Assembly: GCF_900155395.1 (NCBI RefSeq)
Contig: NZ_LT699726.1
Span: 124,001 to 188,000, forward strand
Source of the DNA: Merdibacter massiliensis
GTDB lineage: Bacteria; Bacillota_I; Bacilli_A; Erysipelotrichales; Erysipelotrichaceae
DNA: 64,000 nt
Reading direction: 5' to 3'
Made by a program: the position numbers and the translations under genes. Below the pieces are notes generated by a model that saw only the letters and a program-made list of their open reading frames with translations, was not told the DNA's origin and made no database searches. Shown one piece after another: positions 1-64,000 of the stretch (its first letter is position 1; each line of letters starts with the position of its first letter).

Positions 1-1086
1 TGGAAAAAGACCGCAATCAAAACAAGAGATAAAATATTCACTCGATTAAACGAATGGGTCAAGAAACTGGGTGATCGTATTGAAGCATCTCAAAAAGAGG
101 AGTGGACAATAAAAGACATAGAGAATATGGCTAACCAAATTTTTCATATCGTTGAACAAGAGGGAATCACTTTCATTTATGGAAAAGGTAAGCGAAAAAG
201 CCAGATTCAGCGTTATTATGATGAATTGATGAAATACAAAGAAACACTGCAAAACTGTTTGGAAAGAATTGAACTATGCGGACCTGACAGAAACAGCTGT
301 TCGAAAACAGACCACGATGCAACGATGATGCACATGAAAGAGGACCATTACATGAAGACAGGAATCTTCAAGGCAGGATACAATGCACAGATAGCAGTAA
401 GCAGCGAATATATCCAATTGGCTTGTATCTATCAGGATAGAACCGATCAAAAGACATTTATCAAATTTCTTGAAACATTCAGAGCACTTTATAACAGGAT
501 GCCTAAAACAGTAGCAGCGGATGCAGGATATGGATCCTATGATAATTATTTCTTCTGTTTAGAAAATGATATGGAAGCCTATATCAAATATATGATGTAT
601 TCAAAAGAAAAAGAAACGAGCTACAAGAAAAAAACATTCATCAAATCAAACTGGAACAGAAATGGAAATGGAAGATATATCTGCCCGGCAGGACATGAAT
701 TTGGCTGTATCAATGAAACGGTTGATAAGAGAAGCAAATATTATCGAATCAATCAAACGCACAGTTGTGGCAAATGCACGGATTGCCCACTCAAATCTCA
801 ATGTACGAAAGCCAAGGGAGATCGAACGATAAGCGTGAATCCGATACTTGAGGAGTTTGAAAGAACAGCGAGAAAAAAACTAAATAGCGAAGAAGGAATC
901 CATCATCGAGTGCAAAGATCCATACAAAGCGAAGGAGCATTTGGAGTGATAAAAGAAGATTATGCTTATGACAGATTACATAGGAGAAGCATCAAAAATG
1001 TAGAAATGGAGTTCCTGTTGGTGTGCGTAGGCTTTAATCTGATGAAATATCATAACAAAAAAACAAGAAAAAAAGCACAAGCATAA
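1..1086 (+). CDS. IS1182-family transposase, C-terminal part
   Basis: The frame is open from base 1 and runs to a TAA at 1084-1086. It matches the last two thirds of the 544-residue transposase of the complete copy; the visible differences are one Lys/Arg and one Thr/Ile change. The catalytic DDE-type domain includes the stretch reading AADAGYGSYDNYFFCLEN. Downstream is a cysteine cluster (CGKCTDCPLKSQC) typical of this family's zinc-finger-like insert, then the RSIQSEGAFGVIKEDYAY motif carrying the last acidic residue. An ATG at 127 is only an internal methionine. Probably functional if the missing 5' part is intact. Confidence 0.9.
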   Translation, partial: WKKTAIKTRDKIFTRLNEWVKKLGDRIEASQKEEWTIKDIENMANQIFHIVEQEGITFIYGKGKRKSQIQRYYDELMKYKETLQNCLERIELCGPDRNSCSKTDHDATMMHMKEDHYMKTGIFKAGYNAQIAVSSEYIQLACIYQDRTDQKTFIKFLETFRALYNRMPKTVAADAGYGSYDNYFFCLENDMEAYIKYMMYSKEKETSYKKKTFIKSNWNRNGNGRYICPAGHEFGCINETVDKRSKYYRINQTHSCGKCTDCPLKSQCTKAKGDRTISVNPILEEFERTARKKLNSEEGIHHRVQRSIQSEGAFGVIKEDYAYDRLHRRSIKNVEMEFLLVCVGFNLMKYHNKKTRKKAQA

Positions 1087-1183
1087 ATAATGTTGATGGG
1101 TTTTCCACAATAGGTGTTTTCATAATGCCAAAAAACAGGGATAATTGGGAGAATTGAAACAATTTCAAAGTAAAGAAAAGAAA

Positions 1184-1249
1184 AAAGAGGTCGTAACCTC
1201 AATAGACAGATTCGTTTAATTAAAATCTTCTATTTCGTTACAGCCTCTT
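1184..1249 (+). repeat. Subterminal hairpin at IS 3' end with internal copy of the terminal repeat
   Basis: About 45 bases inside the right terminal repeat lies AAGAGGTCGTAAC, which differs from the inverted terminal repeat (AAGAGGCTGTAAC) only in two swapped bases. The two can pair into a long hairpin closing the element's 3' end. A second short hairpin, GAGGT-CGTA-ACCTC, sits within the internal copy at 1187-1200. The same structure is present in copy 2 near 38266-38331. It may act as a terminator for the transposase transcript or as a second end-recognition site; that is inference. Confidence 0.6.
1234..1249 (+). repeat. IS terminal inverted repeat, copy 1 right end
   Basis: The sequence TTCGTTACAGCCTCTT is the exact reverse complement of AAGAGGCTGTAACGAA. 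It also occurs at both ends of the complete copy (38266-38281 and 40087-40102). The flanks beyond it differ between copies, which fixes the element boundary to within a base or two. Confidence 0.88.
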
Positions 1250-1250
1250 A

Positions 1251-1937
1251 TTAAATTTTTACGATATTTCCTTTTTTATCTGCCAAGATAACACTCATAT
1301 GCAGACGCTCTTTTACATTTTGCGGAATTTCTTGCCATTGTCGCCGGTAAGAAGGAGAATCGTTGAACGCTATGCTATAATCTGCGTTTTCATCATCCAT
1401 CTGTCGAATAATTTCACTTAATTTTACAGGCAAAGGCTGTTTTCTTCCACGTTTGATTCCCTGCACATTGATGATCCACCGTTTCTGATCATGATGTGCG
1501 CGAATAATTCCTTTTTCTTCTGTATACTCCCATCCATGTTCACTCAACCATGACTTCAATATGGCACATAAATCCTGTGTAGAATGTTTCAGCTTCGCTT
1601 TACGAGTAACCGCTTTTTCTTCTTCACTTTTTGCTGGACGTCCTCTTTTTTTATCTGGATAAAGACGGTCTCTTCCTTGTATTTCCTTTACATAAAATCG
1701 AATTGTTAAATGTGAACCAAATCCTGTTGCCCCTTTTGGGTGTTCCAAGATTTCATCACCTACCAGCATTTGTTTATACATCGCTTGACAGCACGTTGGC
1801 ATAGTGGCATGATTAGGCGATATTTCTTGATGTAATTGCTTGGAACTGATATCAATAAATTCTTCTCCCTGATCATGTGCGCTTTCTTTCTTTTTTGACA
1901 ATTCCTCCATATAATCCTTGATTCCCGGTCCCTTCAT
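1251..1937 (-). CDS. AT-hook-containing protein of unknown function
   Basis: I do not recognise a named family for this 228-residue protein. Around residues 95-102 it has the motif KKRGRPAK, a typical AT-hook that binds the minor groove of AT-rich DNA. The C-terminal 90 residues (WIINVQGIKRGRKQPL, then YSIAFNDSPSYRRQWQEIP) recall PD-(D/E)XK-like nuclease folds, but I see no complete catalytic triad, so this is only a guess. It starts at ATG 1935-1937 with an AAGGAAGG-like ribosome site. It is divergent from an HNH endonuclease gene, and the IS ends one base beyond its stop codon, so its native terminator may be lost. Confidence 0.7.
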   Translation of the reverse strand: MKGPGIKDYMEELSKKKESAHDQGEEFIDISSKQLHQEISPNHATMPTCCQAMYKQMLVGDEILEHPKGATGFGSHLTIRFYVKEIQGRDRLYPDKKRGRPAKSEEEKAVTRKAKLKHSTQDLCAILKSWLSEHGWEYTEEKGIIRAHHDQKRWIINVQGIKRGRKQPLPVKLSEIIRQMDDENADYSIAFNDSPSYRRQWQEIPQNVKERLHMSVILADKKGNIVKI

Positions 1938-2075
1938 TCGTAAACACCTTCCTTTTATGGTTACATTGTAAAGGTTTCACTTTGTCGAAAACGCTCAGAA
2001 TATGCGAGTGATCTACAAAATATCTGTCTTGGCTTCTCACTTATCATGTATAATGAAAACAAAGGATGTGTATCT

Positions 2076-3116
2076 ATGGAAAAGTCTTATCTGAAACATA
2101 TACTTGCATTATTAGACAATTATGAAATTCGCGGCATCAGTCTACAGCAAGCTGTAGATGATCTATATGCACAATTACGGACAGAATCCAATAAATACCC
2201 TTCTAAAAAGAAGCTGACAGAAGATCTAAACAAGATCATAGATGCAGGAATGATGCATAAATTAACTCGAGGATATGATGTTACCCCTAACGCAACGATT
2301 TTTGCACATTGTATGACTCATTCCCTTTTAGAAGATCTTTCATTATTTGCTTGCATATTCAGCAACAATAACCGACACCCTTTATTAAAAGAATGCTTGT
2401 TTCGCGGGCCAATCACTAAGGAACAATTAAAAGATATCCTTCCAGATTTGTTGTTTGATATTGCATTGCAATGCCGCTTATTTACCCCTTTATCGAACGG
2501 CTTGCTTTCCATTCCGAATATGATCTTACATGACTGCATTCGAATTGCAAATGAATATGAAGAAAATATTCGATCCCCCTTAGTGTCCCCAACTATTCTA
2601 TGTTACTACTTAAAAACAATTTACCCAACCGCAAAAGAGGGTTGGAAGAACAAAGATAAAGCAATCATACCTTACCCTTATCTTTCTGAAATATTGACCA
2701 TACTTCCCAAACGCGGCATCCCAAACAACCGTGATGAATCCAAACAGCTGCAGTCATTCTACAAAGATACATTGTTTCATGAATTTGACCATTGTTGTCC
2801 GATTTGCAATATTCATCTTCCACACATGCTGATAGCTTCCCATATCAAACCATTTCGTGATTGTGCACACCTATATGAACCAATTGATAACAACAATGGA
2901 TTGTTGCTTTGCAGGAACCACGATTATCTTTTCGATCAAGGCTATATCAGTTTCGCAGATAATGGGAAACTCTTGGTTTGCAAAGAACTCAAAAAAGAAA
3001 CAGATTATGCAAAAACTTACAGCCTCCCTGCTGACTTTCAACTAGAAGAACGCTTATTAAGTGATGAACGACGATTATTTCTTCAATATCATCGAAAAAA
3101 TATCTTTCAACATTAA
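2076..3116 (+). CDS. HNH endonuclease-domain protein
   Basis: This protein of about 346 residues has an HNH nuclease domain at its C terminus: a CPIC pair, the ASHIKPF histidine motif, then NGLLLCRNHDYLFDQGYISF with the Asn and His of the HNH fold. This layout is that of the HNH families found in restriction and other accessory nucleases. The N-terminal 230 residues have no motif I can name. I chose ATG 2076 because an AAAGGA site lies 9-14 bases upstream. The in-frame ATG at 2046 overlaps a TATAAT box (2049-2054) and is probably upstream of transcription. The AT-hook gene is divergent, and both look accessory. Confidence 0.78.
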   Translation: MEKSYLKHILALLDNYEIRGISLQQAVDDLYAQLRTESNKYPSKKKLTEDLNKIIDAGMMHKLTRGYDVTPNATIFAHCMTHSLLEDLSLFACIFSNNNRHPLLKECLFRGPITKEQLKDILPDLLFDIALQCRLFTPLSNGLLSIPNMILHDCIRIANEYEENIRSPLVSPTILCYYLKTIYPTAKEGWKNKDKAIIPYPYLSEILTILPKRGIPNNRDESKQLQSFYKDTLFHEFDHCCPICNIHLPHMLIASHIKPFRDCAHLYEPIDNNNGLLLCRNHDYLFDQGYISFADNGKLLVCKELKKETDYAKTYSLPADFQLEERLLSDERRLFLQYHRKNIFQH

Positions 3117-3136
3117 ATCACAGTCTGGCAAACAAA

Positions 3137-3175
3137 AAAATACAGCGGGATCTCATATTCGTCCGGCTGTATTTT
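3137..3175 (-). terminator. Intrinsic terminator of yabP-yabQ-divIC
   Basis: AAAATACAGC pairs with GCTGTATTTT across a 19-base loop. Read leftward, the stem is followed by seven T residues. It overlaps the divIC stop codon and also lies just after the HNH gene, so it may serve both strands. Confidence 0.75.
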
Positions 3176-3494
3176 ATGAGTTATCTTCTGATGCTTTGTC
3201 GGATGTCGGTAATTTAAAAACTTGTTCTCCATCTTTTGTTACTAAATATTTTCCTCGCACCATATATTTCAGGTACTCTGGATCTTGCAACTTTTCTTTC
3301 TGATCGGTCAATGTTTCTTTTACATCTTCCAGTTTTGAAATCTCTGTTTTATTTTGGGAAATCTGATCTTTCAGCTGAAACATATTGAACACATCTTTTG
3401 CACAGCTTACCAACATAGCAATGGAAACAGAAGCCATCAGCAAGCATAAAAAGACCCTAGCTGGCATCGTTAACGTTCGTTTTCTTGCTGTCAT
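3174..3494 (-). CDS. divIC: Septum formation initiator DivIC/FtsB-like protein
   Basis: A 106-residue bitopic membrane protein: short basic cytoplasmic tail, one membrane segment around residues 13-32 (ARVFLCLLMASVSIAMLVSC), then a coiled coil (QLKDQISQNKTEISKLEDV) and a C-terminal segment ending near EYLKYMVRGKYLVTKDGE. This is the layout of FtsB/DivIC, which join FtsL and FtsQ/DivIB in the septal divisome. ATG 3494 is preceded by GGAGGG at 6 bases; the ATG six bases further upstream is inside that site's spacer. It overlaps the 3' end of yabQ and completes the yabP-yabQ-divIC order known from Bacillus. Confidence 0.85.
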   Translation of the reverse strand: MTARKRTLTMPARVFLCLLMASVSIAMLVSCAKDVFNMFQLKDQISQNKTEISKLEDVKETLTDQKEKLQDPEYLKYMVRGKYLVTKDGEQVFKLPTSDKASEDNS

Positions 3495-3897
3495 GCGCAT
3501 CCCTCCATTTTAGCCGTCTTAATCGGTTTGTGTTCTTTTTAATTATACCAATCATATGGGATTTCGCAATAGAAATTTTTGTAATTCTTTTATGGATAAA
3601 ATGGCGTATAACAGTGAAAAAATGATAAAAAATCATAAAATAAAAACAATAGTAAAGATAAGCTCCAAGCAAGAAAAATAAGAATAGGTAAAAATTAGTT
3701 ACAGCACCATTTAATTGCAATAATCCTGCGAACAGCAAAATGCTCACAAGCGCGTGATATACGATCTCGCAAACAGAAGTCAGCAATGAGCGACGATGAT
3801 ATTGTGTCAGTGTTTGTAAAAAAGAAAATCCAAACGCATACAACCAACCGCATAATAAATGAAACAATATAACTTGAATTTGTGTTGCTAATAACAT
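3457..3897 (-). CDS. yabQ: Spore cortex biosynthesis protein YabQ
   Basis: A 146-residue integral membrane protein with about four hydrophobic segments and a basic C-terminal tail (HKRITKISIAKSHMIG). Sequence character and its place between yabP and divIC identify it as YabQ, a membrane protein needed for spore cortex formation in Bacillus. It is shorter than the roughly 210-residue B. subtilis protein, mostly at the C terminus. Its ATG overlaps the yabP stop codon by one base (TAATG), which suggests translational coupling. Identification rests partly on context. Confidence 0.8.
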   Translation of the reverse strand: MLLATQIQVILFHLLCGWLYAFGFSFLQTLTQYHRRSLLTSVCEIVYHALVSILLFAGLLQLNGAVTNFYLFLFFLLGAYLYYCFYFMIFYHFFTVIRHFIHKRITKISIAKSHMIGIIKKNTNRLRRLKWRDAHDSKKTNVNDAS

Positions 3898-4196
3898 TAT
3901 TTAAATAATCGTGCAAACAGGGAGGTTCGTTCCTGCCCTTTTTTATTTGATAAATAATTAATAGAATCAATATTTCCCTTTATGATCAGATCCCCGTGCT
4001 CTGTATCTAATTTTCCTAAAGATAGATCTTTTCCGTTGATCAGCATCCAGCCCAATGTAGTTTCTAATAAAAACTCATCTGAATCAAAACTATCAATCTG
4101 TTTGACTCCGCTTAATTCCATCGTCTTTCTGTCTTTGATCACTACATGATGATAGGGGTTTGTTTCAAATCGTAAAGGATTCACACTTTCTTCCAT
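3897..4196 (-). CDS. yabP: Sporulation protein YabP
   Basis: A 99-residue soluble protein. The core, HVVIKDRKTMELSGVKQIDSF followed by LLETTLGWMLINGKDLSLGKL and a GNIDSINY segment, is the YabP/YqfC beta-rich fold. YabP is made during sporulation with YabQ. I chose ATG 4196, which has AAGGAGG six bases upstream; an ATG 21 bases further upstream precedes that site. In Bacillus yabP directly follows yabO, but here yabO ends at 40102 on the same strand, about 36 kb away. Confidence 0.87.
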   Translation of the reverse strand: MEESVNPLRFETNPYHHVVIKDRKTMELSGVKQIDSFDSDEFLLETTLGWMLINGKDLSLGKLDTEHGDLIIKGNIDSINYLSNKKGQERTSLFARLFK

Positions 4197-4333
4197 AGCT
4201 CTCCTCCTTTCATTCATCTATATGCACGATCTTCCTGCATATATGCCTTATTTCATATAGTTGCCATTTGTGCTCATTGACATGCTTTTCAATACCATAT
4301 ATGATAATTTTTAGTACAGATAGGAGTGTTAAT

Positions 4334-5809
4334 GTGAATTCTAGAGAAAAATTTTCTTCCCGAATAGGTTTTCTGCTCATCTCTGCCGGATGCGCAGTTG
4401 GTCTAGGGAATGTGTGGCGCTTTCCTTATATAACAGGACAATATGGAGGGGCTGCTTTTGTAATCATTTATTTGTTCTTTCTGGCATTGCTGGGATTACC
4501 GATCATGACAATGGAATTCTCTGTTGGGCGTGCTTCCCAACGTTCTGCAGCCAAATCATTTGAATTATTGGAACCAAAAGGTACAAAATGGCATTGGATC
4601 AAGATCATCCCTTTGATTGGAAATTATATGCTCATGATGTTCTATACCACTGTTGGCGGATGGATGATTGCTTATTTTTTCAAAATGGCCAGCGGAGAAT
4701 TGGCAAATAGTAATGCTGCTGGCGTTAATAATGCATTTAATGCTTTTTTAGCGGATCCTTTTCAACAAGTGCTTTGGATGATCGTTGTTACCTTAATAGG
4801 TTTTTTAATTTGTTCACGTGGTTTAAAAAACGGAGTTGAGAAGATATCAAAATATTTGATGAACGCTTTATTTGTCATTATGCTGGTATTAGCAATTCAC
4901 AGTTTTTTCTTAAGCGGCGCAAAGGAAGGTTTGTCTTTCTACCTGATTCCAGATTTTCAAAGGGCATTAGAAAAATATTCTCTTGGAACAATCATATTTG
5001 AAGCATTAGGGCAGGCTTTTTTTACCTTAAGCCTTGGTATCGGTGCTTTGGCAATCTTTGGCAGTTACATTGATAAAGAGCACTCATTGGTCTCTGAAAG
5101 CATCAACGTTGTGATATTGGATACGATCGTTGCACTTGTATCCGGTCTGATCATTTTTCCTGCTTGCTTTACTTTTGATATAGATGCCGGCAGCGGACCT
5201 GGACTGATTTTCGTCACTTTACCTACAACTTTTAATGCTATGTCCGGAGGACAAATATGGGGATCCTTATTCTTTGTCTTCCTGGCTTTTGCCGCTTTAA
5301 CAACGATTATTGCTGTATTTGAAAATATCATTGCATTTGCTATGGACTATGGATGGAGCCGACAGAAAGCCGTGATCATCAATCTCATTCTTGTCATGGT
5401 TCTCTCTTTGCCTTGTGCTTTTGGATTTAATCTTCTGCAGCACATCCAGCCGTTGGGAATAGGAACGACCATTCAAGATCTGGAAGATTTTATCGTAACA
5501 AATAATCTGCTTCCTTTGGGCTCTTTGATGTATCTTCTCTTTTGTACCAGCCGCTATGGATGGGGATGGCAAAATTATATTAAAGAAGTAAACAGCGGAA
5601 AAGGCTTAAAACTTCCTTCTATCGCCAAATTTTACATCAGTTACATTCTCCCGTTGATCGTCATTTTGATTTTGTTTGAAGGATACATGGAAAAGTTTGA
5701 TTTGCCTTTCAGCCTTATCATTCCTTGCTTTTTCTTGATCTATGTTGCTTATATCCTCATACAAGCTTCACTTATAAAAAGGAAGAAAGAAAAACTTACT
5801 GATCATTGA
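4334..5809 (+). CDS. Sodium-dependent neurotransmitter-type (NSS/SNF) symporter
   Basis: A 491-residue membrane transporter of the LeuT family, which couples Na+ entry to uptake of amino acids or similar solutes. The first membrane helix carries the hallmark SAGCAVGLGNVWRFPYI, which holds Na+-site and substrate residues, followed by GQYGGAAF. About 11-12 membrane segments are visible. I chose the GTG at 4334 because AGGAG lies seven bases before it and homology to the family begins there; the frame stays open upstream to an ATG at 4268. Substrate cannot be told from sequence. It stands alone, with a terminator right after it. Confidence 0.9.
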   Translation: MNSREKFSSRIGFLLISAGCAVGLGNVWRFPYITGQYGGAAFVIIYLFFLALLGLPIMTMEFSVGRASQRSAAKSFELLEPKGTKWHWIKIIPLIGNYMLMMFYTTVGGWMIAYFFKMASGELANSNAAGVNNAFNAFLADPFQQVLWMIVVTLIGFLICSRGLKNGVEKISKYLMNALFVIMLVLAIHSFFLSGAKEGLSFYLIPDFQRALEKYSLGTIIFEALGQAFFTLSLGIGALAIFGSYIDKEHSLVSESINVVILDTIVALVSGLIIFPACFTFDIDAGSGPGLIFVTLPTTFNAMSGGQIWGSLFFVFLAFAALTTIIAVFENIIAFAMDYGWSRQKAVIINLILVMVLSLPCAFGFNLLQHIQPLGIGTTIQDLEDFIVTNNLLPLGSLMYLLFCTSRYGWGWQNYIKEVNSGKGLKLPSIAKFYISYILPLIVILILFEGYMEKFDLPFSLIIPCFFLIYVAYILIQASLIKRKKEKLTDH

Positions 5810-5812
5810 TTT

Positions 5813-5841
5813 ACAAGTGTGTTGATTCACACTTGTTTTTC
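5813..5841 (+). terminator. Intrinsic terminator after the NSS symporter
   Basis: Perfect 9-bp stem ACAAGTGTG / CACACTTGT with a 6-base loop, followed by a T run. Confidence 0.9.
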
Positions 5842-5910
5842 TATATACTCGACAAAACATACAGATATCGTTAAAATATAAGAAAATAATTAGAAAGCGG
5901 GGAAACGCCC

Positions 5911-6816
5911 ATGTATGAGACTCCAAAAAAAAGATTCACTTTTATAAGCATTTCTGTGATTACTTATATTGCTATTACCTTTTTTATTTCATTGATCCTG
6001 TCATCCGCTCTAACTAGAAACTACTATTTTCTATTTCATTATGATTATTTGTTGCTAGCAAGCTATATCTCTATGTTACTTAGCATGGCCATCACATTCC
6101 TTATCGTTCGCTTTGGGTATCAAAAAAAAATAAATCCTGATATACATTGGAGGATCCAACAAAAAATTTCAATAAAGGAAATAATCTTTTGTTTCGTATT
6201 GGGTTTTGGAATGAATGTTGCCTTCTCACTGCTTTTTAATTTCCTGTCGGAAATTTTTTCGATCCATATGTCTAATAACAATTTATTGATAGCCAATCAT
6301 CCGCTGATCAATGCGGTTATGATATTTACAGTAGTGATTGCTGCTCCTGTTTTTGAAGAATATTTATTCCGAGGCGTTATCTTATCTGCATTGCGACCTT
6401 ATGGCAAATGGTTTGCAGTCATCATTTCTTCTGTATTATTTGCTCTATTGCACGGGGCTATATCACAGGCAATTTGTGTATTTCTATTAGGTGCCATCAT
6501 GGCCTATGTAGTGATAAAAAGCGGATCTTTATGGCTCAGCATTTGCATTCATGTCATCAACAATGCAATAGCGTTACTGCCTAGTTTTATTCATTCTGAA
6601 CCATTTTCAACTATTTACAGCATTATCCTACTGCTCATCATGATCATTGGTGTCATTTTCTTTATTTATTTCATCACCAAATATAAATCTATCAAGCAGT
6701 CTATGATCAGTGCATATGATTATCCCATTGCTTCGTTTTTTAAAAACTGGGCAAGCATCTTATTAATGGTCCTTTTGCTGCTCATCCTAATCGTCAGCTT
6801 GTCACAAGCTTTATAA
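5911..6816 (+). CDS. CPBP-family intramembrane metalloprotease
   Basis: A 301-residue polytopic membrane protein with about eight membrane segments. The three signature motifs of the CPBP (Rce1/Abi-like) family are all present: FEEYLFRGV around residue 150 (Glu-Glu pair plus Arg), LLHGAISQ around 186, and ICIHVINNAIAL around 213, where the His and Asn bind metal. Such proteins are intramembrane proteases or are tied to bacteriocin self-immunity in Firmicutes; no bacteriocin gene lies beside it. It has its own terminator and appears monocistronic. Confidence 0.87.
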   Translation: MYETPKKRFTFISISVITYIAITFFISLILSSALTRNYYFLFHYDYLLLASYISMLLSMAITFLIVRFGYQKKINPDIHWRIQQKISIKEIIFCFVLGFGMNVAFSLLFNFLSEIFSIHMSNNNLLIANHPLINAVMIFTVVIAAPVFEEYLFRGVILSALRPYGKWFAVIISSVLFALLHGAISQAICVFLLGAIMAYVVIKSGSLWLSICIHVINNAIALLPSFIHSEPFSTIYSIILLLIMIIGVIFFIYFITKYKSIKQSMISAYDYPIASFFKNWASILLMVLLLLILIVSLSQAL

Positions 6817-6827
6817 TTCGTTTATTT

Positions 6828-6852
6828 GAATGCCGATAAAGGCATTCTTTTT
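6828..6852 (+). terminator. Intrinsic terminator after the CPBP protease
   Basis: GAATGCC / GGCATTC stem with GATAAA loop, then TTTTTAT. Confidence 0.85.
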
Positions 6853-6878
6853 ATGTTAAAATAGGACTGGTGATATGA

Positions 6879-8147
6879 ATGAAAGAACCTCTTGCTTATC
6901 GTATGCGTCCAAATCATTTAGATGAAATCATTGGACAGCAACATCTTATAGCGCCAGGCAGCGTATTACGAAGCTGTGTGGAAAAGAAACAATTATATTC
7001 CATGATCTTTTATGGTGCACCTGGCATGGGAAAAACTACACTGGCTGTCGTTTTAGCGAACGAAGTCGGTTTGCCTTATCGGCTATTCAACGCTGTAAAT
7101 GGTACAAAAAAAGAATTAGATTCGCTTTTTTTGGAAGCAAAGATGTTTCCTGGTTTTGTTTTGATCATTGATGAGGTTCATCGTTTAAACAAAGATAAAC
7201 AAGATCTATTGTTGCCATATGTAGAAAATGGAACGATTACTTTGATTGGCGCTACAACAGCGAACCCCTTGCACAGCATCAATCCTGCTATTCGTTCCCG
7301 CTGTCATTTGTTTGAAGTACGCACACCCAGCGAAGAGGACATTTGTGAAGCAATCCAGCGAGCTTTAATTTCTCCCAAAGGCTTAAATCATGCTTTCACT
7401 ATGACAGAGGAAGCAAAACACTTCATTGCGAAACAAAGCGGCGGAGATATTCGCTATGCGTTGAATCTAACTGAACTGTGTGCGACTTTAGCAGCGGATA
7501 CGACTATTGATCGAACCTTATTGGAAAGGATCCCTATCGTCGCAAATCAAAAAAGTTTTAAAAGTGACGACGGCCATTATGATTTGGTAAGTGCGTTTCA
7601 AAAATCGATTCGCGGCAGCGATGTAGATGCAGCATTGTATTATTTAGCACAATTAATTGAAAGCGGCGATATGGAATCAATAGAGCGCCGACTCTTAGTA
7701 ATTGCTTATGAGGATATTGGATTAGGCAATCCAGGAGCTGTAGCCCGTACAATACAAGCAATTGATGCTGCAAAAAGAATCGGCTTTCCTGAAGGACGTA
7801 TTCCTCTCAGCATGGCTGTCATTGATCTATCTCTTTCTCCAAAATCAAAAAGTGCAGAAAATGCAATTGATCAAGCCATACAAACGATCCATCAACAAGC
7901 ATGCCCAATTCCTGACTATCTTAAATATACTCCAACAGCATTACAAGAGGAAGACCGTTATGATTATGGTATGCCTCAGCTATGGCCGTACATACAGTAT
8001 TTACCTGACGCAATAAAAGACCACACTTTTTATTTCCCAGGAAACCAGGGCAAATATGAAAAAGCTTTAGCAGAGAATTATCAAAAGCTAAAAAAGATAC
8101 CTCGTTCGAATAATTTAAGAAAATTAAAGAAAGATTTAAAAAAATGA
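6879..8147 (+). CDS. rarA: Replication-associated recombination ATPase RarA (MgsA)
   Basis: A 422-residue AAA+ ATPase of the clamp-loader clade that acts at stalled replication forks. Motifs: Walker A GAPGMGKTT (about residues 46-54), Walker B LIIDEVHRLNKDKQD, sensor 1 TTANP, arginine finger RSRCHLFEV. The C-terminal half has the tetramerisation region typical of RarA/WRNIP1 (YDLVSAFQKSIRGSD, RRLLVIAYEDIGLGNP). Length matches the family. ATG 6879 follows a GGTGAT site. Convergent with cutC, sharing a terminator. Confidence 0.93.
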   Translation: MKEPLAYRMRPNHLDEIIGQQHLIAPGSVLRSCVEKKQLYSMIFYGAPGMGKTTLAVVLANEVGLPYRLFNAVNGTKKELDSLFLEAKMFPGFVLIIDEVHRLNKDKQDLLLPYVENGTITLIGATTANPLHSINPAIRSRCHLFEVRTPSEEDICEAIQRALISPKGLNHAFTMTEEAKHFIAKQSGGDIRYALNLTELCATLAADTTIDRTLLERIPIVANQKSFKSDDGHYDLVSAFQKSIRGSDVDAALYYLAQLIESGDMESIERRLLVIAYEDIGLGNPGAVARTIQAIDAAKRIGFPEGRIPLSMAVIDLSLSPKSKSAENAIDQAIQTIHQQACPIPDYLKYTPTALQEEDRYDYGMPQLWPYIQYLPDAIKDHTFYFPGNQGKYEKALAENYQKLKKIPRSNNLRKLKKDLKK

Positions 8148-8148
8148 T

Positions 8149-8192
8149 AAAAAGGAAATGAACTTTTACTTTTCTAAGTCCATTTCCTTTTT
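8149..8192. terminator. Bidirectional terminator between rarA and cutC
   Basis: A 12-bp perfect stem AAAAAGGAAATG / CATTTCCTTTTT around a 20-base loop, with A and T tracts at both ends, placed between convergent genes. The right arm lies in the 3' end of cutC. Confidence 0.75.
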
Positions 8193-8939
8193 TAATTCTT
8201 TTACTTCCTGAACCAATTGTTGTACCAATTGTTCATCAACGATGTCATACTCTCTTTCATGCGGAGCTGGTAGATATGCATAACTGACCTGATGATAAAA
8301 AGTGGTAGGATCTTCTTTAAAAGATTTACAAGAAGAATGTACTTGATTGATGCCTGTTTTGGAAAATAGTTCTTTCACATTATTTGCATTTACGCCGCTT
8401 CCTGCCAGAATTTCAATCTGTTTTCCATAGCGTATCTGTAATTCTCTAATCAAATCAATGCCCTGTATTGCTTTTGCACATTGGCCGCTGGTCAAAACAC
8501 GATCTACTTTGCATGCAATAAGCTGTTCAATTGATTGAATCGGATCCTTTGTTACATCAAATGCCCGGTGAAAAACAGCTTCTTTTTGATAAGAATGTAT
8601 TCGTTCTGTCATTTGGTTCGTATATTCTACATTTACGGTTGCATCCGCATGAAGAAATCCAAAAGCGATTCCATCCGCACCGTGATCTAACAAGAGCGCA
8701 GCTTCTTCCAGCATGATAAGATATTCCTCTTCACCATAACAAAATCCTGCTGCACGCGGTCTTACCATACAGATGACTTTCAGATCTGTCTCTTTTTTTA
8801 CCCGTTTTAATACAGCGAGACTTGCTGTAAGTCCGCCCACACTTAAAGCACTGTTCAATTCAACACGTTTTGCCCCGCCTTTTGCTGCGGCAATACAATC
8901 TTCATAACTTCCAGTACAGATTTCTACTATGTAATTCAT
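8166..8939 (-). CDS. cutC: Copper homeostasis protein CutC
   Basis: A 257-residue TIM-barrel protein. It opens with YIVEICTGSYEDCIAAAKGGAKRVELNSALSVGG split over residues 3-37 and continues with VICMVRPRAAGFCY, FHRAFDV and ILAGSGVNANN, all typical of the CutC family (PF03932). The family is linked to copper tolerance in E. coli, but its reaction is unsettled. A C-terminal Lys/Glu-rich tail extends the usual length slightly. It is the last gene of a three-gene leftward unit with the asparaginase and DUF1810 genes. Confidence 0.9.
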   Translation of the reverse strand: MNYIVEICTGSYEDCIAAAKGGAKRVELNSALSVGGLTASLAVLKRVKKETDLKVICMVRPRAAGFCYGEEEYLIMLEEAALLLDHGADGIAFGFLHADATVNVEYTNQMTERIHSYQKEAVFHRAFDVTKDPIQSIEQLIACKVDRVLTSGQCAKAIQGIDLIRELQIRYGKQIEILAGSGVNANNVKELFSKTGINQVHSSCKSFKEDPTTFYHQVSYAYLPAPHEREYDIVDEQLVQQLVQEVKELKKEMDLEK

Positions 8940-8957
8940 CCTCTTCTCCTAATGCCT

Positions 8958-9911
8958 CTATTTGATTTCTGTCATACATTCTCTGACATAATTTCTGATC
9001 CATTCATCGCTTGCCTGCTCAAAATATGTTTTGCCTTGTATATCTTTTTTTGCTAAAAAAACCGTTGGTTTTAATTGGCTGGTTGCTACGACAAAAGAGA
9101 ACTCTTCAATATTTGTAGCAACGCCCCATTCTCCTTTATTATTCATTGCAACCAATGACATGTCCCCAGCATTTCCACGTCTTTTTTTCAGTTCTGCATC
9201 CAAATGATTTACTGCTTGTTCACAGGCTTCCTGCGGTGTCTTTCCATCTTTCATCAAACGAACAATTTCATAGGATACACAACCTTTCATCACATCTTCT
9301 CCTAATCCGGTTGCACAGGCTCCGCCAACAGCAGAATCTACATAAAAACCAGAACCAGGAATTGGAGAATCTCCCACGCGTCCAACATGTTTCATGAACA
9401 AACCGCTTGTACTTGTTGCTGCACACATATGTGCATCTTGGTCCAAGCAGACCATTCCCACTGTATCATGACCAGAATAAGGATCCAGTTGTTGCTCCTG
9501 CATTTCCTTCACACGTTGATGATAAAAGATTTCCGCACTTTTGGTTAACATATTCTTTCTTTCAAATCCATGCTGTTGGGCATATTTAATTGCACCAGCA
9601 CCAACCAGAAAATTATTGACTGTTTCTTTAGACAAAGCTTTTGCAATACGGATCGGATTTGCAAAATCTTGAACAGCTCCAACACAGCCGATGCCTAACG
9701 TATCCCCATCCATATAACCTGCATCTAATTCTACGACCATTTCTTTATTTGGCAGTCCGCCATATCCTACACTTTTATAAAGAGCAAAATCCTCTACTTC
9801 CCGAATTGCTTCCTCGAGCGCATCTCCTGCATATTGGCCATCGATTAACTGCTGATAAACCTGTTGTATTCCCTCCAAAGCCATACGCCAAGTAGCAATG
9901 ATTCCAATCAT
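8958..9911 (-). CDS. N4-(beta-N-acetylglucosaminyl)-L-asparaginase (Ntn hydrolase)
   Basis: A 317-residue member of the aspartylglucosaminidase/plant-type asparaginase family, made as a precursor that cleaves itself. The self-processing and catalytic site is GHDTVGM around residue 152, where the Thr becomes the N-terminal nucleophile of the beta chain. GRVGDSPIPGSGFY and ATGLGEDVMK form the substrate pocket. No signal peptide is seen, so it is likely cytoplasmic. Likely substrates are asparagine-linked GlcNAc or isoaspartyl/asparagine; sequence alone does not settle which. It starts 3 bases after the DUF1810 stop. Confidence 0.87.
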   Translation of the reverse strand: MIGIIATWRMALEGIQQVYQQLIDGQYAGDALEEAIREVEDFALYKSVGYGGLPNKEMVVELDAGYMDGDTLGIGCVGAVQDFANPIRIAKALSKETVNNFLVGAGAIKYAQQHGFERKNMLTKSAEIFYHQRVKEMQEQQLDPYSGHDTVGMVCLDQDAHMCAATSTSGLFMKHVGRVGDSPIPGSGFYVDSAVGGACATGLGEDVMKGCVSYEIVRLMKDGKTPQEACEQAVNHLDAELKKRRGNAGDMSLVAMNNKGEWGVATNIEEFSFVVATSQLKPTVFLAKKDIQGKTYFEQASDEWIRNYVRECMTEIK

Positions 9912-9914
9912 TCC

Positions 9915-10328
9915 TCACTCCCCCTTTAATCGTTCTATTGTCTTTTCATCTGCTTTACCATAGAAATAGTAAAGCAGCACATTGTAAAAACGCTCTTCTT
10001 TTGTTATGTACCAAAACAAAGTCATGCAGGATCTTAATTTTAGATCGTCTGGAAAGCCCATAAGCTTCTGAGGATCATGACAAGGCAAAGCCAGCAAGAC
10101 ATCTGTTAATTCTCTCAGTCTGTTTCCTAAAATGGGATGCTGTGCATATTCACAAGCCTCCTGTTTATCTTGTATGCCGTAATAGTCCGCCATGGCACTT
10201 CTCCCTAATCCTTTTAATTGCGGGAAGATATACCACATCCAATGGGTTTCTTTTCTTCCATTCATTAATTCCATCTTTGCAGTTTCATACATATTTTCCT
10301 GTGCTAGCAAAAAACGGTCTAGATTCAT
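9915..10328 (-). CDS. DUF1810 family protein
   Basis: A 137-residue soluble protein of the DUF1810 family, with the pattern ETHWMWYIFPQLKGLGRSAMA, then YYGIQDKQEA and MGFPDDLKLRSCMTLFW (each stretch is contiguous in the protein). Function is unknown. The start at ATG 10328 has AAGGAG about 10 bases upstream; an earlier in-frame ATG would add 44 residues that do not fit the family. It is first of the leftward unit with the asparaginase and cutC. Confidence 0.85.
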   Translation of the reverse strand: MNLDRFLLAQENMYETAKMELMNGRKETHWMWYIFPQLKGLGRSAMADYYGIQDKQEACEYAQHPILGNRLRELTDVLLALPCHDPQKLMGFPDDLKLRSCMTLFWYITKEERFYNVLLYYFYGKADEKTIERLKGE

Positions 10329-10380
10329 ACATTTTATTCTCCTTTCATTATAACAAAACCATAAAATTACTTTATAATTA

Positions 10381-10411
10381 AAAACTCTTACTAATATACA
10401 GTAAGAGTTAA
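10381..10411 (-). terminator. Intrinsic terminator of the ABC exporter operon
   Basis: Stem AACTCTTAC / GTAAGAGTT with a 9-base loop; leftward it ends in TTTTTAA. It lies between the exporter stop codon and the DUF1810 start. Confidence 0.85.
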
Positions 10412-10419
10412 ATAAAGAA

Positions 10420-12141
10420 CTAAGAAGCAAACTGGCTGTTGAACAATTGGGTATAAGCACCCTCTTTAGCGAGTAATTCCTTGTGTGTTCCTTGTTCGAT
10501 GATATTTCCTTGATCCATTACCAGTATCTGATCTGCATCAATGATGGTAGACAAACGATGAGCGATAATAAAACTTGTTTTTCCTTCCATCAACAACTCC
10601 ATTGCATGATTTACATGCTGTTCGCTTAAGGTATCGATGCTGCTGGTCGCTTCATCCAATATCAAGATATGTGGATTCATCAACAATACTCTTGTAATTG
10701 AAAGCAACTGTCTTTGGCCCTGTGACAGGATATTGCTGTTGGCATGTAAAATGGTATCATAACCGTGGTTCAAACGAATGATAAATTCATGTGCTCCGCT
10801 TTTTTTTGCAGCGGCAATGATTTCATCACGTGTTGCCTGCGGTTTTCCATAAGCGATATTATCCGCTATTGTGCCCTCAAATAAGTAAGTATCCTGTAAA
10901 ACCATACCAAACTGGGAACGCAAAGAATCTCGTTTTACTTCGTTGATATTTTGTCCATCTATACAGATACAGCCGCTATTCACATCATAAAAACGCATCA
11001 GCAGATTAACTAAAGTAGTCTTTCCTGCACCTGTTTTACCAACAATGGCCACTTTGCTGCCTGCTTTTATATCTAATGTAATATCTTTCATCAGAGGTTT
11101 TTTCTCATCATAGGCAAAAGAGACATGGTCAAAGGAAACAGCACCTTTATTTAACATCAGCTCATTGAATTGTTGATCGTCACTTTGCTTTGGCAGATCC
11201 ATGATCGCAAAAATACGCTTTCCACTAGAAACCGCACTCTGCAATTGTGTCATTACACCGGTAATCTCTGTAAATGGCTTTGAGAATAAATTGGAATACA
11301 TCAAAAATGTAGAAATGTTTCCGATGGTGATCTGGCCTAAAAAAGCGAGAATAGCACCTACTGCACCAACAATTGCATAAGCGCTGTTCATGACGAAACG
11401 TGTGCTCGGATTTGCCAACGAACCATAAAACTGCGATTTTACGCCAGATACATACAATTCTTGATTATATTTCACAAATTGTTTTTGTGCTTGTTTTTCA
11501 TAGCCAAATGCTTTTACACTACGAATACCGCTTAACATCTCCTCGCTATATCCATTTAATTTACCCAGGATGTTTGCCTGTTCATTAAAATACCGATTGG
11601 TGCGTACCGTAATGATCCGTGCCACCAAATAAGTAAACGGTGCAGAAATGACAACGATCCCAGTCATGATCCAATTGATCTGAATCATAAAAATCAGGGT
11701 TAAGACAATGGTTGCAGCACCGCTTAACATCGTAGAGAGTGACTGCAAAAATCCGTCACTGATGAAATCGATATCATTGATAAAACGAGAAATAAGATCT
11801 CCTCTGGCATGTTGATCATAAAAAGAAACAGGCAATTGTTCTAATTTAGCATACAGCTGTCTGCGTAAGACACTGCAGCTCGAAAAAGCAATATGATTGC
11901 TGGCTGCCATCATCCCCCAATTAAAAATCGAATATGCTACATACATAGCGACCAATATACTAATACGCATGATCAATTGTGAGAACTGCATCTGTGCGGT
12001 AATATGATCGATAATATTCCCAATCAACAAAGGAGCAGCAACATTCAACAAGACAGAGATAAATGCACAAAAAAGAGAAATAAGCAATGCGCCTTTAAAC
12101 AACCACAAAAAACCAATTAACCGCTTCAAAGTTTCTTTCAT
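10420..12141 (-). CDS. ABC exporter half-transporter, catalytic partner of a heterodimer
   Basis: A 573-residue half-transporter: six membrane helices in the first 310 residues, then an ATPase domain. Walker A is GKTGAGKTT, Walker B ILILDE with the catalytic Glu, and the switch His is in IIAHRLST. The signature motif is LSQGQ instead of LSGGQ. Combined with the degenerate Walker B and switch residue of the adjacent subunit, this predicts one canonical and one degenerate ATP site, as in TM287/288-type heterodimers. The substrate is unknown (drugs, lipids or peptides). ATGA overlap of 4 bases with the upstream subunit. Confidence 0.9.
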   Translation of the reverse strand: MKETLKRLIGFLWLFKGALLISLFCAFISVLLNVAAPLLIGNIIDHITAQMQFSQLIMRISILVAMYVAYSIFNWGMMAASNHIAFSSCSVLRRQLYAKLEQLPVSFYDQHARGDLISRFINDIDFISDGFLQSLSTMLSGAATIVLTLIFMIQINWIMTGIVVISAPFTYLVARIITVRTNRYFNEQANILGKLNGYSEEMLSGIRSVKAFGYEKQAQKQFVKYNQELYVSGVKSQFYGSLANPSTRFVMNSAYAIVGAVGAILAFLGQITIGNISTFLMYSNLFSKPFTEITGVMTQLQSAVSSGKRIFAIMDLPKQSDDQQFNELMLNKGAVSFDHVSFAYDEKKPLMKDITLDIKAGSKVAIVGKTGAGKTTLVNLLMRFYDVNSGCICIDGQNINEVKRDSLRSQFGMVLQDTYLFEGTIADNIAYGKPQATRDEIIAAAKKSGAHEFIIRLNHGYDTILHANSNILSQGQRQLLSITRVLLMNPHILILDEATSSIDTLSEQHVNHAMELLMEGKTSFIIAHRLSTIIDADQILVMDQGNIIEQGTHKELLAKEGAYTQLFNSQFAS

Positions 12142-13868
12142 AACCGCATCACCTCTTTTTCTATTTTCTGGGTTTTACATAAGTCTCGATATACAGCACA
12201 TGTATCATATAGTTCTTCATGCACTCCGGATCCAACTATTTTCCCATCCTGCAAAACAAGGATGCGATCGCTATTCAACAAAGTAGAAACACGCTGCGAT
12301 ACAATGAACTTTGTAGCATTCCCATACTGTTCCCGCAAAGCTTTGCGCAAAGAAGCATCTGTCTTAAAATCCAAAGCACTGCATGAATCATCTAAAATCA
12401 AGACGGATGGTTTTCGCAACAATGCACGAGCGATACAGAGACGTTGGCGCTGCCCGCCCGAGAAATTAGCGCCTCCTCTTTCTACTTTTGCATCTAGACC
12501 ATTTTTAAGATTTTTTACAAAATCTGCAGCCTGTGCATCTTCCAATGCTTTCCAAATTTCCGCATCGCTCACATTCGTATATCCAAAACAGATATTGTCA
12601 CGAATGGTTCCATAAAATAACTCATTGATTTGTGGAACACTTACGATCTCTTTGCAAATTTCTTCATGTTTTATTGTACGAATATCTTGCCCGTACAAAT
12701 AAACTGTACCTGCTTGAGGATCATAAAAACGACTGATCAAATGAATCAGTGTTGTTTTTCCAGAACCTGTGCCGCCAATGATCCCTATGGTTTCTCCTGT
12801 ATGGATCACAAAATTTAAATCAGACAATGCTGCTTCCCCTTCTCCATAAGAAAAGCGAACATTTTCAAAGCAGACAGCTTCTTCTGGTTTTTCATATAAA
12901 ATTGAGTTGTTCCCATCTTCCATCGTTGCTTCATATTCCAGCACTTCATTTACACGCTGCGCACTTGCCGCCGCTTTCGTGAAGATCACGATCAGATTGC
13001 TTAAAGCAACCAATGCCGTCAGGATAGAAGAAGCATAATTGATGAATGCTACAATAACACCTGGCGCAATCGTTCCATCTTGGATCTGCCATACACCTTG
13101 ATACAGTATAATGATGACTGCCATATTGATCACAAACGCTGTTAAAGGATTTAATAATGCAGATAAACGTGCAATTTTCATCATTTGTTCTTGCAGATCA
13201 TCTATATTTCTTTCAACTCGTTTCTTTTCTCTTCTCTGCGATACAAAAGCACGAATCACACGAATCCCTGCAAATGTATCTTGTAATACGGAGCCGAACT
13301 GATCTAATTTTCTTTGATACTGACGATACAGGGGTGTCGAAAAACGGATAAATAAAAACAGGATCAATGAAATAAAAGGTACCGCGGCAATTAAAATAAA
13401 AGATAACCGAAGATCAAGAAACATTGCCATAACAATAGCTCCTATAATAATAAAAGGAGCACGAATGACAAGACGGATCAACATGGCAACTGCCAATTGC
13501 AGCTGATTGACGTCATTGCCCAATCGATTCACCAGCGAAGTCGTGGTAAAATGATCGATATCATGATAAGAAAATGTTTGAATATGAGCATATAGACGAT
13601 TTCGCATATCCGTTCCAAATCCTTGTGAAGCTAGTGCCGCACTATACTGACAAACCATTGAAAAACAGAAACCGACAATCACCATTACGATCATGAGTCC
13701 CCCTAATCGTAAAACAACTTGAAAATCATGTTTGACTACACCGTCATTGATCATATAGGCCATGATCGTTGGCAAGATCAATTCCAATACAGCTTCCATT
13801 AATTTACAAAAAGGACCTAGAGTACATTGAAGCCAATATGGTTTCAGATATCTTGCTAGTTTACACAT
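12138..13868 (-). CDS. ABC exporter half-transporter, degenerate-site partner
   Basis: A 576-residue half-transporter that pairs with the next gene. The membrane domain occupies about residues 1-310. The ATPase domain has Walker A GGTGSGKTT, signature FSGGQRQR and Walker B LILDDSCSALD, where Asp replaces the catalytic Glu. The switch region is IVSQRVST, with Gln in place of His. I chose ATG 13868, preceded by AAGGGGGA; the frame stays open 78 codons further upstream but that stretch has no exporter homology. First gene of a two-gene operon. Confidence 0.9.
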   Translation of the reverse strand: MCKLARYLKPYWLQCTLGPFCKLMEAVLELILPTIMAYMINDGVVKHDFQVVLRLGGLMIVMVIVGFCFSMVCQYSAALASQGFGTDMRNRLYAHIQTFSYHDIDHFTTTSLVNRLGNDVNQLQLAVAMLIRLVIRAPFIIIGAIVMAMFLDLRLSFILIAAVPFISLILFLFIRFSTPLYRQYQRKLDQFGSVLQDTFAGIRVIRAFVSQRREKKRVERNIDDLQEQMMKIARLSALLNPLTAFVINMAVIIILYQGVWQIQDGTIAPGVIVAFINYASSILTALVALSNLIVIFTKAAASAQRVNEVLEYEATMEDGNNSILYEKPEEAVCFENVRFSYGEGEAALSDLNFVIHTGETIGIIGGTGSGKTTLIHLISRFYDPQAGTVYLYGQDIRTIKHEEICKEIVSVPQINELFYGTIRDNICFGYTNVSDAEIWKALEDAQAADFVKNLKNGLDAKVERGGANFSGGQRQRLCIARALLRKPSVLILDDSCSALDFKTDASLRKALREQYGNATKFIVSQRVSTLLNSDRILVLQDGKIVGSGVHEELYDTCAVYRDLCKTQKIEKEVMRL

Positions 13869-14028
13869 GAAAGATCCCCCTTCTTTAGAAATAAATACCA
13901 TCTTATTATAAACATTTCCCGTTTTATAGCCAAATGAATTTGAGTAATTCTCATTCTTTTTTATTTTGCACGGATAAAACTGTGCTATGCTATAGATAAT
14001 AATATACGGAATTAAGGAGGAATGAATC

Positions 14029-14919
14029 ATGAAATATGCAATTGCCATTGACATCGGGGGAACAAATACACGTGTCGCATTGATCAATGAAAAATATAGC
14101 ATCGAAAACCGCGTTCAATTTGCAACTAATCCATCCGATCCTTATGCAACTATTGAAGAGATACGCAAAGCTATTGCCGGCTTTGGAAAAAAAGCAGAGG
14201 GTATCGGCATTTCTTGTCCTGGGCCACTCGATCTTCTGCATGGATATATCCTTACGACAACAAATCTGAATAAAGAATGGTATAATTATCCCATTTGCGA
14301 AAAGCTGAGCGAAGCAACAAAATTACCTGTATATTTAGAGAATGATGCAAATCTTGCTTGTCTTGCCGAAGCATGTATCGGAAGAGGAAAAGATTATAAT
14401 TATGTGTCATTTATCACTGTCTCTACCGGTGTTGGCGCAGGATTGGCTATTCATAAACGTATTTATCAGGGTGCTCATGGATTTGCTCATGAGATTGCTC
14501 ATATCCCGCTTTGGAAAGATGGTCCGACACACGGCTCTATTTATCCAGGAGGAGTGGAAGCTATCTCATCTGGTACAGCTATTACCACACGTGCTAGAAA
14601 AGCCGGTTTATCCGTTGCCCATGCTGGAGAAGTCAATGACCTTGCACTCGCCGGCAACGAAGTTGCCATGCAGATCATTGATGATGCGAAGGAATATTTG
14701 GCAAATACCATCGCCATCATTTATGCTTTTATCGATCCGGATATCGTCATCCTCGGCGGAAGTGTTGCATTGAAGATTGCCGGATTTGTGGAAGATGTTG
14801 AAATGCGTGTAAAATCAAAAGTCTTTTCTACGATCGCTCCTTATGTAAATGTTGTCAAAACAAACCTGAGCGAGGACAGCGGTCTGTTAGGCGGTGCCTG
14901 CCTAGTATTCTTGAAATAA
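14029..14919 (+). CDS. ROK-family sugar kinase without the zinc motif
   Basis: A 296-residue ROK (repressor, ORF, kinase) protein. The phosphate-binding loop AIDIGGTNTR is at the N terminus, followed by GISCPGPLD, the catalytic ENDAN (Asp near residue 106) and STGVGAG. It lacks the N-terminal helix-turn-helix of ROK repressors, so it is a kinase, perhaps for glucose, ManNAc or a related hexose. The family's cysteine zinc site is replaced by THGSIYPGG, though the preceding His of GFAHEIAH is kept. ATG 14029 follows AAGGAGG. Monocistronic. Confidence 0.88.
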   Translation: MKYAIAIDIGGTNTRVALINEKYSIENRVQFATNPSDPYATIEEIRKAIAGFGKKAEGIGISCPGPLDLLHGYILTTTNLNKEWYNYPICEKLSEATKLPVYLENDANLACLAEACIGRGKDYNYVSFITVSTGVGAGLAIHKRIYQGAHGFAHEIAHIPLWKDGPTHGSIYPGGVEAISSGTAITTRARKAGLSVAHAGEVNDLALAGNEVAMQIIDDAKEYLANTIAIIYAFIDPDIVILGGSVALKIAGFVEDVEMRVKSKVFSTIAPYVNVVKTNLSEDSGLLGGACLVFLK

Positions 14920-14932
14920 AACTCCATTTAAC

Positions 14933-14973
14933 GAATTCTATATTTTGTTCATACAAGTATAGAATTCTTTTTT
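14933..14973 (+). terminator. Intrinsic terminator after the ROK kinase
   Basis: A 10-bp stem GAATTCTATA / TATAGAATTC with a 15-base loop and a following T6 run. Confidence 0.88.
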
Positions 14974-15010
14974 GATAAAGCAATGGATAAAGATCAAAGC
15001 TGTCAAACGG

Positions 15011-15053
15011 AAAAAAGATCAACTCCCATAAAGTATAAGAGTTGATCTTTTTT
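15011..15053. terminator. Bidirectional terminator 3' of the Amt-PII gene
   Basis: A perfect 15-bp stem AAAAAAGATCAACTC / GAGTTGATCTTTTTT around a 13-base loop. Leftward it ends the amt transcript; rightward it would back up the ROK terminator. Confidence 0.9.
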
Positions 15054-15091
15054 GATTGAACGATCAAATTGCTTCACAATAAGAAACAATG

Positions 15092-16792
15092 TTATTTTTC
15101 ATCGTATTGCAATGCTTCTTTGCCTTGCTGCCCGCTACTAATACGGATAACATTTTCAACATGATATACAAAGATCTTTCCATCACCCATATGTCCTGTA
15201 TACAATGCTTTCTTGGCAGTATCCACGATCGTATCCACCGGAATTTCAGAAACTACGATTTCTGCTTTGATCTTCGGCAATAATTGCGGTTCTACTTTTG
15301 CACCACGATAGTAGTTTACTTGTCCTTTCTGCACACCGCAGCCCATTACACGTGTAACAGTCATACCGCCGATACCAATTGCATGCATTGCACTTTGCAA
15401 ACGGTCGAATTTTTCCGGTTTTGTGATGATAACTACTTTGGACATCATCGGCTGCAATGAAACAACTTCTTTGACCGGCACTGCTTCTTCCACTTTGACT
15501 GTCTCAGTCGGTTTATCATATGTCACATCAACCGTTGTATCCGGTTTACCGCTGTAAGATTCTGTTTCAAAGCTGAATCCTGCATATGCACTTTCCAAAC
15601 CATGTTCTAATTTATCCAGACCAACGATTTCTTCTTCAGCAGTTACACGTAAACCTACTGTCTTCTTTATAAGCAGGAATGCAATCGTCATCGTAACAGC
15701 CGTCCATGCGCCAACAGCAATCAAGCCAATACATTGTGTAAATAACAGCTGGAATCCGCCGCCATAGAATAATCCTTGTGCCTGCGGCATGGTATCTGTA
15801 CCACATGCAAACAATCCGACACAGATTGTTCCTAACATACCATTTCCGAAGTGTACGGCAACTGCGCCTACTGGATCATCGATCTTTAATTTATAATCTA
15901 ACAGCCAAACAAAGAAACATACAGTAAATCCGGATAAGATACCGATGATGCTGGCACCAAAGATATCAACAGCATCGCAACCTGCCGTAATAGCAACCAA
16001 GCCTGCCAAAGAACCATTCAATGACATGCTGACATCTGGTTTACCATATTTCAGCCATGTGAATATCATGACTGTGCAAGTGGCTAATGCAGGAGCAACT
16101 GTCGTAGTTGCGAAGATTGTTGCCAATTGTAAACCGTTTGTTGCAGCAGCACCATTAAAACCGTACCATCCAAACCACAGAATGAAAACACCTAATGCTC
16201 CAATCGTCAAGTTATGTCCTGGAATACCACGAGGTTTTCCATCTTTATCGTATTTTCCGATACGAGGCCCTAACATTTTTGCACCGATCAATGCAGTTAA
16301 TCCGCCCACGAAGTGAATAGCTGCACTTCCTGCAAAATCATGGAATCCCATTTGCGACAACCAGCCGCCTCCCCAAATCCAATGTGCTTCAATTGGATAT
16401 ACGATCAAACTGATGACAAAACTATAAATACAGTATGACAAGAATTTTGTTCTTTCTGCCATTGCTCCTGAAACAATTGTCGCAGCAGTTGCACAGAATA
16501 CCAGGTTAAATGTAAATGATGCCCAATCTGTTCCTACAAAATCGAACAATGGATTTTCCCCAAAACCAATCAGACCCATAAAGTCTTGGCCACATAAGAA
16601 ACTATAACCAAGGATCAAAAAAGCGACTGTTCCTAAACAAAAATCCATCAGGTTTTTCATTAAAATGTTGCCTGCATTCTTTATACGGGTAAAGCCAGCT
16701 TCTACCATAGCAAAGCCTGCCTGCATAAAGAATACAAATGCAGCACCGATCAAATACCAAATACCAAAGATTTCACTCAAAATTTCATCCAT
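15092..16792 (-). CDS. amt: Ammonium transporter with fused C-terminal PII regulator
   Basis: A 566-residue fusion. Residues 1 to about 400 form an Amt/Rh ammonium channel with 11 membrane segments. The twin-His pore residues appear in IEAHWIWGGGW or HFVGGLTALIG and in AVAVHFGNGMLG. After a linker rich in Thr, Val and Glu, residues from about 450 form a complete PII (GlnB/GlnK) domain: VVIITKPEKFDRLQSAM, the T-loop GQVNYYRGAKV, and the B-loop TGHMGDGKIFVY. PII normally binds Amt as a separate protein to block it when nitrogen is plentiful; here regulator and channel are covalently joined. A strong promoter and a leader hairpin precede it. Confidence 0.93.
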   Translation of the reverse strand: MDEILSEIFGIWYLIGAAFVFFMQAGFAMVEAGFTRIKNAGNILMKNLMDFCLGTVAFLILGYSFLCGQDFMGLIGFGENPLFDFVGTDWASFTFNLVFCATAATIVSGAMAERTKFLSYCIYSFVISLIVYPIEAHWIWGGGWLSQMGFHDFAGSAAIHFVGGLTALIGAKMLGPRIGKYDKDGKPRGIPGHNLTIGALGVFILWFGWYGFNGAAATNGLQLATIFATTTVAPALATCTVMIFTWLKYGKPDVSMSLNGSLAGLVAITAGCDAVDIFGASIIGILSGFTVCFFVWLLDYKLKIDDPVGAVAVHFGNGMLGTICVGLFACGTDTMPQAQGLFYGGGFQLLFTQCIGLIAVGAWTAVTMTIAFLLIKKTVGLRVTAEEEIVGLDKLEHGLESAYAGFSFETESYSGKPDTTVDVTYDKPTETVKVEEAVPVKEVVSLQPMMSKVVIITKPEKFDRLQSAMHAIGIGGMTVTRVMGCGVQKGQVNYYRGAKVEPQLLPKIKAEIVVSEIPVDTIVDTAKKALYTGHMGDGKIFVYHVENVIRISSGQQGKEALQYDEK

Positions 16793-16832
16793 ACAATTCC
16801 CTCCGTTCTTATATTCAGGCCCGAACGAATGT

Positions 16833-16892
16833 ACAAAAAAGCGAAAGGCGCTCTGGATAATTCATTCCAAAGCGCCATTGCTTTTTTTGTAT
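16833..16892 (-). promoter_or_regulatory. Terminator-like hairpin in the 5' leader of amt
   Basis: Read leftward, GGCGCTTTGG pairs with CCAGAGCGCC (10 bp, one G-U) over a 10-base loop, followed by TTTCGCTTTTTTG. An outer stem of CAAAAAAAGC with GCTTTTTTG can close around it. It begins at the predicted transcription start and ends about 40 bases before the amt start codon, so it could stop transcription before the gene: an attenuator. I see no T-box or known riboswitch core. An RNA-binding antiterminator, for example of the ANTAR type, is possible but not shown. Confidence 0.65.
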
Positions 16893-16898
16893 GCACTT

Positions 16899-16927
16899 AG
16901 TCTAGCAGAGCAAATGAAAATTGTCAA
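16899..16927 (-). promoter_or_regulatory. Promoter of amt
   Basis: On the minus strand, TTGACA (16922-16927) and TAGACT (16899-16904) are separated by exactly 17 bases. The predicted start is near 16892. Confidence 0.8.
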
Positions 16928-16993
16928 CAAGAAAATGAAAATATTTTCTTTATTTTGAATGAAATCATTTTCATATAGAAAGAAATCAAACAT

Positions 16994-17042
16994 AAAGTGA
17001 ATTTATTCCCGTTCTTTTGATTCGGTTAAATAAATCCACTTT
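16994..17042 (-). terminator. Possible terminator of nrdD-nrdG
   Basis: A 14-bp stem with one mismatch, AAAGTGAATTTATT / AATAAATCCACTTT, lies just after nrdG. The T tract on the leftward side is weak (TTTATGTTTGATTT), so termination is uncertain. Confidence 0.5.
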
Positions 17043-17055
17043 TCTTACCATTCTT

Positions 17056-17583
17056 TTATTGTAACTTTTGATTATCTGCGTCATAGGCAGAAAGAATAAC
17101 TTTTCCTTCTTTAAATGATGCAGGCACATCAATAATTCGTTGATTTCGGCTGCCTTTAAACTTTAAACGATAATCCTTCTGCTCCATCACAAAGCGGCCG
17201 TCTACAAGTACATCCAGCAATTCCAATAATCTTTTTTTCTCATTATCGGCCATAAGCTGTTCAAAAGTATACCCGCTATATGCCCATAGGGATAATCCTT
17301 TTTCTTTTGCCGCCTTTGCAATTGGAATTAGTTTATCACTTTGCCAAAATGGTTCTCCACCAGAAAATGTCAATCCGGTTTGTAAAGGTTCATGCACAAT
17401 CTGTTCAATCAAATCATCTACTGCAAATAATGTCCCTTGTTGTGGATCATGTGTTTGCGGATTATGACACCCTTCACAATGGTGCGGACATCCTTGTGTC
17501 CATAGCACCATACGCACGCCGGGGCCGTCTACAAAACTATCTAACTGTAAAGGAGATGCCAAACGAATCATCTGTTTAGGCAT
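17056..17583 (-). CDS. nrdG: Anaerobic ribonucleotide reductase activating protein (radical SAM)
   Basis: A 175-residue radical-SAM enzyme that makes the glycyl radical on NrdD. The cluster motif is CPHHCEGC (CX3CX2C), followed by HNPQTHD. TFSGGEPFWQ is the SAM-binding GGE-type motif. VDGRFV, near residue 133, is typical of NrdG activases. Length is normal. It overlaps the end of nrdD by 8 bases and is co-transcribed with it. Confidence 0.95.
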   Translation of the reverse strand: MPKQMIRLASPLQLDSFVDGPGVRMVLWTQGCPHHCEGCHNPQTHDPQQGTLFAVDDLIEQIVHEPLQTGLTFSGGEPFWQSDKLIPIAKAAKEKGLSLWAYSGYTFEQLMADNEKKRLLELLDVLVDGRFVMEQKDYRLKFKGSRNQRIIDVPASFKEGKVILSAYDADNQKLQ

Positions 17584-19921
17584 GTTTTACACGATCACTT
17601 TCTTCTGCTTTCTTTGCATTATTGAAACGGTCTACAGTACCGACTAGATATCCAGTGATACGGCGGATCTTCTCAAACTTGTATTCGCTCTTTGAATCAT
17701 CACGCCCGCATTTTGGACAGATATGTCCTTCAATCACGCCGCTGTATCCGCAACAAGGATCACGGTCTACTGGATGGTTAATACTTCCATATCCAATGTT
17801 ATTTTCTTTCATACAGCGAACGATGGATTCAAATGCTTCCAAGTTATTGCTAGGATCGCCGTCAACCTCGACATAAGAAATGTGTCCGCCATTTGTTAAT
17901 GCATGATATGGACCTTCCAAACGGATCTTATCAAATGCACGAATATGGTAGTAAACTGGAATGTGGAAAGAGTTCGTATAGTATTCACGATCCGTAATGC
18001 CTTCCAATTCACCAAAGATCTTCTTATCAATCTTCGTAAAACGTCCGGATAAGCCTTCTGCCGGCGTTGCAATCAAAGAGAAATTCAAATGATATTTCTC
18101 TGTTGCTTCATCCATACGTTTACGCATATGTCCAATGATTTCTAAACCAAGTCTTTGTGCATACTCGCTTTCACCATGATGCTGACCGATCAAAGCTTTT
18201 AAACATTCTGCCAAACCTATAAAGCCCATTGTCAATGTACCTTGTTTCACAACATCTTCCAATGTGTCTTCCCATTCCAGGTTTTCAGAACCAAGCCATA
18301 CTCCTTGACCCATCAAGAAAGGGAAATTTTTCACTTTTTTCTTAGCTTGGATTGCCAAACGCTCCAACAATTGAGCGATGACTGTATCAATTTTTTCATC
18401 TAATTCTTCATAGAATCCATCGATATCAGGTTCTCCCAACATCACTTGTCCATGTTTGATTCCGATACGTACCAAATTAATGGATGTGAAGGAATTATTT
18501 CCACGTCCAGTCGCAATTTCCGGTCCATTTACATTTCCCATTACACGTGTACGGCATCCCATGGTAGCCACTTCTGTTTCTGGACGTCCTTCAACATAAT
18601 ATTGCAGATTGAATGGTGCATCCAAAAATTCAAAGTTCGGGAATAAACGCTTTGCACTTACTCGGCATGCTAATTTAAACAAGTCATAGTTTGGATCTTC
18701 AGGATTGTAATTGATTCCTTCTTTTACTTTAAAGATCAAGATAGGGAAAATAGGTGTTTCTCCATTTCCTAAACCTGCTTCCTGTGCCAGCATCAGCTTT
18801 TCGGATACCATTCGTCCTTCCGGAGAAGTATCTGTACCAAAATTGATACTAGAGAACGGTACCTGCGCTCCTGCACGGGAATGCATCGTATTCAAGTTAT
18901 GGACAAATCCCTCCATGGCTTGATATGTTAACTTTTCAGTTTCCTTCAAAGCTTCTTTATATGCAAAAGCATCTACCAGCTGTAACTGATCATTTGTCAG
19001 GCCATACGCTTCTTTTAACATGTTATTCAAGCCCTCTACAAATTTAGGCTCCATGCGAAGTTCCGGACGGATTCCTGTCTCTTTTTCAATTGCTTCGATT
19101 TGATCTTTTACATCAACATCTAATGATACTAATAATTCCAATGCTTTATTCACATTTGAAATATAAGAACGACGGAAAGTTTTAGCTACGCCTTCTGCTA
19201 AATAATAATCAAATGCCGGTATGCTTTGACCGCCATGTTGATCATTCTGGTTGCTCTGAATAGCGATTGCTGCTAAAGCGGCATAGCTTGTAATGCTTTG
19301 CGGTTCACGCAAGTGGCCATGTCCAGTAGAAAAGCCTCCCTTAAACAGCTTATCTAACGGAATCTGGCAGCAAGTCAAAGTACCCATATTCATAAAATCC
19401 ATGTCATGGATATGAATATCACCATCATCATGCATTTTTGCAAATTTTGGCGTCATTAAATTTGCTTTGCAAAATTCTCGAGATACAGCACTTCCATATT
19501 GCAGCATGGTACCCATTGCTGTGTTACCATCGATATTGGCATTTTCACGCTTAACATCTGCATCTTTGCTATCTGAGAATGTAATTTCTTTGATAGACTG
19601 CATCAATCGCGTTTTCATATTACGAATGCGTGTACGCTCAGCACGATACAGAATATATGCTTCACTTGTTTTTGCATGTCCGCATTCGATCAATATCTTT
19701 ACAACGGCATCCTGTATTTCTTCTACATTTGGCATTTCATCCTGATAATGACGATTCAAATAATTAACTACTTGATCTGTCAGTTGTTCTGCTGTTGCAT
19801 AATCTGCAACTTGTCCTTCATCTTCCGCCACCTTAGAAGCAGCTAAGAAGATAGCACGGGTAATTTTTTCGGGAGCGAAGTAGATTTCTCTACCATCTCT
19901 TTTTCTGATTTTTGTAATCAT
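17576..19921 (-). CDS. nrdD: Anaerobic ribonucleoside-triphosphate reductase
   Basis: A 781-residue class III reductase that makes deoxynucleotides without oxygen. Residues 1 to about 95 are an ATP-cone (RDGREIYFAPEKITRAIF), the allosteric site for overall activity. The barrel domain follows. Near the C terminus are four zinc-ligand cysteines (DPCCGYSG, then CPKCG) and the glycyl radical loop RITGYLVG. ATG 19921 is preceded by AAAGGAGGGG. It forms an operon with nrdG. There is a long leader of about 170 bases upstream. Confidence 0.95.
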   Translation of the reverse strand: MITKIRKRDGREIYFAPEKITRAIFLAASKVAEDEGQVADYATAEQLTDQVVNYLNRHYQDEMPNVEEIQDAVVKILIECGHAKTSEAYILYRAERTRIRNMKTRLMQSIKEITFSDSKDADVKRENANIDGNTAMGTMLQYGSAVSREFCKANLMTPKFAKMHDDGDIHIHDMDFMNMGTLTCCQIPLDKLFKGGFSTGHGHLREPQSITSYAALAAIAIQSNQNDQHGGQSIPAFDYYLAEGVAKTFRRSYISNVNKALELLVSLDVDVKDQIEAIEKETGIRPELRMEPKFVEGLNNMLKEAYGLTNDQLQLVDAFAYKEALKETEKLTYQAMEGFVHNLNTMHSRAGAQVPFSSINFGTDTSPEGRMVSEKLMLAQEAGLGNGETPIFPILIFKVKEGINYNPEDPNYDLFKLACRVSAKRLFPNFEFLDAPFNLQYYVEGRPETEVATMGCRTRVMGNVNGPEIATGRGNNSFTSINLVRIGIKHGQVMLGEPDIDGFYEELDEKIDTVIAQLLERLAIQAKKKVKNFPFLMGQGVWLGSENLEWEDTLEDVVKQGTLTMGFIGLAECLKALIGQHHGESEYAQRLGLEIIGHMRKRMDEATEKYHLNFSLIATPAEGLSGRFTKIDKKIFGELEGITDREYYTNSFHIPVYYHIRAFDKIRLEGPYHALTNGGHISYVEVDGDPSNNLEAFESIVRCMKENNIGYGSINHPVDRDPCCGYSGVIEGHICPKCGRDDSKSEYKFEKIRRITGYLVGTVDRFNNAKKAEESDRVKHA

Positions 19922-20229
19922 GAAGATCCCCTCCTTTACTCGGTCGCGTGAAAAAAATACAAGATCTTAACGATATGCCAAATCTCGTTTTTTTGCTCAT
20001 ATGATTCTCACATAATAAGATATCTCTTTGGATTCTCCTTCATAAATCATCTCGACTGACTATTTCGAATCCGTATCCGATTACGACGCTGAGAACATTA
20101 TACAACAGTTTTTCTAGATTTGAGTCTGAAAATGCTTTACATTTTTATGAAAAAAATTCAAGGGTGTAAATATGGCATTATTGACCGGAATACTATATTC
20201 TTTTTTTCTAATTGACATATTTTCATTGT
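19922..20229 (-). promoter_or_regulatory. nrdD upstream region: promoter and long leader
   Basis: A gene-free stretch. A TATAAT box lies on the minus strand at 20097-20102 with a poor -35 (ACTCAA at 20120-20125). This gives a leader of about 170 bases that matches no riboswitch I know. I looked for paired NrdR boxes and saw none that are convincing. A short perfect dyad, GAATA-CTA-TATTC, sits at 20188-20200, upstream of the promoter. The leader contains a 17-codon open frame starting ATGATTTATGAAGG; its translation is not supported by a clear ribosome site. Confidence 0.45.
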
Positions 20230-20269
20230 AAAAAACAGGAAGATCTTTTTCCATCCTTGATCTTCCTGT
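20230..20269 (-). terminator. Intrinsic terminator of the 20285-22397 two-component operon
   Basis: An 11-bp perfect stem ACAGGAAGATC / GATCTTCCTGT with a 13-base loop; leftward it is followed by TTTTTTAC. Confidence 0.88.
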
Positions 20270-20284
20270 CATTTGAAAATATGA

Positions 20285-21724
20285 TTATGCATCTTCATGT
20301 ATTTTTAATGAGAACCAGAATGTACTTCCCTGACCTTCCTCACTTTCCACGCCATATTCTGCCTGATGCAGTTCCAGAATACCCTTAACGATGCTCAGAC
20401 CAATACCTGAGCCGACTTTTGCCCTAATATGCGACTGATTTCCTTTATAATATCGATCCCATACATACGGCAGCATCTCTTTGCTGATTCCTGCTCCAAA
20501 ATCTTGCACAGAAAAATGATACTTGCCATCCTTTACTTCTTGATGAATGACAATTTCTTTTCTCTGCGTACTGTAGTTGACCGCATTGGTGATTAGATTA
20601 TAAATCACTTGGGTGATCTTGATCTCATCTCCATCCACCATGACAGAAGGCATCGCATTTAAATGAATCGTAAATTCACCTTTCAGCAGTTTTTCAATAC
20701 GTTCACAAATATGCTTGACTTGCGACACAATGTCAAAAGTTGTTATCTCTAAAGATTGTACACCAGCCTGCAGCTTGCTCATATCTAATATTTCATTCAC
20801 CAAACTCGTTAAACGATTTGCTTCATCAATGATGACCTGCACGTTTTCTGCATTATTTTCGCCAGGGATATCCCGCATCATTTCACCATAACCGCTGATC
20901 ATTGTCAAAGGGGTCCGTAGATCATGACTCATATTAGCTATTAATTCCTTACGCAAGTCTTCTACCTTTTTCAGCTCTCTCGTAGCATAATTTAATGTTT
21001 CATTTAATTCATGTATTTCCACATATTCATGATTCGCAAAATGGACATCATAATTACCTAAAGCAAGCTGCTTTGCCTGTTCATTGGTCGTGCGGATAGG
21101 CAGACCAATTTTTTTAGAAACATAGTATGCCAATGCCATTGCCATTGCAACGATAATTGCAGCAATAGCAAAAAACTGCACTTGCAAGGTAGATACTGTT
21201 GATTGTACCGGTGACAAGACGGTATTTACAAAAAAGATATATTGATTGCCGTCTTTTGAATTCACAATGGACGCACTGGTCATATTCCGCAGAATATTTC
21301 CATCATCTTTATTTGTATCATTCATGATGATCGTAGCAGTTCCGCTCTCAGAAGCTCTTGCCTTCAGATATAATTCCTCATATCGATCCAGCATTAATGG
21401 CTGGCTTGGACAAGAACGAAAATCGCCAGCGATGGCCGCAATATAGTATGGATCACTATTATCCGTTCCCATGCCATATGTATACACAAAAAAATCCTGT
21501 GCACTTGCAATAGTCTGAATTTGGTTATAATCATAGCTTTCTTTTAATATATTTTTTATCTGATCCGTTGCCTGCTTGACTCCTCTCTCCTTGATGAACA
21601 TATAGAAATCTTTCAAGAAAACAACTTGAGCTAAATAAAAGATACATAAAATAAATACAGCAAACCCTAACAAATATAATAATATTTTCTGCTGAATCTT
21701 CAGCTTGCTAATCCTTTTTCTCAA
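20285..21724 (-). CDS. Membrane sensor histidine kinase
   Basis: A 479-residue kinase. A membrane helix near residues 13-32 and another near 185-205 enclose an extracellular sensor of about 150 residues. Then follow a HAMP linker (SKKIGLPIRTTNEQAKQLA), the HisKA dimerisation helix with phospho-His in NMSHDLRTPLTMISGY, and the ATPase domain with N box NLITNAVNYS and G boxes DFGAGISKE and GSGIGLSIVKG. Partner of the response regulator just upstream (17-base overlap). The signal is unknown. The layout resembles the WalK/ResE branch of Firmicutes kinases. Confidence 0.92.
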   Translation of the reverse strand: MRKRISKLKIQQKILLYLLGFAVFILCIFYLAQVVFLKDFYMFIKERGVKQATDQIKNILKESYDYNQIQTIASAQDFFVYTYGMGTDNSDPYYIAAIAGDFRSCPSQPLMLDRYEELYLKARASESGTATIIMNDTNKDDGNILRNMTSASIVNSKDGNQYIFFVNTVLSPVQSTVSTLQVQFFAIAAIIVAMAMALAYYVSKKIGLPIRTTNEQAKQLALGNYDVHFANHEYVEIHELNETLNYATRELKKVEDLRKELIANMSHDLRTPLTMISGYGEMMRDIPGENNAENVQVIIDEANRLTSLVNEILDMSKLQAGVQSLEITTFDIVSQVKHICERIEKLLKGEFTIHLNAMPSVMVDGDEIKITQVIYNLITNAVNYSTQRKEIVIHQEVKDGKYHFSVQDFGAGISKEMLPYVWDRYYKGNQSHIRAKVGSGIGLSIVKGILELHQAEYGVESEEGQGSTFWFSLKIHEDA

Positions 21725-22397
21725 AACGATAACCCACTCCTCGCAAAGTTACGATCATCGTACTGTATTCTTTCAAGCTCTTACGCAAAAGTTTGATATG
21801 TGTATCGAGCGTACGATCATCCCCATAAAAATCATAGCCCCATACATCGCGAATCAGTTGTTCACGTGTCAATGCGATCCCTTCATTTTCAATCATATAA
21901 AATAATAAAGTGTACTCCTTTGGAGACATTTCAATTTCTTCATCATCAATAAACACTTTTCTTGCTGTAACATCTACTTTTAATCCTTTATATTCAAAAA
22001 TATTTTTCTTTGCCTTAGCTGCACCTTGATATCGTTTCAAAATAGCTGCTACACGCATCATTAGTTCACGACAAGAAAAGGGTTTGACAACATAATCATC
22101 GATACCTACTTCAAACCCGTGAATACGATCATATTCCTCTCCACGGGCAGATAACATGATAACCGGCGTATCACAGAACTCATGAATTTTCTTTACCGCA
22201 CTGAATCCATCTAAATTCGGCATCATAATGTCCATGATGATACAATCATATGTCATATCCTCACACTTCTGTACGGCATCCATCCCGTCAACAGCTTCAT
22301 ATACCTCATATCCTTCAAACTCGGCAAATTTACGAATCATCTTTCGAATATTATTTTCATCATCTACCACAAGCAATCTGGTCATCTTGTCACCCAC
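21708..22397 (-). CDS. OmpR/PhoB-family response regulator
   Basis: A 229-residue two-domain regulator. The receiver has the acidic pair DDEN at residues 10-13, the phospho-acceptor Asp in CIIMDIMMPNLDGF and the Lys of VVKPFS. The winged-helix DNA-binding domain ends in DTHIKLLRKSLKEYS and LRGVGYRFEKK. First gene of the two-gene operon with the histidine kinase. The PP2C-like phosphatase gene is divergent, 121 bases away, and may share regulation. Confidence 0.93.
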   Translation of the reverse strand: MGDKMTRLLVVDDENNIRKMIRKFAEFEGYEVYEAVDGMDAVQKCEDMTYDCIIMDIMMPNLDGFSAVKKIHEFCDTPVIMLSARGEEYDRIHGFEVGIDDYVVKPFSCRELMMRVAAILKRYQGAAKAKKNIFEYKGLKVDVTARKVFIDDEEIEMSPKEYTLLFYMIENEGIALTREQLIRDVWGYDFYGDDRTLDTHIKLLRKSLKEYSTMIVTLRGVGYRFEKKD

Positions 22398-22518
22398 TTT
22401 CCTATTTTGCTTTATTATAGCTTATTTCATCATCATTAGTGTGATATTTTTGTGAATATTCTTTTTCAAATGCCAGCTTTATGCAAAGCTTATGCTATAC
22501 TAAAGATTAGTATAAAGG

Positions 22519-23367
22519 TTGGTGAGTATCTTGTTTACAGATATCAAATATTTCTCTCACTCAGAAAAAGCATACAATGAAGACGCATATGGAATTGGTC
22601 CCAACTATATGTTTGTTCTGGATGGAGCAACAGGATTGGGAAAAAAAGAAATCATGCACCCACACAGCGATGCCTATTGGTTTGTCTCAGAAATCAAGGA
22701 ACATCTGATTTCTACTCTGAAAGATGGTCCCTTTCAAGTTTCGCTTTTAAAACAAAAAAGAGCACAGCTTTACGCACAATATCAAAAAGCAGGCGGCAAT
22801 CAATTATCTTCTGCTGAAATGCCAAGTGCCTGCATTGCTTTATTCTACGAAGACGGTGAAGATCTTTGCTTTTTTGGCATGGGAGACTGCTATGGTATCG
22901 TAGAACTGATGGATGGTACCATTGAGATATATAGTGATCCAATACTAGAAAGTCTTGACCAAAAAGCAATGACCCGCATGAAAGAAATCAGCCAAGAAAA
23001 ACAAATACCTTTTTTAGAAGCTCGCAAGTATATACAAGATCTATTATTAGCAAACCGAAAAATGCGCAATCAGCCAAACGGCTATCACGCATTAGATTTA
23101 GAGTGGGATCACTATGAACAAATTCCCATCCATCGCTGGAAATTAAACAATGTAAAACGGGTGCTTGCTGCCAGTGACGGTTTCTATGAAATCATGCACT
23201 ACAATATCATACATACTACAAAAGAATTATTAGATCTTCTTTCATCCGACAGCAAGCAAACTATCCGACTCCTATTCGATGCACAAGACAACGATCCACA
23301 AGCAATCCTGTGCCCTAGATTCAAGCATAGAGATGATTGTACGTTTGTATTTACTACAATAAATTAA
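22519..23367 (+). CDS. PP2C-like serine/threonine phosphatase family protein
   Basis: A protein of about 282 residues with PP2C (PPM) traits: NEDAYG near the N terminus (metal-binding Asp), FVLDGATGLG, FFGMGDCYGIV, ASDGFYEI and a terminal RDDCTFVF, in PPM order. It is more divergent than PrpC/Stp and has an inserted middle region. All plausible starts are non-ATG: TTG 22519, GTG 22522 or TTG 22531. The last has GGTGAG just ahead and may be the real one. No kinase partner is adjacent. Confidence 0.75.
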   Translation: MVSILFTDIKYFSHSEKAYNEDAYGIGPNYMFVLDGATGLGKKEIMHPHSDAYWFVSEIKEHLISTLKDGPFQVSLLKQKRAQLYAQYQKAGGNQLSSAEMPSACIALFYEDGEDLCFFGMGDCYGIVELMDGTIEIYSDPILESLDQKAMTRMKEISQEKQIPFLEARKYIQDLLLANRKMRNQPNGYHALDLEWDHYEQIPIHRWKLNNVKRVLAASDGFYEIMHYNIIHTTKELLDLLSSDSKQTIRLLFDAQDNDPQAILCPRFKHRDDCTFVFTTIN

Positions 23368-23392
23368 CGGTTTTATCTTTAATACTTCTAAT

Positions 23393-24793
23393 TTATATAA
23401 TTTGATTATCATCTTTCTTTTTATTTCTTAATACAATAAAATAATCTAACAATAAAAACATATTATATATAATTGTTACTATTATAACACTAAAAATATA
23501 GTTAATTGAACTTATAGAATCTTGATATAATATTATCTTTGTCAAAAAAGCTAACATTATATTACTAATTAATATTTCTATTATTGTATATTTATTTATT
23601 ATTTTATATTCTCTGCTATCGTTATAGTAATATTTTTTTAAAATATTTAAATAATTAAAATCACTCTTATATTTCATGTAAGTTACGATGATATAATTTA
23701 ATAGAATTATAATACAGGCAATATTAATTGACTCAACAAAACTATTTAATCCTCGATTAGGTATTATCTTAATACTTCCTTTCTGATATAAATTTATAGT
23801 TTCAATCACTATCCCTTGACCTACATTTGATAGTTTAATATCCATATCATTTAATTGGGGAAAATAAGAAATATATTTATAATTAAAGAAAAATATTACT
23901 CTGCTTGCTAAAAATATAATTTGAAATAAAAATAAAAATTTTAATAGTATATATAATATATATCTTTTAAAAATAATATTTTTAAAAGATTTCCTATTTT
24001 CTTTTTGACTAAGTTCGATAATCATTTTTATTTTCTTTCTTATTTGAAAAAAAATAAAAATAAATACATTTAGAACAATTAACCATAGAAAGATGATATT
24101 AATAAAAATATTATCGTTTTTTACGATTAAATTATAATTATATGTAACTACATTTGTTATAATATCTTCTTGAACACTAGGAGAAGTATCAACATATATT
24201 TGCATACTTTTTATATTTGGCTCATGAATAAAACAATTAACAAAATTTACATTATCATTTATCATATTCCACCTTGTCGTATAATTTTTTATAATTCCAC
24301 ATACAATAAATCCATTTAAACTTTTAAATTTATAATTTGAAATAACATCTCCAACTTTTTCTACACCTAAAATAGATAAATACTCTTCTTCCACTGCCAC
24401 TTCATTATTTTTCTTAGGGAAGGTTCCCTCTAAAAAAGTAATATTACTAATATCTAAGAATCTTTGGTCACCAGATCCAATTACTAATTTTTTATTGTCT
24501 TCTAATGTAATACATTCTTGAATTAGTTGTATAGAATAATTATAAATAAATGCATGATTTTCAAAGTATGATATATCTTCCTTTTTGCTGTCAAGAATTA
24601 ATATATCCCATTTCCCAAAAAATATATCTTTTTGATCATTTAAATAAGTATATATAGTTTTATTGCTTAAAACAACTGCTATGGTATAGATTACCAAAAA
24701 AATAAATAAAAACATAACAAGGCGATGTAATCTTCTTGTTTCTTTTTGGGAAAAAATTATTTTTTTATATTTTTCTTTATTATTTTTGTACAT
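23393..24793 (-). CDS. FtsX-like ABC transporter permease
   Basis: A 466-residue membrane protein. A first membrane helix at residues 26-45 (LVMFLFIFLVIYTIAVV) is followed by an extracytoplasmic region of about 170 residues, then three more helices (IIFLWLIVLNVFIFIFF and two C-terminal ones). This four-helix layout is that of the FtsX/MacB permease family, which moves peptides or lipids out, or forms a sensing complex with a two-component system. It is very rich in Ile, Asn, Lys and Tyr, and far more AT-rich than the flanks. Overlaps its ATPase gene by 14 bases. Confidence 0.8.
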   Translation of the reverse strand: MYKNNKEKYKKIIFSQKETRRLHRLVMFLFIFLVIYTIAVVLSNKTIYTYLNDQKDIFFGKWDILILDSKKEDISYFENHAFIYNYSIQLIQECITLEDNKKLVIGSGDQRFLDISNITFLEGTFPKKNNEVAVEEEYLSILGVEKVGDVISNYKFKSLNGFIVCGIIKNYTTRWNMINDNVNFVNCFIHEPNIKSMQIYVDTSPSVQEDIITNVVTYNYNLIVKNDNIFINIIFLWLIVLNVFIFIFFQIRKKIKMIIELSQKENRKSFKNIIFKRYILYILLKFLFLFQIIFLASRVIFFFNYKYISYFPQLNDMDIKLSNVGQGIVIETINLYQKGSIKIIPNRGLNSFVESINIACIIILLNYIIVTYMKYKSDFNYLNILKKYYYNDSREYKIINKYTIIEILISNIMLAFLTKIILYQDSISSINYIFSVIIVTIIYNMFLLLDYFIVLRNKKKDDNQII

Positions 24794-25448
24794 TTTTAAT
24801 TACCCTACCATCTTGTAGAACAATTAGTCTACTAGCTTTTTTTGCAACAGCGTAATCATGCGTTGCTATCATTAATGTCAAGCTAAACATCTTTTGAAGA
24901 TGAACGAATAGACTCAATACTTCTTCCGTATTATATGAATCTAAATTCCCCGTTGGTTCATCTGCTAGCACCAATTCAGGCTTATTAATTAATGCTCTCG
25001 CAATTCCTACTCTCTGTTTTTCTCCTCCAGATAGTGATTTAACTAAACGATCTTTTAAATGATCAATATGTAGCTCTTGTAGTAATAAATCATAATAAAA
25101 ATAATCTATTTTTTCGTTTCTTAAATCTATAGGAAATAAAATATTATCTTCAACACTTAATTCTGAAATCAATTTGAAATCTTGAAATACATAACCAATA
25201 TTCTTTCTACGAAATTCAATAAAATTCTTTTTCTTCATACTATTTATTTCTTTTCCTGAAATAATAACATTTCCTTCATCTGGTTTAACTAAACCATTAA
25301 TTATATGAAACAATGTCGATTTACCTGATCCACTTTTACCTAATACCGCAACAAAATCATTGGCTTTCACCTTGAAAGAAACGCCTTGTAAAGCCTTAGT
25401 ATTCTCAAACATTTTTATTACATTATTTACTTCAACAATTGTCCTCAT
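24780..25448 (-). CDS. ABC transporter ATP-binding protein (MacB/LolD type)
   Basis: A 222-residue ATPase. Walker A is GKSGSGKST, Q-loop FQDFKLI, signature SLSGGEKQR, Walker B LVLADEPTGNLD and switch His in IATHDY. The DEPTGNLD wording is typical of ATPases that pair with FtsX/MacB-type permeases, in keeping with the next gene. It overlaps the histidine kinase gene by 17 bases, so sensor and transporter are made from one message. AT-rich like its neighbours. Confidence 0.92.
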   Translation of the reverse strand: MRTIVEVNNVIKMFENTKALQGVSFKVKANDFVAVLGKSGSGKSTLFHIINGLVKPDEGNVIISGKEINSMKKKNFIEFRRKNIGYVFQDFKLISELSVEDNILFPIDLRNEKIDYFYYDLLLQELHIDHLKDRLVKSLSGGEKQRVGIARALINKPELVLADEPTGNLDSYNTEEVLSLFVHLQKMFSLTLMIATHDYAVAKKASRLIVLQDGRVIKNVQK

Positions 25449-26643
25449 AATAGTTCTCCAGTTCTACTTTTTTCTTTTGCTCATATTTTGGCAAAACAAT
25501 AGTAAACTTTAATCCACCAAGTATGCTTTGTTCTACTGATATTTCTCCTAAATGTTTTTCTATTATTTGTTTACATAAATGTAATCCTATTCCTATTCCT
25601 GTTTTTGATGACTCAAAACGTTCAAATGAAATATGATCTACTAATTCATTTGCATTTCCATTATCTTCAATAGTAATTTTGATTTTATCTGTCACTACTT
25701 CAGAAGAAATAAATACTTTTTTGTACATACCTGCATTTTCAATTGCATTTTTAATAATATTTGAAAGAGCTTCTCCCATCCATACAATATCACCATAAAA
25801 AATGATATTATCACAATTATTAACTAATTCTGTTTGAAAATATTCTGCCTGAACTCTTAATAACTTAAAAATATCTTCAATAAGCTCATAAAGATTTATT
25901 TTTTCATTTTCAAATTGTACTTTTCCTGCATCAAATTTTGAAGCACGCATATAAGTATTTGCTAAGCCTGTTGCTTTTTCTATTGCATAATTAATAGTAT
26001 TAAATTCACTTCTAGTTATCTTTCCTTGTAATTCAAACTGTTCAACCCATATTTTAATTACATTTAATGGTGTTTTTATTTGATGAATAATATCTTGATG
26101 CGTTTTAATCATTGTTACAATTATTTCTTGATTATAGTCATTCTCATCTTTTAAACGATATTCTAAACGGTCTAATATATAATTGCATCTTTTATATTGA
26201 TCTTTTCGTTCTATAGTTCCTTTATATATAAAATGTTCTAATTTGTCTAATACATAACTTAATTCATTGTTTATTTCCTTAACTTTTTTTAGTGAGTAAC
26301 GATTATATAAAATTATTAATAGAATAATTATTAGAATGTAGATTAATGTCAAAACAATAACAAACGGATCAAAAAATAATATAAATTGTCCATAATGATA
26401 ATATCCATTTTTCATCAAAACATAAATACCATCTTCTATCCCGTTTGCTCTAGAAAATAAGGAATTTAATACCCGTTGTTGTACAATTGATTCACTTGTT
26501 TTTAAAGAGCCTATTATTGACAGTGTTTTTTGATAATAATAAAAATGCATACCAACTACATAAAAAAGCAGTGAAAGAAAGATAATAATAATTCTCACTG
26601 CTTTTTTGTTTATTCGCTGTAAAGAACTACGTCTAGTTTCCAT
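25432..26643 (-). CDS. Sensor histidine kinase linked to an ABC transporter
   Basis: A 403-residue kinase with two membrane helices (about residues 15-35 and 92-115) and a short outside loop between them. The phospho-His is in DIIHQIKTPLNVIKIWVEQ, a wording like that of BceS-type kinases. The ATPase domain has N box IIKNAIENAG, G1 EDNGNA and GIGIGLHLCKQII. Kinases of this build usually sense through a partner ABC transporter, here the two genes just downstream. It overlaps the regulator by 34 bases. AT-rich. Confidence 0.88.
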   Translation of the reverse strand: METRRSSLQRINKKAVRIIIIFLSLLFYVVGMHFYYYQKTLSIIGSLKTSESIVQQRVLNSLFSRANGIEDGIYVLMKNGYYHYGQFILFFDPFVIVLTLIYILIIILLIILYNRYSLKKVKEINNELSYVLDKLEHFIYKGTIERKDQYKRCNYILDRLEYRLKDENDYNQEIIVTMIKTHQDIIHQIKTPLNVIKIWVEQFELQGKITRSEFNTINYAIEKATGLANTYMRASKFDAGKVQFENEKINLYELIEDIFKLLRVQAEYFQTELVNNCDNIIFYGDIVWMGEALSNIIKNAIENAGMYKKVFISSEVVTDKIKITIEDNGNANELVDHISFERFESSKTGIGIGLHLCKQIIEKHLGEISVEQSILGGLKFTIVLPKYEQKKKVELENYYEDNC

Positions 26644-27320
26644 TGATATCCGACTCCTCGTATTGATTCAATATATGGTTTCCCATTAAATTTACCAATT
26701 TTTGATTTTAAATTGCTAATATGAACAGTTAAAGTATTATTTTCTACGAACTCATCATTTTGATTCCAAAGGACACTAGTAATTTGATCACGAGTAATTG
26801 TTATTCCATGATTGCTGACTAATAACTGCAAAATGTGGAATTGTGTTGGTGTGATTGCTAATTGTTGATTATCTGACAAAACTGTATGATGTTCAAAATC
26901 AATGATCAAATCTCCGCTCTTTACTTTACGCGCTTTATTCATTTCTCGCTGGTTTCTTCTAAGCACTGTTTTGATTTTAGCTAGTAATACCTGTAGTGAA
27001 AATGGTTTAGTTATATAATCATCGGCACCTAACTCCAAACCAAAAACAATGCTGGCTTCATCATTTACTCCCGTCAAAAATATAACAGGAGCATTTCTTT
27101 GCTTATGAATGTTGCGACACAAGTCAAAACCATCGCCTCCTGGAATATGAATATCAATTAAATATAAATCATAATCATCATTTTCTATTGATTGAATTGC
27201 TTGCCTGTAAGTGTGAATTTTCGTCACTTGATATCCATATGTTTCTAAGATGGGTGGCAGACTTCTGCAAATGGCCGCATCATCTTCAATTAATAAAATC
27301 TTTATTATATTTTTATTCAC
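26610..27320 (-). CDS. OmpR-family response regulator of the AT-rich cassette
   Basis: A regulator of about 236 residues. Receiver: LLIEDDAAICRS, phospho-Asp in LYLIDIHIPGGDGF, Lys in ITKPFS. DNA-binding domain: winged helix with FVENNTLTVHISNLKSKIGK and IRGVGYQWKL. I chose GTG 27320, which has GGAGG about 10 bases before it; an in-frame ATG at 27350 lies upstream of that site. The likely target is the exported-protein promoter just upstream, where two direct repeats occur. Confidence 0.9.
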   Translation of the reverse strand: MNKNIIKILLIEDDAAICRSLPPILETYGYQVTKIHTYRQAIQSIENDDYDLYLIDIHIPGGDGFDLCRNIHKQRNAPVIFLTGVNDEASIVFGLELGADDYITKPFSLQVLLAKIKTVLRRNQREMNKARKVKSGDLIIDFEHHTVLSDNQQLAITPTQFHILQLLVSNHGITITRDQITSVLWNQNDEFVENNTLTVHISNLKSKIGKFNGKPYIESIRGVGYQWKLDVVLYSE

Positions 27321-27421
27321 AATAATTTTACCTCCAATATTTTCTCTCAAATTAATTGAAAATGTTAATTAATATGATAATTTAGAGAATACAACAATAT
27401 TAAAGATAAATTATACTTTAA

Positions 27422-27838
27422 CTATACATGAACTTTTACTGTCTTCTTACCCTGGTGATTAATTCCACTAAAAACAAAATCATATTCAATATCAATTTTT
27501 ATACCTTGATAATTATCATAATATGAATATGTATACTTATAAGCTATGATATTATGAAGTTTACTTACCAATTCAACATCTACTAAACCAGCCATTCGCC
27601 AACCTGTAGATGTTTGAGTTGTTTCTACCATATCATACGTAACTACAGTGTCAAACTCCCAAGAAGAAACTGTTTCAGTAATTGTATATAAAAATCTTGT
27701 TTCAATTTCCTCAGCTGCTTCTTTGATACCAGTTTGCAGGCTAGTATCTACTGTTTTGGCAGAGACTGGATTGACTGTACCGACAAGTGCAGAACATGCG
27801 ATAGCAGCAGCAATCCCTCCTTTTAATAATTTCTTCAT
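27422..27838 (-). CDS. Secreted protein of unknown function
   Basis: A 138-residue protein that I do not recognise. It has a classic Sec signal peptide (MKKLLKGGIAAAIACSALVG, cleavage likely after VSA near residue 27) and a mature part of about 110 residues rich in Thr, Tyr, Val and Asp. There are no cysteines in the mature part, no lipobox and no membrane anchor. It has a very strong ribosome site (AAGGAGGGGGAAAG). It heads the regulator-kinase-ABC cassette and may be its signal, a bacteriocin-like product or an envelope factor. No known bacteriocin motif is seen. Confidence 0.8.
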   Translation of the reverse strand: MKKLLKGGIAAAIACSALVGTVNPVSAKTVDTSLQTGIKEAAEEIETRFLYTITETVSSWEFDTVVTYDMVETTQTSTGWRMAGLVDVELVSKLHNIIAYKYTYSYYDNYQGIKIDIEYDFVFSGINHQGKKTVKVHV

Positions 27839-27858
27839 TTCTTTCCCCCTCCTTTCTG

Positions 27859-27925
27859 AGTATAAGATAACTCATCAACCTTAATTTAAACTTAAGAAAT
27901 TAATAAAAAAAGACTTGAAACTTAA
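27859..27925 (-). promoter_or_regulatory. Promoter with two direct repeats ahead of the secreted-protein gene
   Basis: Minus strand: a -10 TATACT at 27859-27864 has no good -35. Upstream are two direct repeats, TTAAGTTTAAA at 27885-27895 and TTAAGTTTCAA at 27915-27925. They are spaced exactly 30 bases (about three helical turns), the nearer one abutting the -35 area. This is the layout of a promoter activated by an OmpR-type regulator, likely the one encoded just downstream. Confidence 0.55.
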
Positions 27926-27974
27926 TTTAGAATATATTCAGCTAAGTGTTTTTGTTAGCGGTTACAACACTATT

Positions 27975-28883
27975 TTATATTTTCTTCGTATCTTTACGTA
28001 TTGTTACCTTATCTTCGGGACAAATATGACCAATTAATAATGAGCTATTTGGATCATGTTGCTGAAGTTTTGATTGAATTATTTTTTCATCATAGTTCGC
28101 ATAACAATACCTACAAAAATGTGCACAGGCATTATAATCTCCTATATCAACAGTAGGGAGACAATGACATTGTGAACGTACGCTCTTTCCAGTCGGCAAC
28201 AAAATCTCTCTTCCTAATCTTTGTTTTAGATCTTCTCTGTTAACACATTCTCCCTGCCGGATACCATAATCACTTAAATCAATCGATTCTGCACAGGTTT
28301 GTACACGGATTCCATATTTCCTTACTGACTTATAAAGTTCTTTGGCTACTGCTAGCATGTTGCCGTCATTCATTGAAACCATGCCTAGATGAGCTGCATG
28401 TTTTTTGGTATTCTTATATAAATCTACAAAAGATATAATATACGTATCTACATATCCATCTAACTGCTGACATAAGGAAGCAAATGCCTTTCCATGATAG
28501 GCTGGTGTATAGCGCTGATTTAACAATATTGGATCATAACGTACGATGACCCGATCTTTTCCTATTTTCTTTGACAGCATTTTGATTGCTTCTAGGATAT
28601 CTTTTTTATTTCTTACGCCTGGTTCGATATCAGAATGATAGCCAGTTAATGTTACATGAAATAAAAAAGGGAACGGAATCTCTTCTAAACGCTCCAGCAT
28701 TGGTCCAGGATCTTTTGTACAAAATAAAATGCAATCAATATATTCTTCATTCAATAATATACGTGAGATCTGATGTTCATTATATGGATTTCGTACATCT
28801 ACAAATCCTTCTTCGATACGGCGAAAAAACCATTCACTGAAGAATGCTGGAATATCACAGCGTCCGCTGACAAATAAGATCAT
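27975..28883 (-). CDS. DUF1848 family protein
   Basis: A 302-residue protein of the DUF1848 family, which has a TIM-barrel-like radical-SAM-related look. It opens with FVSGRCDIPAFFSEWFFRRI and contains VDVRNPYN, LFCTKDPGPML and VIVRYDPILL. A C-terminal cysteine cluster (CAHFCRYCYANY, with SQCHCLP before it) is suited to iron-sulfur binding. The biochemical role is unknown. It lies downstream of the aminotransferase gene but after a terminator, so it is probably separate. Confidence 0.82.
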   Translation of the reverse strand: MILFVSGRCDIPAFFSEWFFRRIEEGFVDVRNPYNEHQISRILLNEEYIDCILFCTKDPGPMLERLEEIPFPFLFHVTLTGYHSDIEPGVRNKKDILEAIKMLSKKIGKDRVIVRYDPILLNQRYTPAYHGKAFASLCQQLDGYVDTYIISFVDLYKNTKKHAAHLGMVSMNDGNMLAVAKELYKSVRKYGIRVQTCAESIDLSDYGIRQGECVNREDLKQRLGREILLPTGKSVRSQCHCLPTVDIGDYNACAHFCRYCYANYDEKIIQSKLQQHDPNSSLLIGHICPEDKVTIRKDTKKI

Positions 28884-28902
28884 TTCGTCGTCCCCTTTCT
28901 TT

Positions 28903-28934
28903 GAAAAAGGTTTTCCTAAAAAAGGAAAACCTCT
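28903..28934 (-). terminator. Intrinsic terminator of pheA-aminotransferase
   Basis: A 10-bp perfect stem AGGTTTTCCT / AGGAAAACCT with a 5-base loop; leftward it ends in a T5 run. Confidence 0.85.
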
Positions 28935-28937
28935 ATC

Positions 28938-30173
28938 TTATGCACTTACAGAATCCAATATTTGTTTCATTCGTTTTGCTAAACCATAGCATTTTTTAAC
29001 TGGCAATGAACAAACAGCAACACGGATTCCTTTATTCACTTTTACCGTGTAGATATGTTCTTTCATCATTGCTTCATGAAAACGGTCGCGCAATGCATTA
29101 TCTTCCACTTTCAAAGTAACAAAGAAACCTTCTTTATAAGGATAATACGCCAGTCCGCATGCATCTGCTTCTTTGGTTAAGATCTCGCTTCTTTCTTTTA
29201 ACAATTTTACATAAGTATCTTTTTCCGTCTCGTATGCGTCCTGTTTCTTCGTAATTACCGTAACAAAGTTTTCCATTGCAGCATTGTTTACGTTTGACCA
29301 GGTCGCACGTGCTGCCTTTTCAAAAACGATTTCTACTTCACGTACGCTTTCCTGCTTTTGCGCTAATAAGATAGCAGCTCCGCAACGCATTCCATAAGAA
29401 GTTAATGATTTTGAAATACTGAATGCAATAATTACAAATACGTTTTCAGAGATATTGTCGAATTTACGGATATAGTCTCGTGCTGCTTTTCCCCGGTAAG
29501 CAAAATCAATATAAGCAATATCATTTAACAAGACGACAGGACCTTGTTTTCCAAGTTCATTCAAAACAGCAATGACCGCATCCCATTCTTCTTCGCTTAA
29601 AGAATAGCCTGTTGGATTATGACAAGGATCATTTAAAACAACGACTACTTTCTTTTGCTGCGCCATTACTTCCTCACAAACTTGTTTAAATGAATTGATA
29701 TTAAATTTATCTCCTTCAAACAATGAATAAGATCTTGTTTTTAGATTGTCCATTGTTGCCATCAAATTATAAGAGCCCCAACAGATTTCAGGAAGAATGA
29801 CAGTTTCTCCTTCATCTAACATTTCAGAAATCGTAATACTTACAGCGCCTGTTCCGCCAGGAGTTGCAATGACACTATGTGCCAGCTTGCTGCGATCTCC
29901 TACGACCCATTGGTAAACATATTCACGGTAATTTGGATTTCCGGTAAAACTGCCTGCATACGCAGCCATTACTTCATTCGGCAATTCTTTCAATGTATTG
30001 AATACACTGTCAAAAGCGACGATCTTGCCATTTTCATCATATAATGATCCTATCGTAGCATCCGCTACCTGATCATCGCCTAATTCTTCCTTTGCTTCCT
30101 TTGCCTTTGCTACAACAGCAAATACCGTATCCACAATTGGATTTAAATCTACTTGATCCTTAACAAATCTCAT
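28938..30173 (-). CDS. Aromatic-type class I/II aminotransferase
   Basis: A 411-residue PLP enzyme of fold type I. The PLP-binding Lys is in FSISKSLTSYGMRCG. Other family motifs are PGGTGAVS, NDPCHNPTGYSLS and LNDIAYIDFAY. Its start overlaps the pheA stop by 4 bases (ATGA), so it is translated together with the prephenate dehydratase. That makes transamination of phenylpyruvate and hydroxyphenylpyruvate to Phe and Tyr its likely job. Specificity is inferred from context. Confidence 0.88.
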   Translation of the reverse strand: MRFVKDQVDLNPIVDTVFAVVAKAKEAKEELGDDQVADATIGSLYDENGKIVAFDSVFNTLKELPNEVMAAYAGSFTGNPNYREYVYQWVVGDRSKLAHSVIATPGGTGAVSITISEMLDEGETVILPEICWGSYNLMATMDNLKTRSYSLFEGDKFNINSFKQVCEEVMAQQKKVVVVLNDPCHNPTGYSLSEEEWDAVIAVLNELGKQGPVVLLNDIAYIDFAYRGKAARDYIRKFDNISENVFVIIAFSISKSLTSYGMRCGAAILLAQKQESVREVEIVFEKAARATWSNVNNAAMENFVTVITKKQDAYETEKDTYVKLLKERSEILTKEADACGLAYYPYKEGFFVTLKVEDNALRDRFHEAMMKEHIYTVKVNKGIRVAVCSLPVKKCYGLAKRMKQILDSVSA

Positions 30174-31258
30174 GCTGTTTCCTCACTTTCCTTTCGATCA
30201 TAAACGCCAATGATCTTTACCATGGCACAAACTTTCTTCATATCTTCTAACAGCAATTTTGCTTCTTTGCTGTTGATATGTCCTACGACTTCACTGTAAA
30301 AATAATACGCCCAAGGCTGATCATGCAAAGAACGTGATTTAATGCTTTCTAAATTCATTCCATGACGAGCCATCATTTCCATTACCTGCATCAAGGCTCC
30401 TGTTTCGTGTTTCACTGTAAATAATAAACTAAACCGATTGCCATCTTCTTGTGCTGTATTTGCAATAACAATAAATCGTGTCGTATTTTGTGTAGATGTA
30501 TTGATATTTTTTGCTAATACTTTTAAGCCATACAAATCAGCAGTTTCTATGGAAGCAATTGCCGCTTTGCTTACATCTTGCTGTTCTGCAACATATTTTG
30601 CAGCTAATGCGGTATTTCCATATGGTACTAGCTCATACCCTCTGCCTTGTAAAAACAAAGAACATTGTGCCAATCCCTGCGGATGAGAGTATACTTGTTT
30701 GATGTCTTTCAGCTGCGCATTTGGCAATCCTAATAGATTTTGATTGATCTTTAGATCATACATGCCTACGATGCTGACATCATATTGCAATAACAGATCT
30801 AGCATATCGCCGACTTCTCCCGTATATGAGTTTTCAAACGGAATCACTCCATATGTTACATCGCCATTGATCACTGCCTGGAACACTTCTTCAAATGTCG
30901 CATAATTGCGCAATTCGCTTTGTTCAAAGATCTTCATTGCTGCAATATGCGAAAAAGCACCTAATGCGCCTCCATAACCAACGACATTTTCATTTAAGAT
31001 CCGCTTTTGATATTTACGGCTGATTGCCATGACATCTTCAATAAATTGACGATAACTCTGCAAATAGCGCGCATCTTTGATCAATTTCGAATTGCGTTCG
31101 ATCACAGCTTCTTCTCGTGATCGATCCAATACCGGCATCTGATGCTCTTTTTTATATTGGATGACATCTTCTACTGTTTTCATTCTTTGTTCAAAAAGCT
31201 CAGCCATCTGTTCATCAATTGCATTGATTCTTTTTCTTGCGTCCTCTAACATGCTCAT
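30170..31258 (-). CDS. pheA: Bifunctional chorismate mutase / prephenate dehydratase
   Basis: A 362-residue P-protein that turns chorismate into phenylpyruvate. Residues 1-85 are an AroQ chorismate mutase helix bundle (LEDARKRINAIDEQMAELFE). Residues about 95-270 are the prephenate dehydratase, with the catalytic-site NTTRFIV. Residues about 280-355 are an ACT domain with the Phe-binding ESIKSRS motif, which predicts feedback control by Phe. ATG 31258 follows AAGGTGATT; a TATAAT box lies at 31274-31279 on the minus strand. Divergent from the aroB operon. Confidence 0.94.
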   Translation of the reverse strand: MSMLEDARKRINAIDEQMAELFEQRMKTVEDVIQYKKEHQMPVLDRSREEAVIERNSKLIKDARYLQSYRQFIEDVMAISRKYQKRILNENVVGYGGALGAFSHIAAMKIFEQSELRNYATFEEVFQAVINGDVTYGVIPFENSYTGEVGDMLDLLLQYDVSIVGMYDLKINQNLLGLPNAQLKDIKQVYSHPQGLAQCSLFLQGRGYELVPYGNTALAAKYVAEQQDVSKAAIASIETADLYGLKVLAKNINTSTQNTTRFIVIANTAQEDGNRFSLLFTVKHETGALMQVMEMMARHGMNLESIKSRSLHDQPWAYYFYSEVVGHINSKEAKLLLEDMKKVCAMVKIIGVYDRKESEETA

Positions 31259-31390
31259 ACAATCACCTTTTTTATTATACACTATTCTTTTCTATTTCTG
31301 ATGTGGAATCGTCAAATACTTCACTTGTTTTTATATTTATGTAACAAAATAGTACGTTTTCAGAAATTTTTAATTATTTTTTCATAATTA

Positions 31391-31429
31391 GTTGCAATCT
31401 TGCTTTCATTATATTATGATAATTGCAAC
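31391..31429 (+). promoter_or_regulatory. Promoter and dyad operator of the aroB operon
   Basis: -35 TTGCAA (31392-31397) and -10 TATGAT (31415-31420) are 17 bases apart, so transcription should start near 31427. An 8-bp dyad, GTTGCAAT at 31391-31398 and ATTGCAAC at 31422-31429, brackets the promoter. One arm covers the -35 and the other the start site, as expected for a repressor operator. The protein that binds is unknown. Confidence 0.65.
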
Positions 31430-31441
31430 GGAGTGATCATT

Positions 31442-31480
31442 ATGCATACTTCTAAGTTTTATTACTTTTATTACGAATAG
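31442..31480 (+). CDS. Phe/Tyr leader peptide of the aroB operon
   Basis: A 12-codon open frame reading MHTSKFYYFYYE, then TAG. It has a good ribosome site (GGAGTG, six bases before ATG). Six consecutive codons (31457-31474) specify Phe-Tyr-Tyr-Phe-Tyr-Tyr, the end products of the pathway encoded downstream. A perfect hairpin begins at the base after the stop codon and an intrinsic terminator follows. This is the classical design for attenuation by ribosome stalling, as in enteric pheA and trp leaders, but with mixed Phe and Tyr codons. Such leaders are uncommon in Firmicutes, where T-boxes usually do this job. Confidence 0.85.
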   Translation: MHTSKFYYFYYE

Positions 31481-31567
31481 TCATCATAAAGCCATGAATG
31501 AAATGGTTGTTTTTGCTTTATGATGAAATACAGAGCATCTACTGAATAGTTGATGCTCTTTTGTTTC
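31481..31567 (+). promoter_or_regulatory. Attenuator hairpins of the aroB operon
   Basis: Region 1 (31481-31492, TCATCATAAAGC) pairs perfectly with region 2 (31515-31526, GCTTTATGATGA). Region 3 (31532-31539, AGAGCATC) pairs with region 4 (31552-31559, GATGCTCT), followed by TTTGTTT: a terminator. Region 2 can instead pair with region 3 through TGCTTT (31514-31519) and AGAGCA (31532-31537), six pairs with one G-U, which would break the terminator. A ribosome stalled on the Phe/Tyr codons would cover region 1 and favour this antiterminator. The mechanism is inferred; the pairings are visible. Confidence 0.8.
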
Positions 31568-31583
31568 AGAGAGGGGTCATAAG

Positions 31584-32588
31584 ATGAAACTACATGTAAA
31601 TTTAAAAGAACGCGGATATGATATTGTACTGCAACGCGGTATCCTGCATCAAATTACAGAGGAAATCGATGTTGATCGAAATGTATTGCTGGTCAGCGAC
31701 AGCAATGTACCAGCAAAATGGATCGATATCGTCCAACAGCAATGTCCGCACTGTGTGGTAAAAATCGTAAATTCTGGAGAAGAATCAAAAAGTTTTGCTG
31801 TTTGGGAAGATTTATTGACCTGCATGCTGCAGCATCATTTTTTACGAAGCGATCTGGTTATTGCACTAGGCGGCGGTGTCGTAGGCGATCTTGCCGGATT
31901 TGCAGCAGCCTGCTATATGCGCGGCATTGATTTTGTCAACATTCCTACTACTACTCTTGCACAGATTGACTCGAGCATTGGCGGAAAAACCGCTATCAAT
32001 GCCGGCGGCATCAAGAATAATATCGGTGCTTTTTATCAGCCAAAAAAAGTGTTGATCGATTTTGACGTGTTAAGTACTCTGCCGCATCGCCATTACATCA
32101 ACGGTTTGATCGAAGCATTAAAGGCCGGTTTGATTTATGATCCCGCTTTATTTGCATTATTTGAAACAAACGATATCGATGCACATCTTGAAGAAATCAT
32201 TTACCGCTCGCTCTGCATGAAAAAAGATGTCGTAGAACAAGACGAGAAAGAAACGGGATTACGCAAGATCTTAAATTTTGGCCATACTATCGGCCATGCA
32301 ATCGAAAGTTATTATCACTTGGAAGAATACTTGCATGGGGAATGTGTCGGCATGGGCATGTTATACTTCATCAATGATCCTCAATTAAAGCAAAGAACGA
32401 TTGCCGTATTGGAAAAAATGGGTGCACCCATTGATGCTCCCTATGACAAAGAAGAAGTCTATCAGCGTTTGTTAGCAGACAAAAAAGCAACACATGACGG
32501 AATTACGATCGTTGAGGTCAATACATTAGGAAAAGCTGATCTAAAGAAGATCTCATACGAAGAAATAAAAGAAAAACTGAGGGGATAA
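31584..32588 (+). CDS. aroB: 3-Dehydroquinate synthase
   Basis: A 334-residue NAD+-dependent enzyme, second step of the shikimate pathway, closing DAHP into 3-dehydroquinate. Motifs: ALGGGVVGDLAGFAAACYMRG (NAD and metal region), PTTTLAQIDSSIGGKTAIN, and the metal-binding NFGHTIGHAIES. At 334 residues it is a little shorter than the usual 350-360. ATG 31584 follows AGAGAGGGG. First structural gene of aroB-aroC-aroA-tyrA, behind the Phe/Tyr attenuator. Confidence 0.95.
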   Translation: MKLHVNLKERGYDIVLQRGILHQITEEIDVDRNVLLVSDSNVPAKWIDIVQQQCPHCVVKIVNSGEESKSFAVWEDLLTCMLQHHFLRSDLVIALGGGVVGDLAGFAAACYMRGIDFVNIPTTTLAQIDSSIGGKTAINAGGIKNNIGAFYQPKKVLIDFDVLSTLPHRHYINGLIEALKAGLIYDPALFALFETNDIDAHLEEIIYRSLCMKKDVVEQDEKETGLRKILNFGHTIGHAIESYYHLEEYLHGECVGMGMLYFINDPQLKQRTIAVLEKMGAPIDAPYDKEEVYQRLLADKKATHDGITIVEVNTLGKADLKKISYEEIKEKLRG

Positions 32589-32592
32589 GCAT

Positions 32593-33702
32593 ATGAAAAA
32601 TAGTTTTGGGAATACATTCACGATTTCGATATTTGGCGAGAGTCACGGAGAGGCAATCGGTGTCGTCATTGATGGTTTGGCTGCCGGTATCGCATTAAAT
32701 CTGGACTATATCAGACAACGCATGTCACAAAGACAGGCAAAAGGACGCATCTCTACTCAGCGTCATGAACCCGATGAAATTCAGATCATCAGCGGGTGGT
32801 TTGAAGGACACACAACTGGTACCCCTCTTACCATCTTGATCCAAAATACCAATACACGCAGCAAAGATTATGAAAAGACACGTTATCGTCTCCGTCCTTC
32901 TCATGCAGATTACACTGCATTTGCGAAATACGACGGATATCAAGACTTTCGCGGAGGAGGTCATTTCAGCGGTCGCTTGACAGCGCCATTAGTAGCTGCC
33001 GGAGCCATTGCCCAACAGATCTTAGAACAGAAAGGCATCTATATCGGTTCACACATCCTGCATTGTCATGGTGCCTCTGATATTGCCTTTTCTCAGGAAG
33101 AAACCATACTCAAAGAACAGATCTGCAAATTAAATAACGAAGATTTTCCCGTCTTAGACGAGGAATCTGCAAAAAACATCTATGCCATCATGGAAGAAGC
33201 CGCCAACCAGGGAGACAGTGTAGGAGGCATCATCGAAACTGCTGTTGCCGGCTTCCCCAGCGGTATCGGTGAACCGTTTTTCGATTCCATAGAAAGTGTA
33301 TTAAGTCATCTGCTTTTCAGCGTTCCTGCTGTGAAAGGAGTCCAATTCGGTTTAGGATTTGGCTTTAGCGATCTATATGGTTCACAAGCAAATGATCCTT
33401 TCTATTATAAGGATGGAAAAATCAAAACAAAAACCAACCATAACGGAGGCATCAATGGAGGTATCTCCAACGGCATGCCAATCGTATTGCAAAGCGTAGT
33501 AAAACCGACTGCTTCTATTTATAAAGAGCAGGATACCGTAGATTATCAGAGCAAAGAAGCAGTAAAACTGCAAATTCAGGGCCGCCATGATCCGGCAATC
33601 CTGCATCGTGCCAGAGTTGTGATCGACAGTGTCTGTGCCATCGGCCTGCTGGATCTATATTGTACAAATATGGCCACGAAATGTATGAAGGAGGAACATT
33701 GA
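32593..33702 (+). CDS. aroC: Chorismate synthase
   Basis: A 369-residue FMN-dependent lyase that converts EPSP to chorismate. The three family signatures are visible: GESHGEAIGVVIDG near the N terminus, then RPSHADYTAFAKY with FRGGGHFSGRLTA around residues 98-135, and RHDPAILHRARVV near the C terminus. Length is typical. It begins 4 bases after aroB with its own AGGGGA site. Confidence 0.96.
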   Translation: MKNSFGNTFTISIFGESHGEAIGVVIDGLAAGIALNLDYIRQRMSQRQAKGRISTQRHEPDEIQIISGWFEGHTTGTPLTILIQNTNTRSKDYEKTRYRLRPSHADYTAFAKYDGYQDFRGGGHFSGRLTAPLVAAGAIAQQILEQKGIYIGSHILHCHGASDIAFSQEETILKEQICKLNNEDFPVLDEESAKNIYAIMEEAANQGDSVGGIIETAVAGFPSGIGEPFFDSIESVLSHLLFSVPAVKGVQFGLGFGFSDLYGSQANDPFYYKDGKIKTKTNHNGGINGGISNGMPIVLQSVVKPTASIYKEQDTVDYQSKEAVKLQIQGRHDPAILHRARVVIDSVCAIGLLDLYCTNMATKCMKEEH

Positions 33703-33703
33703 T

Positions 33704-34972
33704 ATGATAGCGAAGATTGCTCCCTCGCTTTGTCAAGGAACATTGCATATACCGCCCAGCAAAAGCATGGCACACCGTGCGATCATTGCAGCTGCATTAG
33801 CAGATGGAACATCCCGTATCACAAATGTCGATTTTAGTGACGATATTCTCGCCACGATCGAAGGCATGCGCCAACTTGGCGCAGATATCACTATCGAGGA
33901 AGACTGTGTAACGGTAAAAGGGATTTCTGATTTTCAGCATTTGCATTCGCACGAAATTTTTTGTAATGAATCCGGTTCTACGCTTCGTTTCTTTATTCCG
34001 ATTTTCTCTCTATGTGGCGAGGCAATTTCTTTTACTGGAAAAGGGCGCCTGTTACAACGCCCGCAAACCGTATATGAATCTATTTTTCATGCACAAAATC
34101 TTCTATTTGAACATTCTCATGATGCGATCCAAATGCAGGGTACACTCAAAGCTGGGGAATATGAAATTGCCGGAAATATATCTTCCCAATTTATTACCGG
34201 TTTATTATTTGCACTTCCTTTGTTAAAAGGAGATTCTATCATTCATATCGCTCCCCCGTTTGAATCACGCTCTTACATCGATCTAACGTTGCAAATGTTA
34301 CGCAATTTCCATATTGAGATCCATTTCTTGGATGAATTAACGATACAGATCAAAGGAGGACAAAAATATCAGCCAAAAGATGTCCGCATTGAAGGAGACT
34401 ACTCGCAATTGGCATTCTTTGCCGTGCTGGCTGCGATACAAGGCGATATTACGATCACGGGCATTTCCTTGAACAGTCAGCAGGGTGATCGTCAGATTTT
34501 ATCGATCTTAAAAGATTTCGGAACATCCATCGAAGCAGTCGATCAAGGAATTATCGTACATAAAGGGCATTTAAAAGGTTGTGAAATCGATTTAAATAAT
34601 TGCCCGGATCTTGGTCCGATCGTTTTTGTGCTGGCAGCCATGGCCGAAGGTCAGACACACATTTATAATGCCGGCCGTCTGCGCATCAAAGAAAGCGATC
34701 GAATTGCCGCCATGGAAGAAGAACTTCGAAAATTTCAAGTACAAATCCGATCAAATGAAGAAGAAATATGGATTGAAGGAAATCCAAAAGGATATACTTG
34801 TGATTCCACCCTGCAAGCTCACAACGATCATCGAATCGTGATGGCAATGACGATCATGACGTTGGTCAATCACAGCGTATGCTGCATAGAGGGAGCACAA
34901 GCGATACGAAAATCATACCCGTCCTTTTTTGAGGATGTACAGAAAATCAAAGGAAAGGTGGAATTGTCATGA
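33704..34972 (+). CDS. aroA: 3-Phosphoshikimate 1-carboxyvinyltransferase (EPSP synthase)
   Basis: A 422-residue enzyme that joins PEP to shikimate-3-phosphate. Motifs: PPSKSMAHRAIIAAALA (PEP and shikimate site), CNESGSTLRFFIPI, GRLLQRPQTVYE and LRIKESDRIAAMEEEL. The glyphosate-contact loop reads NESGSTLR rather than the enteric NAGTAMR, so it belongs to the divergent Gram-positive group; drug response cannot be read directly. The gene starts one base after the aroC stop and overlaps tyrA by 4 bases. Confidence 0.95.
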   Translation: MIAKIAPSLCQGTLHIPPSKSMAHRAIIAAALADGTSRITNVDFSDDILATIEGMRQLGADITIEEDCVTVKGISDFQHLHSHEIFCNESGSTLRFFIPIFSLCGEAISFTGKGRLLQRPQTVYESIFHAQNLLFEHSHDAIQMQGTLKAGEYEIAGNISSQFITGLLFALPLLKGDSIIHIAPPFESRSYIDLTLQMLRNFHIEIHFLDELTIQIKGGQKYQPKDVRIEGDYSQLAFFAVLAAIQGDITITGISLNSQQGDRQILSILKDFGTSIEAVDQGIIVHKGHLKGCEIDLNNCPDLGPIVFVLAAMAEGQTHIYNAGRLRIKESDRIAAMEEELRKFQVQIRSNEEEIWIEGNPKGYTCDSTLQAHNDHRIVMAMTIMTLVNHSVCCIEGAQAIRKSYPSFFEDVQKIKGKVELS

Positions 34973-35823
34973 TTACAAAAGATACAACATTTGTTATCGT
35001 TGGTTTAGGACTTCTCGGCGGAAGTTATGCAATGGGATTAAAAGAAGCCGGCTATCAAGTACTTGGAGTGGCACGACGCCAGGAAACGATAGATTATGCA
35101 CTGGAACATGGATTGATCGATGAAGGAACTCTAGACCCAGAGAAATTTTTACCTCGTGCAGATATTGTTGTCTTTGCACTGTATCCAACCATCATGATCC
35201 ACTGGATACAAGAACATCAGCATGCCTTTCATCCAAGAACCTTATTAACTGATGTAAGCGGCGTTAAAGTAAATGTTGCTGACAAGGTCCAATCTTTCTT
35301 GCGGGAAGACGTCGAATTTATTGCAGCCCATCCTATGGCAGGCAGAGAAACAAGCGGTATTGAATATGCAAATACCGAGATGTTCAAAGATGCCAATTAC
35401 ATTATCGTTCCTACTGAAAAAAATACAGAAGAAGCGGTAGAGACTTCCCGTCAATTAGCAAACATCCTGCATTTTCATCATATTGCAACTTTAAGCATGA
35501 AAGAACATGACGAGATGATCGGATTTCTTTCACAATTAACACATGTGATTGCCGTGTCCTTGATGAATACACACGATAACTCGCATCTGGTGGAATATAC
35601 AGGAGATTCTTTCCGTGACCTCACGCGCATTGCCAAAATAAACGAAACCATGTGGAGCGAATTGTTTCTGCTGAATAAAAAGATCTTATTATCTGAAATC
35701 GATGCATTTGCCAAAGAACTAAAACATTTCAGAAATACCCTTGCAGCAGAAGATACAGAAGAAATGAAGCGTCTGTTCATTCAATCGACAAACAGACGGA
35801 AAAAGTTTGATAAATTAAAATAA
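34969..35823 (+). CDS. tyrA: Prephenate dehydrogenase
   Basis: A 284-residue NAD-dependent enzyme that turns prephenate into 4-hydroxyphenylpyruvate for Tyr. A Rossmann motif, VIVGLGLLGGSYAMGLKEAG, is at residues 9-28. VDV-type positions are followed by TDVSGVK, AAHPMAGRETSG (the catalytic His) and FLSQLTHVIA. There is no C-terminal ACT domain, unlike B. subtilis TyrA, so feedback control by Tyr may act at the attenuator rather than the enzyme. Last gene of the operon, with a terminator. Confidence 0.93.
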   Translation: MITKDTTFVIVGLGLLGGSYAMGLKEAGYQVLGVARRQETIDYALEHGLIDEGTLDPEKFLPRADIVVFALYPTIMIHWIQEHQHAFHPRTLLTDVSGVKVNVADKVQSFLREDVEFIAAHPMAGRETSGIEYANTEMFKDANYIIVPTEKNTEEAVETSRQLANILHFHHIATLSMKEHDEMIGFLSQLTHVIAVSLMNTHDNSHLVEYTGDSFRDLTRIAKINETMWSELFLLNKKILLSEIDAFAKELKHFRNTLAAEDTEEMKRLFIQSTNRRKKFDKLK

Positions 35824-35850
35824 CAGCATATCATGAATGCTGTTTTTTTT
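35822..35850 (+). terminator. Intrinsic terminator of aroB-aroC-aroA-tyrA
   Basis: AACAGCAT / ATGCTGTT stem with a 7-base loop and a following T run. Confidence 0.9.
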
Positions 35851-35853
35851 AAA

Positions 35854-35880
35854 GAGCTGTGTATGTTTTATACACAGCTC
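35854..35880 (-). terminator. Hairpin after gpmI
   Basis: An 11-bp perfect stem GAGCTGTGTAT / ATACACAGCTC with a 5-base loop. The leftward T tract is short (TTTAAAA), so it may work together with the neighbouring hairpin. Confidence 0.6.
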
Positions 35881-35890
35881 TCGATCGATC

Positions 35891-37468
35891 TTATTTTTCA
35901 ATGATAGATTCGTTCCAATGTTCATCTGCAGGAAGATCTAATAAATCTGTAACTACAGCCGCAACATTTGACAAACCAAATTCGCCATCTTTCATTTTTA
36001 CATCTGCTCCATAAACGATAAATGGAACTTTATTTAATGTATGGCTTGTTTTTGCTTTGATTGGTGCTCCTTCTTTTTTCGGTTTCTCATACATTTCATC
36101 CGCATTGCCGTGGTCAGCTGTTACGATCATGATACCATTTACTGCATCAACCGCTTCTTTTACACGAGCTAACTGCAAATCAACTGATTCAACACCAATA
36201 ACCGTTGCTTCATAGTTTCCTGTATGTCCAACCATATCCCCATTTGGATAGTTTGTACGTAAGAAATCGTATTTTCCTGACTTGATTGCTTCGATCAGTT
36301 TATCTGTGATCTCAGCAGATTTCATCCAAGGACGTTGTTCAAATGGTACGACATCAGATTTTACTTCTTCAAATGTTTCCAAGTTTTCATCAAATTTCTC
36401 TGAACGGTTTCCATTCCAGAAATAAGTAACATGACCGTATTTCTGTGTTTCGCTGATTGCATATTGACGAATACCATTTTTTACCAAATGTTCAGATAAT
36501 GTATATTTGATCTTTGGCGGATAAGTCAGGAAGTTATGTGGAATATTCAAGTCTGCATCATACTGCAGCATACCTGCATACATAACATCCGGTACACGTA
36601 CACGATCAAACTTGTCAAAGCTTGCATCTCCATCAAATGCCAAAGAAATCTCCTGTGCACGGTCACCGCGGAAGTTGAATAAGATGACAGAATCTCCATC
36701 TTCGATCGTACCAACCGGTTTCCCATCTTTTGCAATAACAAATGCCGGAAGATCTTGATCTACGACGCCTGTCTCATTACGATATGTTTCGATTGCTTCT
36801 TTTGCACTGGCAAATTGACGGCCTTCACCTAATACATGTGTATGCCATCCTTCTTCTACCATTGCCCAGTTAGCTTCATAACGGTCCATCGTAATTTTCA
36901 TACGACCGCCTCCGCTGGCAATACAAGCGTGGAAATGATCATCGTTTAGATCGGCCATGTAATTTTCGATATCATCTACATAAATTAATGCACTTGTTTC
37001 TGGTACATCACGACCATCCAATAAAATATGCAGACGTACTTCTTTTACACCATCTTCTTTTGCACGTTTGATCAATGCTTTTAAATGATTAATATGAGAA
37101 TGTACATTTCCATCAGATAATAAACCTAAGAAATGCATCTTGCCATGATCTTTACACTTATCAACTAAAGCTTTCCAAGTTTCTGTTTCAAAGATATCTC
37201 CGCTGTCAATTGATTCATTGACTAATTTTGCCCCCTGGCTATAGATTTGTCCACAACCTAAAGCATTGTGTCCAACCTCGCTATTACCCATATCGCCATC
37301 ACTTGGCAGACCAACAGCAACACCATGTGCTTTGATCTCTGTATGTGGACAGTTTTTCCATAATTCATCCAATGTTGGTTTGTATGCGTTGTTAACTGCG
37401 TTTCCGAAATCTGATTCACGAATTCCAACGCCGTCCATAACAACTAAAACGACTGGTCTTTTGCTCAT
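35891..37468 (-). CDS. gpmI: 2,3-Bisphosphoglycerate-independent phosphoglycerate mutase
   Basis: A 525-residue Mn2+-dependent glycolytic enzyme. It opens with VVLVVMDGVGIRES (metal Asp) and has the phospho-Ser in GDMGNSEVGHNALG. HILLDGRDVPETS and the C-terminal VTADHGNADEM complete the alkaline-phosphatase-like metal sites. ATG 37468 has AGGAGG nine bases upstream; the ATG 21 bases earlier precedes that site. In spore formers this enzyme is pH- and Mn-controlled, halting glycolysis in the spore. Single gene. Confidence 0.96.
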   Translation of the reverse strand: MSKRPVVLVVMDGVGIRESDFGNAVNNAYKPTLDELWKNCPHTEIKAHGVAVGLPSDGDMGNSEVGHNALGCGQIYSQGAKLVNESIDSGDIFETETWKALVDKCKDHGKMHFLGLLSDGNVHSHINHLKALIKRAKEDGVKEVRLHILLDGRDVPETSALIYVDDIENYMADLNDDHFHACIASGGGRMKITMDRYEANWAMVEEGWHTHVLGEGRQFASAKEAIETYRNETGVVDQDLPAFVIAKDGKPVGTIEDGDSVILFNFRGDRAQEISLAFDGDASFDKFDRVRVPDVMYAGMLQYDADLNIPHNFLTYPPKIKYTLSEHLVKNGIRQYAISETQKYGHVTYFWNGNRSEKFDENLETFEEVKSDVVPFEQRPWMKSAEITDKLIEAIKSGKYDFLRTNYPNGDMVGHTGNYEATVIGVESVDLQLARVKEAVDAVNGIMIVTADHGNADEMYEKPKKEGAPIKAKTSHTLNKVPFIVYGADVKMKDGEFGLSNVAAVVTDLLDLPADEHWNESIIEK

Positions 37469-37554
37469 TGCAATTTTCCTCCTATTCACAACACACTTAA
37501 TATATCACTTTTTGCCTTATTTATAAACCTTTTTGCAAGAAAATATGTCTGCTT

Positions 37555-38169
37555 TTACAATAGACGGCTCAAGGCAAGGAGAGCAAATAAAAACGCGCTT
37601 AACCAGCCAAAATCCATGGAACGATGTTGCAGATAAGAACGCATGCAAAGACTTGGTAGATAGATAGAAAATAAAGCAACGATAAAATCAAATACGACGA
37701 TCCAAACTGGATGAGACAAAGAAAACCCTAAAGCAATTCCACTAAATAAAGAATCAAATGACAAGGCAATCGCCAAATAGAAAGCTTCTTTTACTGACAG
37801 GATACAGGAATGATCTTGATCTGCTTTTGCTTCATCCAAATAAATATCCAACACGATCTGCATGCTGCCCCATCGAAAAGTCAAACCTTTGCGATTTTTA
37901 CGCAGCATTCGTTTAATTGCACTTTGAAAAAACGAATAGATGCTCAAACATGCAAAGACGCTTGCACTGCATATAGAAGCAATCCAGGATGGGATCCATT
38001 GAACAAATTGTACAGAAAGCAAAAAAGAAAATCCTAAAAAAGCTGCAGATATGAGTGCAATGACCACTGCACTTTTAAAAGGTATTTGAATCTGACGCAT
38101 CGTGTAGGCAAAAGAAGCCAAACAGCTGTCAAGACTGAGTGCAATGACCAGTAAGATACCTTGCAACAT
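37555..38169 (-). CDS. ytaF: Sporulation membrane protein YtaF (MntP-like)
   Basis: A 204-residue protein with about six membrane helices of the MntP/YtaF superfamily. Two related halves each carry a conserved Asp-Ser in a membrane helix: VIALSLDSCLASFAY and AIALSFDSLFSGIALG. Between them the loop DEAKADQDHSCILSVKEA matches YtaF-type proteins better than manganese exporter MntP. Spore involvement is from family annotation; transport of a metal is possible. It lies just before the IS insertion. Confidence 0.82.
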   Translation of the reverse strand: MLQGILLVIALSLDSCLASFAYTMRQIQIPFKSAVVIALISAAFLGFSFLLSVQFVQWIPSWIASICSASVFACLSIYSFFQSAIKRMLRKNRKGLTFRWGSMQIVLDIYLDEAKADQDHSCILSVKEAFYLAIALSFDSLFSGIALGFSLSHPVWIVVFDFIVALFSIYLPSLCMRSYLQHRSMDFGWLSAFLFALLALSRLL

Positions 38170-38265
38170 GTATTTTCACCCTCTGCGATATACTATGTAC
38201 CCTATTTGTCCTACATTAGGAGAATGCCCTCTATAATAGATTCTTATTTTATGATCCTATGAAAA

Positions 38266-38281
38266 AAGAGGCTGTAACGAA
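38266..38281 (+). repeat. IS terminal inverted repeat, copy 2 left end
   Basis: AAGAGGCTGTAACGAA; exact inverse of the right end at 40087-40102. Confidence 0.9.
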
Positions 38282-38428
38282 ATAGAAGATTTTAATTAAA
38301 CGAATCTGTCTATTGAGGTTACGACCTCTTTTTTCTTTTCTTTACTTTGAAATTGTTTCAATTCTCCCAATTATCCCTGTTTTTTGGCATTATGAAAACA
38401 CCCATTGTGGAAAACCCATCAACATTAT

Positions 38429-40063
38429 TTATGCTTGTGCTTTTTTTCTTATTTTTTTGTTATGATATTTCATCAGATTAAAGCCTACGCACACCAACAG
38501 GAACTCCATTTCTACATTTTTGATGCTTCTCCTATGTAATCTGTCATAAGCATAATCTTCTTTTATCACTCCAAAAGCTCCTTCGCTTTGTATGGATCTT
38601 TGCACTCGATGATGGATTCCTTCTTCGCTATTTAGTTTTTTTCTCGCTGTTCTTTCAAACTCCTCAAGTATCGGATTCACGCTTATCGTTCGATCTCCCT
38701 TGGCTTTCGTACATTGAGATTTGAGTGGGCAATCCGTGCATTTGCCACAACTGTGCGTTTGATTGATTCGATAATATTTGCTTCTCTTATCAACCGTTTC
38801 ATTGATACAGCCAAATTCATGTCCTGCCGGGCAGATATATCTTCCATTTCCATTTCTGTTCCAGTTTGATTTGATGAATGTTTTTTTCTTGTAGCTCGTT
38901 TCTTTTTCTTTTGAATACATCATATATTTGATATAGGCTTCCATATCATTTTCTAAACAGAAGAAATAATTATCATAGGATCCATATCCTGCATCCGCTG
39001 CTACTGTTTTAGGCATCCTGTTATAAAGTGCTCTGAATGTTTCAAGAAATTTGATAAATGTCTTTTGATCGGTTCTATCCTGATAGATACAAGCCAATTG
39101 GATATATTCGCTGCTTACTGCTATCTGTGCATTGTATCCTGCCTTGAAGATTCCTGTCTTCATATAATGGTCCTCTTTCATGTGCATCATCGTTGCATCG
39201 TGGTCTGTTTTCGAACAGCTGTTTCTGTCAGGTCCGCATAGTTCAATTCTTTCCAAACAGTTTTGCAGTGTTTCTTTGTATTTCATCAATTCATCATAAT
39301 AACGCTGGATCTGGCTTTTTCGCTTACCTTTTCCATAAATGAAAGTGATTCCCTCTTGTTCAACGATATGAAAAATTTGGTTAGCCATATTCTCTATGTC
39401 TTTTATTGTCCACTCCTCTTTTTGAGATGCTTCAATACGATCACCCAGTTTCCTGACCCATTCGTTTAATCGAGTGAATATTTTATCTCTTGTTTTGATT
39501 GCGGTCTTTTTCCAGATGAAAGTAAACTTGTTGGCATTGGCCTCAAGCTTGGTTCCATCAATATAAACCGTATCATGATCAATTGACGGATCTAATATCT
39601 CAATTGATTCAAATATATCTCTAAAAATGAATTGGATGTCATATTTTAAATACTTTTGGATGAAACGATGAAATGCCATGTGACTTGGCGTTTCCTCCTG
39701 CATCAAGAACATGAAACGGATGTCTGTTCTACAGCTTTTTTCAATATCTCTTAGACTATAAATATGATTCATGAACGCAAACAGGATGACTTTGATCATC
39801 TTGAAGGGATTATATTCTTCACGCCCTCTGTGAGCAGGGTGATTAAGATATTTGTTCCAGTTGACTCCTTCCATCACTTCAAGAAAACTGTACACCGGAT
39901 CAGAAGAATCGATCTTTTTTTCACAATCCAGTGGTAAAATCATCTGAAATGCGGTATAATTCCTATTGCTCAGATAGGAATGATTTAGCTCTAACACTTC
40001 GATGTTTTTCATAGCTAAATTATACCAAAAAATGCATCCTTTCTCTTTTGAGATCAGATGCAT
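38429..40063 (-). CDS. IS1182-family transposase
   Basis: Up to 544 residues. An N-terminal helical domain typical of the family (FQMILPLDCEKKIDSSDPVY, then YNPFKMIKVILFAFMNHIY) precedes the DDE catalytic core, with YIDGTKLEANANKFTFIWKK and AADAGYGSYDNYFF. Then come a cysteine-rich insert and the final acidic motif in GAFGVIKEDYAYDRLH. Two starts are possible: ATG 40063, inside a hairpin, or ATG 40012 (MKNIEVLEL), where family homology begins. A TATAAT box sits at 40019-40024, only six bases before ATG 40012, so the message may be leaderless. Confidence 0.93.
   Translation of the reverse strand: MHLISKEKGCIFWYNLAMKNIEVLELNHSYLSNRNYTAFQMILPLDCEKKIDSSDPVYSFLEVMEGVNWNKYLNHPAHRGREEYNPFKMIKVILFAFMNHIYSLRDIEKSCRTDIRFMFLMQEETPSHMAFHRFIQKYLKYDIQFIFRDIFESIEILDPSIDHDTVYIDGTKLEANANKFTFIWKKTAIKTRDKIFTRLNEWVRKLGDRIEASQKEEWTIKDIENMANQIFHIVEQEGITFIYGKGKRKSQIQRYYDELMKYKETLQNCLERIELCGPDRNSCSKTDHDATMMHMKEDHYMKTGIFKAGYNAQIAVSSEYIQLACIYQDRTDQKTFIKFLETFRALYNRMPKTVAADAGYGSYDNYFFCLENDMEAYIKYMMYSKEKETSYKKKTFIKSNWNRNGNGRYICPAGHEFGCINETVDKRSKYYRINQTHSCGKCTDCPLKSQCTKAKGDRTISVNPILEEFERTARKKLNSEEGIHHRVQRSIQSEGAFGVIKEDYAYDRLHRRSIKNVEMEFLLVCVGFNLMKYHNKKIRKKAQA
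40032..40063. terminator. Hairpin at the IS 5' end blocking read-through
   Basis: ATGCATC pairs with GATGCAT, with an inner TCTC-TTTT-GAGA stem, and both strands run into T tracts. Transcripts entering from yabO would meet it before the transposase gene, and it also buries the upstream ATG at 40063. Many IS elements use such hairpins to avoid being expressed by outside promoters. Confidence 0.6.
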
Positions 40064-40086
40064 TTTTTATTTTTGACTATTCCTTA

Positions 40087-40102
40087 TTCGTTACAGCCTC
40101 TT
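40087..40102 (+). repeat. IS terminal inverted repeat, copy 2 right end
   Basis: TTCGTTACAGCCTCTT; exact inverse of the left end and identical to 1234-1249. Confidence 0.9.
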
Positions 40103-40383
40103 TAGCTGAATTGCTCAGCATGTTCATTCTCAATTTTCTTTTCTTCTACTATCTCAAACATCAAAGCTGCATCGCTCTTCGATACTTGTTTTGGTGTTTG
40201 CAATACACGCACCGTCAACTCTCGATAACCAAACAAGACACGAATGATGTCACCCGGTTTCACATCCGTGCTTGGTTTTGCAACTCGATCATTTACATAA
40301 ACGCGTTGCTGATCGGCCAATTCCTTTGAAACAGTACGTCTTTTTAGTATGCGTGCTGTTTTTAAATACTTATCTAATCGCAT
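40102..40383 (-). CDS. yabO: S4-domain RNA-binding protein YabO (HslR/RqcP-like)
   Basis: A protein of about 93 residues. Its N-terminal 60 residues are an S4 RNA-binding fold (MRLDKYLKTARILKRRTVSK, DQQRVYVNDRVAKPSTDVKPGD). In Bacillus this protein (RqcP) works with RqcH in ribosome-associated quality control. The C-terminal tail is acidic. I chose ATG 40383, where the family begins; a GTG at 40395 is possible. The terminal repeat of the IS supplies the last base of its TAA stop. In Bacillus yabP follows directly; here the IS does. Confidence 0.85.
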   Translation of the reverse strand: MRLDKYLKTARILKRRTVSKELADQQRVYVNDRVAKPSTDVKPGDIIRVLFGYRELTVRVLQTPKQVSKSDAALMFEIVEEKKIENEHAEQFS

Positions 40384-40411
40384 AATCCCCCACACCTCTT
40401 CCTTCTCTTTA

Positions 40412-40906
40412 TCAATGTTCTTGTTGTTTTGTCAGCAGCAGCGCAAAAGCTTCTGCCACTTTGCGTTGTATATCATTGCCGCTCTGTCCTTTTTCTAATA
40501 AAGCGAAAGCGCCATACCAATCCCCAAATACAATAATAGGAAAAACACACCCCTGATAGCGCATCGTTGAATTTGCATACACTTTTTCTTCTCTAAATTG
40601 GATATTGCGGTGTACATTCGCATGTTTCAAGAAGATATCACTGATCTGTATCTGATGTTTACTTAACCATTCTTCATGTAAAAACAAAACTTTCCCCTCA
40701 CCCATCTTGGAAAGAATTGTACACATTGATTCGATTTCTTCCATATTGCGTGAAAAAACATTATGTTTTTCAATGATGATCTTATCATCTTCTGTAAAAA
40801 ACTCAATGGAGTCTCCTTCTTTTAAACGATATTGACGACGCATTTCCTTAGGGATGACAAGCCGTCCTAAATCATCCAGCCTTCTTACTATTCCGGTCGC
40901 TTTCAT
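40412..40906 (-). CDS. spoVT: Stage V sporulation regulator SpoVT
   Basis: A 164-residue transcription factor. Residues 1-50 are an AbrB-type swapped-hairpin DNA-binding domain (MKATGIVRRLDDLGRLVIPK, then GDSIEFF). The rest is a GAF-like domain as in SpoVT, which controls late forespore genes. It lies between mfd and yabO, as in Bacillus. Slightly shorter than the 178-residue B. subtilis protein. Confidence 0.9.
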   Translation of the reverse strand: MKATGIVRRLDDLGRLVIPKEMRRQYRLKEGDSIEFFTEDDKIIIEKHNVFSRNMEEIESMCTILSKMGEGKVLFLHEEWLSKHQIQISDIFLKHANVHRNIQFREEKVYANSTMRYQGCVFPIIVFGDWYGAFALLEKGQSGNDIQRKVAEAFALLLTKQQEH

Positions 40907-40971
40907 AGAATCCCTCCGTTATATGTCCTACAAATCTTCTTACAAAGATAGTATAGGCATATCCGGAGTAT

Positions 40972-43900
40972 TTATACATTTTGTGATATTTTCAAACTTT
41001 CGCTCAGTGCTGCTATAGACATCTCCAATTGCTTTTTGCTTTTGGGAATACTCAGGATAATTCTTCCTTCCCGATAGCGTAAAGCTATCGAACGTGAAAT
41101 TTGATTCATTCGTTCAAAGAGATGTACACCATCAACCTGTGCGCTCCATTCTTTTGTAAAGATGATACGCAAATCGCGGCTTGTCTCTTTGAAATCTTCT
41201 ACGATTACTTCATTTGTTAAGATATCCAACTGCTTCTTTTCAAATAACAAACGCACCTCATTAGGCAACTTTCCGTATAAATCCTTTACTTCCTCTATCA
41301 ACAGAGATAAATCACGACTTGTACGTACTTTTTCAATACGCTGATATAACGATAATTTATCGCCGTCCTCAGGAGCAAACTTCTTCGGAATATACGCATC
41401 CACTTGTAGATTTGTTGACTTCATCATCGTATCTTCCTCTTTTACTTCCAAGCCGCGATGACGTGCAATTGCATCATGCAGCATTTCCATATACATATCA
41501 ATACCGACACTGTCTATAAAGCCCGCCTGCTGCGGTCCTAATAGATCCCCTGCTCCTCGTATGGTCAGATCACGCATTGCGATCTTATATCCACTGCCCA
41601 GCTGCGTGAACTCACGGATCGACTTCAAGCGTTTGATTGCTGTTTCATTCAGCTGTTTCCGCGGTCGATACATCAAATAGGCGAAAGCGACTCGGCTGCT
41701 TCTTCCTACGCGTCCTCTTATCTGATATAACTGTGAAAGACCAAAACGATCGGCATCTTCAATTAAGATCGTATTGGCATTTGGGATATCAATGCCGGTT
41801 TCAATGATCGTCGTGCAAACCAATACCTGGTATTTGTTTTCATGAAATTCCAGCATGACATCCTCAATTTCCTCACGTTCCATTTGGCCATGCGCCACTC
41901 CGATCCCGACATCAGGGAATGCTTTTTTTAGATCGTTGGCAACTTGATAGATCTGTTCGATCCGATTGTATAGATAAAATACTTGTCCCCCGCGGGATAG
42001 TTCTCGCTGAATGATCTCCTTGATCATTCCGTCATTATGTTCGATCACATAAGTCTGCACAGGATGCCGGTTGCTTGGCGGTGTATTTAGCTGTGATAAG
42101 GAACGTATCCCTACCAACGACATCTGTAAAGTACGCGGAATCGGTGTTGCGCTTAAGGATAATACATCGATGCCGTTTTTCAATTCTTTGATGCGCTCTT
42201 TATGCTCGACGCCAAAGCGCTGTTCTTCATCAATGACCAGAAAGCCCAGATCTTTCCATTGCATATCTTTGGATAACAGACGGTGCGTTCCAATGACGAT
42301 GTCGATCGATCCTTCTTTTAACCCTTGCAAAATTTGTGTCTGTTTTGCTTTGGACACAAAACGATTCAATACTTCGATACGTACCGGATAATCTTGAAAA
42401 CGTTCCAGAAAGGTTTGATAGTGCTGCATAGACAAGATCGTCGTCGGGCACAGGAAAGCTACCTGTTTATTATCCACTACTGCTTTAAATGCTGCCCGTA
42501 CGGCAACCTCTGTCTTTCCAAATCCTACATCGCCGCATAGTAATCGATCCATTGGACGACTGCTTTCCATATCCTCTTTGATCTGTGCTACGGCAAGTGC
42601 CTGATCTTGAGTCAATTCATAGGCAAATTGATCTTCAAATTCTTTTTGCATCGGCGTATCTTTAGAAAAAGCATAACCGATATCCTCACTGCGCAATGCA
42701 TACAGTTCCACTAAACGAGCAGCAAGCTCTTCTACTTTCTCACTTACTTTTCGTCGGGTCTTTTCCCATTCTCCGCTGCCCAGTTTATTCAATTTCACAC
42801 CAACGCCCTCTTTGGTAACATAGCGGCGAATCAATTGAAACTGCGACAGCGGAACCAATAATTCATCATTTCCGCGATAAATGATCCGTAAATAATCTTG
42901 ATGGACCCCGTTGTTTTCCCGGGTAATAATCCCCATATACTTGCCAACACCATGTTGATGATGTACGACATAATCACCAACATTGAGTTCCATGTAATCA
43001 TTCAATACATTTGCTTCTTTAAATTTTGCATGATAGCGTACCAGTTTCTTTTCTTTTGGAAACAGTTCTTTTCTTGTATAGACCAACACATGTTCCAATA
43101 AGCATTGAAAACCTTCCGCAAAGGGAAAATCAGATACATAAATGCCCGGTTTCGTCCAATCGACAGCTCCGTCTACAAAAGCCAGATTTTCATTTTGCAA
43201 TCCTTCTTTTACAACGCGTGCATCATTTTTTTCCACGCACAAGATGACTGTATTTGTTTTTGCTTCTTCTTGAATACTTTCCAATCTCTGTGTAAAAGAC
43301 AGTTCACTTTGTGGAATGCTCATTATTTGTGAACTGATCGGATGAGCAACTTGTAAAAATAAATCAATAGTCGTTACTGCATGATCTGCTATGCTGTCTG
43401 TTTCTTCACGAAACAACGTAAATTTTGGAAGCATCCGTCCTTCTTGTACCATTTCTTGTACATAACTGATCGTTTCTTCTTGGATGCGCCGACGTGTATC
43501 TTTTACTTCTTCCCCGCTAGACAGGACAATGCGCGCATCTTTACAATAATCACTGATGCCTGCCTGTTTTGTCAGCCATGCCCTGTAAGGATATAAATGA
43601 CTGTCTGGCAAATGGCTTTTTAATGCCAACAGATCATCTTCCAATAATTGTGACAGCTGCAGACGGCTGATTTCATCTAAGCGATGCTGCTGCGTTTCAA
43701 AAGAAGCACGCAAGGCTGTTTCAATTTCCTGCAGCTGATCATCTTCAAATAATAAATCGCTCGCAGGAATCAAGCGAACTTCCTGCACTTGCCGGATCGT
43801 CCGCTGACTTCCTTCATCAAAAAACCGTATGCTGTCAATGATATTATCAAAAAATTCGATTCGTATCGGATGTTCATAGTTCATTGAATAAACATCAATG

Positions 43901-44430
43901 ATTCCGCCGCGTGCTGCATAACATAGCGGCTGGTCGACACGGCTCACCTTTGTATAGCCGCTTTTCTGCAGCCGTTCGATCAAGACCTCATATTCAATTT
44001 CATCATCAATGTGTAAATGAAAACAATGTTGTGCAAACAGTTGCGGAGATGGCAGAAAACGCATAAAGGCAGCTGTATTGACGATCAAGACATAAGGTTC
44101 TTTTCTTTGCAAGATGTCTGCCATTACTTCTAATTGTTCGGCTTTTGCCTGCGGAGATGAGGCAATCGCTTCTACACGCAGCGATTCCTCCATGACAAAA
44201 AGCAGCGCTTTCTCTTTTATGAGCGGGGAAATTCGCTCATACAGGCGCTGTGCCGTATACCCATTGTTTTTTACTACAAGCAACGTCTGCGGTTGCTGTT
44301 GAAACCAGGCAGCCAGCAACAGCGCTTCTTCACTCAGTGAAAGATTGCCCAGCTCGCTTTTTCCTGCACACAAGCTTTTGACTGCCGGATTGTTTTGTAA
44401 TTGCTGAAGTAACTCTTTGATAATGATCAC
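40972..44430 (-). CDS. mfd: Transcription-repair coupling factor Mfd
   Basis: A 1152-residue translocase that removes stalled RNA polymerase and recruits UvrA. Order: N-terminal UvrB-like domain, RNA polymerase-interacting CarD-like domain (LNVGDYVVHHQHGVGKYMGI), then SF2 helicase motifs with Walker A GDVGFGKTE near residue 630, DEEQ box VIDEEQRFG, and SATPIPRTL. A C-terminal TRCF domain follows. It starts with GTG at 44430, overlapping the pth stop by 4 bases (GTGA). The small fin gene found between pth and mfd in Bacillus is absent. Confidence 0.97.
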   Translation of the reverse strand: MIIIKELLQQLQNNPAVKSLCAGKSELGNLSLSEEALLLAAWFQQQPQTLLVVKNNGYTAQRLYERISPLIKEKALLFVMEESLRVEAIASSPQAKAEQLEVMADILQRKEPYVLIVNTAAFMRFLPSPQLFAQHCFHLHIDDEIEYEVLIERLQKSGYTKVSRVDQPLCYAARGGIIDVYSMNYEHPIRIEFFDNIIDSIRFFDEGSQRTIRQVQEVRLIPASDLLFEDDQLQEIETALRASFETQQHRLDEISRLQLSQLLEDDLLALKSHLPDSHLYPYRAWLTKQAGISDYCKDARIVLSSGEEVKDTRRRIQEETISYVQEMVQEGRMLPKFTLFREETDSIADHAVTTIDLFLQVAHPISSQIMSIPQSELSFTQRLESIQEEAKTNTVILCVEKNDARVVKEGLQNENLAFVDGAVDWTKPGIYVSDFPFAEGFQCLLEHVLVYTRKELFPKEKKLVRYHAKFKEANVLNDYMELNVGDYVVHHQHGVGKYMGIITRENNGVHQDYLRIIYRGNDELLVPLSQFQLIRRYVTKEGVGVKLNKLGSGEWEKTRRKVSEKVEELAARLVELYALRSEDIGYAFSKDTPMQKEFEDQFAYELTQDQALAVAQIKEDMESSRPMDRLLCGDVGFGKTEVAVRAAFKAVVDNKQVAFLCPTTILSMQHYQTFLERFQDYPVRIEVLNRFVSKAKQTQILQGLKEGSIDIVIGTHRLLSKDMQWKDLGFLVIDEEQRFGVEHKERIKELKNGIDVLSLSATPIPRTLQMSLVGIRSLSQLNTPPSNRHPVQTYVIEHNDGMIKEIIQRELSRGGQVFYLYNRIEQIYQVANDLKKAFPDVGIGVAHGQMEREEIEDVMLEFHENKYQVLVCTTIIETGIDIPNANTILIEDADRFGLSQLYQIRGRVGRSSRVAFAYLMYRPRKQLNETAIKRLKSIREFTQLGSGYKIAMRDLTIRGAGDLLGPQQAGFIDSVGIDMYMEMLHDAIARHRGLEVKEEDTMMKSTNLQVDAYIPKKFAPEDGDKLSLYQRIEKVRTSRDLSLLIEEVKDLYGKLPNEVRLLFEKKQLDILTNEVIVEDFKETSRDLRIIFTKEWSAQVDGVHLFERMNQISRSIALRYREGRIILSIPKSKKQLEMSIAALSESLKISQNV

Positions 44431-44987
44431 CTCTTATTAAATTGATTCATCGCCTCATGAAAAGGATGGTCGATCGAAAAAATTGCAGCTTTGGCTGCTT
44501 GTTCAATGGAAGACGCATATGCTTCCTCATCTTCTTTCCGTATCTTTCCCAATACCCAGTCAACGACAGGAATTCTTGCATCTTTATCGATTCCCACACG
44601 AATCCGATCAAATTCCTGTGTTTTGATATGAGCGATGATGCTTTTTATTCCATTATGGCCGCCAGCACTCCCTTTTTGACGTAAACGAAGTTTTCCGACT
44701 GGAAGATCCAGATCATCATAGATCACCAAAAGATCTTCCGGAGCCAAGCGGTAGAAATCCATAGCAGCACGAACTGCTTCACCACTATTATTCATAAATG
44801 TTTGTGGTTTCATCAACAAAACACTTTCTCCATGTACATTTACTTTATCGATCAATGCTTTAAATTTTTTCTGCGTAATGGATGCAGACAGCTGATCTGC
44901 AATTTCATCCATCGTTTCAAATCCAGCATTATGACGTGTATGTTCATATTCCTTTCCAGGATTACCCAGACCAACAATTAATTTCAT
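44427..44987 (-). CDS. pth: Peptidyl-tRNA hydrolase (SpoVC)
   Basis: A 186-residue enzyme that frees tRNA from stalled peptidyl-tRNA. Motifs: MKLIVGLGNPGKEYEHTRHN with the catalytic His of HNAGF, PQTFMNNSGEAVR, and the DDLDLPVGKLRLRQKGSAGG region with HNGIKSI (each contiguous). Length is standard. First gene of the pth-mfd unit, followed by spoVT and yabO in the usual Firmicute order. Confidence 0.97.
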   Translation of the reverse strand: MKLIVGLGNPGKEYEHTRHNAGFETMDEIADQLSASITQKKFKALIDKVNVHGESVLLMKPQTFMNNSGEAVRAAMDFYRLAPEDLLVIYDDLDLPVGKLRLRQKGSAGGHNGIKSIIAHIKTQEFDRIRVGIDKDARIPVVDWVLGKIRKEDEEAYASSIEQAAKAAIFSIDHPFHEAMNQFNKR

Positions 44988-45040
44988 ATAGATCCCTCAC
45001 TTGCCTTTCTATTATAAAGAGAATATTTTCAAAAAGAAAG

Positions 45041-45065
45041 AAAAAAGATGCAAATGCATCTTTTT
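45041..45065 (-). terminator. Intrinsic terminator after the 104-residue membrane protein gene
   Basis: AAAAAGATGC / GCATCTTTTT stem with a 4-base loop and T tract in the leftward direction. Confidence 0.85.
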
Positions 45066-45378
45066 AGCCAAACAATAAAGCCGCAACGGCCCAGGGAATC
45101 ATGATATATAAAGCAATTCCTACTTCTTTCCAACTCATCGTTCGTTTACGATCTCTATTTTTCTCTAAAGCCTGGTTCAATTGCGTATCGTCTTTTTTCC
45201 ACTCTTTTCCATGTCCGATATGTATTGCTCCCGGCATGAGATAGAACACGACTCCGATCATGACAATTCCGGTAATTAAATTGATTGCTGTAGGGAAAAA
45301 AGAAAAATCTTTCAATAAATAGGATCCAAGCAGGATAACAATGGTATATATTCCTAAAATAATCGGAGTTTTTTTCAT
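45064..45378 (-). CDS. Small membrane protein of unknown function
   Basis: A 104-residue protein not assigned to a named family. Three hydrophobic segments are visible: residues 6-22 (IILGIYTIVILLGSYLL), 30-50 (TAINLITGIVMIGVVFYL) and 84-103 (VGIALYIMIPWAVAALLF). Between the last two is a charged cytoplasmic loop (GKEWKKDDTQLNQALEKNRD). It has an AGGTGCC-type ribosome site and its own terminator. Position between the his operon and pth gives no hint of function. Confidence 0.7.
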   Translation of the reverse strand: MKKTPIILGIYTIVILLGSYLLKDFSFFPTAINLITGIVMIGVVFYLMPGAIHIGHGKEWKKDDTQLNQALEKNRDRKRTMSWKEVGIALYIMIPWAVAALLFG

Positions 45379-45451
45379 CTAAGGCACCTCATTCATGAAT
45401 AAGGTAATCATATTCTGTATCTTTTCTTTTGTCAAATATTTTCCCTATTAA

Positions 45452-45480
45452 AAAATGTTTACAAATATTTGCAAACATTT
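45452..45480 (-). terminator. Intrinsic terminator of the his operon
   Basis: Near-perfect dyad AAATGTTT-(A)-CAAAT / ATTTG-(C)-AAACATTT just after hisE; leftward it runs into TTTTTTAATA. Confidence 0.75.
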
Positions 45481-45488
45481 TATGATCA

Positions 45489-45818
45489 TCAATATTGTTC
45501 AATTTTTTTACGCTCTGGTTTTAAGTTTCCGGTTTTTTTGCTGCGGCCGGCTAACACTTCTTTTACATCATCTAATGTTACACCGCGATCTGCCATCAAA
45601 ACGAACACATGGTACAGCAGATCTCCGATCTCATTGGCAATTTCTTCATTATTATCTTCTTTCATGGAAGCAATAATTACTTCTGTACATTCTTCTCCTA
45701 CTTTTTTTAAGATTTTTTCAATTCCTTTATTGTATAAATAAGCCGTATAACTGTTTGGTTCAGCATGGCTCTTGCGATCCACGACTGTTGCATACAGCGT
45801 ATCAAATTCGTTTTCCAT
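45489..45818 (-). CDS. hisE: Phosphoribosyl-ATP pyrophosphatase
   Basis: A 109-residue MazG-like enzyme for step 2 of histidine synthesis. The metal site is visible in KVGEECTEVIIAS and NEIGDLLYH. I chose ATG 45818, with AGGAGG ten bases upstream. HisE and HisI are separate proteins here, not fused as in many bacteria. Last gene of the operon. Confidence 0.94.
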   Translation of the reverse strand: MENEFDTLYATVVDRKSHAEPNSYTAYLYNKGIEKILKKVGEECTEVIIASMKEDNNEEIANEIGDLLYHVFVLMADRGVTLDDVKEVLAGRSKKTGNLKPERKKIEQY

Positions 45819-45820
45819 CT

Positions 45821-46168
45821 TTATTGTTCCTCCTTTTGATATAGTGTTTGGAAAAAGCAACTGCGCGCTCCTGTATGGCAGGCAGCTCCATCTTGTATCA
45901 CGCTTAATAAGATCGTATCATTATCACAATCTACATCGATCTTACAGACATGTTGATAATGATCACTGGTTTCTCCTTTTAACCAAAGTGATTTTCTGCT
46001 GCGTGAATAATAACAAGCTAAGCCTTTTTCGATCGTGATCTTTAAGCTTTCTTTTGACATATACGCCAACATCAATACTTGCCCATTTTCATGATCCTGT
46101 ACGATTGCAGGTACCAAACCACCTTGTTTATCGAAATCGATCTTCTCCAATAATTCTAGATCGGTCAT
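45821..46168 (-). CDS. hisI: Phosphoribosyl-AMP cyclohydrolase
   Basis: A 115-residue zinc enzyme opening the purine ring of PR-AMP (step 3). It has [20 protein letters not shown], the acidic [11 protein letters not shown] segment that binds Mg2+, and the zinc cysteines in [14 protein letters not shown]. It overlaps hisF by 4 bases and is followed by hisE after 2 bases. Confidence 0.95.
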
Positions 46169-46938
46169 GCTTCCCCCTCCATTCGAACTGGGATCCCTTT
46201 CTGTTGTAAATAGTCTTTTACTTCTTTTACGCTGTGGTCTCCATAATGAAAGATACTGGCAGCTAATGCTGCATCCGCTGCATCGCTTTCAAATACTTGT
46301 GCGATATGCTCGATTGTGCCACAACCGCCAGAGGCAATCAAAGGTACATCAATGATGGCATTTACTGCGTGCAGCATTTCCAGATCAAAACCGTTGCGTG
46401 TTCCATCGGCATCCATGCTGGTCAATAAGATTTCGCCTGCCCCCAGATCAGTAACAGTATGTACCCATTCGATCAAATCGATTCCTGTATCTTTTCTTCC
46501 GCCATTGATATAAACATTCCAGCCGCTGCCGTCTGCTCTTTTTTTTGCATCAATTGCCGATACGATACATTGACTGCCAAATATTTCGGCACCTTCTTTG
46601 ATCAATTGGGGATTTTTGATTGCTGCAGAATTTAAAGAAACCTTATCTGCTCCGCTGCGTAATAATGTATTGATATCTTCCATGCTGCGAATGCCGCCGC
46701 CGATCGTAAATGGAATAAAGATCTCTTTTGCCACACGCTGTGCGACATCTGCCATCGTTTTTCTTCCTTCGTTGGTTGCACTGATATCCAGAAATACAAT
46801 TTCATCGGCACCTTGTTCATAATATTGTTTCGCTAAAGCAACCGGATCTCCTACCTCTTTTAAACCGACAAAATTCACGCCTTTTACTACTTTTCCTTCT
46901 TTGACATCCAAACAAGGGATGATTCGTTTCGTAAACAC
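46165..46938 (-). CDS. hisF: Imidazole glycerol phosphate synthase, cyclase subunit
   Basis: A 257-residue TIM barrel that uses ammonia from HisH to form IGP and [22 protein letters not shown] carries the catalytic Asp near residue 11, and VSAIDAKK the second Asp near 130. Phosphate sites are GGGIRS and ASGGCG. It starts at GTG 46938, with AAGGAGG six bases upstream; the frame stays open eight codons further up. It follows hisA by 1 base. Confidence 0.95.
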
Positions 46939-46939
46939 A

Positions 46940-47659
46940 CTATCCCTCCTTACACAGCGCAATCGCTTCTTTTAAATCCAATGTGCCATGCACCATTGCT
47001 TTTCCGCTGATGGCACCATACAGATCCATTTCTTTCAGCTTGCGAATATCTTCTATATCGCGAATGCCCCCGCTTGCTACAATCTGCATATGTACCTGCT
47101 CTTTTAATGTTTGCAGCATTTCTGTGTTCGGTCCCTGCATCGTTCCATCTTTCGATATATCGGTCACAATGATCGTTTTTACTCCTAATTCTTCCAGATG
47201 TTTTGCAAAGTCTACATAATATAAAGAACTTCCCTGCAGCCAGCCGCGGCCGTAAACATAGCCATTTTTACAATCGATGCCGACGGCTATATGAGAACCA
47301 TAACGAGCAATTGCTTCTTTCAACAACGCTTCATCTTCCATAGCAATCGTACCTAATATGACCCGATCGATTCCATTTTCGACATAATGAGCAATATCTT
47401 CTAACGAACGGATACCTCCGCCCACTTCTACTGAAACATTCACATTCTTCTTTGTCTCGATGATGATCGCATCATTGACTCTATGACCAGCTTTGGCACC
47501 GTCCAGATCGACCAAATGCAAATAACTGGCACCCTCCGCAACAAAACGATCAGCCAATTTTGGAACACTGTCGCCTACTATTTCTTTTTGTCCATAATCA
47601 CCTTGATATAATCGAACCGGCTGCCCATCAATGATATCAATTGCAGGTAGAATGATCAT
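46940..47659 (-). CDS. hisA: ProFAR isomerase
   Basis: A 239-residue TIM-barrel Amadori isomerase (step 4). It has [19 protein letters not shown] with the catalytic Asp, VGGGIRS, and [14 protein letters not shown] with the second Asp, then ASGGIRD. ATG 47659 has AAGGAG eight bases upstream; a TTG two codons earlier is less likely. Overlaps hisH by 4 bases. Confidence 0.95.
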
Positions 47660-48282
47660 ACGCAATGCTCCTTTCTCTTACACAAATCGCCAAAACGTTT
47701 TAACATGCGCAATCCTGCTTTTCCGCTTTTTTCCGGATGATACTGCATGCCAAATACATTTTCATGCCGTACATAACCTGGTATCTTCAGATCACCATAA
47801 CAAGAATAAGCAATCAAGTCTTCTGTTCTATAATTTTGTGCATAAAATGAATGAACGTAATAAACAAACGGCTGTTCTTGCAATGGCAGCAAATCATCAG
47901 CAGCTGCATGCTCTAAACGATTCCATCCAATATGGGGGATCTTCACTGCAGGATCCTGCATCAATACGACTTCACCTTTCAATAAGCCAAGCCCAGCTGT
48001 CTCTTCTACCTCATAACCTTTTTCAAATAAGACCTGCATTCCCAAACAAATACCTAACAACGGCTTTTTATTTTGTACTTGTGTACGAATGACATCGACC
48101 AGTCCTTCATTTTTTAAATTTTGCATGCAATCGCGAAAAGCGCCGACCCCCGGCAGTATCAAGCCGTCTGCTTCTTCTAGGACTTTGGCCTCTTTACTGA
48201 CACAATATGTAATGCCAAGCGAAGAAAGGGCATTACAGACACTGTGTAAATTCCCCATTCCATAATCAATTACTGCAATCAT
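47656..48282 (-). CDS. hisH: Imidazole glycerol phosphate synthase, glutamine amidotransferase subunit
   Basis: A 208-residue class I glutaminase that feeds ammonia to HisF. It has VIDYGMGNLHSV, the oxyanion region LPGVGAF, the nucleophile Cys in GICLGMQ, and the His-Glu pair in MQYHPEKSG. Overlaps hisB by 4 bases. Confidence 0.96.
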   Translation of the reverse strand: MIAVIDYGMGNLHSVCNALSSLGITYCVSKEAKVLEEADGLILPGVGAFRDCMQNLKNEGLVDVIRTQVQNKKPLLGICLGMQVLFEKGYEVEETAGLGLLKGEVVLMQDPAVKIPHIGWNRLEHAAADDLLPLQEQPFVYYVHSFYAQNYRTEDLIAYSCYGDLKIPGYVRHENVFGMQYHPEKSGKAGLRMLKRFGDLCKRKEHCV

Positions 48283-48863
48283 TCCAACACTCCCTTTGTA
48301 GATGGAAGTTCGTCATTAACGATACGAATTCCTTCTTTCACTGCACGTCCAAATGCCTTGAAAACTGCTTCTACTTTATGATGATCATTTTCCCCGTAAA
48401 GCACATTGACATGCAGCGTCAAATTTGCATGATCTGAGAAAGCACGCAAGAACTCCGGCAGCATTTCACAGGAAAAAGAACCAATCTGATCACGTTTTAG
48501 ATCACAATGACAAACCAGATAACTGCGGCCGCTAAAATCAAGATCCACGCTGCACAGCGTTTCATCCATCGGGACCCGTGCATTGCCATAACGAGCAATT
48601 CCCCGTTTATCGCCTAATGCTGTTTTTAACAGTTCCCCTAAAACAATGCCGGCATCTTCTACCAAATGATGATCACAAACATCCAGGTCGCCATGTGCCT
48701 GCATCGTCAGGTCCATACCAGAATGAAAAGCAAACAGTGTCAGCATATGATCAAAAAAGCCCACGCCTGTTGAGATATTGCTTTTTCCTGTTCCATCCAG
48801 TAAAAGAGTTGCTTCAATTTGTGTTTCTTTTGTATTTCTGGTTAATGATGCACAACGTTTCAT
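48279..48863 (-). CDS. hisB: Imidazoleglycerol-phosphate dehydratase
   Basis: A 194-residue Mn2+ enzyme (step 6). The repeated metal-binding motifs are FFDHMLTLFAFHSG, DHHLVEDAG and NDHHKVEAVFKAF. This is the single-function form: there is no N-terminal HAD phosphatase as in E. coli HisB. It overlaps hisC by 4 bases. Confidence 0.96.
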   Translation of the reverse strand: MKRCASLTRNTKETQIEATLLLDGTGKSNISTGVGFFDHMLTLFAFHSGMDLTMQAHGDLDVCDHHLVEDAGIVLGELLKTALGDKRGIARYGNARVPMDETLCSVDLDFSGRSYLVCHCDLKRDQIGSFSCEMLPEFLRAFSDHANLTLHVNVLYGENDHHKVEAVFKAFGRAVKEGIRIVNDELPSTKGVLE

Positions 48864-49891
48864 TGAAATTCCTCCTTAAAAGAACGAAGAATATGATATA
48901 CTTTTTCATTTTCTTGCGGAGTACCGATCGTAATACGAAAACTATTGTCATGATAATTTCGTATCGTAATACCTGCTTCTTCAAATTTTTTCAACAATTC
49001 TTCTTTTTTTGCAGATCGGCCATAGATAAAATTTGCATGTGACGGATACAATGTCAGCAGGGAATCATTAAAGTCCTTGCATTCTTTGATCATATGTTCT
49101 CTTTCCTGTTTGATAAGATCACATTGTGTCAACAATTCCTCTTTATGCGACAAAATGATCGTTGCGGCACACTGTGTCATGCTGTTGACATTATAAGGAA
49201 CTTTCTGCGGACGAATCTTTTCCATCATCTCTTCATTGCCAATCAAGAATCCACAACGACCTGCCGCAAAGGCAAATGCTTTTGACAGTGTACGCGTAAC
49301 AAACAAGTTTTCATAACGATCTACTTGATCGATCATGGTTCCTTCCATAAATTCTCCATAAGCTTCATCGATCACAACCGGACATTTAAATGTATCCGCG
49401 ATCCGGCACAGATCTTCCTTTTCGATAATCTGTCCGGTTGGATTATTCGGATTAGAGAATAAGATCATCTTTACATTTTCTTCTTTCCCTTTTTGAATAA
49501 ACCCTTCAATATCAAAAGGAGCATCCGCTTTACGTTCATAACGAACGATTTCTCCTTCATGCATGCCTAAATAATAATCATACATCGAGAAATCAGGTGT
49601 TAATGTCAATAATTTATCTCCTTTTTGAATAAATAATGAAATCATCAATCCTAACATTTCATCTGATCCATTGCCTGCGATCACCTGTGTCGGTTTCACT
49701 CCTGCATAATCTGCATATGCTTGACACAATGCACTTGCTTCATCTTCCGGATAGCGATGAAAAGAAATATCTACGATTTTTTCAGCAATTTCTTTACGAA
49801 TATCGACCGGCAAGTTCACACTGCTTTCATTTGCATTCAACAATATTCCTTCTCGATCCTTCATTGCTTCATATTCCATCTTCTCACTCAT
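48860..49891 (-). CDS. hisC: Histidinol-phosphate aminotransferase
   Basis: A 343-residue PLP enzyme (step 7). NANESSVNLP opens the family's conserved part; GNGSDEMLGL, FSNPNNPTGQ and DEAYGEF follow. The PLP Lys is in TRTLSKAFAFAAGRCGF. It overlaps hisD by 8 bases. It may also help with aromatic transamination, as HisC does in some Firmicutes, though a dedicated aminotransferase sits beside pheA. Confidence 0.95.
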   Translation of the reverse strand: MSEKMEYEAMKDREGILLNANESSVNLPVDIRKEIAEKIVDISFHRYPEDEASALCQAYADYAGVKPTQVIAGNGSDEMLGLMISLFIQKGDKLLTLTPDFSMYDYYLGMHEGEIVRYERKADAPFDIEGFIQKGKEENVKMILFSNPNNPTGQIIEKEDLCRIADTFKCPVVIDEAYGEFMEGTMIDQVDRYENLFVTRTLSKAFAFAAGRCGFLIGNEEMMEKIRPQKVPYNVNSMTQCAATIILSHKEELLTQCDLIKQEREHMIKECKDFNDSLLTLYPSHANFIYGRSAKKEELLKKFEEAGITIRNYHDNSFRITIGTPQENEKVYHILRSFKEEFQ

Positions 49892-51170
49892 TCTTTAACC
49901 TCACTTTCACCGCATTGGCATGTCCTCCCAGACCTTCATGATCAGCAATATTGATGATCTTTTTACCATCTCTTTGTAACGCTTCTTCACTATAATGCAA
50001 ATAGCAGCTTCGCTTTACAAAATCATCACAGCTTAATGCGGAGGCAAAACGCGCTGTACCATTGGTCGGCAATACATGATTGGTTCCTCCAAAATAATCG
50101 CCGATGCTTTCACAAGTAATATATCCCAGGAATACGCTTCCGGCATTTTTTACTTGATCCAAGTAATCTTTTGCATTTTCGACCATGAGTTCTAAATGTT
50201 CCGGAGCAATTAAATTACTGATGGAAATACATTGGGCAATATCTTTACAAATCATGAGCGTTCCATAATGCAGCAGACTCTCTTCAATGATTGATCGACG
50301 TTCTAATTGTGCACTTTGTTCCTTTAATTGCTCTTGTACTTTTTCCACCAGCTTTGTATCCGTAGTTAATAAGATACTGCAAGCACGCGGATCATGTTCC
50401 GCTTGTGATATGAGATCAGCTGCAACTGCTCCTGGATCTGCATTGGCATCTGCAATTACCAGGATTTCACTTGGTCCTGCTATCATATCAATATCCACAC
50501 GGCCAAATACCAGTCGCTTTGCACAGGCAACATATGCATTTCCAGGACCTACGATCTTATCCACTTGCGGGATGCTCTGTGTTCCATAAGCCAATGCTGC
50601 TACTGCTTGTGCACCACCTACTTTATAGATAGAAGTAACGCCCGCAATCTTTGCAGCTGCCGCAATCACCGGCAAGATCTTTCCTTCTTTATCCGGAGGT
50701 GTTACCATTACGATTTCTTTGACACCCGCAATCTTTGCCGGAAGCACATTCATCAATACCGTACTTGGATAAGCAGCTCTGCCACCTGGAACATAGACTC
50801 CTACGCGAGCTAATGGTAAAATACGCTGTCCTAAATAAACTCCATCTTCTTTATCCAGATGATATCCTTTCATACGTTGTTGTTCATGATAATAAGTAAT
50901 GTTTGCTGCAGCTTCTTCAAGATCTGCAATGAGCCCTGGATCTACTTTTGCACATGCGTCTGCTAGCTCTTCCTCACTTGCCTTTAGATTTTTTAATGCT
51001 ACATGGTCAAACTGTTCTGTGTACTTAAACAATGCAGCATCCCCATTTTCCTTTACATCCTGAATGATCTTTGCTGTTCTTTCAAACACTTGCGGATCTG
51101 CATCTGCCATACGGCCTTGCAAGAAAGTTCGCAGTTGTTCCACATTATTTGGATCCATTTGTTTCAGCAT
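49884..51170 (-). CDS. hisD: Histidinol dehydrogenase
   Basis: A 428-residue zinc enzyme that oxidises histidinol to histidine in two NAD-dependent steps. It has YVPGGRAAYPSTVLMN, the GGAQAVAALAYGT segment, VGPGNAYV, IAGPSEILVIAD and LISQAEHDP, plus the late NHVLPTNGTARF. Length is typical. It overlaps hisG by 26 bases. Confidence 0.97.
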   Translation of the reverse strand: MLKQMDPNNVEQLRTFLQGRMADADPQVFERTAKIIQDVKENGDAALFKYTEQFDHVALKNLKASEEELADACAKVDPGLIADLEEAAANITYYHEQQRMKGYHLDKEDGVYLGQRILPLARVGVYVPGGRAAYPSTVLMNVLPAKIAGVKEIVMVTPPDKEGKILPVIAAAAKIAGVTSIYKVGGAQAVAALAYGTQSIPQVDKIVGPGNAYVACAKRLVFGRVDIDMIAGPSEILVIADANADPGAVAADLISQAEHDPRACSILLTTDTKLVEKVQEQLKEQSAQLERRSIIEESLLHYGTLMICKDIAQCISISNLIAPEHLELMVENAKDYLDQVKNAGSVFLGYITCESIGDYFGGTNHVLPTNGTARFASALSCDDFVKRSCYLHYSEEALQRDGKKIINIADHEGLGGHANAVKVRLKNE

Positions 51171-51795
51171 GTCTATCCCTCACTTTCGTTAAATCATTTA
51201 ACAATGCCATGATTTCTTTTTGTTTTAATTTAAAACTGGCACGATTGACGATTACCCTTGCTGAAATATCGCAAATACGTTCATAGACGACCAAGCCATT
51301 TTCTCTCAGTGTCGTTCCTGTTTCCATGATATCCACGATACCGTCGCATAATCCTAAAATGGGAGCTAGTTCTACACTGCCTTCGATTTTTATGACTTCT
51401 ACATCCATATTTCTTTTTTTAAAGAAATCTCTGGCAACATGCGGGTATTTGCTGCCGATCTTGACATGTCCTAATTTTTCAAACGGACTCTTTCCCGGTA
51501 AACCTGCAACAATAAATCCACATTTTCCAATACCCAGATCCAACAGTTCATAATATCGGCCGTCTGCTTCCATCAATGTATCTTTGCCAACAAAGCCGAC
51601 ATCGGCAACACCATGCTCTACATAAGTCACACAGTCTGCAGCTTTTACCAAAAAATATCTCTGATCTTTTATGCTGTCTTGAAATACCAGCTGTCTTCCC
51701 TTATCTTTTAATTGTTCTATTCCATAACCACACTCTTCAAACATGGCGACGCTTTGTTTTTCCAAACGTCCTTTTGTTAACGCGATTGACAGCAT
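51145..51795 (-). CDS. hisG: ATP phosphoribosyltransferase, short form
   Basis: A 216-residue HisG of the short type, which lacks the C-terminal regulatory domain and needs HisZ. It catalyses the first step, joining ATP and PRPP. Motifs are SIALTKGRLEKQ, DVGFVGKDTL, and the PRPP-binding DIMETGTTLRENGL. It overlaps hisZ by 19 bases, in keeping with complex formation. Confidence 0.95.
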   Translation of the reverse strand: MLSIALTKGRLEKQSVAMFEECGYGIEQLKDKGRQLVFQDSIKDQRYFLVKAADCVTYVEHGVADVGFVGKDTLMEADGRYYELLDLGIGKCGFIVAGLPGKSPFEKLGHVKIGSKYPHVARDFFKKRNMDVEVIKIEGSVELAPILGLCDGIVDIMETGTTLRENGLVVYERICDISARVIVNRASFKLKQKEIMALLNDLTKVRDRHAETNGSK

Positions 51796-52913
51796 AGTGT
51801 TTCCTCCTTTATTTCTATATCCTTTATAGATGAATCAACGATCAAACATATTCTTGTTGTTTTTGCCAGTTCTCTTGCTTTTTTCATTGCTTCAACACGA
51901 TCATCTGGATGATATTTGATCACTGTTTTCTTTTCTTTTTCTTTTGCCTGATAAATCTGCGATAGAGCATCTAATTTAATAGAGAAGCCGACAGCTGGCA
52001 AATTGCGTCCATATTTCTCCAATAGCGTATCATAACGTCCTCCGCTTAATACGCGTTTTCCGACTCCTTCTACATACGCTTCAAAAACAATTCCTGTATA
52101 ATAATTTAAATTTTTTGTCTTGCCTAAATCAAAGCGTATCTGTACACAGCCTAATTGCTGCAGATCATCTGCCAAGAGCAGCAGGCGTCTTAAAATTTCT
52201 TTTAATTCTTCACAAAAACAATACTGTTTTGCTTCTTCCAATATTTCTCGATCACCGCTCATCCATGGAAGCTGCAAGAAAAATGTTTTCCCTTCCTCAC
52301 TTAATTTAAGAGAATCCAGCTTTTCTGCCAAAGATGTCATGCTTTTCTGATCGATCAAGTCAGACAGCTCTTCGCTGTCTTCCTGTGAAATTTGAAAGAA
52401 ACGGCAGGCTTCTCTAAAGAAGTTGATATTTCCGATTTCTAATACCCATGTATGATCTTTCACGACGCTCAATGCATCAAGAGCTGTCATCAGTATTTCC
52501 AGATCTCCACTTTGTTGATCGACTCCGATCAGTTCCACACCGCAATCGCTGATTTCATTTTTTAATCCGGAAAGATCTTCATGTACCTTGAATACATTTG
52601 CACAATATCGAAAACGAAGTGGCGGCTGCACATCTTTAAATTTTGTTGCTGCTAATCGTGCGATGGGGATCGTCATATCTGCACGCAGCATCAAAATACG
52701 ACCCTGAGCATCAAAAAATTTATACATATCTTGTTCATTGATATTGTCAAATCCGGCCTCATAGGTCTTATAAAATTCGATCATTGGCGTAATGACTTCG
52801 TCATATCCCCAGCTTTCAAATCGCTCTTCAATCGCTTGCTGCAGCTCTCTTCGCGCTGCACATTCATCGAGTATCACATCCCGCATTCCTGTAGGTATCG
52901 TAAACTGCTTCAT
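51777..52913 (-). CDS. hisZ: ATP phosphoribosyltransferase regulatory subunit
   Basis: A 378-residue paralogue of histidyl-tRNA synthetase that activates short HisG and senses histidine. It has the class II motifs PTGMRDVILDE and RADMTIPIARLA, GVELIGVD and YYTGIVFEAY, and SGGRYDTLLEKYGRNLPAVG split over residues 296-315. There is no anticodon-binding domain. First gene of the operon; ATG 52913 has AGGAGG about 9 bases ahead. Confidence 0.93.
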   Translation of the reverse strand: MKQFTIPTGMRDVILDECAARRELQQAIEERFESWGYDEVITPMIEFYKTYEAGFDNINEQDMYKFFDAQGRILMLRADMTIPIARLAATKFKDVQPPLRFRYCANVFKVHEDLSGLKNEISDCGVELIGVDQQSGDLEILMTALDALSVVKDHTWVLEIGNINFFREACRFFQISQEDSEELSDLIDQKSMTSLAEKLDSLKLSEEGKTFFLQLPWMSGDREILEEAKQYCFCEELKEILRRLLLLADDLQQLGCVQIRFDLGKTKNLNYYTGIVFEAYVEGVGKRVLSGGRYDTLLEKYGRNLPAVGFSIKLDALSQIYQAKEKEKKTVIKYHPDDRVEAMKKARELAKTTRICLIVDSSIKDIEIKEETLCCQSR

Positions 52914-52942
52914 TTTTCTTCCTCCTCTTTACACCAAATTAT

Positions 52943-53190
52943 AAAAAAAACTTTCATCCAAAGGACGAAAGTATCGTGGTTCCACCTTTTTTTACTGTTT
53001 TCTCACGAAAACAGCCTCTATGAGTATTTGCATACTGCACATGATAACGGATGCTGCCCCGTTGAAAGCTACTGTTCGTTCACTTTCACAACTCCAAGGT
53101 GTGTTCGCAGGATTCCTATATTCTTTTCCACCAAACAAGAACTCTCTATCATATTCCTCTCTGTTACTATTCCTCTTCTTCGTTTTATAT
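52943..53190 (-). promoter_or_regulatory. T-box riboswitch of the his operon (His specifier)
   Basis: The leader of hisZ carries the T-box core AGGTGGAACCACG (52975-52987) and an intrinsic terminator at 52950-52972 with stem ACTTTCGTCC / GGATGAAAGT and T8 tail. The 5' part can form a long Stem I. Within it the run GAA-CAC-A has CAC (53101-53103), a His codon, at the specifier position. Uncharged tRNA-His would bind both sites and switch off the terminator, so the operon is on when histidine is short. Confidence 0.92.
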
Positions 53191-53196
53191 ACGTCT

Positions 53197-53225
53197 ATCT
53201 TACTATTTTAGAAAATAACTGTCAA
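53197..53225 (-). promoter_or_regulatory. Promoter of the his operon
   Basis: Minus strand: TTGACA at 53220-53225 and TAAGAT at 53197-53202 with 17 bases between. The start should lie near 53190, just upstream of Stem I. The rest of the gap to the next gene (53226-53324) shows only a weak hairpin with a T tract near 53294-53320, possibly the end of the ECF gene transcript. Confidence 0.8.
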
Positions 53226-53324
53226 CCATTATTGTAACCGATTTTCATTAATTGAAAATTATTTCATCCTGTGATTTCTTTTCTAAAACTATCATATAAA
53301 AACAGGTTGACCCCTTTTTTTATA

Positions 53325-53894
53325 TTATGATTCTTCGATTTTTCTTTCTTCAATGCTTTCAAAATTTTTTAACCTGCTGCGATTTAAGACAACCATGATA
53401 CATGGAATCAGAATTAACTGAAGTATAACACCGATAATGGCATCGATGAATGCACTTGTCAAGAAAATCTGCCAAGTAAATACACCTCCAGACAATCCTA
53501 ATTGGATATACTGTACGATGCCCCATACAATACGTCCAGCCAGCATCGCACTTATCAAGCAACGATACAATGCACGAACACAGTGCCATTTGGATATACT
53601 ATATAAAAAGCCGGATACAGCTCCATATGTCATCAATTCAAATGCCATGGCAGTTGCAGATGGGAAAAAAACAGGCATTCCAAATAAAGCTGAACGAAGC
53701 AGAGGCAATATGAAACCGACAAGGCCGCCATATTTCCATCCACAAATCAGCCCGCACAGGAACACGGGAATGTGCATTGGCAATAATTTGCTTCCAATCT
53801 GCGGGATTTGCCCTGTAAAAAAAGGAAGTATCAGTCCCAATGCCAGAAACATTGCAGCGACTGTTATTTTTTTTAATGATTGATCCATATTCAC
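53325..53894 (-). CDS. ECF transporter S component (substrate unknown)
   Basis: A 189-residue membrane protein with about six helices, of the ECF S-component type (PF12822-like). It starts with a short basic N terminus, then ITVAAMFLALGLILPFF, then LPMHIPVFLCGLICGWKYGG and FPSATAMAFELMTYG, typical of unnamed S components. It would bind a vitamin or similar compound and share EcfA/EcfT coded elsewhere. No riboswitch is seen upstream, so the ligand is not known. It follows the CMD gene by 8 bases. Confidence 0.8.
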   Translation of the reverse strand: MNMDQSLKKITVAAMFLALGLILPFFTGQIPQIGSKLLPMHIPVFLCGLICGWKYGGLVGFILPLLRSALFGMPVFFPSATAMAFELMTYGAVSGFLYSISKWHCVRALYRCLISAMLAGRIVWGIVQYIQLGLSGGVFTWQIFLTSAFIDAIIGVILQLILIPCIMVVLNRSRLKNFESIEERKIEES

Positions 53895-53902
53895 TTTCCT
53901 TT

Positions 53903-54661
53903 CTATTTATTGTTTTTTACAGCTTCCTCAATACAACGCAATGCATTTAAGCTTCTAGGATAACCTATGTAAGGCAAACACTGCGATACGATCTGAATCA
54001 GAAAATCTTTATCGTTTCCAATCTTCATATTTGCAGCAGCATGAGAAATCAACTGCGGTTCACACCCGCCTTGTGCAAACAAGAAACAAAAAGTAATCAT
54101 TTCTCTTTGTTTATAATCTAATCCTTTTCTTGTATAATAATCACCAAAACAATTTGCTGAAAGCCAACGATTGATATGTCTTGTTTCTTTTGGCCCGCTT
54201 TCAGAAAAACCGCGCATAGACTCGCCAAATATGTCCACTTGTGCTTGTTCTCCCTTTTGCAGACGATCTTCTAATGTCGTTGTTGCTTGTCCTTCTAATG
54301 GAAGCTGTACGCCATGTTTCAAAAAAATAGTATTTGCTGTGCGCAAAAAAGGCAGCACTCTTCCATATCCCAAATATGCAACGGCTTGATAAATGATTTC
54401 CTTTAATTCAATAGGAGTCACACCTATATTATAAGCACCTTCCGCCATTACTGCAAAAGTATCTACTGCCTGTGAACCTATCAATGTTGCCAAAACAGCC
54501 ATCATATGCGTTTTATCATCCAATGAACTTTCTTTCAAAACCTCATCAAATGCAAAATTCTCAAACCTTTCAATAAATTCTGTATCATACTCCATAAATG
54601 TGGAATGATGATCGGATAATAATTTTTCATGTACCTTTTTAGCATTTTCTGTTAAAGCCAT
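53903..54661 (-). CDS. Carboxymuconolactone decarboxylase-family protein
   Basis: A 252-residue protein made of two CMD/AhpD-like helical domains. The first (residues about 40-115) has YNIGVTPIELKEIIYQ but no cysteine. The second (about 150-235) has FLFAQGGCEPQLISHAA with one Cys and a His. The CXXC pair of AhpD peroxidases is absent, so redox activity is uncertain. It sits between a DUF362 gene and an ECF S component, all close together and leftward. Function unknown. Confidence 0.82.
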   Translation of the reverse strand: MALTENAKKVHEKLLSDHHSTFMEYDTEFIERFENFAFDEVLKESSLDDKTHMMAVLATLIGSQAVDTFAVMAEGAYNIGVTPIELKEIIYQAVAYLGYGRVLPFLRTANTIFLKHGVQLPLEGQATTTLEDRLQKGEQAQVDIFGESMRGFSESGPKETRHINRWLSANCFGDYYTRKGLDYKQREMITFCFLFAQGGCEPQLISHAAANMKIGNDKDFLIQIVSQCLPYIGYPRSLNALRCIEEAVKNNK

Positions 54662-54672
54662 TTCCCTATCTC

Positions 54673-55563
54673 CTAATCTTTATCTAATGACACAATTTGA
54701 TATGCACGATTTCCTAACCCATGCAATGCAGCCGCTTCTACAGTATGGATACCATGTCTAGAATCCATTCGTTCGATCAAAGCTGCTTTCCCTGGATCAT
54801 CGCTGTTTTTCACTGCGTCATAACAAGCTTGATCCAATGCAACAGGATCCGTTGATGCAAAAATACCTAAGTCTGCCATTTCTGGTTCTGCTGGATGCGA
54901 ATCACAATCACAATCTACACTTAAGCGATTGGCCACATTGATATACAACATATTCTTTGCCCCTTTCGCATGGATGACTGCTTTACATGCATCGGCCATC
55001 GATTCCAGAAAATCATCTTGTTTCGGCAGATTATCCCATAATTTGCCAGCATCTGTTGTAAATCCTGCCGTATGGATATTGGCTTTTCCACTAGTAGAAG
55101 CAATTCCAATACTGATATTTTTTAAGGCACCTCCAAAACCTCCCATAGCATGGCCTTTAAAATGGGAAAGAACCAAAATAGAATCATAATTAGCAAAATG
55201 TTCACCAACAATATCTTTTGTAAGATGAAAACCGTTTTTGATTGGTAATTCAATCTCTCCAAATTCATCCATGATACCACAAGGAGCCATAGCTTTAAAA
55301 CCATGATCTTCAATTGCCTTCCAATGTAACTTTGGATCTTGCCGCTGGCCTCCATAAGCAGTACAACATTCAATGATCGTTCCATTTAATTGATGAACCA
55401 AATTACCAATCAATTCCGGATGCAGATAATTATGTCCGCATGGTTCCCCAGTAGAAATTTTAATTCCAATATTTCCGTGAAGCTCTCTTCCTAATGCTTG
55501 ATAGATTGCAATCAAGCTTTTTGAATCAATTTCTTTTGTAAAATAAACGATCGAGTTTTGCAT
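54673..55563 (-). CDS. DUF362 domain-containing protein
   Basis: A 296-residue DUF362 protein. The usual motifs are LSHFKGHAMGGFGGALKNIS and GIASTSGKANIH, then FASTDPVALDQACYDAV near the C terminus. Many DUF362 proteins have an added ferredoxin domain; none is seen here, though single cysteines occur (CDCDSHPAEP). Function is unknown; an iron-sulfur or redox role is often guessed. It leads the three-gene unit with the CMD protein and ECF S component. Confidence 0.82.
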   Translation of the reverse strand: MQNSIVYFTKEIDSKSLIAIYQALGRELHGNIGIKISTGEPCGHNYLHPELIGNLVHQLNGTIIECCTAYGGQRQDPKLHWKAIEDHGFKAMAPCGIMDEFGEIELPIKNGFHLTKDIVGEHFANYDSILVLSHFKGHAMGGFGGALKNISIGIASTSGKANIHTAGFTTDAGKLWDNLPKQDDFLESMADACKAVIHAKGAKNMLYINVANRLSVDCDCDSHPAEPEMADLGIFASTDPVALDQACYDAVKNSDDPGKAALIERMDSRHGIHTVEAAALHGLGNRAYQIVSLDKD

Positions 55564-55670
55564 AATATGTATCTCTCCTTTATCCTAACTGTATTCTACA
55601 CCTTTGCTAATACATGCGTAAAATATAAAATAAGAATCATAAACTATAACAAAAACGTATGGTAATGCAT

Positions 55671-55694
55671 AAAAAAAGACTTTTTTTAGTCTTT
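55671..55694 (-). terminator. Intrinsic terminator of the chromate transporter pair
   Basis: AAAGACT / AGTCTTT stem with a 6-base loop, followed leftward by T7. Confidence 0.75.
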
Positions 55695-55719
55695 CTAACT
55701 TTTCTATAAATTTTATCTT

Positions 55720-56286
55720 TTAAAAAAGCAACAACAATAAAATACCTGCAACTCCTGCACCTATCATTACGATGATTGGGTCTATTTTCCATTTTCGCAA
55801 TATATATACTGCAATAATAAAAATAATAACAGGGATCACTTGAATATGGCTCATATCTGCAGGAATCTCTCTTGTACCATAAAAAGACAATACCATTAGA
55901 GATAAACAAGCAGAAGCAATCATTGCAACGACTGTTGGACGTAACGCTGCTAATACACCTTGCACCATAGATAATCCACGATAACGATAATAAACGAATG
56001 CAAGTGTCATAACAATGATACAGGAAGGTAAAATACAACCAATGGTAGCAACGATGGCTCCCAATATTCCAGCAGTTTGAATACCGACAAATGTTGCTGA
56101 ATTGATTGCAATTGGTCCGGGAGTCATTTGTGAAATTGTCATGATATCTGCAAATTGTGTCATGGTCAGCCAGGAATGAAGATCGACAACTTGATGTTGA
56201 ATCAACGGCATAGTAGCATATCCCCCGCCAATACTAAATAATCCTATTTGAAAAAAGCTCCATAATAATTCAAGATATAACATCAT
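55720..56286 (-). CDS. Chromate transporter (CHR) half-protein, second subunit
   Basis: A 188-residue single CHR domain with about six membrane helices. Motifs: FSIGGGYATMPLIQHQVVD, TISQMTPGPIAINSATFVG. Short CHR proteins work as pairs of opposite topology, matching the gene just upstream, with a 4-base overlap. The family exports chromate by exchange, but in gut anaerobes the real substrate may differ. Control by the divergent LysR gene is likely. Confidence 0.88.
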   Translation of the reverse strand: MMLYLELLWSFFQIGLFSIGGGYATMPLIQHQVVDLHSWLTMTQFADIMTISQMTPGPIAINSATFVGIQTAGILGAIVATIGCILPSCIIVMTLAFVYYRYRGLSMVQGVLAALRPTVVAMIASACLSLMVLSFYGTREIPADMSHIQVIPVIIFIIAVYILRKWKIDPIIVMIGAGVAGILLLLLF

Positions 56287-56837
56287 TTCAACCCTCTTTT
56301 TTGATTACGATACGTTCGATAAGCTCCGATGCCGCCGCAAATCAGAATAACTGCTATCACATTCGCATTTAAAAAATAGACTGCGATGAAAGAAGCAATC
56401 AGGATACAGATTGAAAGTTTATTTTTATCAACAACGACATCTTTTCCCATTGTCAAAACAACATCAAAAATAACGGCGGCTACTCCTGCAAGCATACCTG
56501 TCATTGCCATATTCACAAATAGATTATCTCGAAACGCTACATAAAAGAATGAAATGATCGAAATAATGATCAAAGGAGGCAATACCGTCCCCAACACAGT
56601 AATCAAAGCTCCTTTCCATCCGGCTACTCGATACCCGACCAGAATAGAAGCATTCACAGCAATCGCTCCTGGAGAAGATTGGGCAATAGAAGTAAGATCT
56701 AACATTTCTTGTTCCTCGATCCAATGTAAATCTTCTACAAATTTTTTTCTCATTAATGGAATGATGACAAATCCTCCACCAAATGTACAGGCACTTAATT
56801 GAAAGGTAGACAAAAATAATTTTTTATATGGTTTCAT
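56283..56837 (-). CDS. Chromate transporter (CHR) half-protein, first subunit
   Basis: A 184-residue single CHR domain. Motifs: TFGGGFVIIPLMRKKFVEDL, SIAQSSPGAIAVNASILVG. It pairs with the next gene to make the full two-domain transporter that other bacteria encode as one ChrA. Divergent from the LysR-type regulator, with a LysR box between. Confidence 0.88.
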   Translation of the reverse strand: MKPYKKLFLSTFQLSACTFGGGFVIIPLMRKKFVEDLHWIEEQEMLDLTSIAQSSPGAIAVNASILVGYRVAGWKGALITVLGTVLPPLIIISIISFFYVAFRDNLFVNMAMTGMLAGVAAVIFDVVLTMGKDVVVDKNKLSICILIASFIAVYFLNANVIAVILICGGIGAYRTYRNQKRGLK

Positions 56838-56890
56838 TTGTATTACTCCCCCTTTCCATTTTGTAGTATAGCACTTTTATTTCCATAAAT

Positions 56891-56911
56891 ATAATTATAT
56901 AATTTTATTAT
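56891..56911. promoter_or_regulatory. LysR-type regulator binding site
   Basis: The sequence has arms ATAAT and ATTAT separated by exactly 11 bases, the T-N11-A box in a longer dyad. It lies between the divergent CHR and LysR genes, 34 bases before the LysR start. Confidence 0.6.
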
Positions 56912-56944
56912 ATTCATAACTAAATTTATATAAAGGAGCATAGT

Positions 56945-57859
56945 ATGACCATTCGACATCTAAAGATTTTTTTAACTTTATGCAGCAATCATTTAAATAT
57001 GACCAAAACAGCAAAAGTATTGCATATGACACAACCTGCAATCAGTGTTGCAATCAAGGAATTAGAAAGATACTATGGTACTGTTTTATTCGATCGCATT
57101 GGACACCGTTTAAAAATAACACAAGCAGGATTGCAATTGAAAGAATATGCTTCTCATATCCTTTCTTTGTATGATGATATGGAAAAAAGCATGTATCACT
57201 GGGATGCATCAGGATTGCTGCGCATTGGAGCAAGCATTACGATTGGTTCCCAATTTCTTCCATATTACATAAAAACATTTACAAAACAAAATCCTAGTAC
57301 AAAAGTAAAAGTATTAGTGAGTTCTTCAGATCAATTAGAAAATAAAATAGCAGATAATGAATTAGATTTTGCATTGATTGAAGGCTATGTACATCACTCT
57401 GAATTTATTGCAAAACCTTATATGGAAGATGAACTCATCGTTATTGCTCCTGGCGACAGTCCTTATAAACCGGGACAAGAAATCTCTATTCAGGAATTTC
57501 GTCAACAAAAATTCTTATTAAGAGAACATGGAAGTGGTACAAGAGAAACTTTTGACAATGTTATCCATGCTGCCGGCTTTTCTATTGAGCCCATATGGGA
57601 AGCAATGAGCACGACGGCTTTGGTCAATGCAGTCATCAACGGTTTAGGAATCTCTGTACTGCCTTACCGTATGATCATCAATCCTATTCAGCGAGGTCTT
57701 ATCATTCCCATTCAAGTCCAAGGATTAGAATTTAAACGAAAATTTCAGATCATTTATCATAAAGATAAATTTATGACCTCATCTGCACTATCCTTTATTC
57801 AATTATGCCGTGATTATGAAACGAACTATCCTTTACCTGTTTATAATGGATTATATTAA
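56945..57859 (+). CDS. LysR-family transcriptional regulator
   Basis: A 304-residue regulator. Residues 1-60 are the winged helix-turn-helix (MTIRHLKIFLTLCSNHLNMT, then AKVLHMTQPAISVAIKELE). The remainder is a periplasmic-binding-protein-like effector domain, with EHGSGTRETFDNVI typical of CysB/CysL-like members. It is divergent from the chromate transporter pair and most likely controls it. The resemblance to CysL types suggests an anion or sulfur-related effector; that is inference. Confidence 0.9.
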   Translation: MTIRHLKIFLTLCSNHLNMTKTAKVLHMTQPAISVAIKELERYYGTVLFDRIGHRLKITQAGLQLKEYASHILSLYDDMEKSMYHWDASGLLRIGASITIGSQFLPYYIKTFTKQNPSTKVKVLVSSSDQLENKIADNELDFALIEGYVHHSEFIAKPYMEDELIVIAPGDSPYKPGQEISIQEFRQQKFLLREHGSGTRETFDNVIHAAGFSIEPIWEAMSTTALVNAVINGLGISVLPYRMIINPIQRGLIIPIQVQGLEFKRKFQIIYHKDKFMTSSALSFIQLCRDYETNYPLPVYNGLY

Positions 57860-57886
57860 AATGGTTGATCAAATGATCAACCATTG
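57860..57886. terminator. Terminator between the LysR and HD-domain genes
   Basis: A perfect 11-bp stem AATGGTTGATC / GATCAACCATT with a 4-base loop, placed between convergent genes. The T tracts are weak. Confidence 0.6.
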
Positions 57887-58413
57887 TTCAGCTCAGCAGC
57901 ATTTCTAGCATACTCTTCAATTTGATATAAAGGAAATAAGATCCATTGTTGCAGCATTTTTTTTGATTTTCTTCGATAAGCAATCGTTTCAATAATAGAA
58001 ATATACGTATCTGCCATATTTACGATCCATGCTTCTTTACAAACTGGCGGAATAATTGTCAAAGGCCACATATGTTTTCGTATGATTTCTTTTTCTATTT
58101 TTGTCAATTGAAAATCTCTCTTTGCATTGTGTAAAGCAAAATTTGCATGTCGAAAACCATGCCACCGATGCCACTTTTCTTTTTCATGCCAATCATACAA
58201 ATAATAATCATGTAACAATGCACCACGTATCAATTCTATCTTTCGATATTTTAATCTTAACTTTTGTGCTATTTGATAACTATAATATGCGACAAGCAAA
58301 CAATGTTCATAAGTAGAGATATTTCCATGTTGAATATATTGTTTCATTTGTAAAAATCGCTTATCTTGAGCATAAATAGATAATTGATCAAATAATTCCT
58401 GATCTTTTTCCAT
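57877..58413 (-). CDS. HD-domain phosphohydrolase
   Basis: A 178-residue HD-superfamily protein. The metal ligands are a His in TYEHCLLVAYYS, the HD pair in GALLHDYYLYDW, further His in WHGFRHANFA and RKHMWPL, and Asp in NMADTYIS. This is the build of small Firmicute HD proteins that hydrolyse nucleotides or phosphomonoesters. The exact substrate is unknown. It is a single gene convergent with the LysR gene. Confidence 0.82.
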   Translation of the reverse strand: MEKDQELFDQLSIYAQDKRFLQMKQYIQHGNISTYEHCLLVAYYSYQIAQKLRLKYRKIELIRGALLHDYYLYDWHEKEKWHRWHGFRHANFALHNAKRDFQLTKIEKEIIRKHMWPLTIIPPVCKEAWIVNMADTYISIIETIAYRRKSKKMLQQWILFPLYQIEEYARNAAELNNG

Positions 58414-58466
58414 GTTTTTATCATCTCTTTCGCATACTAGTATAGCATGGTTTCAATAAATTGATA

Positions 58467-59291
58467 CTATGTACGATTCAGATCTTTCATCATCTGAATC
58501 ACTTCAGCCACATTCTTTACGATATATTTTGCACTTTTCTTTGCATTTATGCTACCATGTTCAACACAACAACTATTTGATATAAATTGAAACATTTCAA
58601 TGTCATTGTCTGAATCTCCTACTACCCAGCATTGTTCCATGGCAATATGGTTCATCTCCATGTACCGTTGAATACCAACAGCTTTATTAATAGCTTTCGG
58701 CAAACATTCAATGATAGCCGGGCTGGAAAATAGGAAATCATATCGATCTCCATATTTTTTCATTAAGTATTGATATACCTGCTTTGGTTTGCTTAAACGT
58801 TGAACATAAAATAATATTTTAGGAACTTGTAAATCATCATCCAGTTGAAACAAAGGTTCGTCATTTTGGATCCCATACGGCTGATCATGCAATTGATGTC
58901 TTCTTAAACGGCCTATGTAATCTTCTTTCAGCGGTTCTTTCATATAATAATTTCCATCAAAATGCAAAGTTCCCATGCTTGTATCAGGAAATTGTTTTGC
59001 GATATCTTGTGTGATCAGCTGGTAATCTTTGATTGGCAATCCTGCTAATTGTTTTTTATTTCCATTTATCAATAACATTGCGCCATTCAATGCTACCATG
59101 TCTACATTATAATGGAGCTTTTTTTCTATAAATTCAGCAGCATTACATGCCCTGCCGCTTGCAATTACTAATTCAATATGCATTTGTGGCAATTTTTCTA
59201 ACATGGACAAATCTTCTTTATTGATATCATAACTGCCATCACTTTGATCAAATAACAATGTTCGATCTAAATCACAAAATAAATATTTCAT
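58467..59291 (-). CDS. HAD-family (Cof-type) phosphatase
   Basis: A 274-residue HAD hydrolase of the IIB (Cof) class. Motif I CDLDRTLLFDQ has the nucleophile Asp, motif II is VIASGRACNAA, and motif IV is VVGDSDNDIEMFQ. The cap is the alpha/beta C2 type. These enzymes remove phosphate from sugars or cofactors. It follows the AEC transporter by 9 bases and so belongs to the EIIA-AEC-HAD unit; a sugar phosphate is a plausible substrate. Confidence 0.88.
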   Translation of the reverse strand: MKYLFCDLDRTLLFDQSDGSYDINKEDLSMLEKLPQMHIELVIASGRACNAAEFIEKKLHYNVDMVALNGAMLLINGNKKQLAGLPIKDYQLITQDIAKQFPDTSMGTLHFDGNYYMKEPLKEDYIGRLRRHQLHDQPYGIQNDEPLFQLDDDLQVPKILFYVQRLSKPKQVYQYLMKKYGDRYDFLFSSPAIIECLPKAINKAVGIQRYMEMNHIAMEQCWVVGDSDNDIEMFQFISNSCCVEHGSINAKKSAKYIVKNVAEVIQMMKDLNRT

Positions 59292-59300
59292 ATCCTCTCC

Positions 59301-60221
59301 TTATAATAAAATACCCAGCATGACAGGAATGGTGATAACAGACAATAGTGTGGTCAAGAATACACCGGCAGAAGCTAATCCATCATTTGCTTTATACTCT
59401 TTTGCCAATACTACGATCATTGATCCAGCAGGCAGTGCTCCCGATATAACCAATAATTCTCTATTAAACGAAGAAATAGGCAATGGCAAAGTAATGACAG
59501 CAATAAGAATAGGTAATAAAATCAAGCGAAGAACAACTACCGTATTAATTGCTTTGCATTTTAATACATTTTTCCATGAGGCATGGGCTAAGGAAACTCC
59601 AATAACGATCATGCTTAAAGGTACACAGGCATCTCCTAATATACTGAAGAAATCTGCAACTTGTGCTGGAATGGGGATATTTCCAAAATAAATGATCAAA
59701 GCAACGATTGAACTGATCGTACCAATGGAAAAAATATCTTTCATGGTCATCTTCTGGTGCGTTCCTTTTTGCAATAAAGATCGACCATAAGTAAAGATCA
59801 GAATATTAAAAGGAAGATGCATCAATGAAAAAACAAAGACAGCAAAATCTCCATACAATGCACGCAAAATAGGATATCCTACAAATGCAGTATTCGAAAA
59901 AATCAAGATCATCTTACAGATAGATATTTCTTCTTTTGAAGATTTGCTTTTTAAATAAATTACAATGGCAATCAATACCAACAATATATATAATATGATT
60001 CCACAAATGATGGCTTCAATTACAACATCTCCTTCACCTTGTAATCCTCCTGCACAAACAGAACTGATGATCAAAGCTGGATTGAAGACATGAACTACCA
60101 ATGTAGACAACACACTGCTTCCTTTTTCATCTAATAAATGCAACTTGGTTAATAACAGTCCAAGCAAGATCAAACCACTCAGCTCTGCCATTACCCCAAG
60201 CAGCACTACCACATCGATCAT
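59301..60221 (-). CDS. AEC-family transporter (auxin efflux carrier type)
   Basis: A 306-residue membrane protein with ten helices in two halves, of the AEC family that moves organic acids and similar anions. Typical pieces are VHVFNPALIISSV (Asn-Pro in the first half), NTAFVGYPILRALYG, and GALPAGSMIVVLAKEY in the second half. It overlaps the PTS EIIA gene by 4 bases, an unusual partner for a non-PTS carrier. Confidence 0.87.
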   Translation of the reverse strand: MIDVVVLLGVMAELSGLILLGLLLTKLHLLDEKGSSVLSTLVVHVFNPALIISSVCAGGLQGEGDVVIEAIICGIILYILLVLIAIVIYLKSKSSKEEISICKMILIFSNTAFVGYPILRALYGDFAVFVFSLMHLPFNILIFTYGRSLLQKGTHQKMTMKDIFSIGTISSIVALIIYFGNIPIPAQVADFFSILGDACVPLSMIVIGVSLAHASWKNVLKCKAINTVVVLRLILLPILIAVITLPLPISSFNRELLVISGALPAGSMIVVLAKEYKANDGLASAGVFLTTLLSVITIPVMLGILL

Positions 60222-60691
60222 TGATAAGTCAGGATATCATTCTCAGCAGCTTTTACTTCTCCTTCCGATATTATTTTGACATCCTTTGCTTTACCTTGTG
60301 AAGTTATGACACACATCGTAGTCGTATCATAATTCATATCTTTTAGTTTTGCCATATCATATGTAACCAAAGTATCTCCACAAGATACTTTATCCCCTTT
60401 TTTCACTTTGCAATCAAAGATACTTTCTTTTAGATTCACAGTATCCAATCCTATATGAATCAGTATTTCCATTTGATTGTCCATCGTAATTCCAATGGCA
60501 TGGTAAGTTGGTTCAAATACAACTGTGATCTTTCCATCACAAGGAGATACAACTATTCCATTTTTTGGTTGAATAGCTACACCATCTCCCATCATTTTTT
60601 TTGAAAATACATCATCATTTACTTTTTCAATTGAAAGCAATTGTCCATCTGCAAAAGCTTTTAAACTATGTGTTTTCTTTTTAAAAAACAT
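60218..60691 (-). CDS. PTS glucose-type EIIA protein
   Basis: A 157-residue stand-alone EIIA of the glucose family (PF00358). The two active-site His are in YHAIGI and ILIHIGLDTVNL, the latter the phosphorylated one. VVSPCDGKITVVFEP opens the domain. It would pass phosphate from HPr to an EIIB, perhaps the EIIBC now truncated at 62332-63189. Divergent from the RpiR pair and first in the EIIA-AEC-HAD unit. Confidence 0.92.
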   Translation of the reverse strand: MFFKKKTHSLKAFADGQLLSIEKVNDDVFSKKMMGDGVAIQPKNGIVVSPCDGKITVVFEPTYHAIGITMDNQMEILIHIGLDTVNLKESIFDCKVKKGDKVSCGDTLVTYDMAKLKDMNYDTTTMCVITSQGKAKDVKIISEGEVKAAENDILTYQ

Positions 60692-60769
60692 AATTAACCT
60701 CCTTGTAGATTATTTTGAACTTCCTATATAATAAATAATATAGTTAATAACTAGAAAGGACTTGATCAT

Positions 60770-61549
60770 ATGCTCAATCTTCATCTTAATAATACAATAA
60801 TACAAAATTTAAGTGAAAATGAATTAACTATTTTAAAATTTGTGTATGCACATTCAGATGATGTCATCCATATGAGCATTCAAGAACTTTCCAAATCTGT
60901 CTCTTTTTCTTCTGCCACTATTCTTCGATTTTGTAAAAAAATTGGTCTTTCCGGTTTTTCCGAATTAAAATATATTATTCGAAAAGATATGGAAAATGAA
61001 TCTCAAGTACCTGATTTAGCAAAAATAAGTAATCAGATGATCAAAAACAGCATTATTACAGACATTGAAGGAACATCCAATCTGATAAAAAATGATCAAT
61101 TTATAGAAATCGTATCTTTGATCAACAGTGATTTACCTTTATTTTTATGGGCTCCTGGCGGCATCACCTCGGTAGTGGTCGATTATTTTGAAAAACTGCT
61201 ATTTGTTTGCGGCAGACAGAATGTATATAAATATGAATCAGCCCGTATGTGTGAACATGTGGTACGATCATTAAAGAAAAAAGCAATCATTTTTATCATC
61301 AGTACGAGCGGTACATATGAACCGTCTTTGCGCATTGCAAGATTAGCTCATATAAAATCCATGTATCTGATTTCCATTACTCCTTTTAATAATAATACGA
61401 TTTCCCAGCTAACTCCTTATCATTTGCATTTTTTTACCGATCAAAGAGAAAATGAAGGGGCAGATATCACTTCTCGCATTCCCATCTTTTACATACTTTC
61501 CATGTTGATTGGTTATTACGTAAAAATGAAGGAGGGAATAGATCTATGA
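60770..61549 (+). CDS. MurR/RpiR-family regulator, first of a tandem pair
   Basis: A 259-residue regulator. The N-terminal helix-turn-helix (SIQELSKSVSFSSATILRFC) is the RpiR DNA-binding type; the C-terminal part is a SIS-like sugar-phosphate domain that looks worn (FIISTSGTYEPSLRIARLA kept). It overlaps the second RpiR gene by 4 bases, so the two may act as a heteromer. Divergent from EIIA, its probable target. Confidence 0.86.
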   Translation: MLNLHLNNTIIQNLSENELTILKFVYAHSDDVIHMSIQELSKSVSFSSATILRFCKKIGLSGFSELKYIIRKDMENESQVPDLAKISNQMIKNSIITDIEGTSNLIKNDQFIEIVSLINSDLPLFLWAPGGITSVVVDYFEKLLFVCGRQNVYKYESARMCEHVVRSLKKKAIIFIISTSGTYEPSLRIARLAHIKSMYLISITPFNNNTISQLTPYHLHFFTDQRENEGADITSRIPIFYILSMLIGYYVKMKEGIDL

Positions 61550-62307
61550 TTCCATTGTTAGAAAAAGTGAAAAATATTGATTTGACCGCATCCGAAAAAT
61601 TATTATTTGATTATATTCAAGAAGATCCAAAAAGAATCATTCATCAAAACTTACAAGATATTTGTCAAAAATTATATATCTCGAATGCAACGATCGTCCG
61701 TTTTTGTCAAAAAATAGGGTATCAAGGTTTTCATGAATTTAAATTTGCCATTCGTTCACAATTAGAAGATATAACAGAAAATGATTTATCTTTAGATTCC
61801 TATTTTAATTTTCATCTCTCTCGATTCAAAGATGCGATACAGTTGATTCCTTTTGATCAATTAGAAACGATCAGCAAGATGTTTCATTCTTATTCCACGA
61901 TCTATATTTATGGATCTGCCATGAGTTCTATTCCAGCCCATTATCTATACAGTGTATTATCTTCTTTAGATTTTTCCTGCATCTATATAGAATGGCGGCA
62001 TTTGCTGCGTGGGATTGCAGAAAATACAGATGCGAATACTTTGATGTTTATGATTACTTCACACGGATACAATGAACGTTATCTTGATGTCATAGAGACT
62101 TTAAAGAATAATGGTTCAACGATCATTTATATCACAGATGAAGAAAATCATAAGATAGAAGAATTAGTTCATTACTATATCAATACCAGAGAACCTGGTC
62201 ATTATCTTCATAATGTTGATTTTAGCTTTAAGACAAAAACATTGATTTTTATCCAAATCTTGATTGATCTCATTTATAACAATACAATAAACAATAGGCA
62301 ACAGTGA
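61546..62307 (+). CDS. MurR/RpiR-family regulator, second of a tandem pair
   Basis: A 253-residue paralogue of the gene just upstream. Helix-turn-helix: DICQKLYISNATIVRFCQKI; SIS-type domain: IYIYGSAMSSIPAHY and FMITSHGYNERYLDVIETL. Tandem RpiR genes are unusual; they may read two signals or one may modulate the other. Ends in a bidirectional terminator with the PTS gene. Confidence 0.86.
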   Translation: MIPLLEKVKNIDLTASEKLLFDYIQEDPKRIIHQNLQDICQKLYISNATIVRFCQKIGYQGFHEFKFAIRSQLEDITENDLSLDSYFNFHLSRFKDAIQLIPFDQLETISKMFHSYSTIYIYGSAMSSIPAHYLYSVLSSLDFSCIYIEWRHLLRGIAENTDANTLMFMITSHGYNERYLDVIETLKNNGSTIIYITDEENHKIEELVHYYINTREPGHYLHNVDFSFKTKTLIFIQILIDLIYNNTINNRQQ

Positions 62308-62327
62308 ATGACTGCTGCCTATTTTAA
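62292..62327. terminator. Bidirectional terminator between RpiR and PTS genes
   Basis: AATAGGCA / TGCCTATT outer stem and CAGT / ACTG inner stem with one mismatch; A and T tracts at the ends, between convergent genes. Confidence 0.8.
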
Positions 62328-62331
62328 TATA

Positions 62332-63189
62332 TTAGTATTTCAATACTTCACGAACAGCATCCGCAATTGATTCAACTTTAGGTCCATATATTACTTGAAT
62401 ATGTGTATCGCTTGGTTTCACAATTCCCATAGATCCTGTCTTTTTCAAGATATCTTCTTTTACTAGAGACATGTCTTTTACATCTACACGAAGTCGAGAA
62501 ATACAGTTATTTACTGTTACGACATTATCAAATCCACCTAGACCTTCGATTACCAAAGCTGCTGTTTGACGTTGTTTTTCATCTAAGCTTACATTTGAAT
62601 CCGCAGTATCGTCTTCTTCTGATACATCAATCGAGATATTTTTTCTAGTAAGATACCACTTGAATACAAAGTAGTAAATAAATGCATAGAAGATACCAAC
62701 AACGATTACCCAATACCAATTTGATCCTGGTTGGAAAACACCCCAGATGAAGAAATCAATGATACCTCCACCTGTATTACCAATGATAACACCAAGTACA
62801 GACATCAGCATGAAAGAGATACCGCCCATGATTGAATGGAATACAAACAATACTGGAGCAATAAACATGAATGAGAATTCCAATGGTTCAGTAATACCAG
62901 AAACGAAGCTTGCTGCTACACCAGCAATCATCAATGCTTTTACTTTACCTTTCTTCTCGGAAGGAGAAGTACGATAAATAGCAAGAGCTGCTGCTGGAAG
63001 ACCAAACATCATGAATGGCATTTTTCCTTGTCCTAAGAATTGAGTAAATGGTTGTAATTCAGACAGAGGAACTTTATCTACATATTGCAAGAATATATTT
63101 AAGCATCCCTCAACGCCATCATATACACCACCAAGAGGTGTTGTACGGAATAATGAGTTCTTTGCCACAATGTCAAGTGATGAATTCAA
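62332..63189 (-). pseudogene. 5'-truncated PTS EIIBC (glucose family)
   Basis: Encodes only the C-terminal half of an EIIC plus EIIB. EIIC part: MPFMMFGLPAAALAIYRTSP and VSGITEPLEFSFMFIAPVLF, the conserved second half of glucose-family EIIC. EIIB part: the phospho-Cys in VNNCISRLRVDV. The family is usually about 480-530 residues; here 285 remain and roughly 200-230 N-terminal residues with several membrane helices are missing. The only start in frame is a TTG inside the T run of a neighbouring terminator, so it is very likely not functional. The break coincides with the edge of the foreign-looking helicase segment. Confidence 0.8.
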
Positions 63190-63241
63190 AAAAGGCAGAC
63201 GCTATCAAAGAAATTCATCTTCAATAGTGTCTGCCTTTTTG
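63188..63241. terminator. Strong terminator at the junction with the truncated PTS gene
   Basis: AAAAAGGCAGAC-G-CTAT pairs with ATAG-T-GTCTGCCTTTTT (17 positions, one G-T) over an 18-base loop, T tracts on both sides. Leftward it would end the helicase transcript. The stretch 63242-63317 between it and the helicase stop holds a small hairpin (TTAGC-AGCA-GCTAA at 63299-63312) and nothing else I can name. Confidence 0.85.
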
Positions 63242-63317
63242 TGCAATATGTACTCTATATGAATTTTTTGTAAGGTATAAACGTAAGGATTTTAATTGTT
63301 AGCAGCAGCTAAAACCC

Positions 63318-64000
63318 TTATACTTTAATGTATGAATCGCGGATTTTTTTGAAAGTCGAAAAGCGCATCAGATATAAATTGCCACGACTTCGTGTCATTG
63401 CAACATATAGCCTGTTAAGGGTTACAACAGAGATACGGTTTGTTGAAAAACTGTCATCAGCCAATTTTTCAAAATCATCTGTTAAAATTACACAAGCCGC
63501 ATCTACAGTATCTCCTTTAGAGTACGACCAATTCATTGCCCTGAACGTGTAACGTGACGCACCTTTGTAGACCAATTTTATAATAGACGGATCTTCGAGT
63601 ACGCGTGACGCATTTTCATCTACCCAAATTACCGATCCGGGATTTGTACCGAAAGACATAATTTCGATGCCAAGTTTGTTGCTTACATATTCACACACTT
63701 CTGTAGAGCAACGTCTGGATTTATCCAGAGTGGTTATGTCCACTTCAAATCCCGCACGTTCCAACTCACCGATAAATTCATCATAGCTGACATCTACAGA
63801 CTTTTTCTTAAAGGGTCTTCCAGAATTATTAGTTGCCGAAACGGAGTGCTGATAATAATCACCGACAAGTACAACATCGTTCAGTTGTTTCGCCAATGCT
63901 ATAATCAAATCATAGTCATGCTCCCGAAAATCCTGAAACTCATCTATCAGCACACAGTCATAAAACATATTCAGTCTTGCTGCCACTCTCTTTATAAGTG
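63318..64000 (-). CDS. UvrD/Rep-like helicase, C-terminal part (cut by window edge)
   Basis: At least 227 residues; the frame is open to the window edge, so the start lies to the right. The Walker B/motif II CVLIDEFQDF is followed by motif III VVLVGDYYQHS and, near the C terminus, the motif VI-like LNRLYVAMTRSRGNLYLM. The part in between is short, so this is a compact SF1A helicase such as those in defence systems (for example Gabija GajB) or in mobile elements. The GTG at 63986 is only an internal codon. It lies next to a broken PTS gene, suggesting an inserted element. Confidence 0.8.
   Translation of the reverse strand, partial: LIKRVAARLNMFYDCVLIDEFQDFREHDYDLIIALAKQLNDVVLVGDYYQHSVSATNNSGRPFKKKSVDVSYDEFIGELERAGFEVDITTLDKSRRCSTEVCEYVSNKLGIEIMSFGTNPGSVIWVDENASRVLEDPSIIKLVYKGASRYTFRAMNWSYSKGDTVDAACVILTDDFEKLADDSFSTNRISVVTLNRLYVAMTRSRGNLYLMRFSTFKKIRDSYIKV

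Follow-up and report, generated by a model that had tools for sequence, protein, structure and literature searches.

A predicted Phe/Tyr leader-peptide attenuator upstream of the aro operon of Merdibacter massiliensis and its relatives in the Erysipelotrichaceae

T-boxes are usually taken to be the amino-acid sensors of Firmicutes, and the E. coli pheA leader senses Phe only. Leader-peptide attenuation in Firmicutes is known or has been proposed for his and ilv (PMC2965389, PMC9413887, PMC5794164), and the His attenuators described from Erysipelotrichales and other Firmicutes are confined in scope to his operons (PMC9413887). A further candidate, uORFC-13-1, comprises 24 sequences from Acholeplasma and environmental DNA only, with at least one Phe codon (PMC8632094). 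Here we analyzed a 64,000-nucleotide stretch of the M. massiliensis genome (contig NZ_LT699726.1, positions 124,001 to 188,000; hereafter the window), in which a sequence-only reading had placed a mixed Phe/Tyr leader-peptide attenuator in front of a Firmicute aro operon. Sequence comparison supports this class of mechanism, and we consider it very probable that the leader works as a ribosome-mediated transcription attenuator of aroB-aroC-aroA-tyrA, with charged tRNA-Phe and tRNA-Tyr as the sensed species. The locus resembles the E. coli pheA leader (Rfam RF01859) in its run of aromatic codons, its predicted alternative stems and its intrinsic terminator. It differs from that leader in mixing Phe with Tyr codons and in carrying its first stem behind the stop codon, and RF01859 gave no match at the window leader up to E=1.

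The operon consists of aroB (3-dehydroquinate synthase, 31584-32588), aroC (chorismate synthase, 32593-33702), aroA (EPSP synthase, 33704-34972) and tyrA (prephenate dehydrogenase, 34969-35823), all on the plus strand. The first three scored above their cut-offs (TIGR01357, TIGR00033 and TIGR01356, respectively) and tyrA was assigned from its best NCBIfam hits, which lie below the equivalog cut-offs, in agreement with the earlier statement that these genes make chorismate and Tyr. The AroB protein is 82% identical to that of the congener Candidatus Merdibacter merdigallinarum. On the other side of the leader from aroB, a gene for a chorismate mutase/prephenate dehydratase is transcribed divergently (30170-31282, minus strand). 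A putative sigma-A promoter, TTGCAA-17-TATGAT (31392-31420, plus strand), would set the transcription start near 31427; it fits as a consensus match only, and sigma-A-like matches of this sort often arise by chance (four found, 4.1 expected).

On the plus strand, the leader ORF, MHTSKFYYFYYE followed by a stop codon (31442-31480), has 12 codons, among them Phe TTT TTT and Tyr TAT TAC TAT TAC, and is preceded by a Shine-Dalgarno (SD) sequence GGAG (31430-31433), so that the short frame with a good ribosome site noticed earlier is indeed present. Directly behind the stop codon, arm A, TCATCATAAAGC (31481-31492), forms the 5' strand of a stem whose 3' strand, arm B, GCTTTATGATGA (31515-31526), is its perfect complement over 12 bp, as had been reported; the two arms co-vary. 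Between them lies an inner hairpin, P0 (AGCCAT...ATGGTT, 31490-31508), which we propose as an RNA polymerase pause hairpin, with TTGTTT directly behind it (31507-31512). The intrinsic terminator (31532-31567) is made of a stem at 31532-31559 and a T-rich tail, again as first described. When folded against shuffles, the post-stop hairpin reached -15.5 kcal/mol (z -3.7) and the terminator -13.5 kcal/mol (z -4.0), and together they reached -29.8 kcal/mol (z -4.7), a value matched by none of 200 shuffles. The window leader itself has no match among Rfam families. A T-box identity was rejected, as the T-box covariance model has no match at the leader, which bears out the earlier failure to see one there. 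The same model does find a T-box at 52958-53189 of the window (minus strand, 126.7 bits), upstream of an operon with hisZ-like, hisG-like and hisD-like ORFs. Within one window, His would thus be sensed by a T-box and Phe/Tyr by a leader peptide, and in other Bacilli a His leader peptide is found on hisZ. In a sister family, a T-box (L027:153-403) stands in place of the leader peptide on an aro operon (DAHP synthase-aroB).

A search for AroB in 273 Erysipelotrichaceae genomes returned 136 hits, and 104 upstream regions were long enough to be scored with an automatic test, namely an ATG-initiated ORF ending in a Phe/Tyr cluster and then a terminator. Forty-six of the 104 regions passed, as compared with a mean of 0.05 for dinucleotide shuffles and none for the reverse strand. 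The 56 leaders that we delimited by hand contain 113 Phe, 180 Tyr and 0 Trp codons, and an equivalent of the intrinsic terminator was present in all 53 scanned leaders, the window's own counted in. The leader peptides are diverse in sequence (MHNKGYYYYR, MLFNRYYYS, MNTNLFSYFYFYF, MKTVKYYYYYYFR) and keep approximately three to six aromatic codons, which mostly end one to three codons ahead of the stop. The stop codons are mostly TAG. About half of the family aroB genes have no leader, several of these genes being located inside other operons. Searching genome-wide for patterns of aromatic codons in a run returned background only. The sequence-only reading had staked its case on relatives keeping the aromatic codons and the stems; the codons and both stems are conserved and co-varying. 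This comparison indicates that the Phe/Tyr leader device is real and conserved in dozens of related species, and since it is kept in so many relatives, the speed at which the ribosome reads the Phe/Tyr codons probably decides the switching of the operon.

Three scaffolds, termed classes A, B and C, were distinguished among the leaders. In class A, to which the window leader belongs, and in class B, the stop codon is immediately followed by a long stem, A:B, that encloses P0, here with a conserved RCCA...UGG, and a T-run behind it; the terminator comes next. The spacer between arm B and the terminator is short in most leaders. In class C, P0 is GGGC...GCCC and a second helix, b:c, joins AGAUAA-UGCC with GGCAUUAUCU; the terminator loop repeats the b sequence, so that arm c is able to pair with either b or the terminator. 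Class C leader ORFs frequently end in AGA plus a TAG or TAA stop (AGATAR), a sequence that duplicates arm b and is able to base-pair with arm c. Over the class A stem and terminator, nine of 18 counted pairs were changed on both sides, with a covariation score of 0.375, whereas shuffles gave 0.202 and slid controls no more than 0.116; for the A:B helix alone, both-side changes affected seven of 10 counted pairs. For class C, b:c and c:terminator were both paired in 84% of cells, as compared with 30-50% when slid, and the shuffle controls also favour these two helices, more modestly.

A class A covariance model (R1), covering the post-stop RNA with the ORF represented by its stop codon only, was run over 268 family genomes, and a class C model (R2) over 218 genomes of the taxonomic class. 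Besides the leaders of aroB, R1 matched sets of sites before aroE and before DAHP synthase, and at aroB, aroE and DAHP synthase alike a Phe/Tyr-rich ORF ends where the model starts. The genome of the window has a second leader of its own, MHMILNSSYYFYF plus stop codon, before aroE (G000:C9:15327-15424, minus strand, locus L165). In other families, the R2 matches carry His-rich ORFs (VHHHHKTGFDI and QVHHHW, each followed by a stop codon), and the next gene is hisZ in three of the four His-leader loci, the HisZ proteins scoring below the equivalog cut-off. Because His-rich leaders before hisZ were found with the model of a sister scaffold, the leader codons can be said to match the operon, and sequence can offer no stronger evidence for ribosome-mediated attenuation than codons that change with the operon while the scaffold stays recognisable. 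Tyr/Phe leaders were also found before genes for substrate-binding proteins of amino-acid ABC transporters, one within the family (G240, L214) and one outside (G304, L131), the latter protein being of the TrpX type. Two loci of another family (L132 and L134) have Tyr/Phe leaders, MNSTLTNLYDYSYYC and MNSNLTTRFYYSYYC, each with its stop codon, before a BrnQ-like transporter. At L219, a His leader on a class C scaffold, MKIQLQEQVHWHHHF plus stop codon, has a match to a group II intron immediately behind it in place of a his gene. Weak R1/R2 hits at L157, L158, L161, L162 and L224, as well as R2 hits in G216, G023, G031 and G207, were discarded as other terminators.

How the ribosome might govern these RNAs was examined with a simple thermodynamic model, in which approximately 13 nt are taken to be covered from the first base of the A-site codon, as standard toeprint distances suggest. 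When the A site is on one of the run codons of the window leader (codons 6 to 11), the leading edge lies between well upstream of arm A and about 4 nt into it, and these 4 nt are covered only from the last Tyr codon. A ribosome at the stop codon covers about 10 of the 12 nt of arm A. Nearly all leaders share this geometry, with arm A (or a) starting directly behind the stop codon. As arm A adjoins the stop codon, a ribosome stalled in the Phe/Tyr run would leave arm A free and only a ribosome at the stop codon or adjacent to it would hide it; with such post-stop arms, the RNA would read whether the ribosome has finished. The sequence-only reading had proposed the reverse, that stalling hides this first region, and this was not supported, given that the arm lies past the stop codon. 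In masked-ribosome folding of class A leaders, the 5' arm was engaged in A:B at 69-76% when the ribosome was stalled and at 4% when it was at the stop, where A:B was replaced by a helix between the SD/AUG region of the leader and the P0-3'/U-run strand (approximately 1.5 bp in the stalled state, 11 bp at the stop). In nested folding of classes A and B, it was the stalled state that left the 5' arm of the terminator freest, a result that at face value would imply the wrong polarity. No upstream helix with either terminator arm clearly exceeded swapped controls across the class A and B sets, so a conventional antiterminator finds no comparative support there.

For class C, the comparison supports such a helix. 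Its antiterminator reached -11.5 kcal/mol with each leader's own sequence and -9.0 kcal/mol when swapped (p=0.0002), the reversed decoy being not significant, and the 5' arm and loop of the terminator were paired upstream at 0.58-0.62 when the ribosome was stalled, 0.35 when it was at the stop and 0.40 in shuffled controls. In silico, the switch is clear for class C: stalling is predicted to favour the co-varying antiterminator, and reaching the stop codon to favour the terminator. With a stalled ribosome, a:b would form and leave c free to pair with the terminator; with the ribosome at the stop, a would be covered, b would take c and engagement of the terminator would drop. Arm c also pairs with the tail of the ORF (p=0.0002, own against swapped), which may represent a third, untranslated state. 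In class B, a pairing of the ORF with the 3' arm of the terminator that looked suggestive by eye was ruled out as not significant (p=0.09); a pairing of the ORF with the 5' arm was significant (p=0.003), without clear mechanistic meaning.

Under the attenuator that we favour, RNA polymerase would make the leader and probably pause behind P0, at the NusG-type T-rich motif, while the ribosome reads the 12-codon ORF. With sufficient Phe and Tyr, the ribosome would get to the stop codon and cover arm A; with too little, it would stall in the Phe/Tyr run and arm A would stay free. The position of the ribosome would select one of two RNA forms, and on this choice would depend the action of the terminator ahead of aroB; the polarity that makes biological sense is termination when Phe and Tyr suffice. 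We infer the translation of the ORF, the pausing and the direction of the response; the comparison itself shows the conserved ORF with its aromatic codons, the stem, the terminator, the codon-matched sister leaders and the position-sensitive class C antiterminator. An ORF with codons for the end products was found, including at the aroE, DAHP-synthase and hisZ leaders, as was a terminator between ORF and first gene. A mutually exclusive antiterminator governed by the ribosome was found in silico in class C and was not found in class A of the window.

For class A, another arrangement may be considered, although we regard it as unlikely: the A:B stem, formed only on stalling, would make a pseudoknot in which the U-run bulge pairs with the A-rich start of the terminator (AAAAGC) and blocks it, and otherwise the SD/AUG region would pair with the P0-3'/U-run strand and stop further initiation. 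The latter pairing is stronger than its swapped controls in class A (-13.2 against -10.1 kcal/mol, p=0.0002), the opposed behaviour of A:B (0.69-0.76 stalled, 0.04 at the stop) and of the initiation-region helix is as this arrangement would have it, and the short spacer between arm B and the terminator fits. However, the pairing of the U-run with the terminator has no comparative signal, several class B terminators are without an A-tract and the window leader itself forms the initiation-region pairing only weakly. Slightly less probable still is the textbook trp-type logic drawn in the sequence-only reading, in which stalling would put the ribosome over arm A, so that arm B could pair with the 5' arm of the terminator and the operon would be read on. 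It would be workable only if the ribosome lingered at the stop codon or on the sense codons just ahead of it; the aromatic runs are indeed located at the very end of the ORF, and engagement of the window's terminator 5' arm is 0.42 with arm A hidden at the stop against 0.29 at the last Tyr codon. Nevertheless, the distance from arm A is too great for most of the Phe/Tyr codons upstream of it, and the early codons of the run would be pointless. The competing TGCTTT/AGAGCA pairing put forward earlier is a true complementarity, but as an antiterminator of arm B with the terminator 5' arm it lacks comparative support (own -5.17, swapped -5.74 kcal/mol, p=0.97). The sequence-only reading was therefore partly supported, its observation being confirmed and its interpretation right in kind, with switch details that are either incorrect or unproven.

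Could the ORF instead be incidental and the RNA a small-molecule riboswitch, the role suggested for the related trpB motif? RF04312, the trpB motif, has been called a strong riboswitch candidate (PMC11109978). It had no match at the window leader, class C relatives reached at most 49.7 bits against its gathering score of 59, and the searches of the class and phylum gave no match above cut-off, several hits being plain terminators (e.g., L133, L135 and L136). We consider a riboswitch very improbable because the ORF codons change with the operon, being Phe/Tyr at aro and His at hisZ, on a still recognisable scaffold, and in view of alignments with no conserved core resembling a ligand pocket. 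A second Rfam family, RF02863, matched above its cut-off (76.2 bits, cut-off 61) at L131:1469-1650, behind the ORF MKNINITSSNRSYFFSYFR with its stop codon and before the gene for the TrpX-type transporter. The "sRNA" thus has the look of a Phe/Tyr leader acting in cis, and Phe/Tyr may be what the "Trp" transporter carries. As matches to RF02863 and, below cut-off, to RF04312 lie behind Tyr/Phe-rich ORFs in relatives, both families may be attenuators. That the mini-ORF is a chance frame before a constitutive terminator is barely credible, for although AT-rich DNA readily yields TTT and TAT codons, 46 leaders stand against 0.05 expected and the same genome has a second one on aroE.

P0 followed by TTGTTT at 31507 corresponds to the consensus of NusG-dependent pausing, TTNTTT, with the spacing described for B. 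subtilis (PMC12288461), and the NusG of the window's genome carries the RNTP residues (N81/T82 type) of pause-promoting NusG. Hairpin, motif and a pause-type NusG thus come together at the window leader, as predicted for a NusG-dependent pause site. The window leader has an SD sequence of its own. In 17 of the 56 leaders, only 5-7 nt separate the end of a -10 box from the start codon (exactly 6 nt, with a spacer of 17, in 15 of them), as compared with 6% in shuffles, and from this spacing leaderless leader mRNAs are predicted. The arrangement of -35, 17-nt spacer, -10, 6 nt and ATG was seen upstream of aroB in G264, G268, G256, G259, G072 and others. A leaderless leader mRNA is known for S. 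meliloti trpL (PMC7298713).

These results suggest that the family as a whole keeps a Phe/Tyr leader-peptide regulon over its aroB, aroE and DAHP-synthase operons, the his operon in the same window being on a T-box. The scaffold is reused with matched codons, both for His and, before a TrpX-type transporter, for Phe/Tyr, which points to an attenuator role for two unexplained Rfam families, and post-stop stems together with leaderless leader ORFs point to a ribosome-position logic unlike that of trp, testable by simple reporters. More tentatively, a lineage of Bacillota might rely on interchangeable leader-peptide scaffolds of the post-stop-stem type for aromatic regulons and, in other families, for histidine ones, to which RF04312 and RF02863 would belong. 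The ribosome would be sensed by having finished and not by hiding a stem within the codons, the default without translation would be read-through, and some leaders would be leaderless, starting at their own first AUG.

Several described systems share parts of this design. Acholeplasma uORFC-13-1 also places a Phe-codon uORF and a terminator before an aro gene (PMC8632094), although the gene is a different one, aroF. Two uORF candidates proposed for shikimate genes have Phe and Tyr codons, as drawn in a figure (PMC6429828, Fig. 6b). The attenuators of Erysipelotrichales (PMC9413887) work by leader peptide in the same order and sense His, whereas the window leader has Phe/Tyr codons; class C-like His leaders stand before hisZ here. 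The S. aureus ilv-leu attenuator peptide, which has genetic evidence, is likewise Firmicute leader-peptide attenuation (PMC5794164) but senses Leu/Ile on another scaffold. In the B. subtilis tlrB leader, a leader peptide is timed by a NusG pause hairpin (PMC6851288), but stalling is induced by antibiotics and not by amino-acid sensing. RF04312 and the Enterococcus sRNA 2410 (RF02863) have a hairpin and terminator like class C, but are annotated as a riboswitch candidate and an sRNA, and the matches to RF04312 lie below its gathering cut-off. Among open-access papers, we found none on aro leaders of Erysipelotrichaceae. The kind of regulation is known; its specificity for Phe/Tyr and its scaffolds are new.
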